Below, in pieces: positions 1 through 64,000 of a DNA stretch of 64,000 bases. The stretch is from Streptantibioticus silvisoli. GTDB lineage: Bacteria; Actinomycetota; Actinomycetes; Streptomycetales; Streptomycetaceae. Position 1 is the first letter of the stretch; every line of letters starts with the position of its first letter. The translations under genes were made by a program, and so were the position numbers. The stretch lies in the NCBI RefSeq assembly GCF_027947535.2, contig NZ_JAAGKO020000001.1, positions 62,001-126,000 of the forward strand, written 5' to 3'. The notes under the pieces were generated by a model. The model saw only the letters and a list, made by a program, of their open reading frames with translations. It searched no databases and was not told the origin of the DNA.

Positions 1-66
1 GGTTGTCGCCTCGCCTCCGGGCGGCACTGTCAGGCTGATGGGGCCGAGTTCGGCAGATGCGGTCAC
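1..66 (-). CDS. N-terminus of COG1470-like (hydrolytic-type) protein, partial
   Basis: Only the first 22 codons lie in the window; the gene runs off the left edge. Reading from a GTG at position 66 gives a start resembling TASAELGPISLTVPP followed by GGEATT. This is typical of actinobacterial proteins that begin with an NEW3/Ig-like beta-sandwich (COG1470, often named hydrolytic protein); such a gene accompanies eCIS loci in Streptomyces as far as I recall. It is divergent from the LuxR gene at 601. No strong ribosome binding site is visible, so the call rests on the residue pattern alone. Confidence 0.4.
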   Translation of the reverse strand, partial: MTASAELGPISLTVPPGGEATT

Positions 67-600
67 GTCGCGACCGTAGGACCGCCGGGCGGCCGGGAGC
101 AGGGGTACCGGGGGCAAGGCCCGGGCACAGCACCGTGCCCGCGGGAGCACCCCGGCGCTGCCCCGCCGCACCCGGCACGGCCCCGGCGCCCCGGCCCGGC
201 CCGTGACCCGCCGCCCCGAACGGCCCGCTGCCGCGGACGGACGGCCGGGAGCGTGGCGGCGCCACGGACACCGCGCGGCACGGATCGTGCCACCGCCCCA
301 CCCCGCACCGGCGGGCGAGCCGCGGCCCCCAGGGCATGTCCCGTGGACCCCGGCGGGCTCGCGACGCCGGGCACCGCCCGTCGCGGCGTCGCCGAAACGC
401 CCCGGTGCCACCCAACCACCGGGCCGCTCCGGCGCCCTGCTCCCCCAGCCTCCGGCCGGGAGTCCGCAACGCCAGCGGCGCGACGCAGCAGGCGCCAGAT
501 CACCGCGCCGGGCGCCGCCGCCCGATCCGCCCTGATCCGTCCCGACCCGCACGGCACCTCCAACCCCCCACCGGCACAGAAGAAATGGAACGGAGCCCAG
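67..600. other. Long GC-rich spacer without a convincing gene
   Basis: These 534 bases separate the divergent edge gene from the LuxR-type regulator. Open frames exist on both strands only because the sequence is about 80% GC; their translations are Arg/Pro/Ala-rich with no recognisable domain. It presumably holds the divergent promoters, but I see no clear -35/-10 pair, operator or terminator. Confidence 0.5.
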
Positions 601-1320
601 ATGACGGCGTTCGAGCAGAGCTCTGGCGGTCGCGAACCGGTCGAGCACTTACGTCCGGGGACGCTGCTGTCCCCACGGTCCACGGCCCGGCCCCCGGCAC
701 GCCGGATACCGGTCGCGGTCTACGCCGAGGACCTGATCCTGCACGCCGGCCTGGTGCAGCAGCTGCGGCAGCGGCCGGAGGTGGAACTGCTCACCCTGGA
801 CGCCTCGGACGGCGCGGTGGTCTCGCTGACCGTGGCCGACCGGCTCAACGAGAGCGTGGTGGAGCACCTGCGCCGGCTCCAGCGCGGCGGCACCGTCCGG
901 GTCGGGCTGGTCGTCGGGCACTTCGAACCGAGCGGGCTCCAGACCGTGGTCGAGTGCGGGGTCGCCGCGGTCCTGCGGCGCTGCGACGCCGACCAGGACC
1001 GGCTCGTCCACCTGGTGACCGCACTCGCCAACGGTGAGGGGGTCATGCCCGGCGACCTGCTGGGACAGCTGCTCGACCATGTCGGCAGCCTCCAGCGGAC
1101 CATGCTCGACCCGCGCGGCCTGACGCTGTCGCCGCTGACGACCCGGGAGGCGGAGATGCTCCGGCTGGTCGCCGACGGGTTCGACACCAGCCAGATCGCG
1201 GCCCGTACCGCCTACTCCGAACGCACCGTCAAGAACGTCCTGCACGAGGTCTCGACCCGCTTCGGGTTGCGCAACCGCGCCCACGCCGTCGGGTACGCCA
1301 TGCGGCACGGACTCATCTGA
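601..1320 (+). CDS. LuxR-family transcriptional regulator of eCIS locus
   Basis: A 239-aa DNA-binding protein. Residues about 36-150 resemble a response-regulator-like receiver without an obvious phospho-acceptor Asp motif. Residues about 175-237 form a GerE/LuxR helix-turn-helix, with the characteristic run LTTREAEMLRLVADG, then SERTVKNVL and AVGYAMRHG. The frame is open further upstream, but the ATG at 601 has GGAG five bases before it and is where normal protein composition begins. It stands at the head of the contractile-injection genes, as does a LuxR-type gene in Streptomyces coelicolor, so it probably controls the locus; that role is inferred from position. Confidence 0.85.
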   Translation: MTAFEQSSGGREPVEHLRPGTLLSPRSTARPPARRIPVAVYAEDLILHAGLVQQLRQRPEVELLTLDASDGAVVSLTVADRLNESVVEHLRRLQRGGTVRVGLVVGHFEPSGLQTVVECGVAAVLRRCDADQDRLVHLVTALANGEGVMPGDLLGQLLDHVGSLQRTMLDPRGLTLSPLTTREAEMLRLVADGFDTSQIAARTAYSERTVKNVLHEVSTRFGLRNRAHAVGYAMRHGLI

Positions 1321-1467
1321 CGCGGCGCCGCCCGGTCCTCCGCGGCTGCCCGCACGGGCATCGCCGCTACCCCCGCGCGGGGCCCGGCGGCCCTGGCTGT
1401 CCGCCGCCCGGGCCTGAAGACTGCGGTCGTCACCCCGCTCTTCCAGCATCCGGTCTGTGAGGTACGC

Positions 1468-4400
1468 GTGATCGGCACGATCGGCTTCGTGAGGCCCACG
1501 CGGCGGTCGGCCCGGCCGGCCGCCGCCCTGGCGCTGCTCGCCCTCGCCGGCGGCGCCCTGACCCTGCCGGCCCGGGCACCGGTCGCCGCCCGGCCGGCCG
1601 TCGCCGCGGTCTCCGGCATCGCCGGGCGGATCGCGTTCGCCGGCACCGACCACCTCGGCCTGGGGCGGGTCACCGGGACGACCGGCACCGCACCGCTGTT
1701 CGGCCCCGGCCCCCAGCACTTCGACCAGGACCCGTCGGCTCTCGGCTCCCTCCTGGTCTTCACCAGCCTGCGGGACTCCGCGCAGCCCCAGGTCTACCTG
1801 CGCGAAGCCTCCGGGGCGGTGCGCCGGCTGACCACCGGCATGGACGCCGCCCACCCCCGGCTGACCCCCGACGGCCGGGACGTGGTCTTCGACTCCGCGG
1901 AGCCCGGGGGCACCGGCGGCGGCACCCAGCGCGACCTGTGGCTGGTCGGCACCGACGGCACCGGGCTGCGGCGGCTCACCGACACACCGGCCGCCGAGAC
2001 GTCCCCGACGGTCTCCCCGGACGGGCGCACCCTCGCCTACTCCAGCACCGCCGACCCCCGGCACGCGCAGCTGTACGTACGCCCGCTGGCCGGTGGCACG
2101 CCCGTGCGGATCACCGACGTCGCGGTCGGCGACGCCGTCGAGCCCGTCTGGAACCCGGTGGACGACGCCGCGCACCGCGACCTGATCGCCTACACCTGGG
2201 ACCAGGGCGGCGACACCGGCCCCCGGTTGCGCATCACCACGCCGGACGGCGCCGACCGCCCGCTCTTCACCGATACGCAGGCCGGCTGGCGTACCAGCGC
2301 CGCCGCGTGGCTGCCCGGCGGCGACGACGTGCTGTTCCTCAGCCCCGACGCCTCCGGGGGCGCTCCGACGTCCTACCCCCGCCTGTACCGGACCCAGTTG
2401 CCCTCGTGCGAGACGCAGCTCGTGCTGGACGACCCCCGCACGGTCGGCCCGCCGACCTGGCTGGGCGATCCGGTCTCCGGCGGACCGGTCGTGGGCCAGA
2501 CCAGCGCCGGCAGCCCCGGCACCGCCGACCTGGAGGACGTACGCCCCGACGGGTCCGACCCGCGCGACCTGGGCGTCAGCATCCTCACCGAGGACCCGGC
2601 CGCCGACACCAACACCGACCCGGACAAGGACCCGCTGTTCGAGCCGGCCGCCGGATACGACCCGTGGACCGAGCGGCAGACGTACACGCCCGACGGACAA
2701 CGGATCGTGGTCACCCGCTTCGAGGGCCCGGCCGACGACCGGATCGAACGCCTGTGGGAGGTCAACGCCGACGGCTCCGACCCGCACCCGCTGGACCTGC
2801 CCGGTCGCGGGACGCACGAGTGGGACACCGACCCGGTCGTCTCGCCCGACGGCAGCCTCGTCGCCTTCACCATGACCGACCCGGGCAGGGCCACCACCGA
2901 CCCCGACCACGGACGCGTCGTCGTCGCCGACCTGGCCGACGGCGCCGTGGTGGGAACCGTGCAACCGCCGGCGGACCAGCCGGACGCCTCCGACGCCCAG
3001 CCCGCGTGGGCCCCCGACGGACGGCACCTGGCCTTCACCCGGACCGAGACGGTCGACGGCCGGGGCGGCAGCAAGCACATCTGGACGGCGGCCTTCCCCG
3101 GCCTGGGGGCGCAGACCGACGTCAGCACCACCGTGTGCCCGGGGGACTGCGCCGTGGTCGACGACTCCCCCGCCTACTCCCCCGCCGGCGGGGACCTCGC
3201 CTTCAACCGCGAGGTCGCCGACGCCCCGGGCACCGGACGTACCGGCGTCCTCGTCGTGTCGGGCGACGGCGGCTGCCGCGTCGTACTGCCCCTGGGACTG
3301 ACCGGGAGCGACGCGTGCCGGCGGGAGCTGCCGGACAGCTCGGCGGACGGCCCCTTCCAGCCGCGGGACGTCGCCTGGTCCTCCGACGGCTCCCAGCTGG
3401 TGTTCACCGCCCGCCGGGCCCAGGCGCTCGACTCCCCCGAGGAGCTGGAGGTCTACGACGTCGCCCGGGCCACCCTCACCCCGCTCGACAGCGGACTGCC
3501 GGGCCGGCAGAAGGAGCCCGACGTCCAGCCGTCCACCGACCTGTCGCTCAGCGCCCCGCCGACCACCCCGCCGGTCCGGCCGGGCTCCCGCACCACCGTG
3601 GTCGTCACGGTCACCAACCACGGTCCGCTGCCCTCGCCGAACACCGTCCTCACGGTGTCGGTGCCCACCGGGGTGCGGTTGAGCGGGCTGACCACCGCGA
3701 CCGGGACCTGCGACGCGGCGTCCCTCCAGTGCCGCCTGGGACTGCTGCCGCCCGGCCGGAGCGTCCCGGTGACGGCCACCGTCACCGGTACCACGATCGG
3801 CGACCACCAACTGGTGTGGACCGTCTGCGGTGACCTGCCGGACCCGACCAGCGACAACACCGGGCCCACAGTGGTGCCCGTCGTGGCCACACTCCCGACG
3901 CCGCCTCCCTCCTCACCACCGCCCACGTCCCCACCCCCCTCCTCACCTCCGCCCACGTCACCTCCGTCCACGTCACCGTCGCCGTCCATCGGGGTGCCGC
4001 CGCCGCCCGCCTCGGGCCCCGCGCTCTCCCTCACCGCGCAACCCGATCCGGGTTACGTCGGCGGCCGGGTCACCCTCACCTACACCGTGCGCGACGGCCC
4101 CGGCACGCCGGCCACCGGGCTGGAGCTCACCCTCGGACTGCCGCCGAAGGTGCCGACCGAGCCGCTGCCCGCCGGCTGCGCGGCCGGCGTGTGCGAACTG
4201 GCCGACGTGTCACCGGGGGCCACGGCCGCCGTCCAGGTCGTGCTGAAGCCCCGGGCCGCCCTGCGCACCACGGTCACCGGTTCGCTGACGACCACCGGCA
4301 CCGATCCCGACACCGGCGACAACACGGCCACCACGCCGGTGCGCGTCCTGCAACCGCGCATCGTCGCCGTACCGCCGATCGGCAAGCCGGGGTTCGTCAC

Positions 4401-4653
4401 CTCGGTACGCGGCACCGACTTCCCGCCGGGCGTTCCCGTGCGGTTCAGCTGGAACCCGGGCATCACCGCGGCGGCGGCGCCGACCGTCCCGGACGGCCAC
4501 GGTGCCTTCGCCGGGCAACTGCTCATCCTGGCCAAGGACCAGACCGGACCGCGCACCATCACCGCCCGCGGACCCGGTTTCTCCCCGGTGACCTGCGACT
4601 TCCTGGTGGTCAGCGGCAGCATCGGGCCGCCGGACGAAGTGGAGCGGCGATGA
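1468..4653 (+). CDS. Secreted PD40 beta-propeller protein with DUF11 repeats
   Basis: A 1061-aa protein. The GTG start has GAGG five bases upstream. Residues 1-45 look like a signal peptide (basic RPTRRSARP, then an Ala/Leu core). Residues about 50-690 carry repeated TolB/PD40-like blades, for example SPDGRTLAYSS, TPDGRDVVFDS and APDGRHLAFTR. Residues about 690-805 are a DUF11 domain, followed by a Pro/Ser/Thr linker at about 809-847, a second DUF11-like domain to about 960, and an IPT/TIG-like C-terminus. Its stop overlaps the start of the cap gene (ATGA), so it is co-translated with the injection machinery although it appears exported. That makes it a candidate cell-surface partner of the particle. 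Binding partner unknown. Confidence 0.85.
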   Translation: MIGTIGFVRPTRRSARPAAALALLALAGGALTLPARAPVAARPAVAAVSGIAGRIAFAGTDHLGLGRVTGTTGTAPLFGPGPQHFDQDPSALGSLLVFTSLRDSAQPQVYLREASGAVRRLTTGMDAAHPRLTPDGRDVVFDSAEPGGTGGGTQRDLWLVGTDGTGLRRLTDTPAAETSPTVSPDGRTLAYSSTADPRHAQLYVRPLAGGTPVRITDVAVGDAVEPVWNPVDDAAHRDLIAYTWDQGGDTGPRLRITTPDGADRPLFTDTQAGWRTSAAAWLPGGDDVLFLSPDASGGAPTSYPRLYRTQLPSCETQLVLDDPRTVGPPTWLGDPVSGGPVVGQTSAGSPGTADLEDVRPDGSDPRDLGVSILTEDPAADTNTDPDKDPLFEPAAGYDPWTERQTYTPDGQRIVVTRFEGPADDRIERLWEVNADGSDPHPLDLPGRGTHEWDTDPVVSPDGSLVAFTMTDPGRATTDPDHGRVVVADLADGAVVGTVQPPADQPDASDAQPAWAPDGRHLAFTRTETVDGRGGSKHIWTAAFPGLGAQTDVSTTVCPGDCAVVDDSPAYSPAGGDLAFNREVADAPGTGRTGVLVVSGDGGCRVVLPLGLTGSDACRRELPDSSADGPFQPRDVAWSSDGSQLVFTARRAQALDSPEELEVYDVARATLTPLDSGLPGRQKEPDVQPSTDLSLSAPPTTPPVRPGSRTTVVVTVTNHGPLPSPNTVLTVSVPTGVRLSGLTTATGTCDAASLQCRLGLLPPGRSVPVTATVTGTTIGDHQLVWTVCGDLPDPTSDNTGPTVVPVVATLPTPPPSSPPPTSPPPSSPPPTSPPSTSPSPSIGVPPPPASGPALSLTAQPDPGYVGGRVTLTYTVRDGPGTPATGLELTLGLPPKVPTEPLPAGCAAGVCELADVSPGATAAVQVVLKPRAALRTTVTGSLTTTGTDPDTGDNTATTPVRVLQPRIVAVPPIGKPGFVTSVRGTDFPPGVPVRFSWNPGITAAAAPTVPDGHGAFAGQLLILAKDQTGPRTITARGPGFSPVTCDFLVVSGSIGPPDEVERR

Positions 4654-5435
4654 TCCACGAGGTCGACGAGGCGCTGCGGCTGCTGCTGACCGGGGCCGGG
4701 CTGTGCGAGGGAGGCGTCGAGCTGGTCTTCGACCCGCCCACCCGGGACTGGGCCGCGCGGCGCAACGCCCCGACCGTCAGCGTCTTCCTGCACGGCATCC
4801 GCGAGGAGGCGGCCCGCCGGCAGGCCGGGGAGAGCGCGCAGTTCGCCGACGACGGAACGATCGCCGCGCGCCTGGCCGTTCCGCGCTGGTTCGAACTGGC
4901 CTACCTGGTGACCGCGTGGACCAACCGCCCGCAGGACGAACACCGGCTGCTGTCCGACGTCCTGCGCTGCCTGGTGCGCCACGACTGCGTGCCCCCGGCG
5001 CTGCTGACCGGCAGCCTCGCCGAACTCGGGCTCACCGTCGCCCTCGACACCTCGGCGCGCGGCGAGAACACCCCCGCGGTCTCCGACGTGTGGTCGGCCC
5101 TCGGCGGCGAACTGAAACCCTCGGTCGACCTGCGCGTCCTCGCCCCGCTGTCCGGCGCCCGCACCCCGGCCGCCCCCGCGGTCACCGACGGCCTCGTCGT
5201 ACGGGCCGCTCCACCCGGCGCCCCCGGCGCCCCCGACGCCCCCGACGGCGAGGCGGTCCCCGGACGCCGGCTGCGGTACGCCGGTGCCGGCGAGGCGGGG
5301 GCCGGCGACGCGCGGAGTGGCGAGGCACGAAAGGGCGACGCGCGAGGTGGCGACGCACGGGCGGACGGGTTCGCCGCGGGCCGGGACCGGCCGCCGCCGC
5401 CGGGCCGCCGGCGACGGCACGGGCCTGAGCGGTGA
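4650..5435 (+). CDS. cis16: eCIS cap/tube-terminator protein, DUF4255 (Pvc16-like)
   Basis: A 261-aa protein. Residues about 1-185 match the DUF4255/Pvc16_N family (MIHEVDEALRLLL at the start; WFELAYLVTAWTN in the middle), which caps the distal end of the inner tube and sheath in contractile injection systems. The C-terminal 75 residues are low-complexity: a Gly/Ala/Pro stretch and a degenerate repeat of GDAR/GEAR units rich in Arg, perhaps disordered. The ATG overlaps the stop of the preceding gene and the stop overlaps the GTG of the ATPase gene, so the three are translationally coupled. Confidence 0.88.
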   Translation: MIHEVDEALRLLLTGAGLCEGGVELVFDPPTRDWAARRNAPTVSVFLHGIREEAARRQAGESAQFADDGTIAARLAVPRWFELAYLVTAWTNRPQDEHRLLSDVLRCLVRHDCVPPALLTGSLAELGLTVALDTSARGENTPAVSDVWSALGGELKPSVDLRVLAPLSGARTPAAPAVTDGLVVRAAPPGAPGAPDAPDGEAVPGRRLRYAGAGEAGAGDARSGEARKGDARGGDARADGFAAGRDRPPPPGRRRRHGPER

Positions 5436-7546
5436 CCGTGGGGACCGGCGTCGTCCCCGAGGCCCCGGAGGCCGTCGCCGACGCCGTGAGGAACCGGCTC
5501 CGGGACCTCGAACGCCGGGTGGCGGAAGCGGTCCTGGCCCGCCGGGCCGTCGACCCCGACCCGGACGACCCGTACCGCGGGCAGTACCTGACGCCGGAGG
5601 CGGCCGAGCGGCTCCTGGCCTCCCCCGCCGGCCCGCACTGCCCGGCCGCGGCGCCGCCCGACCCGCCCGAGGCGCCGCCGGGGTCGGGGCTCGGCAGGAT
5701 GGCGGCGGCCTTCGGTCTGTCGCCGCTGGACGTCGAACTGCTGCTGGTGGCCGTGGCCCCCGACGTCGACGCCTGCTTCGAACGGCTCTACGGCTACCTC
5801 AACGACGACCTCACCCGGCGCCGGCCCACCATCGGGCTCGCCCTGGAACTGTGCGGCCTGCCGGCGGCCGGCCCCGGGCGTTTCCGCCTCGCCGCCCGGT
5901 CCCCCCTGATCGCCCACGGGCTGCTGCACGTTCTGGACAGTGAACGGCCGCTGCTGTCAAGGGAGTTGCGGGCACCGGACCGGATCACCGCCCACCTCCT
6001 CGGTGACGACACCCTCGACGACGCCCTCGACGGCTTCGTCCATGTCCCCCTCGGTCCCCCGGACCAGCTCGACCCCGCCAGCGGGACGGCCCGCCGTATC
6101 GCCGCGGCGGTGGCGACCGGCGGGCCGGTGCACCTGGTCGACGAGGCGGGCCGGGCCGGGCAGTTGGCCGTCGACGCGCTGCGGGCCGCCGCTCTGCTCC
6201 CCCTGGTGCTGGACGCGGCGGCGCTCACCGGGGAGCCCGACCAGCCCGAGCGGCTGCGGGCGCTGGCCCGTGAGGCACGGCTGAGCGGCGGCGGTCTTGT
6301 CCTCGGCCCGCTGGAGCGGCTGTCCCCGCACCGGTCCCCCGGGAGCCGGCTGCTGCGCGAGCTGTGCGACGCCACCCGCGGCGTGCCGGTGGTCACCCAC
6401 GCCGCCCACGGCTGGGACCCGGCGTGGTCGGGCGAGAGCCCGGTGGTGATGACGGTTCCCGTGCCCGGCCCCGCCCGCCGTACCGAACTGTGGACCCGCA
6501 CGCTGGCCGCGGCGGCCGCCCGCCACGGCCACCCGCCCGCGCCGGCCCCGGACGGCCTCGCCGAACTGGCCGCCACCTACCGGCTGGACACCGACCAGGT
6601 CGAACGCGCGGCCACCGTCGCCGTCCGCAGCGCGGCGGCCCTGGACCGTCCGGTGACCGTCGGCGACCTGCGCGCGGCCGTGCGGGCGCAGAACGGGACC
6701 GGGCTGGCCCGGCTCGCCCGCCGGATCGAGCCCGCCGTCGGATGGCGGGACCTCGTGCTGCCGCCGTCGACCGAACGGCAACTGCGCGAGTTCGCCCTGC
6801 GCGCGAAACACCGCGACCAGGTGCTCGGCCGGTGGGGCATGCGCCCCGGCGGCGGCCGCGGCCACGGGGTGATCGCGCTGTTCGCCGGCGAGTCGGGCAC
6901 CGGCAAGACCATGTCCGCCGAGGTGGTCGCCGCCGAACTCGGCATGACGCTCTATGTGGTGGACCTGTCCGGCGTCGTGGACAAGTACATCGGCGAGACG
7001 GAGAAGAACCTGGAGCGGATCTTCGTCGAGGCGTCCCGGGTGAACGGCGTCCTGCTCTTCGACGAGGCCGACGCGATCTTCGGCAGACGTTCCCAGGTCA
7101 AGGACGCCCACGACCGGCACGCCAACGTGGAGTCGGCCTACCTGCTCCAGCGCGTGGAGGCGTTCGACGGCATCGCGGTCCTCAGCACCAACCTGCGGTC
7201 CAACCTCGACGAGGCGTTCACCCGCCGGCTGGACGTCATCGCGGAGTTCCCGCTGCCGGACGCCGGGCAGCGCCGGGCGCTGTGGGACCGGTGCCTGGGC
7301 ACCGCGATCCCGCGCGCCGCGGACCTCGACCTCGACCGCTGCGCCCGGCGTTTCGAACTCGCCGGCGGCTCGATCCGCGCGTGCGCGGTGACCGCCGCCT
7401 ACCGCGCCGCGGAATCCGGCGGCCCGCTCGGCATGGCCCAGGTGATGGCCGCGGTCCTGGCGGAGTACCGCAAGCTCGGCCGCCTGGTCCTGGAAAGCGA
7501 CTTCGGCCCCTGGCTCACCGCGGACCACTCCGCAAGCGGCGGGTGA
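5432..7546 (+). CDS. cis15: eCIS AAA+ ATPase (Pvc15-like)
   Basis: A 704-aa cytoplasmic ATPase of the Pvc15 family, thought to act in particle assembly or effector loading. The N-terminal about 440 residues hold a winged-helix-like region and a degenerate ATPase-like half. The C-terminal AAA+ module has Walker A GESGTGKT (residues 486-493), Walker B LLFDEADAIFG (D544/E545) and an arginine-finger region around FTRRLD near residue 595. Start is the GTG overlapping the cap-gene stop (GTGA). A 430-base repeat-bearing gap follows, so the sheath gene downstream probably has its own promoter. Confidence 0.92.
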   Translation: MTVGTGVVPEAPEAVADAVRNRLRDLERRVAEAVLARRAVDPDPDDPYRGQYLTPEAAERLLASPAGPHCPAAAPPDPPEAPPGSGLGRMAAAFGLSPLDVELLLVAVAPDVDACFERLYGYLNDDLTRRRPTIGLALELCGLPAAGPGRFRLAARSPLIAHGLLHVLDSERPLLSRELRAPDRITAHLLGDDTLDDALDGFVHVPLGPPDQLDPASGTARRIAAAVATGGPVHLVDEAGRAGQLAVDALRAAALLPLVLDAAALTGEPDQPERLRALAREARLSGGGLVLGPLERLSPHRSPGSRLLRELCDATRGVPVVTHAAHGWDPAWSGESPVVMTVPVPGPARRTELWTRTLAAAAARHGHPPAPAPDGLAELAATYRLDTDQVERAATVAVRSAAALDRPVTVGDLRAAVRAQNGTGLARLARRIEPAVGWRDLVLPPSTERQLREFALRAKHRDQVLGRWGMRPGGGRGHGVIALFAGESGTGKTMSAEVVAAELGMTLYVVDLSGVVDKYIGETEKNLERIFVEASRVNGVLLFDEADAIFGRRSQVKDAHDRHANVESAYLLQRVEAFDGIAVLSTNLRSNLDEAFTRRLDVIAEFPLPDAGQRRALWDRCLGTAIPRAADLDLDRCARRFELAGGSIRACAVTAAYRAAESGGPLGMAQVMAAVLAEYRKLGRLVLESDFGPWLTADHSASGG

Positions 7547-7978
7547 GCCTCGCTCCGCGAGGGGCGTTCGCTCCGCGGGGGCGGGGGCGCTGGCTCCGCG
7601 AGGGCGGGTGGCGTTCACCCATGAAAGACCGCCGCCCGAGCGGCTGTTGACCTACGGACCGCGAACGACTTCTTAGCGGTGGGTCGTTGACGCCCACCCG
7701 TGAACGCCCCTTGCCCGAGCGGTCGTTGACGCCCACCCGTGAACGCCCCCTGCCCGAGCAGCCGTTGACGCCCACGCGAGCCCCCGCCCCCGTCCTCCGC
7801 CGAAGAGCCCCCGGACCGGGCCGGCCCGCGTCCCCGGAACGCGGACCGCTGCGCCGCGCCAACTGCCTCGCGGGGCAACGTCACTGCCCCACGTTGGGGC
7901 TGCCGGGACATCCCCTATCGCGGGCCGTCCCAGCAGACTCGGAGCGTCGTCCGAACGACCAGCCGAAGGAGAACCCGT
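7547..7978 (+). promoter_or_regulatory. Leader region of the sheath gene with tandem repeats
   Basis: This 432-base gap is the largest break inside the injection locus and precedes its most highly expressed component, the sheath. It contains repeated GTTGAC boxes at 7646, 7686, 7725 and 7764, annotated separately as a repeat. The first part (7555-7615) is G/C-rich with repeated gctccgcg words. No gene is visible. A promoter here is inferred from position; the TTGAC words resemble -35 elements, but no matching -10 is clear. Confidence 0.45.
7612..7775 (+). repeat. 39-bp tandem repeats with GTTGAC boxes
   Basis: Two near-perfect 39-bp units begin at 7686 and 7725, each starting GTTGACGCCCACCCGTGAAC and ending in a tgcccgagc word. 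A third truncated unit starts at 7764 (GTTGACGCCCAC), and a diverged one lies upstream, ending in gcccgagcggct before another GTTGAC at 7646. The spacing (40, 39, 39 bp) is close to four helical turns. They lie about 200 bases before the sheath start. Confidence 0.8.
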
Positions 7979-9535
7979 ATGCCTTCGTACCTCACTCCGG
8001 GTGTCTACGTGGAGGAGGTCCAGTCCGGAGCACGGCCCATCGAGGGGGTCGGCACGGCCGTCGCCGCCTTCGTCGGCTTCGCCGGGACCGGCCCATTCCA
8101 TGAACCCACCCTGGTCACCAACTGGGACCAGTACGTGCAGCGCTTCGGCAGCTTCACCGAGGGCACCTACCTGGCGCACGCGGTGTACGGGTTCTTCGCC
8201 AACGGCGGCGGGTCCGCCTACGTCGTCCGGATCGGCGGTGCCGCCGGTACCGCCGGCGAGGACGGGGACGGCGGGGCCGGGGCCGCCCCGGAGCGGCCGC
8301 GGCCCGAGCCCACCGCCGTCGGGGGCTTCCTCTTCACCGCCCTGCCGGAGGCCGGCGCCGACCTGTCGGTGGAGATCGCCGACGCCGAGGGGGAGAACGT
8401 CCCGGAGGACCGCTTCAAGCTGCTGGTGCGCCAGGGCGGCCGGGTGGTCGAGACGTTCGATGTCTCGACGCGCAAGAGCGTCAAGGGCTACCTGCTCACC
8501 CAGCTGAAGGACTCCCGGTTCGTCAGGGTCACCGAGCAGCCGGGCGCCGCGCCGGGCCGTCCCGAGCGGCGGACCACCGCTCTCGCCCCGGCGCCGGCGG
8601 CCGACCCCGCGTCCGGCGCGGTGCGGCTGGACGCCGCGGAGTACGTCGGCGACCCGGCGGCGCGGACCGGGTTCGCCGGCCTTGAGGCCATCGACGAGAT
8701 CACCATGGTGGCCGTTCCCGACCTGATGAGCGCCCTGCGGCGCGGCGACATCGACGCGGAGGGCGTCAAGACCGTACAGCTCGCGGTGATGTCGCACTGC
8801 GAGCAGATGGGCGACCGCGTCGCGGTGCTGGACGCCCCGCCGGACCTCACGGCCCAGCAGGTACGGACCTGGCGCGTCGAGGAGGCCGGTTTCGACTCCC
8901 GGTACGCCGCGCTGTACTACCCGTGGATCACGGTGTTCGACCCGGCGACCGGGCGCAACACCCTGGTCCCGCCCAGCGGGCACATCGCCGGCGTCTGGGC
9001 GCGCAGCGACGCCGAACGCGGGGTCCACAAGGCACCGGCCAACGAGGTCGTGCGCGGCGCGGTCGACCTGGGCATCCGGCTGAGCAAGGGCGAGCAGGAC
9101 CTGCTCAACCCGATCGGGGTGAACTGCATCCGCGCCTTCCCCGGACGCGGCGTCCGCGTCTGGGGGGCCCGCACCATCTCCTCCGACCCCGCCTGGCGCT
9201 ACCTCAACGTCCGCCGGCTCTTCAACTACCTGGAGGAGTCGATCCTGCTGGGCACCCAGTGGGTGGTCTTCGAGCCCAACGACGACCGCCTGTGGTCCAG
9301 CATCCGCCGCAACATCACGGCGTTCCTGACCGAGGAGTGGCGCAACGGCGCCCTGTTCGGCCGCACCGCCGCCGAGGCGTTCTACGTCAAGTGCGACCGG
9401 CAGAACAACCCGCAGGAGTCCATCGACCTGGGACGGGTGGTGTGCGAGATCGGGGTCTGTCCGGTCAAGCCCGCCGAGTTCGTCGTGTTCCGGCTGGCGC
9501 AGTTCTCCGACAGCACGAGCCTGGTAGACGAGTGA
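7979..9535 (+). CDS. cis2: eCIS contractile sheath protein
   Basis: A 518-aa tail-sheath protein (phage gp18 / Pvc2 family) that polymerises around the inner tube and contracts to drive it outward. The N-terminus YLTPGVYVEEVQSG is the hallmark of the family. The C-terminal half has the conserved core containing YLNVRRLFNYLEESI, TQWVVFEPND and the end IGVCPVKPAEFVVFRLAQ. Residues about 85-215 form a variable surface insertion rich in Gly, Pro and charged residues. The start has a good Shine-Dalgarno (GAAGGAGA). Only one sheath gene is present, against several in Photorhabdus PVC. Confidence 0.96.
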   Translation: MPSYLTPGVYVEEVQSGARPIEGVGTAVAAFVGFAGTGPFHEPTLVTNWDQYVQRFGSFTEGTYLAHAVYGFFANGGGSAYVVRIGGAAGTAGEDGDGGAGAAPERPRPEPTAVGGFLFTALPEAGADLSVEIADAEGENVPEDRFKLLVRQGGRVVETFDVSTRKSVKGYLLTQLKDSRFVRVTEQPGAAPGRPERRTTALAPAPAADPASGAVRLDAAEYVGDPAARTGFAGLEAIDEITMVAVPDLMSALRRGDIDAEGVKTVQLAVMSHCEQMGDRVAVLDAPPDLTAQQVRTWRVEEAGFDSRYAALYYPWITVFDPATGRNTLVPPSGHIAGVWARSDAERGVHKAPANEVVRGAVDLGIRLSKGEQDLLNPIGVNCIRAFPGRGVRVWGARTISSDPAWRYLNVRRLFNYLEESILLGTQWVVFEPNDDRLWSSIRRNITAFLTEEWRNGALFGRTAAEAFYVKCDRQNNPQESIDLGRVVCEIGVCPVKPAEFVVFRLAQFSDSTSLVDE

Positions 9536-9574
9536 CCCGCAGGGTCCGGACCACCCGGAAGGTGGCAGACAGCC

Positions 9575-10015
9575 GTGGCTGAAGGCGATCCGCTCTCCAC
9601 ACACATCTTCGGCGTGCAACTCGGCGGCTACAACGTCGAGTCGGTCAAGGAGGTCAGCAACCTCACCGTCGACCAGGACGTCGTCGAGTACAAACAGGTC
9701 ACCCAGCAGGGCAAGTTGATCGTCCGCAAGCAGCCCGGCTCCCGGCTGCCCGGCGAGGTGACGATCACCCGCGGCCTCGACAAGAGCAGCGCGTTCACCA
9801 GCTGGATCAAGGAGACCATCAACAACGGCGCGGTCAACACCGCCCGGCAGAACCTCACGATCGAGATCAAGGACACCACCGGCGCCACCCTGCGGCGCAT
9901 CCAGTTGTCCAACGCCTGGGCCAGCAAGTGGGAGGGCCCGTCACTGTCCGCGGGCGAGTCGGCCGCGGCGACCGAGACGGTGACCATCACGTTCGAGGAG
10001 ATCACCGTCGAATGA
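9575..10015 (+). CDS. cis1: eCIS inner tube protein
   Basis: A 146-aa phage tail-tube protein (gp19/Hcp-like, PF06841 type) that stacks as hexameric rings inside the sheath. Typical features are an early FGVQLGGYNVESVKEVSNL segment, the central VTITRGLDKSSAFTSWI and the C-terminal ETVTITFEEITVE strand. GTG start shortly after the sheath stop, with GGAAGG upstream. The stop overlaps the ATG of the next gene (ATGA), giving translational coupling. Confidence 0.95.
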   Translation: MAEGDPLSTHIFGVQLGGYNVESVKEVSNLTVDQDVVEYKQVTQQGKLIVRKQPGSRLPGEVTITRGLDKSSAFTSWIKETINNGAVNTARQNLTIEIKDTTGATLRRIQLSNAWASKWEGPSLSAGESAAATETVTITFEEITVE

Positions 10016-10488
10016 GGCGACGCATCGGTCTGGACGAACTCATCGAGAAGGCCCCGGCGCCGCAGCAGGCGACCGCGCCCGCCCGGCAGCCGGGCCCCCG
10101 GGAGGACCGGCGTCACCTGCTGCGCACCGAGTTCGAGTTCGAACTGCCCCGCGGCTACCTCGACGACGACGGCGTGCTGCACCGGCACGGCGCCATGCGG
10201 CTGGCCACCGCGCGCGACGAGCTCATGCCGCAGATCGACCTGCGGGTCAAGGAGAACCCCGCCTACCTGAGCGTCGTGCTGCTCAGTCACGTCATCACCC
10301 GGCTCGGCGACATCACCGACGTCCACACCGGCGTGGTGGAACGGATGTACGCCACCGACGTGGCGTTCCTCCAGGACTTCTACCAGCGTGTCAACAGCGA
10401 GGGCCACACCCGTGCCGCGGTCACCTGCCCGCAGTGCGACGGCTCCTTCGAGATCGACCTCGCGGGCGGCCGCCTGGGGGAATCGTGA
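10012..10488 (+). CDS. eCIS accessory protein with C-terminal CxxC
   Basis: A 158-aa protein conserved in position between the tube gene and the DUF6760 gene of actinobacterial injection loci. The middle (LRTEFEFELPRGYLDDDG to MPQIDLRVKENPAYLSVVLL) resembles phage tail assembly chaperone-type proteins such as the T4-like gp41 group. The end carries CPQC followed by an FEIDL strand, possibly half of a zinc site. It overlaps both neighbours by 4 bases. The chaperone role is an inference; no enzyme motif is present. Confidence 0.75.
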   Translation: MRRRIGLDELIEKAPAPQQATAPARQPGPREDRRHLLRTEFEFELPRGYLDDDGVLHRHGAMRLATARDELMPQIDLRVKENPAYLSVVLLSHVITRLGDITDVHTGVVERMYATDVAFLQDFYQRVNSEGHTRAAVTCPQCDGSFEIDLAGGRLGES

Positions 10489-10643
10489 CGTACGCGCCCG
10501 GCCGGCTGCACGAGGAGGTCGCGTACGTCGCCTATCACTTCCACTGGCGTCGGGACGACATCCTCGACCTGCCGCACGCCGAACGCCGCACCTGGGTGCG
10601 GGAGATCGCCAGGATCAACACCCGCGTCAACGAGGGCGGGTGA
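10485..10643 (+). CDS. Small DUF6760 protein of eCIS locus
   Basis: A 52-aa protein of the DUF6760 type, found in tail-like and eCIS loci of actinobacteria. Its core HEEVAYVAYHFHWRRDDIL and HAERRTWVREIARIN is aromatic and charged, probably a small helical hairpin. Start is a GTG overlapping the preceding stop (GTGA); its own stop overlaps the next GTG. It resembles the short chaperone products of phage tail operons; function unproven. Confidence 0.8.
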   Translation: MTYAPGRLHEEVAYVAYHFHWRRDDILDLPHAERRTWVREIARINTRVNEGG

Positions 10644-13600
10644 CACGCGTGGCCAAACGGACACGTCTCGGGCGCCGGCCCGGCCCGCCGGGCACCGCAG
10701 CGGACCGCGTGCCGGACGACGGCCGGGCGGACGGGCCCGGCACCGCGTGGGACGGCGGCTGGCGGGCGGTCGCCGCGCCGGAGACCACCATCGTACGGTC
10801 GGCGGTCGGCGTCAGCGACGGGTTGCGGTTCAGGTCGCGGCTGGCCGGCTGGCAGAACCCGTCCCTGCTCGGCACCCTGGGCCACGCCGTGCTGCCCTCG
10901 GCCCCCGCCGGGCTGCTCCGCGCGGTCGCTGGCCCGCCGGCACCGACATCGGCACTGCCGTTGCCCGTGCCGCCTTCGCCGGTGGACGACCGGTCCGACC
11001 TGCCGGTCCCCACCCTGCACCGGACGGAACCGGACGGGCCCGCCAACCCCGTCGCCCCGGTGACATCCTCCGTACGGGCCGTCAGGCCCAGGCCGCTGAC
11101 CTCACCGCTGACCGTGGCCCGGCGCGTGGACCCTACGCCGGTCCGCAGGGTCACGGTGATCGCGCCGAGGGGTGCGGGGGCTTCGCTCGGGGGTTCCGCG
11201 CTTGGGGGGCCTTCGGCCGGTCCGGGGTCCGCGGGGGGTGCGGGGTCCGCGGGTGCGGCGTTTACGGCGGGCGTGGCGTCCGCGGGTGCGGCGTCTGCGG
11301 CGGGTGCGAGGTCTGCGGCGGGCGTGGTGTCTGCGGGGGCAGCGTCTGCGGCGGGCGCGGCGTCTGCGGCGGGGACCGGGGCGGATGCCGGGGCTGCCGG
11401 CGCCGGGACGACGCGTCGTGCGCAGCCGCCGGCGGGCTCCGGTGCGGCGACGCCGACCGCCGGCTCCCGCACCGGGCATACCCCGGCCGGTGCCGGCGGC
11501 GCGACGCCCTTGCCGCCGCGCCCCGTGCTCGGCGCGCCGCTGACCACGCTGCCCGCGAGCGCGACACCGGTGCGGACCGCCGCCGACCCCTCGGGCACCG
11601 CACCGGGACAGGCGGCGCCCGTCGTCCAGCGCCGGTCCCACGGAACGCCGCCGCCCGTCCACCCCGTACCGCATCCTGGCGTCCGCGCACCGGCCCGGGG
11701 CACGGCGGGAGTTGCCCCGCGCGGCGACTCCACCGCCGCACGGACGACCGGGTCACGGCCCGTCGACCAGCCGTCGGCACGCACGCGCGGCGGCCTGGGT
11801 CTGCCGCTGCCCGCCCTGCCCCCGACCGCCGCGGCCCCCGGTCGCACCGCACCCCGGATCGGCCCGCTCCGCACGCAGCCCGCGCCGGCCTCCGCGCCGT
11901 CGCGGCAGGCAGATCCGTCAGCGGGTGAGCGGACGCCGACACTGCCGGGCCCGACGTCCGCCACGTCGGCGGCAGTTCGCGGGCCGTCCACCGCACCGGC
12001 CGACTCCGGACCGCCGTCCACCGCACCGTCAACTCCCGGGACGGCATCCGCTTCACCGTCAACTCCCGGACCAGCATCCGCCGCACTGCCGACTGCGGCG
12101 CCAACGTCCGCCACGGGTACGGGAATTGCGGCCGGACCGGTCACCGTTCAGCGGGTGGTGCCTTCACCGGGGCCGTCGTCCGCCGCGCCGACGGTTCCCG
12201 GGGCGGGGTCCCCCACACCGTCAGCGCCTGGGCCGACGTCCACCACCGGAACGGCAACAGCGCCCGCACCGGCCCCCGTTCAACGGGCAGCGCGTCCGCA
12301 CGACCCGGCGGCGCCGCCAGCGGTGGGCGACGCTCCGGAACTGGTGCCGCTCTCCGGGTCGGCAGCCCGGCGGATTTCTCCGGTAACCACCTCGGACTCC
12401 GCCACGCAGCCGCCACCGCTCCCCACGCGGCCCCGGACCCCGGCCCCGATCACCTCCGGCCCGAACCCCGCCTCCGCGACGGCGCCTCCCCCGCAGCCCG
12501 CCACCGGTTCCACCGGCACGCCCACCTCGGTACCGGCTCCGGGAAACGGCGGCACCGTCTCCCTCCAGCGGCTCCCCGCCGGCGTAATGGAGGGCGGTGC
12601 CCCGGTCCTGCGGCGTTCCGCAACGTCGACCGGAGGCGCCGCCACCACACCGCCGGCCCTGCCCGAGCCACGGAAGGGTCCCGCACGGCCGCCCGCATCC
12701 GCAGCCGTGTCCGCCCTCGGCCCCGCACCCCGATCCGCCAGGCCGGAGCCCGACAGCCGTTCCGCCGGAGCCAGCGGCGTCGCGGCGGTGCCGGACGACG
12801 GCCCGCGCCCTGCCTCGGCCGACCGTCACTCGCCGCCCACCGGTCCGGTGCGCCGCACCCGGGCCCTGCTGGCCGCCCGGCCGCTGACGGCGCTGCCCGC
12901 CCCGAGCGGCGCGTTCGCCGCCCCCGCGACGACCGGCGACCGCGCTCCTGCCGTACCGGTCGCGCGGACCAGGTGGCTGCGCGACCGCGTCCCCCCAGCG
13001 GTCGGTCCCGCCTCCGGTGAATCCGCGAAGCCCCTGGCCACACCCCGGACCGCGCCGGGCAACGCCGCAAGCGCCGTGCCGGACGGCAGGGGGCCGGTCG
13101 TGCAGCGCGCCGGGGCCGCGGGCCATCCGCAGGGCGCGCAGCCTCCGTCCCCCGGCCGGCGGCGGCGCCTCCCACGCCCGCCCGACGGCGCGTTCGTACC
13201 ACCGGGTGCCACAGCCGTACCCGGCGACCCGCACGGCGTCGCGGCCGGTCCGCGTTCCCCGACGGCGCCGCCCGCAACGTCCCCCGCCGTCGCCCGACCG
13301 CATCCATCCGCCACCTCACCCGCCATCGTCCGACCGCATCCGCCCGCGACCTCCCCCGTAGCCGTGAAGCCGCACCCGCCCGGGACGCCGGCCGCCGCGC
13401 TCTCCCCGCGACCGGTGACCGCTCCCGTGCGGCGTACCGCGACCGGCCCGCCCGCCGGCGCGGGAAGGGCGGCGTCGGCCGCCGGCGCGGCGGCTGACGC
13501 GGTGCCGCTGCCTGTGGTGCCGTCAGCCGGTGCGGCCCGGAGCGGGTCGGCACCGGGCCGGGCCGCACCGCCCGCCCCGCGAAACGCCCAGCCCGCTCCG

Positions 13601-13903
13601 CTCCCGCGAACCACCCGGCCCACCCCGCCCCCGCGGACCGCCGCGCCGCCGGCGCAGGCGGTGCAGCGGGCGGCCGCCGCCGCGGGAGTCACCGGCGTGC
13701 CGCTGACGGCCGTGCCCGCGCCCCGGCCCGCCGGATCACCCCAACGGGGTCCGGCCACCGCGGGCGGGGAGGCCGGAGCGGTGGCCGGCCTCGACATCGA
13801 CGACCTGGCCAGGAGGCTGATCGAGCCGGTGAGCAGGCTACTGCGAACGGACCTGCGCCGGGGCAGGGAACGCGCCGGACGCCCGCACGACGGACGCCGC
13901 TGA
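10640..13903 (+). CDS. Giant disordered Ala/Pro-rich eCIS-locus protein
   Basis: A 1087-aa protein, GTG start coupled to the DUF6760 stop (a second GTG lies at 10649). The ends look ordered: residues about 30-90 contain WRAVAAPETTIVRSAVGVSD and WQNPSLLGTLGHAVLP, and the last 45 contain DIDDLARRLIEPVSRLLRTD, a helix-like tail. Everything between is Ala/Pro/Ser/Thr/Gly low complexity, interrupted every 60-150 residues by a short VQR motif (VVQRRS, VTVQRVV, PVQRAA, VSLQRL, VVQRAG, AVQRAA). No signal peptide. It may be a length-determining, scaffold or adaptor protein, filling the place of the otherwise missing tape measure (Pvc14); this is inference. It could also be an effector carrier. Confidence 0.7.
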   Translation: MTRVAKRTRLGRRPGPPGTAADRVPDDGRADGPGTAWDGGWRAVAAPETTIVRSAVGVSDGLRFRSRLAGWQNPSLLGTLGHAVLPSAPAGLLRAVAGPPAPTSALPLPVPPSPVDDRSDLPVPTLHRTEPDGPANPVAPVTSSVRAVRPRPLTSPLTVARRVDPTPVRRVTVIAPRGAGASLGGSALGGPSAGPGSAGGAGSAGAAFTAGVASAGAASAAGARSAAGVVSAGAASAAGAASAAGTGADAGAAGAGTTRRAQPPAGSGAATPTAGSRTGHTPAGAGGATPLPPRPVLGAPLTTLPASATPVRTAADPSGTAPGQAAPVVQRRSHGTPPPVHPVPHPGVRAPARGTAGVAPRGDSTAARTTGSRPVDQPSARTRGGLGLPLPALPPTAAAPGRTAPRIGPLRTQPAPASAPSRQADPSAGERTPTLPGPTSATSAAVRGPSTAPADSGPPSTAPSTPGTASASPSTPGPASAALPTAAPTSATGTGIAAGPVTVQRVVPSPGPSSAAPTVPGAGSPTPSAPGPTSTTGTATAPAPAPVQRAARPHDPAAPPAVGDAPELVPLSGSAARRISPVTTSDSATQPPPLPTRPRTPAPITSGPNPASATAPPPQPATGSTGTPTSVPAPGNGGTVSLQRLPAGVMEGGAPVLRRSATSTGGAATTPPALPEPRKGPARPPASAAVSALGPAPRSARPEPDSRSAGASGVAAVPDDGPRPASADRHSPPTGPVRRTRALLAARPLTALPAPSGAFAAPATTGDRAPAVPVARTRWLRDRVPPAVGPASGESAKPLATPRTAPGNAASAVPDGRGPVVQRAGAAGHPQGAQPPSPGRRRRLPRPPDGAFVPPGATAVPGDPHGVAAGPRSPTAPPATSPAVARPHPSATSPAIVRPHPPATSPVAVKPHPPGTPAAALSPRPVTAPVRRTATGPPAGAGRAASAAGAAADAVPLPVVPSAGAARSGSAPGRAAPPAPRNAQPAPLPRTTRPTPPPRTAAPPAQAVQRAAAAAGVTGVPLTAVPAPRPAGSPQRGPATAGGEAGAVAGLDIDDLARRLIEPVSRLLRTDLRRGRERAGRPHDGRR
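11170..11410 (+). repeat. Low-complexity Gly/Ala/Ser coding repeat
   Basis: Within the disordered protein gene, a stretch built from reiterated gcggcgtctgcggcgggt-like words encodes a run of AGSAGAAFTAG / ASAAGARSAAG units. The coding strand is G-rich here and has third-position G where flanking codons prefer C, so base composition and codon use both shift abruptly. It looks like a repeat expansion by slippage. Confidence 0.7.
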
Positions 13904-14030
13904 CCGGCGCGCGCGAGGCGGCGACCGCACCCGGGGCCAGGACCAGGAACAGGAACACGGCCACGGCCACGGCCACGAACGGAAACAGGGACAGGAACAC
14001 GACCGGCGGCAGGGAAAGGAGACGATCGGC

Positions 14031-14459
14031 ATGAGTTCTGACGGCATCTTCGCTACCAGCGTGTTCTTCACGCTCACCATCGGCGGCAACGATCTGGGGG
14101 AGTTCACCACCTGCTCGGGCCTCGGGGCCCAGGTCGAGGTGGAGAGTTACGCCGAGGGCGGCAACAACGGCTTCTCCTGGCAGCTGCCAGGACGCATCAC
14201 CTGGTCCCACATCACGCTGACCAGGGCGGTGACCGCGGACACCGCCAAGATCGCCCGGTGGCTGGACGAGATCGTGCACCGGGTGGAGCCGAAGGACGGT
14301 GAGATCGCCGCGTTGCGGCCCGACCTGAGCCGCATCGTCAGCTGGCAGGTGCTCGGCATCGTGCCCGTCAGGTGGCAGGGACCGTCCTTCGATCCGGCCG
14401 GCTCCCAGGCGGCCGTGGAGACGCTGGAGATCGCCCACGCCGGTCTGCGCCCGTCCTGA
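14031..14459 (+). CDS. eCIS second inner-tube/tube-initiator protein
   Basis: A 142-aa phage tail-tube-like protein (gp19 family). The N-terminal ATSVFFTLTIGGNDLGEF and CSGLGAQVEVESYAEGG, and the central LPGRITWSHITLTRAVT, match the family; it is clearly divergent from the tube protein at 9575. Injection systems commonly encode a second tube paralogue that sits at the tube-baseplate junction (Pvc1/Pvc5 pair), which fits its place just before the LysM hub gene. ATG start with GGGAAAGGAG upstream. Confidence 0.9.
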   Translation: MSSDGIFATSVFFTLTIGGNDLGEFTTCSGLGAQVEVESYAEGGNNGFSWQLPGRITWSHITLTRAVTADTAKIARWLDEIVHRVEPKDGEIAALRPDLSRIVSWQVLGIVPVRWQGPSFDPAGSQAAVETLEIAHAGLRPS

Positions 14460-14468
14460 CCTGCGACC

Positions 14469-14488
14469 GGGCCCGCCGCGGCGGGCCC
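14469..14488 (+). terminator. Perfect 20-bp hairpin after tube gene
   Basis: A perfect inverted repeat GGGCCCGCCG/CGGCGGGCCC starts 9 bases after the second tube gene and is followed by ttcgg rather than a T run. In high-GC actinomycetes such hairpins act as terminators or attenuators. Here it would allow excess tube protein over the hub and spike downstream. Confidence 0.55.
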
Positions 14489-14525
14489 TTCGGACCACCC
14501 ACTCCGGACGGAAAGGAGTAACCCG

Positions 14526-15248
14526 TTGTCGTCAGCGGTTCCCGCGAACCACGCCCGTGCCCAACTGACCATCATGGAACCCCCGGCGGAGGTCGGCGCC
14601 CGGCCCGGCGGGACCATCGCCCGGCTGTCCCTCCAGTTCAACCCCGGCACGCTCACGTTGCGCAAGAGCACCGAGTACCGGCGCAGCCCGTCGCGGATGG
14701 CCGGCGAGTCCGCGCTGCCGGAGTTCGTCGGCAGCGGCCCCCGGTCGCTCTCCCTGGAGGTGTTCCTCGACGCCACGGCCACCCACGACGACTCCGTGCA
14801 GAAGGCCGTCGAGCAGCTGATGGACTGCTGCGTGCCGACGCCGGCCAGCCTGGCCAGGAAGACCCCGGCCAGCCCCTGGATGCGGCTGGACTGGGGGGTG
14901 TCGACGACCACGTCGTTCGACGGGGTGCTGTCCGACCTGTCCGTGTCGTACTCCCTGTTCGACGTGGACGGCAAACCGCTGCGCGCGACCTGTGCGATAG
15001 GGATCGAGGAGGCGAGTGTCGACCCGCCCGGCCAGAACCCGACGTCCGGCTCGGTGGACGCCCGCAGCAGCCACCGGGTGGTCGCCGGCGACAACCTGCC
15101 GCTGCTGGCCTGGCAGGAGTACGGCGACCCCACGGCCTGGCGGGCGATCGCCGAGGCCAATGGGATCGACGACCCCATGGTCCTGCCGCCCGGCACCGAG
15201 CTGATCGTGCCCGCCCCCGAGCAGTCGACGCGAGGGGGACAGCGGTGA
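14526..15248 (+). CDS. cis7: eCIS baseplate hub protein with LysM (Pvc7-like)
   Basis: A 240-aa hub protein. Residues about 15-160 match the tail-hub/Pvc7 N-domain (LSLQFNPGTLTLRKSTEYRR; SLEVFLDATATHDDSVQKAV). Residues about 180-235 are a LysM fold (HRVVAGDNLPLLAWQEYGD, ending GTELIVPAP), which in particles of this kind joins the tube to the spike. The TTG start is chosen because GGAG lies seven bases upstream; the next ATG at 14574 lacks a binding site. The stop overlaps the spike gene start. Confidence 0.9.
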   Translation: MSSAVPANHARAQLTIMEPPAEVGARPGGTIARLSLQFNPGTLTLRKSTEYRRSPSRMAGESALPEFVGSGPRSLSLEVFLDATATHDDSVQKAVEQLMDCCVPTPASLARKTPASPWMRLDWGVSTTTSFDGVLSDLSVSYSLFDVDGKPLRATCAIGIEEASVDPPGQNPTSGSVDARSSHRVVAGDNLPLLAWQEYGDPTAWRAIAEANGIDDPMVLPPGTELIVPAPEQSTRGGQR

Positions 15249-17068
15249 CCACGCCGGAAGCACGGGGAGGGCGGGCCTTCGCAGCCGACCCGGTCGTCGA
15301 GGCGCCGGGACCGCTGCCGACCGCGTGGGCGAACCAACTCGTGGGCTGCGACGTCGATTCGAGCGTCGGGCTGCCCGACACCGCCGTGCTCACCTACCGC
15401 GATCCGTACCACGGGATGCTGGCGGCCACCGGCATCACCATCGGCACCCGCCTGACGGTCTCCGTGGTCACCGTCCAGGGCAACACCCGCGTCCAGCTGT
15501 TCACCGGCGAGGTGACCGCGCTGGAGCTGGACATGGACGGCACCGGGTCGTTCACCGTCGTACGGGCGTCGGCCCGCACCCACCGGCTGACGCGCGGGCG
15601 CAAGGTCGCCGCGTTCCGCAACATGACCACCGGCGACATCGTCCGCAAGGTCGCGGCGGGCGCCGGGCTGGCGTGCGGCCGCGTCGACTCCTTCCCCGTC
15701 GTCCACCAGCAGCTGTCCCAGGCCAACGTCTCGGACTGGGAGTTCCTCCAGTACCTGGCGCGCGAGTGCGGGGCCCAGCTGCGGTGCGACGACGAGGGCC
15801 TGCTGGAGTTCACCGCCCCGCAGCCGGCCTCCTCCGCCCCCGACCCCGCGACACCGGCGCCGCAGAACCCGCTGGTGCTGGAGTACGGCCGCAACCTGCT
15901 GGAGCTGCGCGGGGTGCTGACCGGCGCCGACGGCGCGGGCACCGTCGAGGCGCGGGGCTGGGACGTCGCCACCAAGCGGCCGCTGACCGCCAGCGCGCCG
16001 GCGGTGCGCAGCACCACCGCGCTGCCGGGGCTGGCCCCCTCGACCGCCGCCGCCGCGTTCGGTGCCGCCGCCCGGCTGACCGTCACCGACTCCCCCTACC
16101 GCACGCAGGCCGAGACGACCGCCGTCGCCGGGGCGGTGGCCGCCGGGGTGGCCGCCGGGTTCGCCGAGCTGGAGGCGGTCGCCGAGGGCAACCCGCACCT
16201 GCGCGCCGGCGTCCCCGCCGCCCTGGGCAACGTGGGCCCGGCGTTCTCCGGCCGCTACACCGTCACCTCGGTGCGCCACGTCGTCGAACCGCACCGCGGC
16301 TACCGCACGACCGTCACCGTCAGCGCCTCCCCCGACAGGTCCCTGACCGGGCTGGTCACCGGAGCCAACGCGGCGGCCCGCGGCGCCCGGATGCCGGGGC
16401 TGGCCGTCGGCGTCGTCACCGACATCCGCGAGCCGGGCGGCGCCGACCGCGGCTGGGTGCGGCTGAGGTTCCCCTGGCTGGACGACGACTACGTCTCGGA
16501 CTGGGCGCGGACCGTCCAGTGGGGAGGCACGAAGGGCGGCGGGGTCTTCGGCCCCGAGGTCAACGACGAGGTGCTCGTCGGGTTCGAGCAGGGCAGCCTG
16601 GACAGCCCCTACGTGCTCGGCGGCCTCTACAACGGCGTCGACCACCCCTCGGCCCACGACGTCCGGCTGGTCGGCGACGGCGGTACGGCCAACCGCCGTT
16701 CGCTGGTGTGCCGTTCGGGTCACCGGCTGGAACTGCTGGAGGACTCCGGCCCCGGCCGCGCCGGGGTGCGGCTGGCCAGCGGCGACGGCCGGCTGGAGGT
16801 GCGGCTCGACCACGGTGGCGGGGCGATCTCGCTGACCGTCCTCGACGCGGCCGGCGGCCAGGTCGGCGCCGTCCAGCTCTCCCGGTCCGGCATCACCCTG
16901 GACGCGGGCACCGGCACGGTGCGCCTGAAGGGCACGAAGGTCGAACTCGACGCCGCGGTCGGCACGGTGAGCGTGAACGCAGGCACGGTGACCCTGGACG
17001 GCGGCGTGCTGAACCTGCGCGGGAAGACATCGGTCGGCCTGCAGGCGCCCGTGGTGCGTATCAACTGA
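15245..17068 (+). CDS. cis8: eCIS spike protein, VgrG-like (Pvc8)
   Basis: A 607-aa spike. The N-terminal about 370 residues resemble the phage GPD / VgrG gp27-like region (ending YTVTSVRHVVEPHRGYRTTVTVS). An OB-fold gp5-like domain follows at about 385-470 (GVVTDIREPGGADRGWVRLRFP; NDEVLVGFEQGSLDSPYVLG). A repetitive beta-helical needle closes it, with alternating segments such as GTVRLKGTKVELDAAVGTV and VNAGTVTLDG. No C-terminal toxin extension is present. GTG start overlapping the hub stop. Confidence 0.95.
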   Translation: MTTPEARGGRAFAADPVVEAPGPLPTAWANQLVGCDVDSSVGLPDTAVLTYRDPYHGMLAATGITIGTRLTVSVVTVQGNTRVQLFTGEVTALELDMDGTGSFTVVRASARTHRLTRGRKVAAFRNMTTGDIVRKVAAGAGLACGRVDSFPVVHQQLSQANVSDWEFLQYLARECGAQLRCDDEGLLEFTAPQPASSAPDPATPAPQNPLVLEYGRNLLELRGVLTGADGAGTVEARGWDVATKRPLTASAPAVRSTTALPGLAPSTAAAAFGAAARLTVTDSPYRTQAETTAVAGAVAAGVAAGFAELEAVAEGNPHLRAGVPAALGNVGPAFSGRYTVTSVRHVVEPHRGYRTTVTVSASPDRSLTGLVTGANAAARGARMPGLAVGVVTDIREPGGADRGWVRLRFPWLDDDYVSDWARTVQWGGTKGGGVFGPEVNDEVLVGFEQGSLDSPYVLGGLYNGVDHPSAHDVRLVGDGGTANRRSLVCRSGHRLELLEDSGPGRAGVRLASGDGRLEVRLDHGGGAISLTVLDAAGGQVGAVQLSRSGITLDAGTGTVRLKGTKVELDAAVGTVSVNAGTVTLDGGVLNLRGKTSVGLQAPVVRIN

Positions 17069-17130
17069 CCGGCGACCCACCGCCCCGGCCACCGCCGGCG
17101 GCGCCGACGACCCCGGAACGGAGACGAGTG

Positions 17131-17442
17131 ATGCCCCCGGCAGCCAGGACGGGCGACCCCACCGACCACGGCGGCGTGATCACGCTGCCGCCGCCGGGAT
17201 TCCCCGCCGTCGAGACGGTCCTCATCGGCGGCAGGCCGGCGGCCGTCGTCGGCAGCCTGCACGTCTGTCCCGTCCACGAGCTGGAACTCGGCCCGCTCGA
17301 CGTCGTACTGCCCGCGCTGTCCGCGGCGACCGGCGTGGTGCTGATCGGCGGTGTGCCGGCCGCCCGGATGGGTGACCAGACCGCCTGCGGTGCCGAGATC
17401 CTGGCCGGCGCGATGAACGTCCTGATCGGAGGAGTCCTGTGA
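17131..17442 (+). CDS. cis10: eCIS PAAR tip protein
   Basis: A 103-aa PAAR-repeat protein that forms the sharpened tip of the spike. It begins MPPAARTGDPTDHGG, the typical PAAR opening, and contains repeated VLIGG(R/V)PAA motifs (residues about 30-40 and 72-80) with His/Cys residues (HVCPVH, TACGAE) that could bind the tip metal. No toxin domain is fused. The stop overlaps the gp25 gene start (GTG at 17439). Confidence 0.93.
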   Translation: MPPAARTGDPTDHGGVITLPPPGFPAVETVLIGGRPAAVVGSLHVCPVHELELGPLDVVLPALSAATGVVLIGGVPAARMGDQTACGAEILAGAMNVLIGGVL

Positions 17443-17864
17443 GCAGCGGTTTCATCGGCCGGGGCTGGGCGTTCCCGCTCAGGGTGAGCGCCACCGGCGG
17501 CATGGGCATGGTCGACAAGGACCGGGAGATCGCGGAGGCCATCCGGCTCGTCCTGGGCACGGCTCCCGGCGAGCGGCCGATGCGGCCGGAGTTCGGCTGC
17601 GGCATCCACGACTACGTCTTCGCACCGGGCGACGTCGCCACCGCCGGCCGCATGGCCCGCGAGGTGCGTATCGCGCTGGAGCGGTGGGAGCCGCGCATCG
17701 ACGTCGACGACGTGGCCGTCGCCTTCGACAGCGTCGACGACGGCACGCTCTACATCGACGTGCACTACACCGTGCGGTCCACCGACGACCGCCGCAACCT
17801 GGTCTTCCCCTTCTACACCATCCCCTCCGCCGGGGAGACCACCGCCGACGGAGGATCCCGCTGA
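17439..17864 (+). CDS. cis9: eCIS baseplate protein, gp25/GPW family
   Basis: A 141-aa lysozyme-fold baseplate wedge protein (T4 gp25, phage P2 W). The family core is present: IAEAIRLVLGTAPGERPMRPEFGCGIHDYVF, then REVRIALERWEPRIDVDDV. In phages and type VI systems this subunit nucleates sheath assembly on the baseplate. Coupled to the PAAR gene by a 4-base overlap and to the next gene by TGATG. Confidence 0.95.
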   Translation: MSSGFIGRGWAFPLRVSATGGMGMVDKDREIAEAIRLVLGTAPGERPMRPEFGCGIHDYVFAPGDVATAGRMAREVRIALERWEPRIDVDDVAVAFDSVDDGTLYIDVHYTVRSTDDRRNLVFPFYTIPSAGETTADGGSR

Positions 17865-19819
17865 TGGCACTGCCCTCCCCGAACCTGGACGACCGCCGGT
17901 TCCAGCAACTCGTCGATGAGGCCAAGCGCTACGTCCAGCAGCAGGCACCGGAGTGGACCGACCACAACGTCTCCGACCCCGGCGTCACCCTGATCGAGAC
18001 GTTCGCCCACATGGTCGACCAGTTGCTCTACCGCCTCAACCGGGTGCCGGACAAGAACTACACCGCGTTCCTCGACCTGCTGGGCATCACGCTGTTCCCA
18101 CCCGCGGCGGCCACCGCCGAGGTCGACTTCTGGCTGTCGGCCGCCCAGCCGGAGACCGTGTCGCTGCGCGCCGGCACCGAGGTGTCCACGGTCCGCAGCG
18201 AGACCGAGGAGGCGGTGGTCTTCGCCACCGTGGAGGACCTCGCCGTGGTGCCGTCCCGGCTCGACAGGGTGGTCACCGCTCCGGCGGGCGGCGCGCAGCA
18301 GGACCGGACCACCCGGATCGGCGAGGGCTCGGACGTCCGCTGCTTCCAGGCGCGGCCGGCGGTGAACGACGCCGTGCTGTTCGGCCTGTCCGCCGCGGTC
18401 CCGCGGTGCATCCTCGTCGTCCGGCTCGACAGCCGCGTCGAGGGCGTCGGCGTGGACCCGCGGCAGCCGCCGCTGGTGTGGGAGGTGTGGGACGGCGGAG
18501 GGTGGACCGCCTGCGAGACCGGCAGCGACAGCACCGGCGGGCTCAACCGGCCCGGCGAGGTCGTGGTGTTCGTCCCGCCCGGCCACACCCTGTCGGTCAA
18601 CAGCGGCCACCAGGCCGGCTGGTTGCGCTGCCGGGTCACCGCACCGGAAGCGGGCCAGCCCTTCTACGCGCAGTCGCCCACCATCAGCCGCGCCGAGGTG
18701 CTCACCGTCGGCGGCACCACGACCGTCGCGCACGCCGAGACCGTGACCGACACCCTGCTGGGCACCTCCGACGGGGTCGCCGGACAGCGCTTCCGGCTGC
18801 CGCGGGCCCCGGTACTGCTCGACGGAGAGCCGCCCGAGGTGGAGGTCTCGGCCGGCGACGGCTGGCAGCGGTGGACCGTCGTGGACCACTTCGGCGGCTC
18901 GTCGCCCGCCGACCGGCACGTGGTGATCGACGCCACCGCCGGTGAGTTCCTCCTGCCGCCCGCGGTCCGCGAGCCCGACGGTTCGCTGCGCCGCCTGGGG
19001 GCCGTCCCGCCGCAGGGCGCGGTGCTGCGGGTGCCGCGCTACCGCACCGGAGGCGGCACCGGGGGCAACATCGCCCGCAACGCCATCTCGGTACTGCGCA
19101 GTTCCGTTCCCTACGTGGCCCGGGTCGACAACCGCGAGGCGGCGGGGGGAGGCGTCGACGGGGAGACGGTGGAGAACGCGAAACTGCGCGCCCCGAATCT
19201 GCTGCGCATGCAGGAACGGGCCGTCACGGCCGACGACTTCGAGTTCATCGCCGCCCGGGCCGCGCCCTCCGTGGCCCGGGTCAAGTGCCTGCCGGCGACC
19301 GGGGAGGCGGCCGGCGGCGTGCGGGTCCTGGTCGTCCCGGACGCGGTGGCCGACGAGGGCGACCAGCTGCGCTTCGAGCAACTCATCCCCGCGGAGCGGA
19401 CGTTGGAGCTCATCTGCTCGGCCCTCGACGAGCGGCGCCTGGTCGGCACCCGGCTCGTCGTCCATCCGGCCGAGTACCTCGGTGTCACGGTCGTCGCCCG
19501 GCTCCAGGTGCTCGGGTCCGAGGACGTCGACGACACCAGGCAGCGCGCGCTGGCGGCCCTGTACCGCTACCTCAACCCGCTGCGCGGCGGCCCCGACGGC
19601 GGCGGGTGGCCCTTCGGCCGGCCGGTGCAGTACGGGGAGGTGTTCGCCGTGCTCCAGCGGGCCGCCGGCACGGCGGTGGTGGAGGAACTGCTGCTGTTCC
19701 CCGCCAACCCGGACTCGGGGGTGCGCGGCAACCCCGCCGAGCGGATCGCCGTCGCGCCCGACGCCCTCATCTTCTCCCACCGGCACCACGTGGCGGTCAC
19801 CGTGCGCGGTGCCGGGTGA
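17864..19819 (+). CDS. cis11: eCIS baseplate wedge protein, gpJ/Pvc11-like
   Basis: A 651-aa baseplate J-like protein. The N-terminus LDDRRFQQLVDEAKRYVQQ plus DHNVSDPGVTLIETFAHMVD is the signature of the large wedge component. The middle forms beta-rich domains, and the C-terminal half contains RAPNLLRMQERAVTADDFE and a ferredoxin-like domain. The ATG at 17864 shares TGATG with the upstream stop. It pairs with the next gene to form the wedge (T4 gp6/gp7 counterparts). Confidence 0.94.
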   Translation: MALPSPNLDDRRFQQLVDEAKRYVQQQAPEWTDHNVSDPGVTLIETFAHMVDQLLYRLNRVPDKNYTAFLDLLGITLFPPAAATAEVDFWLSAAQPETVSLRAGTEVSTVRSETEEAVVFATVEDLAVVPSRLDRVVTAPAGGAQQDRTTRIGEGSDVRCFQARPAVNDAVLFGLSAAVPRCILVVRLDSRVEGVGVDPRQPPLVWEVWDGGGWTACETGSDSTGGLNRPGEVVVFVPPGHTLSVNSGHQAGWLRCRVTAPEAGQPFYAQSPTISRAEVLTVGGTTTVAHAETVTDTLLGTSDGVAGQRFRLPRAPVLLDGEPPEVEVSAGDGWQRWTVVDHFGGSSPADRHVVIDATAGEFLLPPAVREPDGSLRRLGAVPPQGAVLRVPRYRTGGGTGGNIARNAISVLRSSVPYVARVDNREAAGGGVDGETVENAKLRAPNLLRMQERAVTADDFEFIAARAAPSVARVKCLPATGEAAGGVRVLVVPDAVADEGDQLRFEQLIPAERTLELICSALDERRLVGTRLVVHPAEYLGVTVVARLQVLGSEDVDDTRQRALAALYRYLNPLRGGPDGGGWPFGRPVQYGEVFAVLQRAAGTAVVEELLLFPANPDSGVRGNPAERIAVAPDALIFSHRHHVAVTVRGAG

Positions 19820-20394
19820 GCAGGCAGGCGGTGCCGGGACTGCCCACCCGGCACCCGATCGGCTCGCTGCTGCCGGCGCTCTACGCGGACGACGACCTGG
19901 CCCAGCGCCTCACCGCGGGCCTCGACACGGTCCTCGCCCCGGTCTTCGCCACCCTCGACAGCCTGCCCGCCTACTTCGACCCCCGGCTCGCGCCCGCCGA
20001 CTTCGTCGACTGGCTGGCCGCCTGGGTGGGCATGGACACCGCGCCCCGCGGACCGGACGACCTGCGGCGGGCCACCGTGCTGCGCGCGCTGGAGCTGTAC
20101 CGGTGGCGGGGCACCCGGCGCGGCATCGCGGACCGGCTGCGGCTGACCCTCGGCGTCGGCGTGCGGATCACCGACTGCGGCGGGGCGTCGTGGTCGGCCT
20201 CCTCCCGGGCCCCGCTCGCCCCCGCGCCGTCCCGCGAACTGCTCGTGCGCGTCTGGCCGGACCGGGTCGCCGCCGTCGACGAGGCGGCGGTACGAACCGT
20301 TGTCGCGGCCTCGTGCCCGGTCCACCTCGGCTGGCGCGTCGAGGTCCTCACCGGCCCGCCCACGGTGGACGCCGGCCCAGAAGGGAGTCGATAA
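19816..20394 (+). CDS. cis12: eCIS baseplate protein, phage tail protein I-like (Pvc12)
   Basis: A 192-aa protein of the phage tail protein I / gpI group. Recognisable parts are the opening HPIGSLLPALYADDDLAQRL, the hallmark FDPRLAPADFVDWLAAWVG at about residues 54-73 and LYRWRGTRRGIADRLRLTLGV. Such proteins form the outer baseplate wedge with the J-like partner, whose stop overlaps its GTG start. Confidence 0.93.
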   Translation: MSRQAVPGLPTRHPIGSLLPALYADDDLAQRLTAGLDTVLAPVFATLDSLPAYFDPRLAPADFVDWLAAWVGMDTAPRGPDDLRRATVLRALELYRWRGTRRGIADRLRLTLGVGVRITDCGGASWSASSRAPLAPAPSRELLVRVWPDRVAAVDEAAVRTVVAASCPVHLGWRVEVLTGPPTVDAGPEGSR

Positions 20395-21474
20395 GTGCGT
20401 ACGTGTTCCGAATGCGGAGCGGACAACACCGAGGGGGACGACTTCTGCGGTAACTGCGGGGCCTACCTCGGCTGGAGCGCCCCGGCTCCCGCCGCCTCCG
20501 CCGGCGACGTCCCCCCGGGCACCGTTCCACCGGGCACCGGCTCCCCCGGTGCCACGGCCCCCGGCGCTCCGGAGGGCGGCGTGCCCGCGGCCGACGCGGC
20601 TCCGCCGGGAACGGCCGCGGCGGCGGGAGCCGATGACGGCGCGCGGCAGGCCGATCCCGACCTGGTGGCCGTGCGCCCCGCCAGACCCGCCACCCGCCGT
20701 CCCGTGGTACGCCCCTTCACCCCCGAGACCGCCCAGAACGGTCCGCCCTGCCCGCGGTGCGGCACGCCCAACGAGTCCGGGCGCCGCTTCTGCCGGCGGT
20801 GCGCCGCGCCGCTGGCCGGGACGGCGGTGGCCGCCCCGCTGCCGTGGTGGCGCTCCCGCCGGCGCTCCCGGCGCCGGGTCAGGGCCGGGGGCTCCGGGGA
20901 CCTGGTCCGCCGCCTCGTGATGCTCCTGCTGCTCGTGGCCCTCGTGTTCGGCGGCATCCGGCTCTTCCCGGCCGCCCGCGCCTTCCACCAGAAGACACGG
21001 GACAAGCTCGGTGGCGTGTCGGTCGTCGCCCCGGACTCGGTCACGGCCAGCGCCAGCCTCCCCGGGCACCCCGCGGCCGACACCGTCGACGGCAAGTCCA
21101 ACCGCTACTGGGCCGCACCCGCCCTGGGCGCCTCGGTGACCTTCCGGTTCCACACCCCGTTCCGCCTCATCGGCATCCTGATCACCACCGGTGCGTCACC
21201 CGACCCCGCGGCCTTCCGGAGCCAGGCCCGCGCCACCGTGCTGGACCTCCTGGTCGACGAGGCGAACGGGACACCGCACGAGCAGACGCTGCGGCTGAAC
21301 GACGCCCCGGGCTCGCAACAGGTGCGGACCGGGATCAGCGACGTCGTCGAGGTCCGCCTCACCGTCCGCGAGGCGGCCGGCACCGGCCCCGGCCGCCACA
21401 TCGCCCTGGGAGAGGTCGAGTTCCGCGAACGCGCGGCCCACGGAGCCGGCGCGACGGGACCGACGCCGGGGTGA
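20395..21474 (+). CDS. cisA: CisA-like membrane protein: zinc ribbons, TM, discoidin-like domain
   Basis: A 359-aa bitopic membrane protein. Residues 3-20 form a zinc ribbon (CSECGAD...CGNC), followed by a Pro/Gly/Ala-rich linker and a second ribbon near residue 120 (CPRCGTP...CRRC). A basic stretch RRSRRRVRAGG precedes one transmembrane helix at about 172-194 (VMLLLLVALVFGGIRLF). The rest is a galactose-binding/discoidin-like domain (GHPAADTVDGKSNRYWAAP) expected outside the membrane. This architecture matches Streptomyces CisA, reported to tie cytoplasmic contractile particles to the membrane so that they can fire and kill the host cell. GTG start with GAAGGGAG upstream, at the end of the eCIS operon. 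Confidence 0.85.
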   Translation: MRTCSECGADNTEGDDFCGNCGAYLGWSAPAPAASAGDVPPGTVPPGTGSPGATAPGAPEGGVPAADAAPPGTAAAAGADDGARQADPDLVAVRPARPATRRPVVRPFTPETAQNGPPCPRCGTPNESGRRFCRRCAAPLAGTAVAAPLPWWRSRRRSRRRVRAGGSGDLVRRLVMLLLLVALVFGGIRLFPAARAFHQKTRDKLGGVSVVAPDSVTASASLPGHPAADTVDGKSNRYWAAPALGASVTFRFHTPFRLIGILITTGASPDPAAFRSQARATVLDLLVDEANGTPHEQTLRLNDAPGSQQVRTGISDVVEVRLTVREAAGTGPGRHIALGEVEFRERAAHGAGATGPTPG

Positions 21475-21690
21475 GGTGGCCGGTCGGCGGACGGGGACGG
21501 CTCCGCCGCGGTGAAGTGGCCGAGGCGCCCCGTGAGGTGACCTGCCGGTCGGCGAACGGGGACGGCTCCGCCGGGGTGAAGCGAGGCGCCCCGTGAGGTG
21601 GCCTGCCGGTCGGCGGACGCGGACGCCTCCGCCGGGGTGAAGCGAGGCGCCCGGTGAAGTGGCCGAGGCGCCCGGTGACGTGCTCCGGTC
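21471..21690 (+). repeat. 61-bp imperfect tandem repeats after cisA
   Basis: Units begin at 21471, 21532, 21593 and 21654 (exact 61-bp period; the fourth is truncated). Each opens gtgaRgtgRcc, contains cggtcggcgRacgSggacg and ctccgccgSggtgaag, and ends cgaggcgccc. The first unit begins inside the cisA stop codon, so duplicated copies all carry the stop context. No open protein pattern is evident. Confidence 0.8.
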
Positions 21691-21825
21691 GGCCCGCTGA
21701 CGCGGCGCGCGGGGCCGGCGCCGCCGGGGCGAGGTCGCCGGAGCGGTGGCCTGCCCGCGCCGGGCCACGGACGACCGGAGAAGCGACGCTTCCGTCATGC
21801 GAGCGCAGGCGTCCCGCCCCTGGAC

Positions 21826-21935
21826 TCGCGAAACACGGACGCCGAAACGCCAACCCCCGAAACACGGGACGCGAAACGCGAAACGCAGAACACGAATCAC
21901 GAATCAGGAATCACGAATCAAAAAGGGACCGCATC
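21826..21935 (+). repeat. AT-richer micro-repeats ahead of lectin gene
   Basis: Short direct repeats such as cgaaacacgg, acgcgaaacgc and acgaatca recur in a segment far poorer in GC than its surroundings. The composition continues to about 22030 and includes the lectin promoter. It may be a nucleoid-protein target or a remnant of transferred DNA; nothing codes here. Confidence 0.5.
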
Positions 21936-21990
21936 GAACGTTTTCGCTTTTCGATTCCTCCGGGCATTTTTAGCAACGGTATTCCGAGAA

Positions 21991-21996
21991 TATAAT
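21991..21996 (+). promoter_or_regulatory. Consensus -10 (TATAAT) of lectin gene
   Basis: A perfect TATAAT stands in an AT-rich island 121 bases before the lectin ATG. The -35 region (around 21967-21973, a T-rich tttttag) is weak. It implies a leader of about 110 nt that includes a run of six Ts. Vegetative (HrdB-type) transcription is inferred. Confidence 0.55.
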
Positions 21997-22116
21997 ACGA
22001 AGACTTTCCACGTCATTTTTTCCTTGCGTGTCGCCACTTCGCTGCGCAATGCTGGACGAGTGGGGAACGGAAGTCCTCATGCTTTCGCGCCTGTATTGCC
22101 GCACGAGGAGTGGAAT

Positions 22117-22608
22117 ATGCTGAACAGCTTCAAGGTCCGGGTTGGTGCGCTGGTGGCAGGGGGTGTCATGGTGTCGGGGGCCCTGCTGGGAATGGCGTCG
22201 GGCGCTCTCGCCGCCGCACCCGGAACGGCGCCCGGTAATACCGTCGCCGGTTACGCGAAGGCGATGCCGAACAGCGACACGATTATCCGCCCCCGGGCGA
22301 CGATCTGCAAGAACCAGGCGTGGACGTCCGGGAACGGCCGGGCAATCCTGCGGATGCAGTCCGACGGGAACTTCGTGCTGTACAAGGACAACCGCCCCGT
22401 CTGGCAGGCCCCGAACTCCTGGAGCCGCGGGAATTGCGCCGTCTTCCAGGAGGACGGCAACTTCGTGGTGTACGACAGCGCCGGCGGAGCGGTGTGGGCG
22501 GCCGGCACGTATCACGAGGGTGCGTACCTCGCCGTGCAGGACGACGGAAACGTCGTCGTGTACAACAGCTCCCGCCGTCCGGTCTGGGCCACCAACACCG
22601 GCGACTGA
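22117..22608 (+). CDS. Secreted B-lectin (bulb-type mannose-binding) protein
   Basis: A 163-aa secreted protein with a Sec signal peptide (residues 1-about 33: basic start, hydrophobic core, cleavage after ALAAAPG). The mature part is one D-mannose-binding bulb-lectin domain with three QxDxNxVxY-type pockets: MQSDGNFVLYKDNRPVW, QEDGNFVVYDSAGGAVW and VQDDGNVVVYNSSRRPVW. It lies after the injection locus behind its own promoter and before strong hairpins, so it is a single-gene unit. ATG chosen for the ACGAGGAG site upstream. It may bind mannan- or glycan-bearing competitors or hyphal polysaccharide; the ligand is not known. Confidence 0.9.
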   Translation: MLNSFKVRVGALVAGGVMVSGALLGMASGALAAAPGTAPGNTVAGYAKAMPNSDTIIRPRATICKNQAWTSGNGRAILRMQSDGNFVLYKDNRPVWQAPNSWSRGNCAVFQEDGNFVVYDSAGGAVWAAGTYHEGAYLAVQDDGNVVVYNSSRRPVWATNTGD

Positions 22609-22624
22609 CCCGGTACGCCGGGCC

Positions 22625-22658
22625 GTGGCGGCCCGCCGGCACCCCGGCGGGCCGCCAC
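22625..22658. terminator. 15-bp perfect stem terminator
   Basis: A perfect 15-base stem (GTGGCGGCCCGCCGG) with a CACC loop begins 17 bases after the lectin stop. The stem is symmetric, so it can also act on transcripts arriving from the converging methyltransferase gene. Confidence 0.8.
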
Positions 22659-22668
22659 GCCGTCCAGC

Positions 22669-22699
22669 GGTCGGCGGCGGACCGGCCCCGCCGCCGACC
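22669..22699. terminator. Second hairpin between converging genes
   Basis: A 12-base perfect stem (GGTCGGCGGCGG) with a 7-base loop follows the first hairpin by 10 bases. It lies between the lectin and the converging methyltransferase gene, completing a bidirectional terminator region. Confidence 0.65.
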
Positions 22700-22790
22700 C
22701 CACCGCCCCCACCGCCGACCGCGGCGGACCACACCGCGCGGAGCACTGCGGGGCGGAGCACTGAGGGACGGACCAACGAGGGGCGGGGTA

Positions 22791-23558
22791 CTACCGCTCG
22801 TCGCGCCGGCGCGCGAGATGCACCGTGATGTCGGCGGTGATCGCGACCGTCGCAGGCAGGACCCGCGCGATCCGGCGGAATACCTGCTCCCGCTCCGGGG
22901 CCGGCAGGACGAGGTAGGCCGAGACGGTCGAGAGGTGGCCGACGTAGTCGGGGGCGCTCATCGTCAAGCGGCGCTCGATCACCGACTGCTGAACGTCGGT
23001 GAACCACTCGGACCGCCGAAGTTCCGTACCCGGCCACTGCATGGCGTGCCCCGCGGGGGTGCCGTCCGGTGACGGGATCTCATCGCTCGCCAGGAACGGC
23101 GCCCGGGCCCCGCGAACGGCCTCCTCCACCGCCGGGTCGGCCAGCCGGAACGGCCCGCCGCACGAGGCGAACACACCGCCCGGCTCCAGCAGCGCCGCCA
23201 CCCGTGACCAGCGGCCCTCCGGGTTCGTCCAGTGCAGCGCCGCCGCCGCGTAGACCAACCCGTACCTCTCCTCCGGTCGTACGTCCTCGAACGCGGCTCG
23301 TACCGTCCTGACGTCCGCCGGCACGTGCTTGCGCAGCTCGGCGAGCATGGCCCCGTCGGGCTCGGTCGCGGTGACCGCGATCCCCCGCCGGGCGAACAGG
23401 CGGGTCGCCTTGCCCGTGCCGGCGCCGATCTCCAGGGCGGTCCGCACCGGCCGGCCCGCGTAGGCCGTCACCCGGTCGACCAGCTCCCCGGGATACCCCG
23501 GCCGGAACCGTTCGTAGGCTTCCGCCATCACTCCGAAACTCAGCGCGCGACCGGACAT
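22791..23558 (-). CDS. Class I SAM-dependent methyltransferase
   Basis: A 255-aa cytoplasmic methyltransferase. Residues 10-25 (AEAYERFRPGYPGEL) and the SAM-binding motif I LEIGAGTGKATRLFA (from residue 42) are clear. Later motifs are ATEPDGAMLAELRKHV and YAAAALHWTNPEGRW, giving the Methyltransf_11/25 fold. The frame is open well upstream, but composition becomes protein-like at the two ATGs at 23567 and 23558. Substrate unknown. It converges on the lectin gene and is not obviously linked to either neighbour. Confidence 0.85.
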   Translation of the reverse strand: MSGRALSFGVMAEAYERFRPGYPGELVDRVTAYAGRPVRTALEIGAGTGKATRLFARRGIAVTATEPDGAMLAELRKHVPADVRTVRAAFEDVRPEERYGLVYAAAALHWTNPEGRWSRVAALLEPGGVFASCGGPFRLADPAVEEAVRGARAPFLASDEIPSPDGTPAGHAMQWPGTELRRSEWFTDVQQSVIERRLTMSAPDYVGHLSTVSAYLVLPAPEREQVFRRIARVLPATVAITADITVHLARRRDER

Positions 23559-23839
23559 GGCAAGCATCCTGGCACGAACCGCGGCGCCGGTGCTCGCCGT
23601 CCACCACCGCGAAGCGCCGCCCGCGCCGCCCGCGGAACACCGCCCGCGCCCCCGCGAAGTACACCCCGCGCACCCCCGCGAAACACCCCCGTGAAACACC
23701 GTCCACCACGCACCGGTCGGAAAGCGCTTCACCGCGCGTGGACCGGGTGCGTAAGGTACGAGCGGCCCGCGAGCCGTGCGCGCCGGGCGCCCCGGCCGGG
23801 CCGACGACGCGGCCGAGGGGCCGAGGACCGGGGGCGGGG

Positions 23840-25390
23840 ATGACGGACGCGGTGGACGCGGTGGACGCGGGGCGGGCGGAAGGGGCCGGGGAGGCCGACG
23901 GGCGGATCGCCGCGCCGGACCGGCGGGTGTTCGCCGTCGCGGGGGTGGTCTTCGCCGTGCTGATGGCGTTGTCGTCGCGTTACGGCTTCCACCGCGACGA
24001 GCTGTACTTCCTGGACTGCGCCCGGCACCTGCGGGCGAGTTACGTCGACCAGCCGGCGCTGGCTCCGCTGCTGGCCCGGGTCTCGCTGTCGCTGTTCGGG
24101 GTCTCGGCGGCGGGCCTGCGACTGTGGCCCGCGCTGGCCAGCGCGGGCACGGTGATCGTGGGCGGGCTGACCGCGCGGGAGTTCGGCGGCGCACGGCGGG
24201 CGCAGCTGCTCGCGGCGGTCGCGACCGGCACCATGCCGGTGCTGCTGGGCAGCGGGCACATCGCCAACACGACGTCGTACGAAGTGCTGGCGTGGGCGGC
24301 GATCGCGCTCGTGGTCGCGCGGATCGGCCGCACCGGCGACACGCGGTGGTGGCTCGCCGTGGGCGCGCTGGTCGGCGTCGGCTCGGAGTTCAACCACCTC
24401 GCGGCGATCTTCGGAACCGTCCTGCTGGCCACCGCGCTGCTGGGCCCGGCCCGCCGGACCACGGCCGACCGCCGGCTGCTCGCGGGCGCCGCGATCGCCG
24501 TGCTGCTGGTGCTGCCCGACCTGTGGTGGCAGGCGCGGCACGGGTGGGCGATGGTGGCGATGACGCGGGCGCTCAACGGGGAGCACGGCGGCGCGATCAA
24601 CATCATCACCTGGATCGTGGGGCAGCTCGGCATGTCCTGCCTGGCGATGACGGTGCTGTGGGTGGCGGGCCTGCGGTTCCTGTGGCGGTCCGGCCGGCCG
24701 CTGTGGCGGTGCCTGGTGACCTCGTACGCGGTGCTGTTCGTGCTGTTCGCCGTGACGACCGGGGCGCAGGTGTACTACCTGGGCGGGCTGTACGTGTGCC
24801 TGCTGGCGGCCGGGGCGGTGGGGCTCGACGGGTGGCTGCACTCCCGCCCGGGCCGGCTGCGCGGCCTGCTGACGGCAACCGCGATCTCGGCCGCCGTGTC
24901 CGCCGTGGTCGTGCTGCCGGTGCTGCCGCCCTCCGACGTGGCGTGGACGTACGGCACCAGCGCGATATCCGGCGAGACCCTGGGCTGGCCCCAACTGGTG
25001 GGCACTGTACGGCAGGTGTGGACCGGGCTCCCGGCCGGGCAGCGGGCGGACGCGGTGATCTTCGCGGCGGACTACAGCGAGGCCGGCGCGGTCGACGAAC
25101 TGGGCCGCGGCGCCGGGCTGCCCACCGCCGCGGGCGCCCAGAACACCGACTGGTGGTGGGGCCCGGGCAACCCGCACGCGACGACCGTGGTGGCCATCGC
25201 CCCCGGCCCCGACTACGCCCCCGGGTACGCCGCCCAACTGCGCCGGGACTTCCGGCACGTCCGGGTGGCCGCCACGCTCTCCAACCCCGACGGCGTGCAC
25301 AACATCGAATGGGGCGGCCACGTCTACGTCTGCACCGGTCCCCGCCACCCCTGGGGCACGATGTGGCCCGAGCTGCGCGACTACTCGTGA
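23840..25390 (+). CDS. GT39-like polytopic glycosyltransferase
   Basis: A 516-aa membrane protein of the GT39/ArnT-like family, which transfers sugars from polyprenyl-phosphate donors at the outer face of the membrane. After a short acidic N-terminus comes the first helix, then the conserved loop RYGFHRDELYFLDCARHL with the two acidic residues (D and E) expected for catalysis, and YVDQPALAPLLARVS. About ten hydrophobic helices follow, and the C-terminal soluble part has PGNPHATTVVAI and NIEWGGHVYVC. ATG at 23840 chosen over upstream Arg-rich sequence. Acceptor unknown. Confidence 0.85.
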   Translation: MTDAVDAVDAGRAEGAGEADGRIAAPDRRVFAVAGVVFAVLMALSSRYGFHRDELYFLDCARHLRASYVDQPALAPLLARVSLSLFGVSAAGLRLWPALASAGTVIVGGLTAREFGGARRAQLLAAVATGTMPVLLGSGHIANTTSYEVLAWAAIALVVARIGRTGDTRWWLAVGALVGVGSEFNHLAAIFGTVLLATALLGPARRTTADRRLLAGAAIAVLLVLPDLWWQARHGWAMVAMTRALNGEHGGAINIITWIVGQLGMSCLAMTVLWVAGLRFLWRSGRPLWRCLVTSYAVLFVLFAVTTGAQVYYLGGLYVCLLAAGAVGLDGWLHSRPGRLRGLLTATAISAAVSAVVVLPVLPPSDVAWTYGTSAISGETLGWPQLVGTVRQVWTGLPAGQRADAVIFAADYSEAGAVDELGRGAGLPTAAGAQNTDWWWGPGNPHATTVVAIAPGPDYAPGYAAQLRRDFRHVRVAATLSNPDGVHNIEWGGHVYVCTGPRHPWGTMWPELRDYS

Positions 25391-25409
25391 CGGCCGCCCG
25401 CGACGACGC

Positions 25410-25637
25410 GTGACGCTCCCGCCCCGCGAGACCGGGCAACCCCGCGGGGCTCAGCCGCCGAGGGCGCCGGTCGGCTCCGCGGCGTCCACCGCTTCCGCGG
25501 CTTTCCCGGAATCCGGCGCGTCGGCCACGTCGCCGGAACCCGCAGCGCCGGCACCGTCCACCGCTTCCACCACGTCAACGGAATCCGGCGCGTCCACCGC
25601 TGGCCGGCCTGCGCGTCCCGACCGCGGGCACCACGCC
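25410..25637. other. Low-complexity remnant sequence
   Basis: An open frame here encodes Ala/Ser/Thr/Glu-rich repeats (AASTASAAFPESGASA type) with no domain, joining directly onto an ABC-transporter fragment. It reads like decayed linker sequence rather than a functional gene. Confidence 0.4.
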
Positions 25638-25820
25638 GTTGACGGGGTGGACCTGGCCGAGCTGGACCGGCCCACCTTCCGCAAGCAGATCGGCTACGTC
25701 GACAAGAACGCCCACCTGTTCGGCGGCTCGATCCGGGAGAACATCATGTTCGGCGCCGACTCCGGGGCGGAGAAGGCCGAACTCATCGACGCGGTCCGGT
25801 TCGCCCGCGTCCACGCGACC
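25638..25820 (+). pseudogene. ABC-transporter ATPase fragment
   Basis: About 60 codons match the middle of an ABC nucleotide-binding domain of the exporter type: VDGVDLAELDRPTFRKQIGYVD, then LFGGSIRENIMFG and a helix ELIDAVRFARVHA. This covers only the stretch between Walker A and the signature motif. Walker A, LSGGQ and Walker B are all missing, and the downstream frame dissolves into Pro/Arg-rich sequence. It is a remnant of a lost exporter, possibly part of an older version of the nearby biosynthetic cluster. Confidence 0.7.
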
Positions 25821-25994
25821 GGCTCTTCCTCGGCCCGCGCTTCAACGGCGCCGTGGTCGGCCGTCCGCTGGCCCGGGCGGTGCTGGACGACATGGCCGCC
25901 CGCCTGCTGTCCGGCGCGGCCGGGCAACGGGTACGACCCCGCGCCGTCCGGACCCCCGCCCGGGCGCCATCACCCCACACCACCTGGAGCGGCC

Positions 25995-26241
25995 GTGTCC
26001 GACAACGAGCTGAACCACGTCCTGGCCGCCGCCGAGGTCTTCGGGCGCGAGGCCACGGCCCCGTGACGACTTCTTCTCCCTCGGCGGGGGCTCCATCACC
26101 GCCGTCGAACCGGCGGCAGTGCTGGAGGAACGCCTCGACATCGACGTCGACAGCGGTCTCCTCCTGACCGCCCACGACTTCGCAGCGCTGGCCGCCCAAC
26201 TGGCCGCCGCCCGGGGCCCGGTGGCCGGCGCGGGACGGTGA
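25995..26241 (+). pseudogene. Frameshifted peptidyl/acyl carrier protein
   Basis: Two frames together make an 80-residue carrier protein. A GTG at 25995 gives SDNELNHVLAAAEVFGREATAP and stops at 26064-26066. The +1 frame from 26065 continues DDFFSLGGGSITAVEPA and ends at 26241. The phosphopantetheine site GGxS and the surrounding DDFFxLGGxS are intact, as is the C-terminal helix LLTAHDFAALAAQLA. A single indel near 26050-26065 separates the halves, so the gene is probably dead, unless the sequence has an error there. Lies directly after the ABC remnant. Confidence 0.75.
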
Positions 26242-26444
26242 GCCACCCGACACCGGTCCGCCGGCCCGCACCCGACGTCGGCATCGGCATCGGCGGCGGC
26301 GGCATGGGCTTCGGAGGCGACTTCGGCTTCGGAGGCGACTTCGGCTTCGGCTTCGGCGGCGCAACGGCATCGGAGCGGGCGCGGCGTCCCGGCCCGACCT
26401 CGGCCCGCCGATGCGCCAACCCGCCCGCCTCGTTGGCCCGTTGA
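26238..26444 (+). CDS. Possible small glycine/phenylalanine-rich protein
   Basis: A 68-aa frame whose GTG overlaps the carrier-protein stop (GTGA). The centre is a repeat of GFGGDF units (GGMGFGGDFGFGGDFGFGFG) from an 18-bp tandem duplication around 26309-26356; the rest is Arg/Pro-rich. The coupling looks gene-like, but the repeat also opens a long frame on the other strand, so chance is likely. No leader, signal or processing site is obvious. Confidence 0.25.
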   Translation: MSHPTPVRRPAPDVGIGIGGGGMGFGGDFGFGGDFGFGFGGATASERARRPGPTSARRCANPPASLAR

Positions 26445-26654
26445 GCCGCCGATCCGCACAAGGCCGGACGCGCCCCGCACCACCCCGTCCCCGCTCGCAC
26501 AGTCCCGGACGCGCCCCGGAGCACCACGCGCCCACCCCGCACAGTCCGCCCCGACCCACCCGGTCCCGTACCCGTCCCCACCTGGCCGGACCCGGGAGCG
26601 GTCGGCCGGTCAACCCGGGGTGCGGGAGACCGCCTTACTTACCGCCGCACGCTT

Positions 26655-26682
26655 ATTGACGCTGTATACCCGCGATGATTCA
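26655..26682 (+). promoter_or_regulatory. Candidate promoter of beta-helix gene
   Basis: TTGACG (26655-26660) stands about 98 bases before the GTG start of the secreted beta-helix gene and just upstream of a LacI-type palindrome. The -10 is not consensus (around GATGAT/TTCACT), so the element is tentative. Confidence 0.4.
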
Positions 26683-26692
26683 CTTCGTGCCT

Positions 26693-26704
26693 GAGAGCGC
26701 TCTC
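26693..26704 (+). promoter_or_regulatory. LacI-family operator (GAGAGCGCTCTC)
   Basis: A perfect 12-bp palindrome with the central GCGC and flanking purine/pyrimidine pattern of LacI-family sites in Streptomyces; CebR binds TGGGAGCGCTCCCA. It sits 53 bases before the gene start and downstream of the candidate promoter, an ideal position for repression relieved by a sugar. The cognate repressor is not in the window. Confidence 0.7.
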
Positions 26705-26757
26705 TTGCGGTTGGGGACCAGCCGTGGTCCCACCATCCACCATGTCCAGGGAGAGCC

Positions 26758-28575
26758 GTGTCCGTGATTCCCACTCGCCGTGCCATGCTCCGCGGAGCGG
26801 CTGCCGCCGCCGTCGCGGTGCCGCTGGCCGGCGGCGTCTCCGCAGGATCAGCCTTCGCGTCGTCGCCCGCGTCCGCCGTGCCGTCGCACGGCCACGACGG
26901 CGCCGGTCTCGGTCCGAACGTGCTGGTCTTCGACCCGTCCATGGGCGACGCGGCGATCCAGGCCCAGGTCGACGCCGTGTTCACCACCCAGCAGTCCAAC
27001 CAGTTCGGCACCGAGCGGTACGCCCTGGCCTTCATGCCGGGCACCTACACCGTCGACATCAACGTCGGTTTCTACACCCACGTCCTCGGGCTCGGCGCCA
27101 GCCCCGACGACGTCGTGATCAACGGTCACGTCACGGTCGACGCCCAGTGGCTCCAGGGCAACGGCACGCAGAACTTCTGGCGGGCCGCCGAGAACCTGAG
27201 CATCGTGCCGCCGGACGGGCTGGAGCGCTGGGCCGTCGCCCAGGCCGGTCCGATGCGCCGCGTCCACGTCAAGGGCGACATGTCGCTGTGGCCGAGCCCG
27301 CCCGGCAACCAGTGGTCCAGCGGCGGCTTCCTGGCCGACAGCGTGGTGGACGGCCAGGTGGACTCCGGCTCGCAGCAGCAGTGGCTGTCGCGCAACGACT
27401 CCTTCGGCAGCTGGACCGGCTCCAACTGGAACATGGTCTTCGTCGGTGTCGAGGGCGCCCCCGCCCAGTCCTTCCCGACGCCGCCCTACACCACCGTCGA
27501 CCGCACGCCGGTCGTGCGGGAGAAGCCGTTCCTGACGGTGGACCGGCACGGCTCCTACCAGGTCTTCGTGCCCGCGCTGCGCCGGGAGAGCACCGGCCCC
27601 ACCTGGGTGCACGGCCCGGCCGAGGGCCGCGGCATCCCGCTGTCGGACTTCCACGTGGCCCGCCCCGGCGACTCCGCCGCCAGCATCAACGAGGCGCTGG
27701 CCTGGGGCAAGCACCTGCTGATCACCCCGGGCGTCTACCCGCTCTCCTCGCCGCTGCGCGTCAGCCGCCCGGGCACCGTCGTGCTCGGCCTGGGCCTGGC
27801 CACGCTCCAGTCGACGCACGGCAACACCGTCATCGAGGTCGACGACGTCAGCGGTGTCACCGTCGCCGGTCTGCTGTTCGAGGCCGCCTCGGCCCACACC
27901 CCCGTGCTGCTGCGCGTCGGCAACGGCCCCAGCCGGCTGCGGCACACCTTCGACCCGACCGCGCTGTTCGACGTCTACGCCCGGATCGGCGGCGCCCTGG
28001 CCGGCGGCGCGGACGTCAGCGTCCAGCTCGACAGCAACGACGTGATCTGCGACAACCTCTGGCTGTGGCGCGCGGACCACGGCCTGGACAACACCGTCGG
28101 CTGGTCGGTCAACCCGGCCGACACCGGCATCATCGTCAACGGCGACCACGTCACGGCGTACGCGCTGGCCGTCGAGCACTACCAGAAGTACGAAGTGCTG
28201 TGGCAGGGCAACCACGGCAGCACCTACTTCTTCCAGAACGAGCACCCCTACGACGTGCCCACCCAGACCGCCTGGGTGCACGGCGGCACCAAGGGCTACG
28301 CCGCCTACAAGGTCGCCGACCACGTCACCGAGCACCACGCCTGGGGCCTGGGCAGCTACTGCTTCTTCGACCTCACCGCGGACATCTACACCGACCGCGC
28401 CTACGAGGTGCCCGACACCCCCGGCGTCGTCTTCACCGACCTGATGACCGTCTGCCTCAACGGCGCGGGCGGCGGCGGCATCCTGCACTGCATCAACAAC
28501 ACCGGTGACCCCGTCCAGAACGGCTTCGGCACGTTCAACATGACGTCCTACAGCAACGGCACCGGCACGCTCTGA
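26758..28575 (+). CDS. Tat-secreted right-handed beta-helix protein (GH55-like)
   Basis: A 605-aa exported protein. The N-terminus MSVIPTRRAMLRGAAAAAVA is a twin-arginine-type signal (TRRAML) with an Ala-rich core and cleavage near AFASS. The mature part resembles the two-lobed pectate-lyase-like helix of GH55 glucanases: VLVFDPSMGDAAIQAQVDAVF, GSWTGSNWNMVFVGVEGAP, and WSVNPADTGIIVNGDHVTAYA before NEHPYDVP. Databases often label relatives adenylyl cyclase or coagulation factor 5/8, neither supported by motifs here. The GTG has AGGGAG upstream. The LacI-type operator suggests control by a sugar released from its polysaccharide substrate, which is inferred. Confidence 0.75.
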   Translation: MSVIPTRRAMLRGAAAAAVAVPLAGGVSAGSAFASSPASAVPSHGHDGAGLGPNVLVFDPSMGDAAIQAQVDAVFTTQQSNQFGTERYALAFMPGTYTVDINVGFYTHVLGLGASPDDVVINGHVTVDAQWLQGNGTQNFWRAAENLSIVPPDGLERWAVAQAGPMRRVHVKGDMSLWPSPPGNQWSSGGFLADSVVDGQVDSGSQQQWLSRNDSFGSWTGSNWNMVFVGVEGAPAQSFPTPPYTTVDRTPVVREKPFLTVDRHGSYQVFVPALRRESTGPTWVHGPAEGRGIPLSDFHVARPGDSAASINEALAWGKHLLITPGVYPLSSPLRVSRPGTVVLGLGLATLQSTHGNTVIEVDDVSGVTVAGLLFEAASAHTPVLLRVGNGPSRLRHTFDPTALFDVYARIGGALAGGADVSVQLDSNDVICDNLWLWRADHGLDNTVGWSVNPADTGIIVNGDHVTAYALAVEHYQKYEVLWQGNHGSTYFFQNEHPYDVPTQTAWVHGGTKGYAAYKVADHVTEHHAWGLGSYCFFDLTADIYTDRAYEVPDTPGVVFTDLMTVCLNGAGGGGILHCINNTGDPVQNGFGTFNMTSYSNGTGTL

Positions 28576-28620
28576 CCGCTCCCGCTCACGCGAGGTCCGG
28601 GTCGGGTGGGTCCTTCGGGG

Positions 28621-28740
28621 CCCACCCGTTCCGCGTCCGGCCCACCCGTTCCGCGTCCGGCCCACCCGTTCCGCGTCCGGCCCACCCGTTCCGCGTCCGG
28701 CCCACCCGTTCCGCGTTCGGCCCACCCGTTCCGCGTCAGG
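28621..28740 (+). repeat. Six tandem 20-bp repeats
   Basis: The unit cccacccgttccgcgtccgg is repeated six times head to tail. Units 1-4 are identical; unit 5 has one change (c to t) and unit 6 one (c to a). It lies 45 bases after the beta-helix gene and 39 bases before the end of the converging condensation gene. There are no spacers, so it is not a CRISPR array. It may be a copy-number-variable locus. Confidence 0.95.
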
Positions 28741-28778
28741 GCCGCCCGGCGGTGTGCTCGACGCCGCCGGCCGCGCGG

Positions 28779-30236
28779 TCACCCGGCCCCGGGGCCCACC
28801 CGGGCGCGGCGGCCGGCGAACGCGGTCCGCAGCGCGGGCAGGGCGGGGTCGCCGTCCAGCGCCTCGACGAGCAGCCACTCCAGGTCGGTCAGGAAGTCCG
28901 ACGCGGTACGCCCCGCGGCCAGGAACCGGCGGTCGGCGCACACCGACAACCGGGCGGTGTCGGCGAGTCCGTAGAGCCAGAGGAAGAACTTCGAGGCGTA
29001 CTGGTCGCCCTTGGGCACCGCTTCCGCCACGCGGGACCGCGGCAGCATCTCCCGCACCTGATCGGCGTTCAGCCCGGTGAGCGCGCCGGGGACCGGGGTG
29101 CCGTCCTCGTGGTAACGGGCGTCGTTGTAGAAGCAGTTGCCGCCGGAGGTGAATCCCCGCCGGCCCACGGCCGACCGCACCGCCGCCTCCGCCTCGCGCG
29201 GGTCGCACTCGCTGGCCCGGTAGGCGCGCAGGCTGTCCGGGCGCAGCCGCAGCAGGAACGCGGAGAACGGCTCGTCGACCAGCTCGGTGCTCAGCAGGGC
29301 GTTCTGGTTGAACGCGCCGACCAGCCGGCGGTTCTCCGGCCGGAACCGGGTCGCCACCAGCAGCCGCACGCCCACCGCCGTCCGTTCCCGGTACAGCCCC
29401 AGCAGGAGCACGACCGAGCCCAGCAGCACCAGGCCCGGTGCGACGCGGTGCCGGGCCGCCAGGCTGTGGGCCGCCGCCGCCATCGCGGGAGAGGTCTGGT
29501 CCGCCCAGCTCGCGTCGGGGCCGGCGCCGGCGCGGACGTCCTGCATCCAGTCGGCGGGCAGTTCCTTGGCGTTGCGGCTCCAGTGGCGCAGGGCCGCCGC
29601 GGATCGCCGCAGGCCGGCCGGCGACCGCTCCCACCGGGCGCGTTCGCGGGGTTGCTGGGCGGGCGGGCCGGGGGTGCCGTCCAGCAGGGCGGCGAGGTCG
29701 TCGAGGACGATCGCGGCGCTCCAGCCGTCGACCGCCATGTGGCTGAACACCAGGACGATGTGGGTGACGCGGGGGCCGGCGACCACCACGGCGGCCCTGA
29801 CGGGCAGGTCGGCCGCGGTGTCGAACGGCTCGGCCCGCAGTCGCGCCGCGCACGCGCGGGCCGCCTGCTGCGCACCGGCCGGGGTGGACTCGACCACGGC
29901 GACGGGCAGTTCGCCGTCCGCCCGCACCTGCTGCACCGGACGCGTCCCCCGCCCGTTCGCCGTCCCGGCGCCGGCGCCGGCGCCGTCCTCGTCGCGGAAG
30001 AGGGTGCGCAGCGCCTCGTGGCGTTCCAGCAGCGCGGACAGGGCGGCGGCGGCGCTCGCCACGCCGTGCGTGCCGTGCACCGGATGCGTCACGGTGAGAT
30101 TGAGGGAGGCGTCGTTCGCCGGAAGCCAGCGCAGGACATCCCAGATGGCGGTCTGGCCCCAGGTCAAGGGAGCGGAACCGGCCGAGCCGCCGAATGGGGC
30201 ACTGACCTGACCGACGGGGGAGAGCCCGGATGGCAA
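28779..30236 (-). CDS. Stand-alone condensation-domain protein
   Basis: A 485-aa cytoplasmic protein with the CoA-dependent-acyltransferase fold of NRPS condensation domains. The N-terminal LTWGQTAIWDVLRW equals the C1 motif. The active-site motif near residues 165-171 reads SHMAVDG in place of HHxxxDG: the catalytic second His and the Asp are kept, the first His is Ser. Later parts are FRPENRRLVGAFNQNALL and FTSGGNCFYND. The TTG start is fixed by GAGGAAGG eight bases upstream. Divergent from the radical SAM operon and presumably its partner: it would join or release the carrier-bound intermediate. It has no fused carrier or adenylation domain. Confidence 0.88.
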   Translation of the reverse strand: MPSGLSPVGQVSAPFGGSAGSAPLTWGQTAIWDVLRWLPANDASLNLTVTHPVHGTHGVASAAAALSALLERHEALRTLFRDEDGAGAGAGTANGRGTRPVQQVRADGELPVAVVESTPAGAQQAARACAARLRAEPFDTAADLPVRAAVVVAGPRVTHIVLVFSHMAVDGWSAAIVLDDLAALLDGTPGPPAQQPRERARWERSPAGLRRSAAALRHWSRNAKELPADWMQDVRAGAGPDASWADQTSPAMAAAAHSLAARHRVAPGLVLLGSVVLLLGLYRERTAVGVRLLVATRFRPENRRLVGAFNQNALLSTELVDEPFSAFLLRLRPDSLRAYRASECDPREAEAAVRSAVGRRGFTSGGNCFYNDARYHEDGTPVPGALTGLNADQVREMLPRSRVAEAVPKGDQYASKFFLWLYGLADTARLSVCADRRFLAAGRTASDFLTDLEWLLVEALDGDPALPALRTAFAGRRARVGPGAG

Positions 30237-30336
30237 GAACGCATCCCTTCCTCGGGTGAGAACTCACGGATACGTGACGCTTCCACGCACCTGGTGTGCA
30301 TGCGCTTCCGCACGACAGCAACTACCCGTCAACTCG

Positions 30337-30364
30337 TTGAAAAAAACTAACAGGCACGTATGCT
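30337..30364 (+). promoter_or_regulatory. Promoter of the biosynthetic operon
   Basis: TTGAAA (30337-30342), a 16-base spacer and TATGCT (30359-30364) form a good vegetative-type promoter in an A-rich patch. It would start transcription near 30371 and leave a leader of about 135 nt before the radical SAM start. No operator palindrome or riboswitch-like fold was recognised in that leader. Confidence 0.6.
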
Positions 30365-30506
30365 GATGTGCGATGGGAGGGCCAACGGCGCACCAGGGAC
30401 CGGCGGTTGTCGCAAAAGGAATGGCGGCGCCCGTAAACCGTCCGGCCGGTTTCCACTGCTGGCGTCCGGCGACAACTCGCCCGAATTGCCCGAGGGAGGA
30501 AGTTCC

Positions 30507-31814
30507 GTGCCCGATTCATTATTCCGGCAAAACGCGTCAACGAAGCGGAATGCGACACGCGCTGCCGCCGACCAGGCCCGTGACGACGTTATCGGCTCGC
30601 TCTCCTCGTACACCTCGCACGGGCCGGTGCACGCTTCGACGTGTTATGTGTGGCCCTCCTCGGAATGCCCGGTCGGCTGCGGACACTGCAACTACGCGGC
30701 TCCCATGTCGCTGGGGGGCCTGCGCCCGTACAGCGTCGCCCGCGACCCCGGGCCCGTCCTGCGGGTGATGAACGGCATGGGCCTGTGGAAGGCCGTACTG
30801 TCCGGCGGTGGCGAGCCGATGATCGAGCCGGAGTTCTGCGAACGCTTCGTCCACGAGATCGACTCCCCCGCGCTGGAGGAGATCGAGCTGATCACCGCGG
30901 CGCACTTCGCCTCCGACGAGAAGGAGACCCGGGTCCGCCTCAGGCGGCTGGTCGACGCCTGGCGCACCCGCGGGGCCGGGCTGGCGAAGGCGCGGTTCTC
31001 GGTCCGCATCAGCCTGGACTGGTTCCACGCCCAGCGCATCGGGGTGGAGCCGGCGGCCCGCGTCATCCGCATGCTCGGCGAGGACGACATGCGGGAGGTG
31101 AACTGCTACCTGCGCTCGGTACTGCTCGACAAGGACACCACGTTCGAGCAGCTCAGCGAGGCGCTTGGCGGTGAGTTGACCCCGATCAGCGACTACCAGC
31201 AGGAGATCCGGCTGCCGGACGGGCGCTCGGTGCTCGTCTACCACAAGAACCTCATCGTCGACGGCCGGATGAACGACCGCAAGCTCTCCCGCCTGCCGGT
31301 GACGATCCCCACCGCGTCGCGGGCCGACGTCTTCGGGCAGCGGTTCCTCGACGGCGAGGGCAAGCACGTGCCCGCGCGGGTCTACAACGGGCCGCAGGTC
31401 AAACACCTCGACGGCCTGGCCTGCCTCATCGAGGACAGCGGCAAGGTGCGCATCCTGGAGGGCAACGACCCGACCCGGTCGCCCGACGTGCGCGAGCACC
31501 GGACGTGGCAGGAGGCGATCGAGTACCTGTACGCGGACCCGGTCACCGTCTTCCTCGTCGACGAGGGTCCGCAGGCGCTGGCCGCCCTCATATCGGACGC
31601 CTTCCCGGAGTCCGTGCGGATCGCCGCGGACACCAACCAGCTCTACCACCTGACCGAGCTGCTGCTCGACACCCCCGCCAAACGGCTCTACGCGACGTTG
31701 CGCACGCTGCGGCTCCACCAGGAGCAGGGCAGGGTGACGGCGCCGGAGGGTGCGGTGGAGGCGGCGTGGGCGCTGCTGCGGGCCGAGGGTGTCGCCGGGT
31801 CCGATGGCGGCTGA
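30507..31814 (+). CDS. Radical SAM enzyme of biosynthetic cluster
   Basis: A 435-aa radical SAM protein. The cluster-binding motif CxxxCxxC is CPVGCGHC with C54, C58 and C61, followed by an AdoMet-contact segment WKAVLSGGGEPMIEPEF (the GGEP motif). The barrel continues through ARFSVRISLDWFHAQRIG and the C-terminal part (residues about 300-435) has no extra Cys cluster, so neither a SPASM nor a twitch domain is evident. GTG start with GAGGGAGGA six bases upstream; first gene of the operon. The reaction is unknown; it may act on a small molecule rather than a peptide because no precursor peptide gene is seen. Confidence 0.88.
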   Translation: MPDSLFRQNASTKRNATRAAADQARDDVIGSLSSYTSHGPVHASTCYVWPSSECPVGCGHCNYAAPMSLGGLRPYSVARDPGPVLRVMNGMGLWKAVLSGGGEPMIEPEFCERFVHEIDSPALEEIELITAAHFASDEKETRVRLRRLVDAWRTRGAGLAKARFSVRISLDWFHAQRIGVEPAARVIRMLGEDDMREVNCYLRSVLLDKDTTFEQLSEALGGELTPISDYQQEIRLPDGRSVLVYHKNLIVDGRMNDRKLSRLPVTIPTASRADVFGQRFLDGEGKHVPARVYNGPQVKHLDGLACLIEDSGKVRILEGNDPTRSPDVREHRTWQEAIEYLYADPVTVFLVDEGPQALAALISDAFPESVRIAADTNQLYHLTELLLDTPAKRLYATLRTLRLHQEQGRVTAPEGAVEAAWALLRAEGVAGSDGG

Positions 31815-32529
31815 CTTCCCGGCCGGCGGGCCGGTACCCGTGCACCTCGTCATCGGCCCGCCGGGGTGCGGCAAGACCACCGCGCTGTCGGCGCTGGCCC
31901 GGCTGCACCCGTGGCTGGCCCGGTTCGGGGTGCGCGACTACGGCCTGCGACTGGCGGCGCTCGGCGACCCGTTGGGCCTGGCCGCGCGGGAGACCCTGCT
32001 GCGGCAGGGCATCCTGCCGGACGCCCTGGTGCGCGACCAGTTCACGCACTTCCTGGACCGGCTCGACCCGTCGCACCGGGTGGTGGTCGTCGAGGGCTAC
32101 CCGCGCAGCCCGCGGCAGTGCGCCGACCTCGACGAGGCGGTGGGTCGCCGCGAACGGGAGCGGATCGCCGGCCTGGTGATCGTGGAGGTGCCCGACGACG
32201 TCGCCTTCGAACGGGTCTCGGGCCGGCGCATCTGCGCCGACTGCGGCACGCCCGCCCCCGCCGGCCGGGCCGGGTGCGAGCAGTGCGGCGGCCGCGTCGT
32301 CACCCGGCGCGACGACACCGCGGCGCGGTTCGCCGAGCGGCTCGCGGAGTACCACGGGGTCGCCGCCCGGCTGCGCGGGCACTTCGCGGCCCGCGACCTG
32401 GTGCGGACCGTGGACGGCACCCGCGATCCGCAGGCGGTGCGTACCCGGTTGCAGGAGTTGCTGCTCGCCGGCCCGGCCCGGCCGGAGCCGGCCGCCGACC
32501 GGGCCGGCGGCGGGGCCGCGGCCCGGTGA
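31804..32529 (+). CDS. Adenylate-kinase-like P-loop nucleotide kinase
   Basis: A 241-aa kinase of the adenylate kinase family. The P-loop GPPGCGKT is at residues 18-25. VVVVEGYPRSPRQC is the conserved GFPR-type strand with Phe replaced by Tyr, FERVSGRRIC leads the LID, and four Cys (144, 147, 158, 161) form a structural zinc site as in Gram-positive adenylate kinases. DDTAARFAERLAEY is the standard post-LID helix. Overlaps the radical SAM gene by 11 bases. Inside a cluster with an AMP-forming ligase it could recover AMP as ADP, or phosphorylate a nucleotide-like intermediate. It is not the housekeeping copy judging by context. Confidence 0.85.
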   Translation: MAADFPAGGPVPVHLVIGPPGCGKTTALSALARLHPWLARFGVRDYGLRLAALGDPLGLAARETLLRQGILPDALVRDQFTHFLDRLDPSHRVVVVEGYPRSPRQCADLDEAVGRRERERIAGLVIVEVPDDVAFERVSGRRICADCGTPAPAGRAGCEQCGGRVVTRRDDTAARFAERLAEYHGVAARLRGHFAARDLVRTVDGTRDPQAVRTRLQELLLAGPARPEPAADRAGGGAAAR

Positions 32530-32545
32530 ACACGAGGAGGTTGGC

Positions 32546-33331
32546 GTGACCAGGATGATGGACGTGCGCCGCACGGCGATCGACGCCATGCGGTACGCCG
32601 TGCCGCCGAAGGCGTGGTCGGGCCCCGGTGATCTGGAGATCGACGCCGGCCCGTACCTGGGCGACGCCGACGCGCCGATCCCGCAGACGCTCGTCGCCGG
32701 GACGGTGCGGCTGCTGCTGCGGGACGGCGAACAGCCGGGCCCGGGCGCCGCCGTGGTCACCGGACTGCCCCGCACCGCGAGCCCGCAAGGGGTCCGCGAC
32801 CTCCACGAACGGCTCTTCGGCGCGGTGTGGGAGGCGTTCCGCGACGCGTCGCGGGAGCTGGACGCCGCGGCGGTGTACCGCGTCAAGACCGGCACGACGT
32901 CGGACGGCGCCATCCCGGTCGAGCTGTACGGCAGCGCGTGGAGCTTCAAGGCGCTGCACATCGACCGGGACGCCCTGCTGTTCTCCCACCTGTACGGCCC
33001 GCTGGCCGGGTTCACCGGCGGCGGCATGCTGCTGGTCGACGCGCGGGCCTACCTGGCGCGGCACGGTCTGGGGTTCGACGACGCCTTCGAGTGGTCCCAG
33101 GAGCCGACCGAGGGCAGCAAGCCGATGCTGCGCGAGCAGCGGCACGCCGAGGCCCGCGCCGGGTTCGGCGTGAACCTCGGTCCGATCGGACCGGACCGGG
33201 CGGTCTTCGTCAACAACCTGCCCGCGGCGGGCATCCTGCACGGGGTCACACCGGTGGTGCCCACCGGCACCGAACCCCTCGTCCGGGTCTTCCACCGGTG
33301 CAGCGTCAAACGGATCGAGGACGGGCAGTGA
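32546..33331 (+). CDS. Putative Fe(II)/2-oxoglutarate-type oxygenase
   Basis: A 261-aa protein I do not recognise with certainty. It has the layout of a jelly-roll dioxygenase: ALHIDRDALLFSHLYG supplies a possible HxD pair (about residues 137-139). About 100 residues later LPAAGILHGVTPV supplies a distal His, and EPLVRVFHRCSVKR could supply the 2-oxoglutarate-binding Arg. A glycine-rich turn (FTGGGMLLVDARAYL) follows the HxD as in related oxygenases. Start is ATG after GAGGAGGTTGGC... in the upstream overlap region; the stop overlaps the next GTG. Alternative: a non-enzymatic cupin-like protein. Confidence 0.6.
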   Translation: MTRMMDVRRTAIDAMRYAVPPKAWSGPGDLEIDAGPYLGDADAPIPQTLVAGTVRLLLRDGEQPGPGAAVVTGLPRTASPQGVRDLHERLFGAVWEAFRDASRELDAAAVYRVKTGTTSDGAIPVELYGSAWSFKALHIDRDALLFSHLYGPLAGFTGGGMLLVDARAYLARHGLGFDDAFEWSQEPTEGSKPMLREQRHAEARAGFGVNLGPIGPDRAVFVNNLPAAGILHGVTPVVPTGTEPLVRVFHRCSVKRIEDGQ

Positions 33332-34428
33332 ACGTTTCGGACAGCGCCGCGGGGAACCGGACCGCCGGCTGGGGACCGTACCCGCCGGTGGTGCCCGGCG
33401 GCGCCCGGCGGCGTACCGCGCTCGCGGTCACCCTCGGCCCGGCCAGCGAGAGCCCCTCGTGCGTGCGCCGCATGGTGGCCGAGGGCGTCGACGTCGTCCG
33501 GCTCGCCCTCAACAGCGGCGACCACGCGTGGCACCGGCGCGTCGTGGGGGCGGTACGCGAGGCGGCGGACGCCGGGGGCCGCCCGGTGCGGCTGCTGGCC
33601 GACCTGCAGGACCGCAAGAACCGGCTCGGCGGGCTGCCGGACGGGACCGCCGAGTGGCAGCCCGGGCAGACGGTGGAACTGACCGCGCGCCGCGGGGAGT
33701 TCACCTCGCACCGCACCTGGCTGAGCCACGGCTGGGCGGCGGGGCGGGCGGTGAAGGGCACCCGGGTCCTGATCGACGACGGCCTGCTGGAGCTGTGCGT
33801 CGAGCAGGCCGACGCGGACGTGCTGCGCTGCACCGTGGTGGCCGGCGGCCGGGTCGGCACCGGTCGCGGGGTGGCCGTGCAGGGCGCCGGCGCCCGCCCG
33901 GCGGACCTGACCGACAAGGACGTCAACGACCTGTTGTTCGTGCGGGAGTTGGGGGTCGACGCGGTGGCGCTGTCGTTCGCCGCCGGACCGGAGACCGCCG
34001 CACGCATCCGGGACCTCGCGCCGGGGGTCGAGGTCATCGGCAAGATCGAGCACGACGAGGGCGTCGAGCGGATGCAGGAACTGGCCGCCGCCTTCGACGG
34101 GTTGATGGTCGCGCGCGGTGACCTGGCGGTGGAACTGCCGTACACCGAGGTGCCGTTCCTCCAAAAGGCCGTGGTGGGCGCCTGCGCCGGGCACGGCAAG
34201 GTCTCCATGGTCGCCACCCAGTTGCTGCACTCGATGCGCGACAGCGCGCTGCCCAGCCGCGCCGAGGTCGCCGACATCACCCAGGCGGTGCTCGACGGCG
34301 CCGACTGCCTGGTGCTCACCGGGGAGACGGGCTACGGCAGGCATCCGGTGGCGGCCGTGCGGACCCTGCGCGAGGTCGTCGAGCGGGCCGAGCGCCATCT
34401 CGCGGAGCAGCCGCGGGGCGCCCGGTGA
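33328..34428 (+). CDS. Short pyruvate-kinase-like protein
   Basis: A 366-aa protein homologous to pyruvate kinase domains A and B but lacking the C-terminal allosteric domain (usual length 470-500). Conserved parts: LAVTLGPASESP, VIGKIEHDEGVERM with the catalytic Lys, GLMVARGDLAVELP, VSMVATQLLHSM, SRAEVADITQAVLDGAD and VLTGETGYGRHP. The phosphate-binding segment normally reading DLQGPKIR is DLQDRKNR here, and the NFSHG segment is ALNSGDH. Coupled to both neighbours by GTGA overlaps. It may regenerate ATP from PEP for the AMP-ligase/adenylate-kinase pair, or have gained a new phosphotransfer or lyase role in the pathway. Confidence 0.85.
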   Translation: MNVSDSAAGNRTAGWGPYPPVVPGGARRRTALAVTLGPASESPSCVRRMVAEGVDVVRLALNSGDHAWHRRVVGAVREAADAGGRPVRLLADLQDRKNRLGGLPDGTAEWQPGQTVELTARRGEFTSHRTWLSHGWAAGRAVKGTRVLIDDGLLELCVEQADADVLRCTVVAGGRVGTGRGVAVQGAGARPADLTDKDVNDLLFVRELGVDAVALSFAAGPETAARIRDLAPGVEVIGKIEHDEGVERMQELAAAFDGLMVARGDLAVELPYTEVPFLQKAVVGACAGHGKVSMVATQLLHSMRDSALPSRAEVADITQAVLDGADCLVLTGETGYGRHPVAAVRTLREVVERAERHLAEQPRGAR

Positions 34429-35924
34429 GCGAGGGGCGGGACGCGGCACCCGCCCGGCCGCGCCGCGTGCACGAACTGCTGGACGCCGCGGTGGCGGCCC
34501 GTCCGCAGGCCGCGGCGGTGACCGACCCGGCCGGTACCTGGACCTGGGCCGAGCTGTCCGGGGCGGTGCGCGGCTGCGCGGGGTGGCTGGCGGAGCGCGG
34601 AGTGGGCACCGGCAGCCGCGTCGTGGTCGTCGCCGCCACCGACCGCCGGGTGGTGGCGCTGCTGTACGCCTGTTCCGTGCTGGACGCCTGCTTCGTGCCG
34701 CTGGCCCCGGACTCCGGTGAGCGCTACCGGCGGCAGGTCGTCGCCGACTGCGGGCCGGACCTCGTCCTGACCGACGCCGACGCACTGCCGCCGCACGCCC
34801 TGCTCACCGCCGCCGAAGCGCCCGCGCCCCCGCCAGCGACTCCCCCGCCGCCGACTCCCGCAGCCGGGCCGGAAGCGGACCAGGACGGCCCCGCGCTGCT
34901 CATCTACACCTCGGGCAGCACGGGTTCGCCCAAGGGCGTGGTCTGCCCGCACCCCCAGGTGCTCTCCGCGTGCTCGGCGATCGCGGAACGGTTGCGCTAC
35001 CAGGCCGACGACGTGGTCCTGTGCCGGCTGCCGCTCTCCTTCGACTACGGCCTCTACCAGGTCCTGCTGTGCGCCCTGGCCGCCTGCCGGCTGGTGCTGG
35101 CCGGCCCCGGCGGCGACCTGGGCCTGCTGGCGACCGCCCGGCGCACCGGGGTGACCGTGGTGCCGCTGGTCCCCTCCCTGGCGGACCTGCTGCTGCGGCT
35201 GGCCCGGCGGGACACCGGCCCCACCCGGATCAGGCTGTTCACCAACACCGGCGAGGCGCTGGCCCCGGCCGCCCGTGCGGCGCTGCGGGAGCGGTTCGCC
35301 GGCGCGCGCGTCCAGCTGATGTTCGGCATCACCGAGTGCAAGCGCGTCGCGATCATGGAGCCCGACGGCGACCTGGCGCGCCCGCACGCGGTCGGCCGGC
35401 CGCTGACCGGCACGACCGTCGACATCCTCGGCCCCGGCGGGGAACCGCTGCCAACTGGGGAGACCGGCGAGATCACCGTCACGGGACCGCACGTGATGGC
35501 CGGTTACTGGCGGGCGCCGGAACTGACCCGGCGCACCTTCCGCCCGGACGGCCCCGGTGGCCGGGTACGCCTGCACACCGGGGACTTCGGCCGGCTCGAC
35601 GCGGACGGCTACCTCTACTTCGCCGGCCGGCGCGACGACGTCTTCAAGTCCAACGGGGTACGCACCAGCGTCGCCGAGATCGAGTCGGCGGCCCGGGACG
35701 TGCCTGGGGTGACCGAGGCCGCCTTCCTCCCGCCCGGCGCCGGGGGCCCCGCCGTGCTGTACGCGGTGACCGACCTGACCCCCGAGGCGGTGCTGCGCGC
35801 GGTGCGCCGGCTCCTCGGCCCCGACAAGGCGCCCGCCCGCTGCCTGGTCGCCCCCGCGCTTCCGCACGGCCCGAACGGGAAGATCGACCGTGCGGCCCTG
35901 CGCACCCGACAGGAGAGCCGATGA
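34425..35924 (+). CDS. AMP-dependent acyl/aminoacyl ligase
   Basis: A 499-aa adenylate-forming enzyme (ANL family) without a fused carrier. Motif A3 is LLIYTSGSTGSPKGVVCPHPQ (about residues 158-178, quoted in part elsewhere), A5 is MFGITECKRVAI, A7 is LHTGDFGRLDADGY, A8 runs GRRDDVFKSNGVRTSVAEIE and A10 is PNGKIDRAAL with the catalytic Lys. A Pro/Ala-rich loop (about 128-150) precedes A3. It probably activates the pathway's starter acid or amino acid and loads it on the free carrier protein encoded 2.5 kb downstream. The A4-A5 pocket lacks an obvious Asp that would mark an alpha-amino acid, so the substrate is open. Confidence 0.88.
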   Translation: MSEGRDAAPARPRRVHELLDAAVAARPQAAAVTDPAGTWTWAELSGAVRGCAGWLAERGVGTGSRVVVVAATDRRVVALLYACSVLDACFVPLAPDSGERYRRQVVADCGPDLVLTDADALPPHALLTAAEAPAPPPATPPPPTPAAGPEADQDGPALLIYTSGSTGSPKGVVCPHPQVLSACSAIAERLRYQADDVVLCRLPLSFDYGLYQVLLCALAACRLVLAGPGGDLGLLATARRTGVTVVPLVPSLADLLLRLARRDTGPTRIRLFTNTGEALAPAARAALRERFAGARVQLMFGITECKRVAIMEPDGDLARPHAVGRPLTGTTVDILGPGGEPLPTGETGEITVTGPHVMAGYWRAPELTRRTFRPDGPGGRVRLHTGDFGRLDADGYLYFAGRRDDVFKSNGVRTSVAEIESAARDVPGVTEAAFLPPGAGGPAVLYAVTDLTPEAVLRAVRRLLGPDKAPARCLVAPALPHGPNGKIDRAALRTRQESR

Positions 35925-37186
35925 GCGACGACCTGCCCCGACACCTGCTGGCGGCGTTCGGCAGCCCGCTGTACCTCTACCGGCTCGACGCCGCCGAGGA
36001 CGCCGCGCACTCCCTGCGCGGCCAACTGCCGCGGGGCGCCGCCCTGTACTACTCCCTCAAGGCCAATCCGCACCCGGCACTCGGCGAGGTGCTGCGGGCC
36101 GGCGGCTGCCGGGCGGAGATCTCCTCCACCGGTGAACTGGCCGCCGCCCTGGAGGCGGGCTGGGCCGGTGAGGACTGCCTGTACACCGGACCGGCCAAGA
36201 CGGCCGGGGAGGTGGCGCAGGCGCTCGGCCGCGGGGTGCGCCGTTTCTCGGTCGAGTCGGCGGCGGACCTGGACCGGGTCGCCCGTACCGCGGCCGCGCA
36301 GGGCCGGACCGCGGAGTGCCTGCTGCGGATCAACTCGGCCCGCAGCGGCGCGTCGGGCCTGCGCATGAGCGGCCCGTCGAAGTTCGGCGTCCACGAGGCC
36401 GACGTCCTCGCGCGGCCGGAGCGCTTCGCCGACCGGCCGGGCGCCCGGGTGGTCGGGGCGCATTACTTCCCGATCAGCACCGCGCGCAGCGAGGACGCGC
36501 TGATCGCGGAGTTCACCGCGAGCATCGAATCGGCCCGCCGGCTGCGGGACGCCGGACTGCCGCTGGCCCACCTCGACCTCGGCGGCGGTTTCGCCGCCCC
36601 CTACGCCGAGCCGGGCGAACGACCGCACTACCCGCGGTTGCGGGAGGCGCTGGAGACCCTGCTGTCCTCCCGGCTGCCCGGCTGGCGCGACGGCCTGCCC
36701 GCGGTCGCGTTCGAGTCGGGCCGCCACCTGGTGGGCGGCTGCGGCGCCCTGGTGTGCACGGTGGCGGAGGTGAAGGAGAACGAGGGCGGCCGGTTCGTGC
36801 TGGTCGACAGCGGCATCCACCACCTGGGCGGGATGGCGGGACTGGGCCGGCTGGTGCGCCCGGCGGCCACCCCGGAACCCGGCGCCGCGCACCCCGCGCT
36901 GACCAGCCACCTGGTGGGCCCGCTGTGCACGCCCGCCGACGTGCTGGGCAGCAAGGTGCCGGTCTGCGCGGCCGGTCCGGGCGACGTGCTGGTGGTACCC
37001 AACACCGGCGCCTACGGGCTCACCGCCAGCCTGCTGGGCTTCCTCAGCCGCCCGGCCCCCGCGGAGGTCTTCGTGCGGGGCCGGACGGTGGTCTCCGCCT
37101 CCCGGCTGACCCTTTCGCGCACCCCGCTGGACACCGGGGTGGACCTGCCCGTTCCGGTGACGACGACAGGAGACGTCCCCGCATGA
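35921..37186 (+). CDS. PLP group IV decarboxylase (DapDC/BtrK-like)
   Basis: A 421-aa fold-type III PLP enzyme of the ornithine/diaminopimelate decarboxylase group. The Schiff-base Lys is K47 in YYSLKANPHP. HLDLGGGFAAPY is the PLP-phosphate Gly loop, FESGRHLVGGCGALVCTV supplies the Glu-Ser-Gly-Arg motif, and GPLCTPADVLG carries the active-site Cys (C336) of the partner subunit. The DapDC-type EPGR is FESGR here. Family members in carrier-based clusters, such as BtrK of butirosin, decarboxylate an aminoacyl group while bound to a carrier protein, which fits a cluster with a free carrier. The ATG overlaps the ligase stop. Confidence 0.88.
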   Translation: MSDDLPRHLLAAFGSPLYLYRLDAAEDAAHSLRGQLPRGAALYYSLKANPHPALGEVLRAGGCRAEISSTGELAAALEAGWAGEDCLYTGPAKTAGEVAQALGRGVRRFSVESAADLDRVARTAAAQGRTAECLLRINSARSGASGLRMSGPSKFGVHEADVLARPERFADRPGARVVGAHYFPISTARSEDALIAEFTASIESARRLRDAGLPLAHLDLGGGFAAPYAEPGERPHYPRLREALETLLSSRLPGWRDGLPAVAFESGRHLVGGCGALVCTVAEVKENEGGRFVLVDSGIHHLGGMAGLGRLVRPAATPEPGAAHPALTSHLVGPLCTPADVLGSKVPVCAAGPGDVLVVPNTGAYGLTASLLGFLSRPAPAEVFVRGRTVVSASRLTLSRTPLDTGVDLPVPVTTTGDVPA

Positions 37187-38370
37187 CGCCACAGCCGACG
37201 GCGCCCGCCTCCGGGGCGGCCGACCTCGCGGCCGGACTGCGCCCGCTGTTCGCCGAACGGGCCGGCCGCGTCGACACCGCCGGCGACTTCCCCGCCGACA
37301 ACCTCGACGCCCTGCGCGCCAGCGGGCTGATGGGGTTGCTGGTCCCCACCGGGTACGGCGGCGGGGGCGGCGGTGTCGGCGACCTGGCGGAGGCGGCCCG
37401 GATCATGGCCGGCGGCTGCCTGTCGACGGCCATGATCTGGGCCATGCACTGCCAGCAGGTCGACGCCCTCGTCCGGCACGCCACCCCCGAACTGCGCGAC
37501 GAACTGCTGCCGCGGGTGGCGCGCGGCGAGGTCTACATCGCCTCGGTGACGACCGAGGCGGGCAAGGGCGGCCGGCTGACGAGCGCCGAGGCCGCCCTGG
37601 AGCACACCGGAGCGACCCTGGCGCTGCACCGCGACGCCCCCGTGGTGACCGGCGGCGAACACGCCGACGGCTACCTCGTCACCATGCGCGAGGCACCGGA
37701 CGCGCCCGACAGCCGGGTGAGCCTGGTGTACGCCGACCGGGACCTGACGAAGACCGAGGTGTACGGCTCCTGGAACGCCCTCGGCATGCGCGGCACCCGC
37801 AGCGTCGGCATGCGGCTGTCGGCGAACGTCCCGGTACGCAACGTGGTCGGCGGGCCCGGCGCCTTCCGCGCGGTCGCCACCGACAGCATGATCGCCGTCG
37901 GGCACATCGCCTGGGCCGCCTGCTGGCTGGGCGCCGCCCAGTCGGCGTTCGGCCAGGTCGTCTCCCTGCTCAGGTCGCCGAACCGGCCGCGCTCGGTGGA
38001 CCCCAGGTCCGACCTGACCACCGAACGGCTCGGCCGTACCCGCATGGACCTGGAACTGGTCGGCGCCTACCTGCACCAGGTGACCGCGGAGGTGGCGCGC
38101 CACCGCGAGCAGGGCCTGTCGATCGACACCCCGCCGGTGCAGATCCACCTCAACACCCTCAAGGTCACCGCCGCCGAGCTGACGTACGCGGCGGTCGACC
38201 GGCTGGTCCAGCTGTGCGGGCTGTCCGTCGGCTACAGCAAGGACTCGGCGGTTCCGCTGGAACGCCACCTGCGCGACCTGCGCTCGGCCGCGCTCAACTA
38301 CTCCAACGACCGGCTGCTGACCGCGACCGGTTCGCTCGCCCTGCTCGACCGGTCAGTCCGGCTGGCGTAA
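37183..38370 (+). CDS. Acyl-CoA-dehydrogenase-like flavoprotein
   Basis: A 395-aa FAD enzyme of the acyl-CoA dehydrogenase fold. Recognisable parts: LRASGLMGLLVPTGYGGGGGGV at the N-domain end (in part), GGCLSTAMIWAMHCQQVDAL, the FAD-contact segment YIASVTTEAGKGG, WNALGMRGTRSVGMRL in the beta domain and VQLCGLSVGYSKDSAVPLERHLRD in the C-domain. The usual YEGT region with the catalytic Glu is replaced by LNYSNDR. It lies between the decarboxylase and the carrier genes, so oxidation of a carrier-bound acyl or aminoacyl chain is likely. Alternative roles seen in this fold are N-oxidation and hydroxylation with a flavin reductase. Confidence 0.87.
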   Translation: MTPQPTAPASGAADLAAGLRPLFAERAGRVDTAGDFPADNLDALRASGLMGLLVPTGYGGGGGGVGDLAEAARIMAGGCLSTAMIWAMHCQQVDALVRHATPELRDELLPRVARGEVYIASVTTEAGKGGRLTSAEAALEHTGATLALHRDAPVVTGGEHADGYLVTMREAPDAPDSRVSLVYADRDLTKTEVYGSWNALGMRGTRSVGMRLSANVPVRNVVGGPGAFRAVATDSMIAVGHIAWAACWLGAAQSAFGQVVSLLRSPNRPRSVDPRSDLTTERLGRTRMDLELVGAYLHQVTAEVARHREQGLSIDTPPVQIHLNTLKVTAAELTYAAVDRLVQLCGLSVGYSKDSAVPLERHLRDLRSAALNYSNDRLLTATGSLALLDRSVRLA

Positions 38371-38417
38371 CCGTCCCCCGGCGCCCCGCGCGGGCGCCCA
38401 CCACCGAAGGAGCACCT

Positions 38418-38687
38418 GTGCGGGAAGCCCCCTGGCCCCCGGAGTTCGAGAAGCTGCTGCGCGCCAACCTGCCGTTGCTCGACGCGGACGCGCCCCTCGA
38501 CCCCGGCCTGAACCTCGCCGACCACGGTCTGGACTCGCTGGCGACCGTCGGCCTGCTGATGGACCTGGAGGAACTGCTCGGCGTCACCATCCCGGACGAG
38601 CTGCTCGAGCAGACCAGCTTCCAGGACCCCCTGGCCGTCTGGCAGTTGATGGCCTCGGCCGCCGGCGACGGCGCCGCCCCCGCGTGA
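38418..38687 (+). CDS. Discrete acyl/peptidyl carrier protein
   Basis: An 89-aa four-helix carrier protein. The phosphopantetheine attachment Ser is S40 in DHGLDSLATVGLLMDLEE, with the usual Asp before it. Helix III region is VTIPDELLEQTSFQ. GTG start with GAAGGAGC six bases upstream. It is the only intact carrier in the window, so the ligase, decarboxylase, flavoprotein and condensation protein presumably all work on it. Its stop overlaps the GTG of the nucleotidyltransferase gene. Confidence 0.93.
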   Translation: MREAPWPPEFEKLLRANLPLLDADAPLDPGLNLADHGLDSLATVGLLMDLEELLGVTIPDELLEQTSFQDPLAVWQLMASAAGDGAAPA

Positions 38688-39931
38688 CGGATGCCGCGCC
38701 CCGCCCCGTCCACCCCGACCGATCGGAACCGCACATGGCCGTCCGCCCCGACCAGCCGCCCGTCCCCGCGTTCCGCGCGGACTCCTCCCCGGAACGCCTG
38801 GCCGACGAGCTGCTGCTCGCCCTCGCCCGGCCCCGCCTGACCCAGGAGGTGTGCGCGCGGGTGCGCGACGTCCTGGGCACGCACGGCGCCGGCCTGGACT
38901 GGGGCCGCTTCGTCGACCTCGCCGGGCGGCACGGCGTCCTGCCGCTGGTGGGCCGCAACCTGATCCGCCACCGGCTCGCCCAGTCCGACGAGGGCCGGCC
39001 GCTGGCCCCCTACCGGTGGATCTACTCGTACGCCTACGAGGGCAACCGGCGCCGCAACCAGGCCCTCGCCGACGAGTACGCCAAGGTGCTGCGCGCCGTC
39101 GACGACGCGGGGATCGCCTACGCCATCCGCAAGGGGCAGCCGCTGGTCGACACGGTGTACGGCGACCCGGGGGCCCGGCGGGTCGGGGACCTGGACCTGC
39201 TGCTGCGCCGCGACACCCTCGCCCGGGTCGCCGACGCGCTCACCGACCTCGGCTACGCGCAGGGGCGCCAGTCGCAGAACGGTGAGCGGATCGAACCGTT
39301 CGACCGCAGGACGCAGTTGTTCTGGCGCACCAAACTCACCAACGTGGCCCTGCCGTTCGTCAAGCTCTCGCACCGTGACGACGTCGAGCTGTTCATCATC
39401 GACCCGTGCACCAGCCTGTTCCAGGTCAGTTCGGGCGTCGAGGCGGACGTCGGCGACTTCCTCGACCGGCGGGTGCGGCGCACGGTCTACGGCGAGCCGT
39501 CGTTCGTGATGGACCGCACCGACCAGCTGATCGACGCGTGCGTGCAACTGCACGTCGAGGCCACCACGTTGTACTACATCGAGATCGGCAAGGACCTGAC
39601 GCTGCTGAAGTTCCTGGAGCTGGCCGAACTGCTGCGCGCCGCGGATGAGGACGTCGCCGAGGAGTTCCGGCGCCGGGTCGACGTCTACGACTGCGCCGGG
39701 TCGGTCGCCTGGGCCCTGCACCACACGGCGCTGCTGTACCCGGACGCGGTGCCCGCCGCCCTGGCCGACGGCTTCCCGGTGGCCGACGCCGCCACCCTCG
39801 ACGAGTACGGCGCCTTCGACGGACAGGTCCACCGCTGGGAGAGCGACTTCACCACCCGGCTGTTCGACCCCGCCCGCAACAAGGACGTCACCGCGCGGAG
39901 CAACGTCCCCGGTCCCCGCGCGGCCGTCTGA
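38684..39931 (+). CDS. NTP_transf_5-type nucleotidyltransferase
   Basis: A 415-aa protein of the uncharacterised nucleotidyltransferase family NTP_transf_5 (MNT/PolB fold). The core is YAIRKGQPLVDTVYGDPGARR followed by VGDLDLLLRRD, the G-D-x-D metal-binding motif, and a third acidic strand near DDVELFIID. The rest is helical. It could start at the GTG overlapping the carrier stop (38684) or at the ATG at 38735; coupling favours the former. Relatives occur in lanthipeptide, lasso-peptide and capsule loci with little biochemistry. Here it might nucleotidylate the product, for self-protection or as a tailoring step; that is inferred. Confidence 0.8.
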   Translation: MTDAAPRPVHPDRSEPHMAVRPDQPPVPAFRADSSPERLADELLLALARPRLTQEVCARVRDVLGTHGAGLDWGRFVDLAGRHGVLPLVGRNLIRHRLAQSDEGRPLAPYRWIYSYAYEGNRRRNQALADEYAKVLRAVDDAGIAYAIRKGQPLVDTVYGDPGARRVGDLDLLLRRDTLARVADALTDLGYAQGRQSQNGERIEPFDRRTQLFWRTKLTNVALPFVKLSHRDDVELFIIDPCTSLFQVSSGVEADVGDFLDRRVRRTVYGEPSFVMDRTDQLIDACVQLHVEATTLYYIEIGKDLTLLKFLELAELLRAADEDVAEEFRRRVDVYDCAGSVAWALHHTALLYPDAVPAALADGFPVADAATLDEYGAFDGQVHRWESDFTTRLFDPARNKDVTARSNVPGPRAAV

Positions 39932-39967
39932 GCCGGGTACGAGGAGACGAGAGCCCTGACGGAGACC

Positions 39968-41755
39968 ATGACCACCGCTCCCCCCGCCGCCGGCACGCCG
40001 CTGGGCACGTTGCTGCGCCGGCTGCTGCGCCGCCACCGGCTGCCGCTGGCCGCCCTGCTGGCCATGCAGCTGCTCCAGTGCGCCTGCATGCTGTACCTGC
40101 CGGCGGTCAACGCCGACCTGATCGACCACGGCGTGCTGCGGGGCGACACGGGGTACATCACCGCCCAGCTGCCGCTCATGCTCGCGCTGGCCCTGGTGCA
40201 GATGGCGGCGCTCGTCACGGTGGCCGGCCTCAGCTCCTGGATCTCCGGCTGCGTCGGGCACGACATCCGCGAGGCGGTCTTCGGGCTGGTGCACGCCTTC
40301 TCCACCCGGGAGTTCGCCCGGCACGGCATCCCGTCGCTGGTCACCCGCACGATCAACGACGTGCAGCAGGTCCAGGTCTTCACCCAGACCTGCCTGGCGG
40401 TCGCGCTGTCCGCGCCGGTCACCTGCGTGGGCGGCATCCTGATGGCACTGCGCCAGGACGTGCCGCTCGCCTGCGTCCTGGTGGTCGAGGTCCCGGTGCT
40501 GACGGTGGTGATCCTGGCGATCGTGCGCCGGATGCAGCCGGTCTTCCGCGTCCTTCAGGGCGGCATCGACACGGTCAACCGGATTCTGCGCGAGCAGATC
40601 ACCGGCCTGCGGATCGTCCGCGCCTTCCGGAAGGAGGACGTCGAGCGGGCCCGGTTCGCCGCCGCCAACGACGCGCTCACCGACTCCGCGCTGCGGGCCG
40701 GCCGGCTCACCACGCTGATGTTCCCGCTGGCCCAGACGCTGGTGAACCTGACCGCGGTGCCGCTGCTGCTGTGGGCGGCCCACCGGGTCGGCTCCGGCAG
40801 CATGCCGCTCGGCGCGGTCACCGCGTTCCTCAGCTATCTCACGCAGATCCTCGTGGCGGTCGTCTCCGCCACCACCGCGTTCGCCATGCTGCCGCGCGCC
40901 CAGGTGTGCGCCGAGCGGATCACGCAGGTGCTGTCGACCGCGCCGGAGCTCACGCCCCCGGCGGTCCCGGTGCGCGACCTCGATCCCGGCCGGGGCGTAC
41001 GGATCACCGGCGCGGTCTTCACCCACCCCGGCGCCCAGGAGCCGGTGCTGCGCGACATCGACCTGGTCGCGGAACCCGGCAGGACCGTCGCCGTCGTGGG
41101 ATCGACCGGCAGCGGCAAGTCGACCGTGCTGTCCCTGGTCGCCCGGCTCGCCGACGTCACGTCCGGACAGGTGCTGGTCGGCGGTCAGGACGTGCGCGAC
41201 ATCGACCCGGCCGTACTGGCCCGCACGGTGGGGCTCGTACCGCAGGGCGCGCTGCTGCTGTCCGGCACGGTCGCGTCCAACCTCCGCTACGGACGGCCCG
41301 CGGCCACCGACGAGGACCTGTGGCGGGCGCTGCGGGCGGCGGAGGCCGAGCACTTCGTGCGGGCGCTGGACGGCGGACTCGGCGCGGCGGTGGCCCAGGG
41401 GGGCTCGAACTTCTCCGGGGGTCAGCGGCAACGCCTGGCGATGGCCAGGGTCCTGGTGCAGCGGCCCCGCGTCTACCTGCTCGACGACCCCTTCTCCGCG
41501 CTCGACCAGGCCACCGAGCTGGCGGTGCGCGCCTCGCTCGCCCGTGAGGTGGGCGACGGCACCGTTCTGCTGGTCACCCAGCGCATCGGCGCCGCGATGG
41601 CGGCCGACCGCATCGTGGTGCTCGACGAGGGCCGCGTCAGCGGTGCGGGAACGCACCGCGAGCTGCTGGAGCACAACGCGACCTACCGCGAGATGGTCGT
41701 CTCGCAGTTCCCCGACGGGGACCCGTCGCGTCCCGGTGAGCCGGTGTCACGATGA
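39968..41755 (+). CDS. ABC exporter subunit 1 (degenerate catalytic site)
   Basis: A 595-aa half-transporter with six membrane helices (residues about 25-330) and an ATPase domain. Walker A VGSTGSGKST is at about 378-387. The signature NFSGGQRQ is close to consensus, Walker B reads VYLLDDPFSALD with Asp in place of the catalytic Glu, and the switch residue is Gln (LVTQRIG) in place of His. These are the hallmarks of the degenerate subunit of heterodimeric exporters such as TM287/288. Its stop overlaps the start of subunit 2. Role: export of the cluster product or self-resistance. Confidence 0.93.
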   Translation: MTTAPPAAGTPLGTLLRRLLRRHRLPLAALLAMQLLQCACMLYLPAVNADLIDHGVLRGDTGYITAQLPLMLALALVQMAALVTVAGLSSWISGCVGHDIREAVFGLVHAFSTREFARHGIPSLVTRTINDVQQVQVFTQTCLAVALSAPVTCVGGILMALRQDVPLACVLVVEVPVLTVVILAIVRRMQPVFRVLQGGIDTVNRILREQITGLRIVRAFRKEDVERARFAAANDALTDSALRAGRLTTLMFPLAQTLVNLTAVPLLLWAAHRVGSGSMPLGAVTAFLSYLTQILVAVVSATTAFAMLPRAQVCAERITQVLSTAPELTPPAVPVRDLDPGRGVRITGAVFTHPGAQEPVLRDIDLVAEPGRTVAVVGSTGSGKSTVLSLVARLADVTSGQVLVGGQDVRDIDPAVLARTVGLVPQGALLLSGTVASNLRYGRPAATDEDLWRALRAAEAEHFVRALDGGLGAAVAQGGSNFSGGQRQRLAMARVLVQRPRVYLLDDPFSALDQATELAVRASLAREVGDGTVLLVTQRIGAAMAADRIVVLDEGRVSGAGTHRELLEHNATYREMVVSQFPDGDPSRPGEPVSR

Positions 41756-43611
41756 GACGGCCACGCGCCACGGCGCCCGCGGCGCCCGCAGTGCCCGCGA
41801 AGGGGCCCGCCACCGGCACGCCGCGGACCAGGCCGGCCGCCTTCGGCCCGTCGGCCGCCCGGGTGCTGCGGCGCCTGGTGTCCTTCCGGCGGCTGATCAC
41901 CGGCATCGCGGCCCTCGGCCTGACCAGCATCCTGCTCAACGTGTGCGGTCCGCGCCTGCTGGGCCACACCACGGACCTGATCTTCTCCGGCACCCTCGGC
42001 GGCGACCGCCGCCGGGGCATCGACTACCACGCGGTGACCGTGACGCTGGCGGTCACGCTCGCGGTGTACGCGGTCTCCGGGCTGTGCTGGATCCTCCAGG
42101 GGCGGCTGACCACCCGGGTCATCCAGCACGCCGTGTCGGCCCTGCGCCAGGAGGCCGGGACGAAGCTGTCGCGCCTGCCGCTGTCCTACTTCGACCGGCA
42201 GCAGCGCGGCGAGGTGCTCGCCCGGGTCACCAACGACGTCGACAACCTCTCCCAGTCGCTCCAGCAGACCCTCAGCCAGGTCACCAACTCCCTGCTGCTG
42301 GTGCTCGGCATCATCGTCATGATGATGTGGATCTCCCCGCTGCTGGCGGTGATCGCGCTGGTCACCGTGCCGCTGGCCCTGCTCGGCGCGCTCGCGGTCG
42401 GCCGCCGGGCCCAGCCGCAGTTCGCCCGCCAGTGGCAGTCGACCGGCGAACTGAGCGCCTACGTCGAGGAGATGTACAGCGGCCACGCCCTCGTCAGGTC
42501 CTCCGGCCGGGGGCCCGACGCGGTGCGGGAGTTCGGCGAACGCAACCGCGCCCTGCTGCTCGCCGGCTTCCGGGCGCAGTTCCTGAGCGGTCTGACCCAG
42601 CCGGTGATGAGCTTCGTCAACAACGTCGACTACGTGCTGATCGCGGTGGTCGGCGGGCTGCGGGTGGCCTCCGGCACCCTGAGCATCGGCGAGGTGCAGG
42701 CGTTCATCCAGTACGCCTGGCAGTTCAGCGGCCCGCTGTCCCAACTGGCCGCGCTCGGCAACGTCATGCAGTCCGGTGTCGCCTCGGCGGAGCGGATCTT
42801 CGAGTTCCTCGACGCACCGGAGGAGACCCCGGACCCGCCCGCCAGCACGGCACCGCCGCAGCCGCGCGGCCGCGTCACCCTGGAGAACGTCTCCTTCGGC
42901 TACGAACCGGGGCGCCCGCTGCTGCGCGGCATCGACCTGGACGTCCCGGCGGGCCGCACCGTCGCCGTCGTCGGATCGACGGGCGCGGGCAAGACCACGC
43001 TCGTCAACCTGCTCATGCGCTTCTACGAGGTGACCGGCGGACGCATCCTGATCGACGGCGCGGACGCCGCCGCGATGACCCGTCACGCGCTGCGTTCCCA
43101 CTTCGGCACGGTGCCCCAGGACACCTGGCTGTTCGCCGGCACCGTCGCCGACAACATCGCCTACGGCGTCTCCCGGCTGGTGACGCGGGAGGAGATCGAG
43201 GCGGCGTCCCGGGCGGCGGCGGCCGACCACTTCATCCGCACGCTGCCGGACAGCTACGACACCGTCCTGGCGGACGACGGCGCCGGAGTCAGCGCCGGTG
43301 AGCGCCAACTCCTCACCATCGCACGGGCGTTCCTGGCCGACCCGCCCATCCTGCTGCTGGACGAGGCCACCAGCGCCGTCGACACCCGCACCGAACTGCT
43401 GATCCAGCGGGCCACCGAACGGCTGAGCGCGGGACGCACCACGTTCGTCATCGCCCACCGGCTGTCCACCATCAGAAAGGCGGACCTCATCCTGGTGATG
43501 GACGAGGGTGCCGTCGTCGAACGCGGAACGCACGCCGAACTCCTCGCCCTGGGCGGCCTGTACGCCCGCCTGCACGCCGCCCACGCCGGCCGGGGGACGG
43601 GCACGGGCTGA
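41752..43611 (+). CDS. ABC exporter subunit 2 (catalytic site intact)
   Basis: A 619-aa half-transporter: a 35-residue Pro/Ala-rich lead, six helices (about 40-350, with LSYFDRQQRGEVLARVTNDVDNL as the intracellular coupling region, quoted in part) and an ATPase domain. Walker A VGSTGAGKTT is at about 407-416, Walker B is ILLLDEATSAVD with the catalytic Glu, and the switch His is in IAHRLST. The signature is the degenerate VSAGERQ in place of LSGGQ. Together with subunit 1 this gives one working and one dead ATP site, the heterodimer arrangement. It is the last gene of the biosynthetic operon. Confidence 0.93.
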   Translation: MRRPRATAPAAPAVPAKGPATGTPRTRPAAFGPSAARVLRRLVSFRRLITGIAALGLTSILLNVCGPRLLGHTTDLIFSGTLGGDRRRGIDYHAVTVTLAVTLAVYAVSGLCWILQGRLTTRVIQHAVSALRQEAGTKLSRLPLSYFDRQQRGEVLARVTNDVDNLSQSLQQTLSQVTNSLLLVLGIIVMMMWISPLLAVIALVTVPLALLGALAVGRRAQPQFARQWQSTGELSAYVEEMYSGHALVRSSGRGPDAVREFGERNRALLLAGFRAQFLSGLTQPVMSFVNNVDYVLIAVVGGLRVASGTLSIGEVQAFIQYAWQFSGPLSQLAALGNVMQSGVASAERIFEFLDAPEETPDPPASTAPPQPRGRVTLENVSFGYEPGRPLLRGIDLDVPAGRTVAVVGSTGAGKTTLVNLLMRFYEVTGGRILIDGADAAAMTRHALRSHFGTVPQDTWLFAGTVADNIAYGVSRLVTREEIEAASRAAAADHFIRTLPDSYDTVLADDGAGVSAGERQLLTIARAFLADPPILLLDEATSAVDTRTELLIQRATERLSAGRTTFVIAHRLSTIRKADLILVMDEGAVVERGTHAELLALGGLYARLHAAHAGRGTGTG

Positions 43612-43675
43612 CCGGCACCGGCTTGCCGGGCCGGGCAACGGATCGGTCGGGCACCGTCGTTGGCCGGCGCCGCGT

Positions 43676-44266
43676 TCAACACGGTTGGCGCAGCCCGGCG
43701 ATGAGGAGGGCGACCAGGCGGCGCGCGTCGTAGTGGGGGTCGGTGTCGGCGCCGATGCAGAGGTTTCCGATGCCGTGCATGAGGTGCAGGGCGTCGAGGT
43801 CGGTGCGGATCTCACCGGCGGCGGTGGCGGCGGCGAGGAGCTGGGCGCACACCGGCACGAGCCGGTCGAGGAAGTAGGCGTGCAGCGTCTCGAAGCCGGC
43901 GTTGTCGTTCTGGAGTGCCGACGCGAGGCCGTGCTTGGTGACCAGGAAGTCCACGAAGTGGTCGACCCAGCGTCCGAGCGCGGCGTGCGGTGTCGGGCCG
44001 GCCGCCAGCAGGACCGGGCCGGCTTCGGCGCAGGCGTCGACCTGGTGGCGGTAGACGGCGATGACGAGGTCCGCCCGGGTGGGGAAGTGGCGGTAGATCG
44101 TGCCCATCCCGACGCCGGCCTCGGCCGCGATGTCGCGCACCGGCGCTTCCACGCCCGAGGCGACGAAGACCGTGGCGGCCGCCTCCAGCAGGGTCTGGCG
44201 GTTGCGCCGGGCGTCCTTGCGCCGTGATCCGGCGTCGCTTCCCGCACCCCGCCCGCTGTCGTCCAC
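43676..44266 (-). CDS. TetR-family transcriptional repressor
   Basis: A 196-aa repressor. The N-terminal helix-turn-helix is typical: RQTLLEAAATVFVASG, VRDIAAEAGVGMGTIYRHFPTRADL. The remaining helices form the ligand-binding core ending in LIAGLRQPC. The GTG at 44266 is chosen because GGAAGGAG stands six bases upstream. It is divergent from the hydrolase gene and two GGAAC-N3-GTTCC palindromes lie in the shared spacer, so it most likely represses both itself and the hydrolase. It converges on the biosynthetic operon's end but is not clearly part of it. Confidence 0.9.
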   Translation of the reverse strand: MDDSGRGAGSDAGSRRKDARRNRQTLLEAAATVFVASGVEAPVRDIAAEAGVGMGTIYRHFPTRADLVIAVYRHQVDACAEAGPVLLAAGPTPHAALGRWVDHFVDFLVTKHGLASALQNDNAGFETLHAYFLDRLVPVCAQLLAAATAAGEIRTDLDALHLMHGIGNLCIGADTDPHYDARRLVALLIAGLRQPC

Positions 44267-44346
44267 CGCGACGCTCCTTCCGTGACGCTGCGCATTTTGT
44301 GCTGTCGCACGCTCCGCGACGTCGCACACTCCACGACGTTGCAAAG

Positions 44347-44384
44347 CGGAACGCTGTTCCGTATTGTTAGTGGAACACGGTTCC
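44347..44384. promoter_or_regulatory. Double TetR operator
   Basis: Two palindromes with the same arms: CGGAACGCTGTTCCG at 44347-44361 and GGAACACGGTTCC at 44372-44384. Their centres are 24 bp apart. The spacer between them is the AT-rich gtattgttag, which probably contains a -10 element. Both lie in the spacer between the divergent TetR and hydrolase genes, a standard autoregulated arrangement. Confidence 0.8.
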
Positions 44385-44588
44385 GTTTCGCCCATGATGG
44401 CAGACCGGGGTACCGCGCTGCCATCGCCGTCCCGCTCCGCACGGGCGCAGCACACCCGCGGCCGGCGACGACCGGTGTCGGAACGACCGCCGAACCAGCA
44501 CCTGCCCGGCCCAGGACGCCGGCGATCCCCCCGGACTTCCGGACCACCGGGCCGAAGAACGAAGAACGAAGCTACGGAAGGCACTCCC

Positions 44589-45539
44589 ATGTCCGCATCG
44601 AACACCGCGCCTTCGCACGTGACACCGCAGAGCGTGGACGCACCCGCCACGGTGGTGTCCGCGGGGCCGATCGTCCTGTCGGCGCCGGGCCGCGGCGAGG
44701 CGCTCCAGGTCCGCGTATCCGCCCCCGCGACCGGCGGTGACCTGCCCGTCGTCGTCTTCTCGCACGGCTTCGGCTCGTCGATGAACGACTACGCGCCGCT
44801 CGCGGACTTCTGGGCCGCACACGGCTTCGTGGTCCTGCGGCCCACCCACCTCGACTCCAGGACGCTCGCCCTGCCCGCCGAGGACCCCCGCACACCGCGG
44901 ATCTGGCGCTACCGCACCGAGGACCTCCGGCGCGTACTGGACGCACTCGACGTTCTCCAGGCCCGCGTACCGGGCCTCGGCGGACGCCTCGACCACGGTC
45001 GCGTCGCGGTGGCCGGCCACTCCTGGGGAGCCCAGACGGCGAGCACGCTGCTGGGCGCGCGCGTCCTCGGCTCCGACGGCGTTCCGGGCGAGGACATGTC
45101 CGACCCCCGCGTCACGGCGGGGGTACTGCTCGCCCTGCCCGGCCTGGGCGACGACCTGACCCCGTTCGCCGCGGAGAACTTCTCCTTCATGAAGCCGTCC
45201 TTCGACCGGATGACCGCGCCGGCTCTCATCGTCGCCGGGGACCACGACCAGTCCGCGCTGTCCACCCGCGGACCCGACTGGTTCACCGACGCCTACACCC
45301 ACAGCCCGGGCAGGAAGAGCCTGCTCACGCTGTTCGGGGCGGAGCACTCGCTCGGCGGCGTCAACGGCTACGAGGCCGCCGCGACGACCGACGAGAGCCC
45401 CGCCCGCGTCGCGCTGATCCAGCGACTCACTTCGGCCTTCCTGCGCAGCGCCCTCACCCCCGGCGACACCGGCTGGCAGGCGGCGGCCACCGCGCTGCAC
45501 GAGGACCCCGACGCGCTGGGAACGCTGCACAGCAAGTAG
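44589..45539 (+). CDS. Alpha/beta hydrolase (chlorophyllase/PET-hydrolase-like fold)
   Basis: A 316-aa hydrolase without signal peptide. The oxyanion region is VVVFSHGFGSSMNDYAPLADF, the nucleophile is S145 in VAGHSWGAQT, a later acidic residue is in LIVAGDHDQSAL and the catalytic His is in FGAEHSLGG, a complete triad. The substrate is unknown; the fold suggests an ester or lipid. ATG with GGAAGG upstream. It is controlled presumably by the divergent TetR protein through the two operators in between. Confidence 0.87.
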   Translation: MSASNTAPSHVTPQSVDAPATVVSAGPIVLSAPGRGEALQVRVSAPATGGDLPVVVFSHGFGSSMNDYAPLADFWAAHGFVVLRPTHLDSRTLALPAEDPRTPRIWRYRTEDLRRVLDALDVLQARVPGLGGRLDHGRVAVAGHSWGAQTASTLLGARVLGSDGVPGEDMSDPRVTAGVLLALPGLGDDLTPFAAENFSFMKPSFDRMTAPALIVAGDHDQSALSTRGPDWFTDAYTHSPGRKSLLTLFGAEHSLGGVNGYEAAATTDESPARVALIQRLTSAFLRSALTPGDTGWQAAATALHEDPDALGTLHSK

Positions 45540-45943
45540 GCGGGTATGGCCGGGAGCGGGGGCCGTTGCACGGCGCGGATGCGGAGCGGGCCGGAGGCGA
45601 CGGTGTGCGCTGCGGATGCGCGGCGCGGGCCGGAGGCGACGGTACGCGGTGCGGTGCGGTGCGGGTGCGCGGTACTGGCAGACGGCGCGGGATGCACGGT
45701 GGCGGCAGACGGCGTGGGGGCGCGGTGCGAGTGGGCCGCGCCGGTACGGCCGCGATACCGGTGCGCGGCCCCCGCGCCTACGCGCACCGGACGGCCTCCG
45801 CCGAACCCGCTACGAGGCGGCGACCGTCCTCCCCCCGCCACTCACATCAAGCCTGACCCGTACACCTGCCGTACCGCGCTCACCGGCGGCGGCGCAGTGC
45901 TGTCCGGCACCGCCGGCATCGAGTTGGAAGGACCCACATTTCC
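45540..45943. other. G-rich spacer with short direct repeats
   Basis: A 404-base gap between the hydrolase and oxidoreductase genes. The word gcgggccggaggcgacggt occurs twice (near 45587 and 45627), and gcggtgcggt runs follow at about 45645-45670. The plus strand is strongly G-biased to about 45730. No gene, promoter or terminator could be supported. Confidence 0.5.
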
Positions 45944-46834
45944 ATGACGCCATCCCTCACTCCCCGCTTCGGGATCATGACGGCTCCCTCGCAGGTCGAC
46001 TACCACGACATCCTGCGGGTCTGGCGGGAGGCCGACGCCATCCCGGAGATCGAGCACGCGTGGCTGTTCGACCACCTCATGCCGATCGGCGGCGACCCGA
46101 ACGGGGTGGCCTACGAAGGCTGGACGCTGCTGTCGGCCCTCGCCGCGCACACCCGGCGCTTGCGTCTGGGCGTGCTGGTGACCAGCAACCGCTTCCGGCC
46201 GCCCGCGGTGCTGGCCAAGATCGCCGCGACCGTCGACGTCGTCTCCGGCGGACGGCTCGACTTCGGCATCGGCGTCGGCTCGCGCCCCGGCCACCCGGTC
46301 GCCCGGCGCGAGTACGCGGCCCACGGTCTGCCCTTCCACGACACGGCGCACGCGGTGGGCGACCTCGCCGAGGCGTGCACGGTGATCCGGCGGCTGTGGA
46401 CCGAGGCCGCGCCGTTCGACTTCGACGGCACCCACGTCCGGCTGACCGGCGCGTTCGGCAACCCCAAGCCGGTCCAGCGCCCCCACCCGCCCATCCTCAT
46501 CGGCGGACGGGCGTCCTCGACGCTGCGCGTGGTCGCCGAGCACGCCGACCTGTGGAACATCCCCGGCGGCGACATCCGCGACGCCGTCGAGCGCAGCGCG
46601 TTGCTCGACCGCTACTGCGCCGAGATCGGGCGCGACCCCGCCGCCATCACCCGTTCGATCGTGCTGCCGGTCTCCTACGACGACCCCGGCGCGACCCGGA
46701 ACGCGATCGGTGAAGCGCTCGACGCCGGTTTCCCGCACGTCATCCTCGGACTGGCACCGCCCTACCCCGACAACGTGGCCCGGTGGGTCGCCGAGGAACT
46801 GATCACCCCCTCACGCGCACACCACACGGCGTGA
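45944..46834 (+). CDS. LLM-class F420-dependent oxidoreductase
   Basis: A 296-aa luciferase-like monooxygenase-fold enzyme. The N-terminus FGIMTAPSQVDYHDILRVWREAD, the strand EHAWLFDHLMPIGGD, the segment RLRLGVLVTSNRFRPPAVLAK (in part) and SGGRLDFGIGVGSRPGHPVA with PPILIGGRASSTLRVVAEHAD mark the F420 rather than FMN branch. The substrate cannot be read from sequence. GGAAGGA lies 11 bases upstream of the ATG, a slightly long spacing. Confidence 0.9.
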   Translation: MTPSLTPRFGIMTAPSQVDYHDILRVWREADAIPEIEHAWLFDHLMPIGGDPNGVAYEGWTLLSALAAHTRRLRLGVLVTSNRFRPPAVLAKIAATVDVVSGGRLDFGIGVGSRPGHPVARREYAAHGLPFHDTAHAVGDLAEACTVIRRLWTEAAPFDFDGTHVRLTGAFGNPKPVQRPHPPILIGGRASSTLRVVAEHADLWNIPGGDIRDAVERSALLDRYCAEIGRDPAAITRSIVLPVSYDDPGATRNAIGEALDAGFPHVILGLAPPYPDNVARWVAEELITPSRAHHTA

Positions 46835-46949
46835 GCCCGAAGCCCGAAGAACGCCACCGCGGCCCCGGACGACCTGCCGGGCAACCGGCGCCGGCGGGGT
46901 GCGGACGAACCCGGCTCGGACCGATCCGACGGAGCCCGGACCAGGGCGG

Positions 46950-48716
46950 CTACGCACCCGCGGACCGCCGGTGGGGTCGGTGGAGTCGGTGGGGTCGGTG
47001 ACCGTACGGGTGCCGGTGCGGACGGCGGACCGGGTGGCGGTGCGGATGCCGGGCCGGGTGGTGGTGCGGGCGGCGGCGCGGACGTTGGGGCCGGTGATGG
47101 TCGGGGTGGTGGCGGTCGCGCTCGACGGTGGTGGGATCCAGTGCCGTACGGGCCGCGGTGGCACCGCCGCCGGAGACCGTCGCGGTGTTGATGACCCGAC
47201 GGGGTGCGTGCCGCCCGACGCGGACGGTGAGGGTGACGGGCGGGTACGCCGCGCCGGGGGCCAGGACGTCCTGCCGTGAGCAGGTCGGCGGGGCGAGCGT
47301 GCAGGTCCAGCCGGGGCCGCTGACGGCGGTGGCGGTCAGCCCGGCGGGGAGGGTGTCCGTGAGGGCGACGGTGGTGCCGTTGGTCGGGCCCGCGCCGGTG
47401 GTGTCGGCGACCGTGAGGGTGTAGGTGGCACCTCGCTGGCCCTGGCGGAAGTCCCCGCTGTGGGTCTTGGCGATGGTCAGCACGGGCGGGTCCGCGCACA
47501 GGCCGACCGGCAGGCTCGTGTCGCCGATGTCGCCCGTCCACTGGTTCGCCGTGCCGGCCGTGCCGGTCCCGGTGGAATTGTCCTGGCAGTCGTAGACCGT
47601 GCTGGCGTGGGCGGTGTTGCGCGTGACCCGCAGTCCGCTGTTGCCGGCGTCGATCAGGATTCCGTCGTTGCTGCTGCCGGTGACGGAGTTGCCGTCGATC
47701 AGTCCGGAGGTCTGGCCGCCGCTGACCCGGACACCGTTGAGCCGTGAGGTGATGCTGTTGCGGGTGATGCTCAGACCCGTGCTCGGTGCCCCGAACAGGC
47801 TGGTCACCCGGACGCCGGACGCGGCACCGCCGACGATGGTGTTGCTGTCGACCACCAGTCCGTCGGTGTTGCCGCCGATGAAGACGGCACTGCCCGCTGT
47901 GGGGTCGTTGGGGTCCGTGTGCGTGATGGTGTTCCCCTCGACACCGCCGCCGGTGGTGTTGACCACCACCGCGAAGTTGCCGTCGTCCACGCTGGTGTTG
48001 TCCGTGATGAGCAGGTCGCGGGAGAAGTTCGTCGTGGTTCCGGTGGTGTTCACCGCCGCGGAGCTGTGGCCGGAGAAGCTGTTCTGGGTGATGGTGGATT
48101 CGTTGGCGGGCCCGTTCGAGACGAAGACACCCGTTCCGCCGGCGGCTCCCGTCTGGTTGTCGTTCACGAAGCGGTTGTGCTCCACCAGCGTCGGACTCGC
48201 CCCGGTCGACTGGAAGTTGATGCCGTAGGTGTTGTTGGCGATGATGTTGTCGAGGAACGAGAAACCGCTGCCGCCGCCCTGGAAGGCGCTGATGCCGTCC
48301 GCGTCCTGGACGGGCGTGCCGGCGTCGCGGATGGTGAATCCGTCGATGGTCACGTTGCCGACGCCGGGCTGGACGCTGAAGTCACCGGTGGGGGAATCGA
48401 CCACCGACTCGTCGCCCACCACCGTACGGCCGGTACGGGCGTCGACGCCGGCCTGGGCCCCGAGGAAGATCAGTGGTTTGTCCACCACGACGGTCTCCGG
48501 ATACGTTCCGGCGCACACCCGGATCGTCGCGCCCGCGGTGGCGGCGTTCACCGCCGCCTGGATCGTCGCGAACTGCGGGTTCGCACACGTCGGCCCGGCG
48601 GTTCCCACCACCAGGTCGCCCGGGGCCGCGGCGACGGGGACGCAGGCACCGACCGCCAGGATCGCCACCGCCACCCCCATCGCGAACGTCGCCTGCGCGG
48701 GCAGTCGTGGAGCCAC
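46950..48716 (-). CDS. Secreted right-handed beta-helix protein with DUF11 domain
   Basis: A 588-aa exported protein. The GTG at 48716 has AAGGACGG upstream and gives a signal peptide (core AMGVAVAILAVGACVPVAAA). Residues about 40-440 are parallel beta-helix repeats rich in Asn/Gly/Thr turns (DGFTIRDAG, NNTYGINFQSTGAS, SNDGILIDAGNSG). Residues about 440-535 are a DUF11 domain (DTLPAGLTATAVSGPGWTC). The final about 50 residues turn abruptly into His/Arg/Pro repeats; another frame through the same DNA gives a Thr-rich tail, so a frameshift near 47130 is possible. Probably cell-surface or matrix associated; substrate unknown. Confidence 0.82.
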   Translation of the reverse strand: MAPRLPAQATFAMGVAVAILAVGACVPVAAAPGDLVVGTAGPTCANPQFATIQAAVNAATAGATIRVCAGTYPETVVVDKPLIFLGAQAGVDARTGRTVVGDESVVDSPTGDFSVQPGVGNVTIDGFTIRDAGTPVQDADGISAFQGGGSGFSFLDNIIANNTYGINFQSTGASPTLVEHNRFVNDNQTGAAGGTGVFVSNGPANESTITQNSFSGHSSAAVNTTGTTTNFSRDLLITDNTSVDDGNFAVVVNTTGGGVEGNTITHTDPNDPTAGSAVFIGGNTDGLVVDSNTIVGGAASGVRVTSLFGAPSTGLSITRNSITSRLNGVRVSGGQTSGLIDGNSVTGSSNDGILIDAGNSGLRVTRNTAHASTVYDCQDNSTGTGTAGTANQWTGDIGDTSLPVGLCADPPVLTIAKTHSGDFRQGQRGATYTLTVADTTGAGPTNGTTVALTDTLPAGLTATAVSGPGWTCTLAPPTCSRQDVLAPGAAYPPVTLTVRVGRHAPRRVINTATVSGGGATAARTALDPTTVERDRHHPDHHRPQRPRRRPHHHPARHPHRHPVRRPHRHPYGHRPHRLHRPHRRSAGA

Positions 48717-48940
48717 GGTGCACCGTCCTTGAAGGTCTCGGGCCGCTTGTGTCCCCTTCGGTGGTCCGGGGAAAACCGTGGCCCCGGGATTCCGCCCTTT
48801 TGGAGCACGGAACCATGGAGGCGGAGGCTGCTGCGAACGGCGTGTCTCCGCGAACGCGGTCGTACAGGGCTGCGTTGCACTTCGTCCGACGATCACCGAG
48901 CAGGCCGGCGTTCGCAGCACCGGCCAGGAAAGGCACGCCC

Positions 48941-49495
48941 GTGCACACGGCAGGCAACGACGACAGCTCCGGGCGGGACGGCTCCCTGCTCGACGGGATG
49001 GCCCGCGGGAGCGCGGGGGAAGCCGGACGCGGCGCTGGCGGCGGCAACGGCGGTGGGGGTGGTGGCGGCGGCGGCGTGAGTCGTCCGCGCGCAGGGACGC
49101 TGCATCATGTCGAGCTGTGGGTGCCCGACCTCGACCGTGCCGTGGTGAGTTTCGGCTGGCTGCTGGAGGCCCTGGGGCACACGCTCCACCAGGAGTGGGA
49201 CGGCGGCCGCAGTTGGCTGCTGGGAACGGCCTACCTGGTCGTCGAGCAGTCCCCGGCCCTCACCTCGGACCGGCACGAGCGGTGCCGCCCGGGCCTGAAC
49301 CACCTCGCGTTCCACGTCGAGGACAGGACGGCGGTCGACGCGCTGGCCACCGAAGCGGTGCACCACGGATGGCACTTGATGTTCGCCGACCGGCACCCGC
49401 ACGCCGGTGGCGCCGGGCACTGCGCCGCCTACCTGGAGAACGACGACGGCTTCGAGGTCGAACTCGTCGCCATCGATGCGGCACCAGATGCCTGA
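48941..49495 (+). CDS. VOC/glyoxalase-superfamily protein
   Basis: A 184-aa protein with one VOC fold from about residue 48: LHHVELWVPDLDRAVVSF (first metal-type His), GLNHLAFHVEDRTAVDAL and AAYLENDDGFEVELVAI (terminal Glu). The N-terminal 45 residues are Gly/Ser-rich and include nine consecutive glycines. The GTG at 48941 is preferred because AGGAAAGG stands seven bases upstream; a GTG at 49076 right before the domain lacks a binding site. Possible roles are thiol-drug resistance or a dioxygenase-like reaction; none is fixed by the sequence. Confidence 0.75.
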   Translation: MHTAGNDDSSGRDGSLLDGMARGSAGEAGRGAGGGNGGGGGGGGGVSRPRAGTLHHVELWVPDLDRAVVSFGWLLEALGHTLHQEWDGGRSWLLGTAYLVVEQSPALTSDRHERCRPGLNHLAFHVEDRTAVDALATEAVHHGWHLMFADRHPHAGGAGHCAAYLENDDGFEVELVAIDAAPDA

Positions 49496-49594
49496 CGCTG
49501 CGTCATATGCCGTGCCGGTACTGCCGGTTACCGACCGCCATCGCTCCATCGCCCCGGACGGCCGGCCGGCCCGACGGGAACCCCGGGGACGCCA

Positions 49595-50491
49595 TCACTC
49601 CATCGACCCCAGAATTCGGTCGAGCGTCCGCCGCCCCATCGTGCTCATCGTCGGATTGCTCTCAACGTAGTACCAGACGGCACCCATCGACTGCTCGAAG
49701 GCCCAGGCCTTCCCGCGCTCCCACTCCAGGTCGTCACAGCCCAGGGCCCGTCGCAGCACCTCACGCGGCCCCCGTTCCAGCAGGTGCCACGCGCCGACCA
49801 GATCCAGCGCGGGGTCCGCCGGGCCGAAGCCGCCGGCGTCGAGTACACCGCTGAGCCGGCCGCCGGTGACCAGTAGGTTGCCCGGAATCAAGTCACCGTG
49901 AGCCATCACGTCATCGCCCTTACGTGGCAACTCCCGCAGCCGGCACCACACCTGGCGCAACCGGGGCACGTCGAGCAGGTCCTCGCTCCGCTCGAAGCAC
50001 TCCGCCATCCACTCGTCATGGTGGGTGAGATCGCCGCCACGGCCTTCGCCGCCGAACCGCCGACCCCGCGTCCCGGCTTTCCGCAGGGCCGCGATGAACG
50101 TGGCGAGGTCGCGTGCGAAAGCGTTCGACCCGCTCGGATCGGCCTCCGACGCGACCGTTCCCGGCAGCCACGTCTGGACCGACCACGGCATGGGGTAACC
50201 GGCCCCGGGCTCCCCCAGTGCCGCGGGTTCCGGGGTGGGGAACGGCGAGACCCGTGCCAACTCCGCACTCGCCAGAGCCTCTTGTTCAAGCACCGTCCGT
50301 TTCTCGGCGGCGTCGGCCAGGCGCAGCGGAAAACGCGCCGAGAGGCCGTCCCCGATACGGAAGATCGTGTTGACCGTTCCGGACGACTTCAGGAGCCGGA
50401 TCTCCTGGTCGCCCCACTGGGGGAACTGCTCCTGGACCAGGACGGCCACGGTCTCCGCCGTCACGTCCACTTGGTCATCGTGCATGCCCAT
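49595..50491 (-). CDS. Aminoglycoside phosphotransferase-family kinase
   Basis: A 298-aa APH-fold kinase. The nucleotide-binding N-lobe opens IRLLKSSGTVNTIFRIGDGLSARFP. The catalytic loop is VMAHGDLIPGNLLV (His-Gly-Asp...Asn, about residues 194-203) and the metal Asp is in LSGVLDAGGFGPADPALDLV. These are complete, so it should be active on a small hydroxylated substrate; members include antibiotic kinases and metabolic kinases. ATG with GGAG upstream. Confidence 0.88.
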   Translation of the reverse strand: MGMHDDQVDVTAETVAVLVQEQFPQWGDQEIRLLKSSGTVNTIFRIGDGLSARFPLRLADAAEKRTVLEQEALASAELARVSPFPTPEPAALGEPGAGYPMPWSVQTWLPGTVASEADPSGSNAFARDLATFIAALRKAGTRGRRFGGEGRGGDLTHHDEWMAECFERSEDLLDVPRLRQVWCRLRELPRKGDDVMAHGDLIPGNLLVTGGRLSGVLDAGGFGPADPALDLVGAWHLLERGPREVLRRALGCDDLEWERGKAWAFEQSMGAVWYYVESNPTMSTMGRRTLDRILGSME

Positions 50492-50536
50492 GTACTCTCC
50501 GACTCCTCGGTGCCCTCGGAATGCCCCGCCCGGCCA

Positions 50537-51271
50537 TCAGCCTCGGGCCTGCGGTGCGAAGACGCCGGGTTCGTCCTGGAGGATCTGGTTGAGTGCGGCC
50601 GGGATGAGCGCCGTCATGGTCGCGGTGAGAATCGCCAGGTCCGCTCCGGCCTGGTGGGCACGGGTTGCGGCGATGTCGAAGTCGGCCGAGCCGTGCGGAG
50701 TCAGCCGGCACACCTGCGGCGTGGGCGGTTGCGTGTCCCCCTTGACGACCCGCCCGGTGCCGTCGCTGACGACCACCGTGTAACGAGCCGTCAGCTGCGG
50801 GCAGATCAGGCGTACATCGCCCGCAAGTTCGCTGAGCGGAGTCCCGGCCTTGAAGCCCTCGCAGTCGATCGTGAGGTTCACCGACAGGCCGAACTCGTAC
50901 CCGGGGCGGAGGAACAGCAGCTCCGGCAGCAGTGGCAGCGCGGACACGTGCTGCACCCGGCCGCCGAAAGCGCCGACCACCGCACAGGAATCAGCGGGGT
51001 CCGGCTGCGGTACCCGGAGCGGCAGGCGGGAGTCGAGTTCCCGGACGGCTCCGCCGATCAACGCACCTGCCTGCTCGGGCGGAACGACGGGTTCCAGGAT
51101 CGGCACTCCGGGACCGGTCGGCCCCGCCGGAGGCCCGGACTCCGCCCGCGCGCCGGCACCGGCCGGCTGTGCGTCCGCCGGCGGTGCCTGCGCGACCGCC
51201 ACCGCACAGGACACCGCACCGGCGACGACGAGCACTCCCCACCGCGACCGGCGCAACCTACGCGTACTCAC
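50537..51271 (-). CDS. Secreted protein of unknown function (DUF6801-like)
   Basis: A 244-aa exported protein. The GTG at 51271 has a perfect AGGAGG six bases upstream and yields a Sec signal (STRRLRRSRWGVLVVAGAVS to PADAQP). A Pro/Gly/Ala linker follows, then a domain with paired Cys (SCAVVGAFG; IDCEGFKAG; LICPQLTARY; QVCRLTPHG) resembling DUF6801-type actinobacterial surface proteins. No catalytic motif is visible. An ATG 18 bases further upstream is possible but has no binding site. Confidence 0.75.
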   Translation of the reverse strand: MSTRRLRRSRWGVLVVAGAVSCAVAVAQAPPADAQPAGAGARAESGPPAGPTGPGVPILEPVVPPEQAGALIGGAVRELDSRLPLRVPQPDPADSCAVVGAFGGRVQHVSALPLLPELLFLRPGYEFGLSVNLTIDCEGFKAGTPLSELAGDVRLICPQLTARYTVVVSDGTGRVVKGDTQPPTPQVCRLTPHGSADFDIAATRAHQAGADLAILTATMTALIPAALNQILQDEPGVFAPQARG

Positions 51272-51365
51272 GAACGACCTCCTGCGACCCATGGGCGGAA
51301 CTCCTGCCCACCCTCGCACCTCCAGCCGGTCGGCGCTCGGCAATCAGGGGTCGGCGGGGCGCGGT

Positions 51366-52265
51366 TCAGGCCGCGCGAACGGCGGACAGGAGCGCCGCCT
51401 CCTCATCGGTGAGGTGCAGGGTCGCCGCCGCGAGATTGTCCACGAGGTGGTCCGGGTTGCCGGTGCCGGGGATGGGCAGCACGTGGTCGCCCTGCCGGAG
51501 GGTCCATGCCAGCCGGACCCGGGCGGGCGACACGCCGTGCGCGCGGGCCACCGCGAGCACCTCACCGCTCTCGGTGCCGGTCGCCCCCGCCGCGCGCCCG
51601 TCCCCCGCGATGGAGAAGAACGGTACGAACGCGATGCGTTGCGCCGCGCAGAGCCGCACCAGTTCCTCGGCGTCCCGGGAGCCCACCCCGTACTGGTTCT
51701 GGACGCACACCACCGGCGCGATCGCCCGGGCCTCGGCGAGGTGGTGCGGCCGGACGCCGGAGACGCCGAGATGACGGATGAGGCCGGCCTCGCGCAGGTC
51801 GGCCAGGGCGCCGAAGTGTTCCGCGACGGAGTCCTGGCCCATGACGCGCAGGTTGACCAGGTCGAGGTGGTCGCGCCCGAGCTGGCGCAGGTTCTCCTCG
51901 ACCTGGCCGCGCAGCTCGTCGGGCCGCGCCGGGGCGGCCCACTCCCCCGAGGCGGTCCGGGCCGGCCCGACCTTCGTGGCGATGACGAGGTCGTCCGGGT
52001 AGGGCGACAACGCCGAGTTGATCAGCTCGTTGGCGGAGCGGAGCCGCGAGAAGTAGAACGCCGCGGTGTCGATGTGGTTGACGCCGAGTTCGACGGCCCG
52101 GCGCAACACCTCCAGCGCCCGGTCGCGGTCGCTGGGGGTGCCGAGATGGAAGGCCGCGCTCCCGGTCAGACGCATCGCGCCGAAGCCGATCCGGTTGACC
52201 TCCATGTCGCCGAGCCGCCAACTGCCCGCCGCAGCCGCGGGGCTCGTCCCGGGCGCCCTGTCCAT
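51366..52265 (-). CDS. Aldo/keto reductase
   Basis: A 299-aa NADPH-type (beta/alpha)8 reductase. Clear parts are NRIGFGAMRLTG, GVNHIDTAAFYFS (catalytic Asp and Tyr), DLVIATKVGPAR (Lys), VCVQNQYGVGSRDAEEL and LPIPGTGNPDHLVDN, the phosphate loop. The strand that normally ends in the catalytic His reads DLVNLRVM, so that residue is Arg. The ATG at 52265 is preferred because AGAGGG stands five bases upstream; another ATG lies at 52286. Confidence 0.87.
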   Translation of the reverse strand: MDRAPGTSPAAAAGSWRLGDMEVNRIGFGAMRLTGSAAFHLGTPSDRDRALEVLRRAVELGVNHIDTAAFYFSRLRSANELINSALSPYPDDLVIATKVGPARTASGEWAAPARPDELRGQVEENLRQLGRDHLDLVNLRVMGQDSVAEHFGALADLREAGLIRHLGVSGVRPHHLAEARAIAPVVCVQNQYGVGSRDAEELVRLCAAQRIAFVPFFSIAGDGRAAGATGTESGEVLAVARAHGVSPARVRLAWTLRQGDHVLPIPGTGNPDHLVDNLAAATLHLTDEEAALLSAVRAA

Positions 52266-52671
52266 CGGTTCCCTCTCACCGTTCATCCTCTTCGTTCCTC
52301 ATCCTCGTTCGTCGTTCTCGTTCGTCGTTCTCGTTCATCTTCTTCGCGAGGTGACGCGGCCCTGAACTATGCAGAGGCGACGGCCTGGAGCGAAAGGTGT
52401 GGAGGCTGGTGGGAATGTCACAGCGAAGCCAGGAACACGGGAGGTGTCCGGGGGAGTTGGAACTGGTGTCGCGGGTCGCGATTCTGCCGTTGACCGGCGG
52501 CGTCGCACCGCCTGTTCCGCCGGGGACCGAAGACAGGCTTTCCGCGAGTCGGCGGCGCCGCGGAACCGCCGCGCAGGAGACCGTGTGCCGGACTCCCACC
52601 GTGGGGGGAGAAGCGCGGTGAGCACATCTCGGGCGGCCGGCCCCGTCCGCGCCGGCGGGCCCGCAGGATTA
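52266..52671. other. Spacer with GA/CT-rich 13-bp repeats
   Basis: About 400 bases between the aldo/keto reductase start and the end of the beta-family gene. It holds three 13-bp units (ctcgttcgtcgtt and variants) at 52304-52342, which on the gene strand give a purine-rich leader before the reductase. The rest (52350-52671) codes for nothing I can support. Confidence 0.5.
52304..52342 (-). repeat. Three 13-bp repeats in reductase leader
   Basis: Units at 52304, 52317 and 52330; the third differs in its last bases. On the minus strand they form a purine-rich aacgacgaacgag tract 40-80 bases before the aldo/keto reductase start. Confidence 0.75.
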
Positions 52672-53724
52672 CTACTGCTCAAAGCGCAGGCTGTTGACGA
52701 CGTACGTCATGTGTTGGGCGTTGCCGACCCAATTCCAGGTCCCGAAGTTTCCCGTTCCGCCGACGCCGGACGCGCAATCGCGCAACCACACTTCAGCGGC
52801 TCCGGCGACCGCCCCGCGGAAATCAGGCAACGCCGTCAACTGCTGTGCCGCCGCGCGGTTGTGGGCGATACGGCCTTCACCTTTCGCCAGCGTCTTGACG
52901 AGGACGTGGGACCGCTCGGTGGTATAGCGCAGGACACCCCAGGGCGGTCCGCCGTTCCCCGACCGGGCATCACGGGCCAGGGCCGCGGCGGAGAGAACGC
53001 CGTAGTCACCGTAGGTCAGCAGGGGCAGACAGGCGCGACCGCTGTCGGCCACTTCACGCCACATCTCCCACTCCGTGCGCGGCTCCTCGCGCAACCCCGG
53101 GTCCACCATGTCGAGGGTGGCCGGGCGGACTCCACCGGCGATGGTGGCGACGGTCCGCCAGGGCGCGAGGGGGACGAGGGCGTCCAGGGCCCGCAGCGCC
53201 TCCTTTCCGGCATCAGGCCGATCGGCGAGGACACCCGCCATGTCCAGGAGAAGGTCCACGCGCAGGGTCGGCCCCGCCCTCCCGAGCAGGTCGCGCACCT
53301 GTTCGGTCACCGCGAAGTCCCACTCCCCCGGTACCCGGACCCGTACACCGATCCCGTTCCCGTTCCCGGAGCGCAGGGCCGTCTCCAGCGCCGACACCTG
53401 CTGGGCCAAGGGTCGTCCCGGCCCTGTCACGAGCCGCAGCGGGCCGGTGGCAGCGGCCTTGCGCAGGATCGAGGCGATCGCGCCCGTCTGTGTCTCGTCC
53501 GCGAACGGCGCGTCGAACCAGGCCGGGGAGTAACGCTGGACCTGGGCCACGACGGCCAGGTCCTTCTCCAGCGCGACGGCGAGCGCGGACGGCGGCAGGC
53601 CGGCGTGCGGCGGAAGGGTCCACAACGGCGCGACAGCCCGTTGAACGTCCGGATGGAGTCGACGGTAGGCATCTGCGGCATGCGGCCGGGTCGGAAGTAC
53701 GGGAACATGAAGTGGTCCGGCCAT
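52672..53724 (-). CDS. Beta-family protein (phage T4 beta-protein-like)
   Basis: A 350-aa protein of the Beta_protein family (PF14350 type). The start HVPVLPTRPHAADAYRRL is the family's usual opening, with LKxxxxE-like and RVDLLLDMAGVLADRPDA segments in a TIM-barrel-like fold. The C-terminus contains GVLRYTTERSHVLVKTLAKGEG and FRGAVAGAAEVWLRDCASG. Start is the ATG at 53724 with GAGGGG eight bases upstream. Family members are scattered in phages and bacteria, often near restriction or sce7725/sce7726-type genes, and have no assigned reaction; no such partner is present here. Confidence 0.8.
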   Translation of the reverse strand: MAGPLHVPVLPTRPHAADAYRRLHPDVQRAVAPLWTLPPHAGLPPSALAVALEKDLAVVAQVQRYSPAWFDAPFADETQTGAIASILRKAAATGPLRLVTGPGRPLAQQVSALETALRSGNGNGIGVRVRVPGEWDFAVTEQVRDLLGRAGPTLRVDLLLDMAGVLADRPDAGKEALRALDALVPLAPWRTVATIAGGVRPATLDMVDPGLREEPRTEWEMWREVADSGRACLPLLTYGDYGVLSAAALARDARSGNGGPPWGVLRYTTERSHVLVKTLAKGEGRIAHNRAAAQQLTALPDFRGAVAGAAEVWLRDCASGVGGTGNFGTWNWVGNAQHMTYVVNSLRFEQ

Positions 53725-54243
53725 GGCGGATTCCCCTCGGCACCCTCGGCTTTCCCCTGGTCCCAGGGTGAGCAAAGGTCCCTGGTCGAGGAAGAGCGCG
53801 TTCTCAGCCACAGTGGCCGGGGAGGACGACGCCGCGAGCGGTGAGCAGCCTGTTCGGCCCACCGCTCAAGGGATCACGGTAGAAACGGAACCGGTTGGTC
53901 CGGCCCCGGGGGAACGCGGGAAGTGACCGCCGGATTCCGCGAGACCGGATCACCTCGGCGGCGGAGTCCGGAGGGAAGTCCGCCGGAGATACGGGTTCCG
54001 GTCGGCGTTGCCTGGCCGATCGCCCGAACAATCCGTTTCGATGAACCCGGGAACATCACAACGCCCCGCGCACGGCCGGGGGTCGCCCGGTGGCCTGAAC
54101 CGACCAGCGGGCAAAACCCACTTGAGGTCGGCCGCCCGGCCGGTGCGGCAGGCGGCGCGTTGCTCCTGCCCCGGGGTTGCCGGCCGTCCCGCCCGTTGTG
54201 GGCAGCGCACCCCGCGCCGGATCGCGACCGCCGGCAACCGAAT
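53725..54243. other. Spacer with no supported gene
   Basis: About 520 bases between the divergently arranged beta-family gene start and the end of the small kinase gene. Frames on both strands are short and Arg/Pro-rich. A slight dip in GC near 53870-54060 may contain the beta-family promoter. No repeats or hairpins stood out. Confidence 0.45.
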
Positions 54244-54717
54244 TCAGTGCCCGGCGAGTTCTTCCAGTTGCCGCACGACGATCTCGACGGGTGCGGTCGC
54301 GTCCAGCTCGTGGGTGGCTGTGGCGCGGAGCAGCGGCTCGACGGTGGCCAGGTGGTGCAGAACGGCGTTGCGTTCTTCGGGACGTTTGCCGTAGGGGTTG
54401 CCGGTGCGTGCCGCGATGCGGACCAGCAGGACCTCCGCGGGGGCGCTGAGCAGCACGACCTGGTCGAACGAGGGGTAGAACCGGCCCTGGTTGGTCTTGC
54501 AGCCCGCCACGAAGAGGCTGCCCGTGGCGTGGCCGGCCAACAGGTCGGTGATGGCCTGCTCGCGCCAGACCCAGTCGGGGGAGCCGTCCGGCGTGGTGAC
54601 CCAACGGCTCCACACGTCCGTATCGGTGTCCACCGTGCGGTGCCCGCGCAGCCGCAGCAGTTGGAGTGCCGTCGACTTGCCGACGCCCGACATGCCGGTG
54701 ATCAGGATCTTGCCCAC
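54244..54717 (-). CDS. Small P-loop kinase (shikimate-kinase-like fold)
   Basis: A 157-aa P-loop protein. The GTG at 54717 leads directly into KILITGMSGVGKST (Walker A). TVDTDTDVWSRWV supplies the paired acidic residues, WREQAITDLLAGH the helix, GSLFVAGCKTNQGRFYPSF the central strand, and ARTGNPYGKRPEER the LID-like Arg-containing loop. This is the AAA_18/shikimate-kinase type found as orphan nucleoside or small-molecule kinases. Sequence upstream of the GTG is Pro/Arg-rich and not part of the fold. Confidence 0.82.
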   Translation of the reverse strand: MGKILITGMSGVGKSTALQLLRLRGHRTVDTDTDVWSRWVTTPDGSPDWVWREQAITDLLAGHATGSLFVAGCKTNQGRFYPSFDQVVLLSAPAEVLLVRIAARTGNPYGKRPEERNAVLHHLATVEPLLRATATHELDATAPVEIVVRQLEELAGH

Positions 54718-54915
54718 GCGGACAGCGTAGGCGCCCACCACGCCGCCGGGGAGGCGTGGTCCCGGGCGCAACCCCGCTGCGCGGCACCCCCGGGGGCGCA
54801 GGACAGGCTGCGGCACCCCGCCCGCGTCGCCCGTGGCCGGGGCACCCCTTCGCCGGGTCGGCACCGATACCCCTCCCGGCACCGGCACCGGCGACCGGTG
54901 GGATTTCGCCGTGGG
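54718..54915. other. Short spacer between kinase and PL7 genes
   Basis: A 198-base GC-rich interval on the minus strand; it lies after the PL7 gene stop and before the kinase GTG. No hairpin with a clear stem was found. Confidence 0.35.
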
Positions 54916-56139
54916 CTACGTGTGGCTGACGGTGACGTCGTAGACGTCGACCTCGCCGTAGTTGCTCGCGCTGCACGGGGAGGAGTTGGTGCAGTTGGCC
55001 TGGACGTAGGCGCCGGTCTTGAAGTAGTTGCCGGAGCCGGTGTAGGCGATCGTCGTCTCCAGCGTGCCGTTGTAGTACGCCTTGATGGTGCCGCCGCTGA
55101 CGACGAACTCGGCCTGGTACGGGGTGCCGAGCTGGTAGCTGCTGGTCACGAGCTTGTGGTGGGTGTCGTCGCCGTCGGTGACGTAGAGGTCGGTGCCTTC
55201 CAGACGGAAGACACTGACGTCGTCGGAGGCATTGTGGATCTGGGCGCCGACGACCTGCGGTTTGGTGTTCGGCAGGTGGGTGAACGCCTCCTTGACCGTC
55301 AGGGTGCTGGTGCCCGAGGTCGCCGACCAACTCGCCTCGTCGGCACCGCCGTTCGTCATCTCACGCAATTCCGAGCGGGGGTAGCCCGAGCCGCTGGTCG
55401 TCACGCCGTTGACCCCGGCGCGGAACTGCACGGCGGTGCCGCCCGGCGCCACGGTGAAGTACGGGTCGTCGTCGTAGGTGGCCAGTTGCGGCTGGCCGAT
55501 CTCGGTCGGGTCCTCGGACGGCCCGGTCGGCAGCGTCTCCTTCCAGTTCGTCAGGTCGAGCACCTGCCCCGGCACCGTCGCCGTGCCGCCCCCGCCACCG
55601 CCGCCGGTCGCGGCACCGCCCCAGACCTCGACCTCCGTCAGGCTGTTCCACGTGCCGGCCGTCCCGTCGCTGTCCAGTACGTAACCGTCGCCGACGTAAC
55701 GGACCCACGACGTCTGCACAGCGGGGAAGGTGAACGACTCCAGCGCGGTCGACGTCCCGCTGCTGCGCCCGTTGTACGCCGTCTGCCAGGCGCTGCCGTC
55801 CCAGTACTGGAGCTGGAAGACGTTCTCGCGCGAGTCGCCCTGGTAGACGGCAAGCTTGATGTGCGTGACGGTGTGCACCGTGCCGAGGTCCAGTTGCAGC
55901 CACGCGCCGTCGCCCTGGCCCGACCAGCGCGTCGAGTAGTCGCCGTCCACCACGTTGCCCGGTACGTCGCCGTCGTTGCTGCTGGCGGTCACGGCCGAGG
56001 CGGCGGGCGTGATCTCCACGTCCGCCGCCTGGGCGGCACCGGACACGCCGAGCACCGCGGCCCCCGCGGCCATCGCCACGGCGGCGGCCACAGCACCGCG
56101 CCGCCCGCGGCCCCACACGCTCTTCCGGACCCTGTTCAT
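54916..56139 (-). CDS. Secreted PL7 alginate lyase with discoidin (F5/8C) domain
   Basis: A 407-aa secreted lyase. A signal peptide (basic NRVRKSVWGRGRRG, Ala-rich core, AAQAAD) precedes an F5/8 type C carbohydrate-binding domain (about 36-185: GNVVDGDYSTRWSGQGDG, WLQLDLGTVHTVTHIKLAVY). A Gly-rich linker joins the PL7 catalytic domain (about 205-407), which has the three family motifs RSELREM, QIH in VVGAQIHNAS and YFKTGAYVQ. It should cleave alginate or polyguluronate by beta-elimination outside the cell. ATG with AGAGG six bases upstream. Confidence 0.93.
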   Translation of the reverse strand: MNRVRKSVWGRGRRGAVAAAVAMAAGAAVLGVSGAAQAADVEITPAASAVTASSNDGDVPGNVVDGDYSTRWSGQGDGAWLQLDLGTVHTVTHIKLAVYQGDSRENVFQLQYWDGSAWQTAYNGRSSGTSTALESFTFPAVQTSWVRYVGDGYVLDSDGTAGTWNSLTEVEVWGGAATGGGGGGGTATVPGQVLDLTNWKETLPTGPSEDPTEIGQPQLATYDDDPYFTVAPGGTAVQFRAGVNGVTTSGSGYPRSELREMTNGGADEASWSATSGTSTLTVKEAFTHLPNTKPQVVGAQIHNASDDVSVFRLEGTDLYVTDGDDTHHKLVTSSYQLGTPYQAEFVVSGGTIKAYYNGTLETTIAYTGSGNYFKTGAYVQANCTNSSPCSASNYGEVDVYDVTVSHT

Positions 56140-56231
56140 CGAGAACCTCTTCGTGTGTCGGGGCAGGTGACGGAGGATCATATCCGCGCCCCGACACGGG
56201 GCGACAGGTCGTCGCACCGGCACCTTCGTCC

Positions 56232-56322
56232 TGCCTCGCCTTGTCTTGCCTTGCCTTCTTTTACCCTGCCTCGCCTTGTCTTGCCTTGACTTGTCTTGCC
56301 TCGCCTGACTTGCCTTGCCCCG
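56232..56322. repeat. cttgc/ccttgtcttg pentamer-type repeat
   Basis: Ninety bases made of cttgc, cttgt and ctcgc pentamers, with a marked pyrimidine bias on the plus strand. It lies about 95 bases upstream of the PL7 start, on whose strand it is the purine-rich gcaag type. Confidence 0.8.
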
Positions 56323-56444
56323 CAGTGCGTGGCGGGCGCTGTCAGCGGGACCGACGCCGAGGTGGCCGGGTTCGGCGGGTCGGAGGTCGAAGAGTTCGCT
56401 GCCGTGGCGGGTCGGGCGGGGGCGGCGGTGAACGCGTGGATGGC

Positions 56445-56525
56445 GCGGTGAACGCGGTGAACGCGGTGAACGCGGTGAACGCGGTGAACGCGGTGAACGC
56501 GGTGAACGCGGTGAACGCGGTGAAC
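56445..56525. repeat. Nine tandem copies of gcggtgaac
   Basis: Nine perfect 9-bp units without interruption (81 bp). Because the period is a multiple of three, one frame per strand reads through as Asn-Ala-Val or Arg-Val-His repeats, but no flanking coding signal supports translation. Perfect identity indicates recent slippage expansion. Confidence 0.95.
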
Positions 56526-56709
56526 GAATTCGACGGGAACGCCGAAAGCCACGCGTGCGAACTGAGCGCTAACGGGCGGGAGTTCGGGTCCGGCAGCGGC
56601 AGGTGCTCGGCACGCTCACGCAGAAGACAACCGAACGGCGGCCGCGACAGCCGCCGGAGTCACACTGCGGCGGCCCGGCGAGGTCGTCCCCGCCGGGTCG
56701 CCGGGGCGT

Positions 56710-56889
56710 TCACCAGCTGCCGCTGGCGCCACCGCCGCCGAAGCTGCCGCCACCGAAGCCGCCGAAGCCGCCGGTGTCAGCCGCCGCGGGACCCGCGAGC
56801 AGGGCAACGCCGACCACCGCGGCGGTCAGAGCGAGAGCGGCGGAAGCCGCCACCCGACGGACGCGGCGGGGCTGAGTCTGCTTACGCAT
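56710..56889 (-). CDS. Small secreted Gly-rich peptide, copy 1
   Basis: A 59-aa secreted peptide. MRKQTQPRRVRRVAASA gives the basic n-region, LALTAAVVGVALLAG the core, and PAAA just before DTGGF the likely cleavage site. The mature peptide would be about 22 residues, almost only Gly, Phe, Ser and Ala (GGFGGFGGGSFGGGG), ending in Trp. The ATG has AGGAG five bases upstream. It differs from copy 2 by a single residue of the mature part (Phe for Ser), and the upstream sequence is duplicated too. No modifying enzyme is adjacent. Function unknown. Confidence 0.75.
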   Translation of the reverse strand: MRKQTQPRRVRRVAASAALALTAAVVGVALLAGPAAADTGGFGGFGGGSFGGGGASGSW

Positions 56890-57071
56890 GCGTACTCCTA
56901 TCGGTGATCAACAGGGAAACCGTGAAACCGGTTCCGGCTGCGCGAGTATCGCAGCGGGCGACGGCCCCGTGGAATACACGACGCCAACTCCCCTGGCGGC
57001 ACCGCAGCTTCCTGCCACGGGCGCCGCCCCGGCCCGCCCTGCGGCGGCCCCGGACGCGGCGCCCGGACGGA

Positions 57072-57251
57072 TCACCAGCTGCCGCTGGCGCCGCCGCCAC
57101 CGCTGCTGCCGCCACCGAAGCCGCCGAAGCCGCCGGTGTCAGCCGCCGCGGGACCCGCGAGCAGGGCGACACCGACCACCGCGGCGGTCAGAGCGAGAGC
57201 GGCGGAAGCCGCCACCCGGCGAACGCGGCGGGGCTGAGTCTGCTTACGCAT
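57072..57251 (-). CDS. Small secreted Gly-rich peptide, copy 2
   Basis: A 59-aa peptide with the same leader as copy 1 and a mature part reading GGFGGFGGGSSGGGG near its middle, again ending in Trp and stop. The start lies 362 bases from the copy 1 start. Ribosome binding site (AGGAG) and about 30 bases before it are the same, and further upstream the gagtatcgcag and cgcagcttcctgccacgg words are shared, so gene and promoter were duplicated together. High conservation of the protein against a diverging spacer suggests selection. Confidence 0.75.
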   Translation of the reverse strand: MRKQTQPRRVRRVAASAALALTAAVVGVALLAGPAAADTGGFGGFGGGSSGGGGASGSW

Positions 57252-57702
57252 GCGTACTCCTATCGGTGATCAACAGGCACAAGACTGTCGTGCCGCCCGG
57301 AGTATCGCAGTGGGCGCCGCCGCGAGGAATACGCATCGTCGGATCTCCGCTCCCGGGCGCAGCTTCCTGCCACGGCGCGGGGCCGGCGGCGGGTTCGGGC
57401 GGCGGGTTCGGGCGGCGGGTTCACGTGACGGGTTCCCGTGGTGGCGGCGGCGATTCGGAAGACGGCGCGGTGGCGCACGTCCCCGGAGGTTCAACTCCGA
57501 CTGTGAGGACTCCGCGCAACGCCGGGCCCCCTCGTGGGCCTCGGCAATCACCACCAGCCGCGACGGGGTCAACTCCCTACGCACAACGCAGGTTGGCCGA
57601 GAGCCCGATCCCGTCCACCGCCCTCGCGACCATCACCGGGGGCCGTCCACCTCACCGGTCGGCGTCACCGTTCAGCATCGGACAGCGCCGGCCGCAAGCC
57701 GT
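57252..57702. other. Spacer with three 13-bp repeats
   Basis: A 451-base gap between the second peptide gene and the LysR gene end. Three 13-bp units of cggcgggttcggg lie at 57387-57425. The first 100 bases carry the duplicated upstream region of the peptide genes. No other gene is supported. Confidence 0.5.
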
Positions 57703-58554
57703 TCAGTCGCGGTAGGCGGCCGTCGCGATCCGGACGAATGACCGGATCAGTGGGTTCGGGTCGGACCCGTTCCATGCCGCCACCACGCGGCTCGGTGCCA
57801 TGTCGGTCAGCGGCACCACGGCCAGTTCCCCGGGGTGGTCGTGCCCGAGCGGGGTCATCCCGACCGTGCCGTTCCAGAGCACGGCCTGAAGGCATTCCTG
57901 GACGGCGCGGACCACCGGGCCCTCGCGGGGCTCGCCGCCGTTCCAGTACGACTGCCAGCTCGGGTCGGTGCCTTCGGGGAACTGGAACCAGCGGCGTCCG
58001 GCCAGGTCGGCCAGCGTCAGGCGGTCGCGGCAGGCCAGCGGGTCGTCGGCGCGCAGGACCGCGCCCACCGGGTCGGCGCGCAGCTCGCACACCGTCAGGC
58101 CGGTCTCGTCGAACGGCCCACGCGTCAGGGCGACGTCGACGAGTCCGGCGCGTAGCCCGCAGGTCGGATCGGTCAGGTCGGTCTCACGGATCCGCACCTC
58201 GACGCCGGGGTGCCGACGGCGGTAGGCGGCGGCCAGCCGCATCGCGCCGGGGTCGGTGCTGTCGCCCAGGATGCCGACGGTGAGCGTCGCGGCACCGGCG
58301 GCCGCGGCCACCCGTACGCGCATCCGGTCGGCCCGGTCGAGCAGGGCGCGCGACTCCTCCAGCAGCACCACGCCGGCCGGGGTGAGCGTGACGCCGGCGG
58401 CGGAGCGCTCGAACAGCACGGCGCCGGCGTCGTGCTCCAGCTTCCTGATCGCCCGGCTCAGCGGTGGCTGGCTCATGTGCAGCCGGACGGCGGCCCGGCC
58501 GAAGTGGAGTTCCTCGGCAACGGCCACGAAATAGCGCAGCGTTCGCAGCTCCAT
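57703..58554 (-). CDS. LysR-family transcriptional regulator
   Basis: A 283-aa LysR regulator. The N-terminal winged helix-turn-helix is MELRTLRYFVAVAEELHFGRA and MSQPPLSRAIRKLE, and the rest is a periplasmic-binding-like effector domain (GLRAGLVDVALTRGPF; VRAVQECLQAVLWNGTVGMTPL). Divergent from the cupin and DoxX genes; an ATAC-N7-GTAT box lies ten bases before its start. It therefore most likely regulates those genes and itself. Confidence 0.92.
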   Translation of the reverse strand: MELRTLRYFVAVAEELHFGRAAVRLHMSQPPLSRAIRKLEHDAGAVLFERSAAGVTLTPAGVVLLEESRALLDRADRMRVRVAAAAGAATLTVGILGDSTDPGAMRLAAAYRRRHPGVEVRIRETDLTDPTCGLRAGLVDVALTRGPFDETGLTVCELRADPVGAVLRADDPLACRDRLTLADLAGRRWFQFPEGTDPSWQSYWNGGEPREGPVVRAVQECLQAVLWNGTVGMTPLGHDHPGELAVVPLTDMAPSRVVAAWNGSDPNPLIRSFVRIATAAYRD

Positions 58555-58563
58555 AGCCAGCAA

Positions 58564-58582
58564 CGATACCCGCGCGGTATCG
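58564..58582. promoter_or_regulatory. LysR-type binding box
   Basis: CGATACC and GGTATCG form perfect 7-bp arms around CGCGC. The inner ATAC-N7-GTAT is a textbook T-N11-A box. It lies ten bases before the LysR start and 55 bases before the cupin start, in the shared divergent control region. Confidence 0.75.
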
Positions 58583-58636
58583 GCCTCACCCCATCGGTCT
58601 TGGACAGCCGCCGAGCCCCGGCAGTGGAATCGAAGC

Positions 58637-59338
58637 ATGCCGGACGAACCCAGGACCAGCGAACCGATGCCCAGCGAACCGATGACGGACTCCACCGGGC
58701 CGAGCACCGAACCGATCGCCGACCCCGCCGAACCGCTGACCACCGAACCGACGACCGACCCCGCCGAACCGAGCACCGCCGTCACCACCGAACCGACGAC
58801 CGACCCCGCCCAACCGCTGACCGCCGAACCGACGACGGAGTCCACCGAACCGGCGACCGGCCCGGCCGTGTCCGTCGTCGGCCCGGACGACGGCGAGAAG
58901 ATCCTCCTGGGCACCACGCGGCTGCGCATCCTGGAGGACGGCCGCACCACCGGCCACCGTCTCGGAATCGGCGAGACCGTCCTCGCCCCGCACACGGACG
59001 GACCGCCGCAGCACCGCCACGCCCAGCACGACGAGGGTTTCTACGTCATCTCCGGCTCGGTGCGGTTCACCGTCGGGCGCGAGAGCTACGACGCGGGCGC
59101 GGGCACGCTGGTGATGATCCCGCCCGGCGCCCCGCACACGTTCGCCAATCCGGGCGACCGGCCGGCCGTCATGCTCAGCACGTTCACGCCCGACCTGTAC
59201 GTGCAGTACTTCCGCGACCTCCAGGACATGATCGCCGGCGGCCAGGCACTGAGCGCGGAGGCGACCGTCCGGACGATGAGCCGCTACGCCACCGAGCCCG
59301 CCACCGACTTCGCCGGGCCCCCGGAGCACCCCGCGTAG
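58637..59338 (+). CDS. Cupin-domain protein with Thr/Glu/Pro repeat N-terminus
   Basis: A 233-aa protein. Residues 1-75 are a degenerate acidic repeat (TEPTTDPAEP type, from a repeated gaaccgacgaccgaccccgcc word). The C-terminal part is a single cupin with metal ligands in PQHRHAQHDEGFYVISG (His, His, Glu) and IPPGAPHTFANPG (His). The ATG at 58637 has only a weak ribosome site; a GTG at 58869 directly before the cupin is an alternative that would drop the repeat. Likely a target of the divergent LysR. Substrate not known; it could be a sensor or a small dioxygenase or isomerase. Confidence 0.78.
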   Translation: MPDEPRTSEPMPSEPMTDSTGPSTEPIADPAEPLTTEPTTDPAEPSTAVTTEPTTDPAQPLTAEPTTESTEPATGPAVSVVGPDDGEKILLGTTRLRILEDGRTTGHRLGIGETVLAPHTDGPPQHRHAQHDEGFYVISGSVRFTVGRESYDAGAGTLVMIPPGAPHTFANPGDRPAVMLSTFTPDLYVQYFRDLQDMIAGGQALSAEATVRTMSRYATEPATDFAGPPEHPA

Positions 59339-59452
59339 GTCTCCCCCGGCGCGGAAGCGCTCACGCCGCAGGCCAGCACCTCCGTAACGCGCAAGCACTC
59401 ACGCCGCGACCTGCGATCCGGTCGCTCACAACTGGCAACCGTGGAGGGGAAC

Positions 59453-59815
59453 ATGAACGTCGCGTACTGGATCGTGGCCGGAGTACTCGCTGTCTTCAAC
59501 CTCTACGGGGGCGGGGTGAAGGTGATCAGGACCCGTGAGCAGCTCCGGCCGATGATGGCCTGGGTGGACCGCACGCCGATGCCGGCCGTCCGGGCCATCG
59601 GGTCGGTCGAGGTGCTGGGCGGCATCGGGCTGATCCTGCCGCCGCTGACCGGCATCGCGCCCTGGCTGGCCCTGGCCGCGGCCATCGGGTTCGTACTCCT
59701 TCAGCTCGGCGCGACCGCGGTCCACCTGAACCTCGGCGACCGCCGCGTCGCCCTCAACCTCGCGCTCGTCGCCACCGCGGCCGTGACCGGCTGGCTCGCG
59801 ACGAGTTGGCTGTGA
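59453..59815 (+). CDS. DoxX-family membrane protein
   Basis: A 120-aa protein with four predicted membrane helices. It has the DoxX pattern VLAVFNLYGGGVKVIR, then SVEVLGGIGLILPPLTG and two further helices. Such proteins accompany thiol or quinone stress functions, with no firm biochemistry. ATG with GGAGGGG upstream. It follows the cupin gene by 114 bases and may share the LysR control. Confidence 0.88.
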   Translation: MNVAYWIVAGVLAVFNLYGGGVKVIRTREQLRPMMAWVDRTPMPAVRAIGSVEVLGGIGLILPPLTGIAPWLALAAAIGFVLLQLGATAVHLNLGDRRVALNLALVATAAVTGWLATSWL

Positions 59816-59819
59816 CGCA

Positions 59820-59935
59820 GGCGGGTGGTGACGTCACCGGTGGTGACTTCGGGGGCGTGACGCCATCGGTGGTGACGTCGGATGTCGTGAGGTCATCGGT
59901 GGTGACGTCATCGGTCGTAACGTCATCGGAGGAAG
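59820..59935. repeat. Degenerate ggtggtgacgtc repeats
   Basis: Five or six diverged copies of (a)tcggtggtgacgtc lie in the spacer after the DoxX gene. One copy forms the palindrome ggtgacgtcacc. The region 59816-60062 holds nothing else I can support. The reiterated TGACGTC could serve as a multi-site protein target or be simple repeat expansion. Confidence 0.65.
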
Positions 59936-60062
59936 TCAGTCCTACCGTCCCTCCGCAGAATCCCGCCCAACCGCAGAGCCCCAGCCCTGCCCGCGGAGCC
60001 CCCCAACCCCCAACGTCCCCCGGAGACCTGACAGTTGACCGATGCGCTGTCACGCTCCGGGC

Positions 60063-61181
60063 ATGCACGATTCAGCGCAGCCGCAACCGCCGGAATCGCC
60101 CGAACCGTCCTCCGACGCAGGCTACGTGTGGCCCGAACCCTGGTGGCGCAGGCCGAAGGTGTGGGTTGCCGTCGGCTCGGTGTGCGCGGTCGTCGCCGCC
60201 GGTACGGCGTGGGGCGTGACGCGCGATGCCAAGCCGTCGACGTTCACCCTGCACGGCGCGGTGAGTCTGCGGTGGGTCGACCGTACGGCCCGGAGCACGA
60301 CGGCCGGCCCCGGGTGCACGGGAGGTGGCGCGGCGGGGATCTACTCCTCGGTGCACGAGGGTACGACCGTGGAGGTCGACAACTCCTCCAGGGTCGAGGT
60401 GGCGATGGGCACGTTGGGTGCCGGGCGGCCGGATTCGGTGTCGTCCCCCACGGCGTGCCGCTTCACGTTCGTGGTCTCGAAGGTGCCGGCCGGGTCGCGG
60501 TCCTGCGCGTTCCGGTTCGGGATCTTCGGCGACGGCCCGTATCCGCAGGCCGTGCTGAAGGACGGGTTCCTGCTGGGCCTGGGCCGACCCGCCCCGGAGC
60601 GCGGGGCCGGGCGTCCGGCGGCGTCGGCCGTGCGGAGGTGCTCCGCCGGCCGGTCAGGTTCCGTAGGTCTGGACGGTCGGGGAGTGCCCGTTCCAGGTGC
60701 AGAAGACCGACGAGGTGTGGAGGCCGGAGGTGAAGTCCACCCGGATCCAGCCGGGTTGCTTCCACACCCGCGTCGACCAGCCGGTGTCCGGGGTCGCCGA
60801 GACGAAGGACGCCGCGGCCGGGCCCAGGTCCAGCACCACGCGGCCGCCGCTGACCGGGTAGCTGTGCACGTCACCCGTGGCCCCGGCCGCGTTCGGGACG
60901 GGCCGGGCGGTGCCGGGCGGCTGCTGCGGACCGGTCCCGGCGGACGCCGTACCGGAGGGACCGCCGCCGGACGGCACCGCCGCCGAGGTGCCGGGGGCCG
61001 GCGGGCGCGGCCGGGAGGTGGACGACGTGCGGGGCGGCGGGCTCGGCGCGGTGGACAGCGGCAGCGCGCGCGGCGGGTCGTCGACGGTGCCGGTCAGCAC
61101 CGTGTGCACGCCGAACCACGACAGCGCGACGGCCGTGCTCGTCGCCAGCGTCCACGCCGCGCCATGGGCCAATCCTCGTAG
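60063..61181 (+). CDS. Membrane-anchored protein whose normal 3' end appears lost
   Basis: The first about 174 codons (to about 60584) look real: a cytoplasmic Pro-rich start, a transmembrane anchor (WVAVGSVCAVVAAGTAWG) and an extracellular domain with TFTLHGAVSLRW, GPGCTGGGAAGIYSSV, VAMGTLGAGRPD and CRFTFVVSKVPAGS. This resembles a common Streptomyces family that ends shortly after this point. Here no stop follows; the frame runs on as Arg/Gly-rich sequence antisense to the gene at 60654-61184. A point change or indel near 60590 probably removed the stop, so the functional end is uncertain. Confidence 0.5.
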   Translation: MHDSAQPQPPESPEPSSDAGYVWPEPWWRRPKVWVAVGSVCAVVAAGTAWGVTRDAKPSTFTLHGAVSLRWVDRTARSTTAGPGCTGGGAAGIYSSVHEGTTVEVDNSSRVEVAMGTLGAGRPDSVSSPTACRFTFVVSKVPAGSRSCAFRFGIFGDGPYPQAVLKDGFLLGLGRPAPERGAGRPAASAVRRCSAGRSGSVGLDGRGVPVPGAEDRRGVEAGGEVHPDPAGLLPHPRRPAGVRGRRDEGRRGRAQVQHHAAAADRVAVHVTRGPGRVRDGPGGAGRLLRTGPGGRRTGGTAAGRHRRRGAGGRRARPGGGRRAGRRARRGGQRQRARRVVDGAGQHRVHAEPRQRDGRARRQRPRRAMGQSS

Positions 61182-61184
61182 CAT
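60654..61184 (-). CDS. Secreted protein of unknown function
   Basis: A 176-aa exported protein. A membrane or signal segment (AAWTLATSTAVALSWFGVHTVLTG) is followed by a Pro/Ser/Thr linker and a C-terminal domain of about 75 residues (SGGRVVLDLGPAAASFVSATPDTGW; WIRVDFTSGLHTSSVFCTWNGHSPTV). Genes of this layout are often found divergent from OmpR-type two-component systems in Streptomyces, as here. Overlaps the run-on tail of the opposite gene. No enzyme motif. Confidence 0.75.
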   Translation of the reverse strand: MLRGLAHGAAWTLATSTAVALSWFGVHTVLTGTVDDPPRALPLSTAPSPPPRTSSTSRPRPPAPGTSAAVPSGGGPSGTASAGTGPQQPPGTARPVPNAAGATGDVHSYPVSGGRVVLDLGPAAASFVSATPDTGWSTRVWKQPGWIRVDFTSGLHTSSVFCTWNGHSPTVQTYGT

Positions 61185-61520
61185 GGTCGCCCATCCTGCC
61201 TCACCGCTGTCCGGCGTCGAGCAGCGCCCGGGGTGAGCCGGTGCGTACCGCGAGCGCCGCCGCACACGGACCGGGGTGAGCGGATCAGCGCTGCGGGCGG
61301 TGCCGTCCGGCCGTAGAGCGACGCCGTCCGGGCCGCAGAGCCGCACCACCCGACCGCGGAGCCGCCCCCTCCGTACCGCAGAGCGACGCCGTCCGGGCCG
61401 GGCGCGAGGGAATCCGCACCGGAGGAATCCGCACCGTGCCGCCCGACCGGCCCCGAGCCGCCCGGACCACCGCCGAGGCGCCCGGCGGCGCGGCCCGACG
61501 CATGACGTACGGTGCCGGGC
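61185..61520. other. Divergent control region with imperfect repeats
   Basis: A 336-base spacer between the secreted-protein gene and the response regulator. The word agagcgacgccgtccgggcc occurs twice (near 61316 and 61379), and aatccgcacc is doubled near 61415-61435. No clear promoter could be chosen. Confidence 0.45.
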
Positions 61521-62228
61521 ATGGCAAGTGTGCTCGTGGTCGAGGACGACCAGTTCGTACGGTCGGCGCTGATCCGGCACCTCACCGAGGCGGCGCACAG
61601 CGTGCGCAGCGTCGGCACCGCGCTGGAGGCGCTGCGTGAGGTCGCGCAGCTCGGCTTCGACGTGGTGGTGCTGGACCTGGGGCTGCCCGATCTCGACGGT
61701 TCCGAGGCGCTCAAGATGCTGCGCGGCATCACCGACGTGCCGGTGATCATCGCCACCGCCCGCGACGACGAGGCCGAGATCGTCCGGCTGCTGAACGCGG
61801 GGGCCGACGACTACCTCGTCAAGCCGTTCTCCGTGGAGCACCTCTCGGCGCGGATGGCGGCCGTCCTGCGGCGGTCGCGTGCCACCCAGGCGTCCCAGGT
61901 GCTGCGGGTCGGCGGGCTGCACGTCGACGTGCAGCGGCGGGAGGCCGCGCTCGACGGCGCCGTGCTGGACCTGACGCGCCGCGAGTTCGACCTGCTGGCC
62001 TTCCTCGCCGCCCGGCCCGGCATCGTGGTCGCCCGGCGCGAACTGCTCACCGAGGTCTGGCGGCAGTCCTACGGCGACGACCAGACCATCGACGTGCACC
62101 TGTCCTGGCTGCGTCGCAAGCTCGGCGAGACCGCGGCCCGGCCCCGTTACCTGCACACGCTGCGCGGGGTCGGCGTCAAGATCGAGCCGCCGGCGGCGGG
62201 CGCGCCGGCCGGGGAGCCGGTGCGATGA
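61521..62228 (+). CDS. OmpR-family response regulator
   Basis: A 235-aa response regulator. The receiver has acidic residues D9/D10, phospho-acceptor D52 (VVVLDLGLPDLDG) and K101 (YLVKPFS). The DNA-binding winged helix spans about 130-225, with LTRREFDLLAFLAARPG and TIDVHLSWLRRKLGE. Start is the ATG at 61521 (a GTG at 61512 is also in frame). Its stop region overlaps the kinase start by 4 bases, forming a co-translated pair. Confidence 0.95.
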   Translation: MASVLVVEDDQFVRSALIRHLTEAAHSVRSVGTALEALREVAQLGFDVVVLDLGLPDLDGSEALKMLRGITDVPVIIATARDDEAEIVRLLNAGADDYLVKPFSVEHLSARMAAVLRRSRATQASQVLRVGGLHVDVQRREAALDGAVLDLTRREFDLLAFLAARPGIVVARRELLTEVWRQSYGDDQTIDVHLSWLRRKLGETAARPRYLHTLRGVGVKIEPPAAGAPAGEPVR

Positions 62229-63652
62229 GATGGGCGCTGGTCAAGGTCGTGGTCGCGGTGACCGTGATGGTGGTGCTGGCGTTCGCGGTGCCGCTGGGTC
62301 TGGTGGTCCGCGAGACAGCCAGGGACCAGGCGCTCACCACCGCGGAACGGCAGGCCGCCGCCATCGACCCGGCGCTGGCCATCACCACCGACCGCGCCGC
62401 CCTGGAGCGCGCGGTGGCCTCCACCCAGGCGGGCGCCGAGGGGCGGATCGCGGTGCGGCTGCCCGGCGGGGGCACGGGCGCCGGGGCCGGGATCGGCCGG
62501 CAGCGGGCGCCGCAGGCGGACGTGGACACCGCCGCCCGGCTCGGCAGGGCCTTCACCATCGCCGTCCCCGGCGGCTACACCCTGCTGCGGCCGACGGCGG
62601 TGGACACCGGGTTCGCGGTGGTCGAGGTCTTCGTGCCGGACGGTGACGTCACCGACGGGGTCACCACCGCGTGGGGGATCCTCGCCCTGGTCGGCCTCGG
62701 TCTGGTGATCGGCTCGGTGGCCGTGGCCGACCGGCTCGGCACCCGCGTGGTCCGGCCGGCCCGGCGGCTCGCGGCGGCCGCCCGCGACCTGGGCGGCGGT
62801 GACCTCGGCGTCCGGGTCAGGGAGGACGGACCCACCGAACTGCGTTCGGCAGCCGCCGCGTTCAACTCGATGGCCGACCAGGTGACACAACTGCTGGCCA
62901 ACGAGCGGGAGTTGGCGGCGGACCTGTCGCACCGGCTGCGGACTCCGCTGACGGTGCTGCGGCTGAACGCCGCCTCGCTCGGCGACAGTCAGGCCGCCGA
63001 GCAGACCCGGGAGGCCGTCGCGCAGCTGGAGCGCGAGGTCGACCGGATCATCCGCAGCGCCCGGGCGCACACCTCGGCGGTGGCGGGCTGCGACGCGGCG
63101 GAGGTGGTCCGGGAGCGGATGTCCTTCTGGTCCGCGCTCGCCGAGGACCAGGGGCGCCCGGTGCGCACCGCCGGGGTGGAGCGGCCGGCCCGGGTGCCGG
63201 TGCCCCGCGCGGAGCTGGCCGCCGCGCTCGACGCCCTGCTCGGCAACGTCTTCCGGCACACCCCGGAGGGCGCCGCGTTCTCCGTCGACGTGCACAGCGG
63301 CGAGGACGCGGTGATCCTGCTGGTCTGCGACGCGGGACCGGGGATCGCGGACCCGGCCGCCGCGCTGCGCCGCGGTCACGGCGACGGCGGTCCCGGGTCC
63401 ACCGGCCTGGGCCTGGACATCGTGCGCCGCGTCGCCGAGTCGACCGGCGGGGACCTCTCGCTGGGCCGCTCGGCGCTGGGCGGCACCGAGGTCCGGATCT
63501 GGCTCGCGCTGCGACCGGGCGGCACCGAGGTCCGCCGCGGACACCGGGTGCCGCGCCGCCGCCGGACCGCGCCGGGCGCCCACGGCGCGACGCGCAAGGA
63601 CGCGAAGGACACCAGGAAGGCCGCGGGCGCGAAGTACGCCGAAGACACCTAG
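62225..63652 (+). CDS. Sensor histidine kinase
   Basis: A 475-aa membrane kinase. TM1 is residues 6-27, an extracellular sensor of about 115 residues follows, and TM2 is about 143-163. A HAMP domain follows (RLGTRVVRPARRLAAAARDL). The DHp helix has phospho-accepting H236 in ADLSHRLRTPLTVLRLN. The ATPase has the N box GNVFRHTPEG, G1 DAGPGIAD and G2 GSTGLGLDIVRRVAE. The final 40 residues are basic and Lys/Asp/Ala-rich. Partner of the preceding regulator; signal unknown. Confidence 0.94.
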   Translation: MRWALVKVVVAVTVMVVLAFAVPLGLVVRETARDQALTTAERQAAAIDPALAITTDRAALERAVASTQAGAEGRIAVRLPGGGTGAGAGIGRQRAPQADVDTAARLGRAFTIAVPGGYTLLRPTAVDTGFAVVEVFVPDGDVTDGVTTAWGILALVGLGLVIGSVAVADRLGTRVVRPARRLAAAARDLGGGDLGVRVREDGPTELRSAAAAFNSMADQVTQLLANERELAADLSHRLRTPLTVLRLNAASLGDSQAAEQTREAVAQLEREVDRIIRSARAHTSAVAGCDAAEVVRERMSFWSALAEDQGRPVRTAGVERPARVPVPRAELAAALDALLGNVFRHTPEGAAFSVDVHSGEDAVILLVCDAGPGIADPAAALRRGHGDGGPGSTGLGLDIVRRVAESTGGDLSLGRSALGGTEVRIWLALRPGGTEVRRGHRVPRRRRTAPGAHGATRKDAKDTRKAAGAKYAEDT

Positions 63653-63865
63653 GACACCAAGAACGCCCAGGACATCAGGTACGCCGGGTACGCCCGGGAC
63701 AGGTCCGGCCGTGGCTGAGCGGGGTGAACCATAACCGTCGCCGATCGCTGCCTTAAGTGCGCCATAAGAACACCGGCGACCGCCCCGAACAGCCCGTTTG
63801 CCGGTTTCCGGGTCACTAGCGTGCTGCCCGGACCCACCCCCTGACGCACACGTGAGGCAGCCCCC

Positions 63866-64000
63866 ATGAGTTCTTCGCACCGCCGCCGTCCCAGCCGCCG
63901 GACCCAGCTGATCGGCGGGGCCGTCGCCACCGCGGCGATCGCCGGTACCGCCTTCGCCCTGGCCGGCTCGGCGCAGGCCGCGACGGTCGGCGCCGCGTAC
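63866..64000 (+). CDS. Secreted protein, N-terminus only
   Basis: The first 45 codons of an exported protein cut by the right edge. SSSHRRRPSRRTQLIGG is the basic n-region, AVATAAIAGTAFALAG the core and SAQAATVG the cleavage region. The mature protein is outside the window, so its function cannot be stated. The upstream 210 bases include CTTA...TAAG (around 63752-63768), possibly an operator. Confidence 0.7.
   Translation, partial: MSSSHRRRPSRRTQLIGGAVATAAIAGTAFALAGSAQAATVGAAY

Follow-up and report, generated by a model that had tools for sequence, protein, structure and literature searches.

Two small tandem genes in the window (the whole stretch of 64,000 nt that was analysed) were found to encode peptides in which a signal-peptide-like leader runs directly into the type of C-terminal end carried by TPM-domain proteins (PF04536), which suggests the tail of a TPM protein now working on its own. 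In the full reading, which is put forward tentatively and could well be right, the peptide is an exported C-terminal strand of TPM type that stands by itself and acts as a ligand. A natural gene for the TPM end alone points to that end as a functional unit, and the 22-residue peptide may serve as a probe for seeking the binding partner of the TPM tail. A literature search that covered few subscription journals found no paper on a stand-alone TPM tail and no described function for the near-invariant Gly-rich, Trp-terminated TPM end.

Both genes, P0001 and P0002, consist of 59 codons on the minus strand, start with ATG and have AGGAG 5 nt upstream (Table 1). As the earlier note had stated, they are nearly identical, the sole residue difference being F50 in P0001 vs S50 in P0002, and each combines a signal-peptide-like leader with a Gly/Phe-rich mature part of about 22 residues and a final Trp. 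The 37-residue leader, identical in the two peptides, is followed by the 22-residue end DTGGFGGFGGGS[S/F]GGGGASGSW; the signal peptide (residues 1–37, cut between AGPAAA and D) was assigned by eye. Seven codons differ between the two genes, comprising six synonymous changes and one replacement (dN 0.016, dS 0.127). The upstream regions had been described as duplicated together with the genes, and this holds for about 26 nt of near-identity; farther out only matching patches are found, e.g., CCGTGGCAGGAAGCTGCG and CTGCGATACTC. The pair is flanked by an alginate lyase gene (PF08787) on one side and a LysR gene on the other. The GC3 of the peptide genes (0.80) is below that of the two adjoining genes (0.95 and 0.92), which was counted against real coding and against the favoured reading. 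Scans of the peptide-gene region found no sigma-70 promoters and no terminators. When the 64-kb window was scanned for short ORFs whose products combine a basic N-terminus with a hydrophobic run and a Gly-rich end, P0001 and P0002 alone were retrieved.

Table 1. Positions in the window of the two peptide genes, their parts and the duplicated blocks.
Feature	Position	Strand	Description and basis
Peptide gene copy 2 (P0002)	57072..57251	-	59 aa, ends ...DTGGFGGFGGGSSGGGGASGSW; ORF, homologues G030/G004, tail profile 45.2 bits
Peptide gene copy 1 (P0001)	56710..56889	-	59 aa, ends ...DTGGFGGFGGGSFGGGGASGSW; ORF, tail profile 44.7 bits, codon comparison with copy 2
Leader, copy 2	57141..57251	-	residues 1-37: basic N-terminus, hydrophobic run, AGPAAA then D; by eye
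Leader, copy 1	56779..56889	-	residues 1-37, signal-peptide-like, read by eye
TPM-type tail, copy 2	57072..57140	-	residues 38-59 and stop codon; last 20 aa as in L059, L144 and L245 TPM tails
TPM-type tail, copy 1	56710..56778	-	residues 38-59 and stop codon; last 20 aa as in L039, L138 and L139 TPM tails
AGGAG ribosome-binding site, copy 2	57257..57261	-	sequence
AGGAG ribosome-binding site, copy 1	56895..56899	-	sequence
Duplicated block, copy 1	56701..56915	.	215 nt, 94% identity to 57063-57277
Duplicated block, copy 2	57063..57277	.	215 nt, 94% identity to 56701-56915

A degenerate DNA pattern describing the tail retrieved at least 118 stretches from public genomes. Among the matches listed, all 118 were in frame and ended in ...GGGA[ST]GxW, an ending mostly forced by the pattern. 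The TPM domain, whose presence the pattern does not force, was detected in all 107 ORFs that reach 150 aa among the matches listed; left out were the other 11 stretches, in which the ORF, counted from the first start codon, falls short of 150 aa through being cut off, broken or masked. The motif with Trp was also shown to end 13 of 14 complete short TPM proteins of the phylum that were chosen by domain and without the pattern (2 cut-off loci, 2 weak matches and 11 long ORFs that continue beyond the stretch being left out), and 5 of 6 large plasmid-borne TPM proteins from Pseudomonadota, Bacillota and Bacteroidota, likewise chosen without it; the sixth, from Parabacteroides, ends in SISRF. The last 20 residues of each window peptide were identical to those of three TPM proteins (Table 1), among them for P0002 a protein of genome G803, which belongs to the same class as the window, and the identical tails include ones from other phyla. 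Both peptides thus possess the C-terminal linker and strand ending in GGG[AS]SGxW seen in tailed TPM members, an end that lies outside the Pfam definition of PF04536. Plain BLASTP of P0002 against the G803 TPM protein did not align the tails, a point against the favoured reading.

A 16-position tail profile was built from 20 TPM tails gathered without the pattern. Besides the two window peptides (scores in Table 1), the profile recognized two peptides from another genus described below, with 41.4 and 39.7 bits. The next-best score among 3,640 distinct ORF C-termini, taken from the window and from loci mostly of the window's family, was 11.9 bits, and several of the runners-up were TPM proteins from the family itself. 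For each of the four peptides, 100,000 shuffles were made, and not one reached the score of its own peptide. The tails are low in complexity, however, which counts against the favoured reading, and for P0002 the top-scoring shuffle came within a bit (44.4 vs 45.2 bits). Identification of the tail as a TPM C-terminus is, on this sequence evidence, well supported, and it is quite probable that peptide tails and TPM tails are truly linked, by descent or by shared function.

Chance resemblance of low-complexity ends is the main rival. On that account, the products would be Gly/Phe-rich exported structural or adhesive peptides, their likeness to TPM proteins coming from a shared flexible Gly stretch and a terminal aromatic residue. 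The low complexity of the composition speaks for such convergence, as does a 97-aa protein of genome G261 (L011, 1492–1785), in which the leader is directly followed by GGGGSSGGGGASGGW and then by a Pro/Cys-containing end; a TPM-tail-like string thus also occurs away from a C-terminus, which counts against the favoured reading. The residue order of all four peptides matches as well as their composition, however, as the shuffles show; the other C-termini among the 35 with at least seven Gly in the last 16 residues score at most 12 bits, and no other gene matched in the family scan. Convergence is regarded as possible but rather unlikely. If it should nevertheless apply, the peptides would be a warning of how exact low-complexity tails can get.

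The same gene layout with a final Trp was found in 2 of 393 other genomes of the window's family, G030 and G004. Both belong to genus g5, another genus of the family, and gave the clear peptide matches among 61 relatives; within g5 the stand-alone peptide is present in two of four genomes, the two others being without it. When 394 family genomes were searched with an HMM built from the four sequences, E values were 1e-31 to 5e-28 for the four peptides and 8e-6 or higher for all others. Matches at E <=0.001 were obtained in 36 of the 394 genomes, all but three of them weak and mostly covering the leader and Gly stretches, a spread that would fit convergence; the weak Gly-rich matches (33 of the 36 genomes) were set aside, those of L004–L007, L011 and L032 being translated.

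The g5 genes have a diverged leader (MTAKTLRKRLGR...) but retain the tail GGFGGGSSGGGGATG[G/S]W and the stop. Conservation thus lies in the tail and not in the leader motif MRKQTQPRRVRR, which the earlier note had suggested as a search target together with a Gly-rich tail. The expectation that homologues would keep the reading frame was borne out, as the G030 and G004 genes differ by 10 synonymous codon changes, one replacement and one 9-nt in-frame indel. As judged from these codon comparisons, the excess of silent changes in both gene pairs is a sign of purifying selection, and the two small genes are to be regarded as real, conserved coding genes. No syntenic gene was shared between the window genome (G000) and G030 or G004, in which only two and one weak protein matches, respectively, were obtained among the neighbours. 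That the neighbouring genes are not common to the two genera counts against the ligand reading and would fit convergence. A candidate promoter shared upstream of all four genes, CTGCGATRCTC, was rejected, since equal ungapped matches (score >=10) occurred in 11 of 60 Markov shuffles. By tblastn in genome contigs, 591 stretches matched a pattern and none was confirmed as a close relative, in a confirming step that probably masks Gly-rich sequence; tblastn of plasmids with P0002 gave no match.

A slightly looser tail pattern gave four matches in three of 394 family genomes, all of them the stand-alone peptides. The same pattern found six further genomes among 396 of the phylum (four TPM proteins by reading, one contig end and one fragment) and three further genomes among 394 of the class, all TPM. 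Controls with the reversed pattern gave one match in the 394 family, one in the 396 phylum and two in the 394 class genomes. Across these scans, every complete readable gene with the tail is thus a TPM gene, except for the four stand-alone genes. Four pattern matches could not be clearly read as TPM proteins: the ORF of L187 runs off the contig end, the frame in L190 is short and lacks a usual start codon, the viral L202 matches the pattern out of frame, and L203 contains the end only.

Neither PF04536 nor LemA (PF04011) was detected in the window genome. Among 121 genomes of the family, TPM is present in 31 (22 in genus g7, 8 in g10 and 1 in g2) and absent in 90. The family TPM proteins resemble the peptides in having a Gly-rich C-terminus with SFGGGG, but all eight that were read (L193–L200) end in ...GGRF or ...GGGRF instead of Trp and score at most 12 bits with the tail profile. 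Their shared end, ...GSFGG(G/S)(G/D/E)TRGR.GGGRF or similar, is, by its sequence, a second type of TPM tail with a terminal aromatic residue.

The peptide genes may descend from a TPM gene that lost an internal segment, and they might then be no more than a remnant, a leader and tail left behind without present function. The order of leader and then tail is just what would remain if a TPM gene lost its middle part, and the genome has no detectable TPM gene. A remnant is nevertheless improbable, as silent changes outnumber replacements in each gene pair (6 to 1 and 10 to 1), frame and stop are retained in two genera, and the TPM proteins of the family carry the other tail.

AlphaFold models of two TPM proteins placed a confident beta-strand at the end of the tail. 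In L038 (107 rows) the terminal strand comprised residues 264–269, with pLDDT 87 in the last block, and in L059, which shares its last 20 residues with P0002 (65 rows), residues 262–270, with 83 and 96 in the last blocks; the Gly linker ahead of the strand was disordered in both (pLDDT <50). Both alignments consisted of proteins selected for having the tail, which counts against the favoured reading, and the L059 model used 65 of the 107. Since a DSSP strand requires a partner, the models suggest that the tail joins the sheet of the TPM domain and pairs with it. For BA41 of Bizionia argentinensis (PDB 5anp), the crystal chain in Foldseek/VIA-align comprises residues 34–178 and the deposited sequence includes the tail, which seems not to be resolved in the crystal. 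The TPM fold was shown to resemble subunits of mycobacterial respiratory supercomplexes (Z 12.3–12.7).

Full-length TPM proteins begin with a signal peptide, which is followed by the TPM domain, one or more membrane helices, the Gly linker and the strand; the last is predicted to add to the folded protein as a beta-strand. The peptide genes would correspond to the leader fused directly to a stand-alone tail, i.e., a flexible Gly/Phe linker followed by the strand GGGG-A-S-G-S-W. The peptides are, judging by their leaders, probably exported, and may be cleaved and secreted; with neither the TPM domain nor membrane helices, each would leave the cell as an unattached strand of about 22 residues, which could bind a TPM-like partner and add to its fold in trans. 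One candidate for this partner is a distant TPM-fold subunit, e.g., of the actinobacterial respiratory supercomplexes. The more specific proposal, that organisms which have lost the full-length protein use the former C-terminal strand as a diffusible donor strand plugging in trans into a TPM-like fold, is rather unlikely; if true, the conserved TPM tail would be a separable ligand.

The predicted topology of TPM proteins conflicts with exported-looking peptides. By a simple hydropathy count in the 107 listed matches, one helix follows the TPM domain in 66, two in 31, three in 6 and none in 4, and with one helix in most of them, most TPM tails are predicted to be cytoplasmic. The conflict would be removed if the tail normally meets the small second TPM protein (TPM2), or if it works outside the cell. 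At 59 of the 112 loci that contain a TPM ORF, a further, untailed TPM-like ORF was present nearby, some of these being fragments or overlapping frames. Two of the three plasmid-borne TPM2 proteins that were read start without a signal peptide, and the third (L238) begins hydrophobic. The TPM2 proteins, encoded beside LemA and tailed TPM genes, have the domain without the tail (all three read), the reverse of the peptides, and are possible receptors of such a tail.

A released peptide might also disturb the TPM/LemA envelope system of neighbouring bacteria as a decoy or weapon, its producer being immune for lack of TPM. The failure to detect TPM and LemA in the window genome and the identity with TPM tails of other phyla are what this would predict. 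Yet no immunity, export or regulatory gene was seen beside the peptide genes, a peptide outside the cell would not easily compete with tails that are mostly predicted to be cytoplasmic, and many members of the family (90 of 121 genomes) have no TPM. Such a role is hence thought quite improbable.

TPM proteins are known from bacteria and plants. Whether they act as phosphatases, as ATPases or as assembly helpers of membrane complexes is under debate, and one paper proposes a chaperone-like role in membrane-complex assembly (PMC11237479). Compared with TPM-domain proteins such as BA41, the peptides have in common a start that, by eye, is signal-peptide-like and the C-terminal Gly linker with the GGGGASGxW end, the last 20 residues being identical in several TPM proteins, but they lack the TPM domain and the membrane helix after it. 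With Pfam up to E 10, no PF04536 hit was obtained for P0001 or P0002, which at 59 aa are too short for the domain, and no LemA or second TPM gene was found beside the peptide genes.

Chaplins and SapB of streptomycetes are small secreted actinomycete peptides. The earlier note had considered a surface coat of aerial hyphae, an aggregation signal or an antimicrobial, and the peptides are indeed small, Gly-rich and exported-looking. Searches of Pfam, NCBIfam and PHROGs, however, gave weak hits only, with no chaplin or other match pointing to such functions (for the chaplin domain, no Pfam hit up to E 10). Lanthipeptides such as SapB have core Cys and lanthionine precursor features, whereas P0001 and P0002 have no Cys or such features, and their mature part contains one Asp and zero basic residues. 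A coat or antimicrobial peptide is thus very improbable.

Some further features were observed in these regions. Between the alginate lyase gene and copy 1, a tandem repeat of a 9-base unit, CGCGGTGAA, is present at 56444–56526 (9.2 copies, 100% matches), and a degenerate repeat of the 5-base unit TGCCT lies upstream of the alginate lyase gene at 56232–56319 (17.8 copies, 69% matches). In the two g5 loci (L002 and L003, around 1100–1420), a small gene just 3′ of the peptide gene encodes a product with a single membrane helix and, after it, a stretch rich in Cys (CANCGHLPADH...). Past the TPM stop in L243–L245, a frame with a GTG start, read by eye, seems to share DNA with the last TPM codons and runs on as a small protein, which is similar in G800, G820, and G803.
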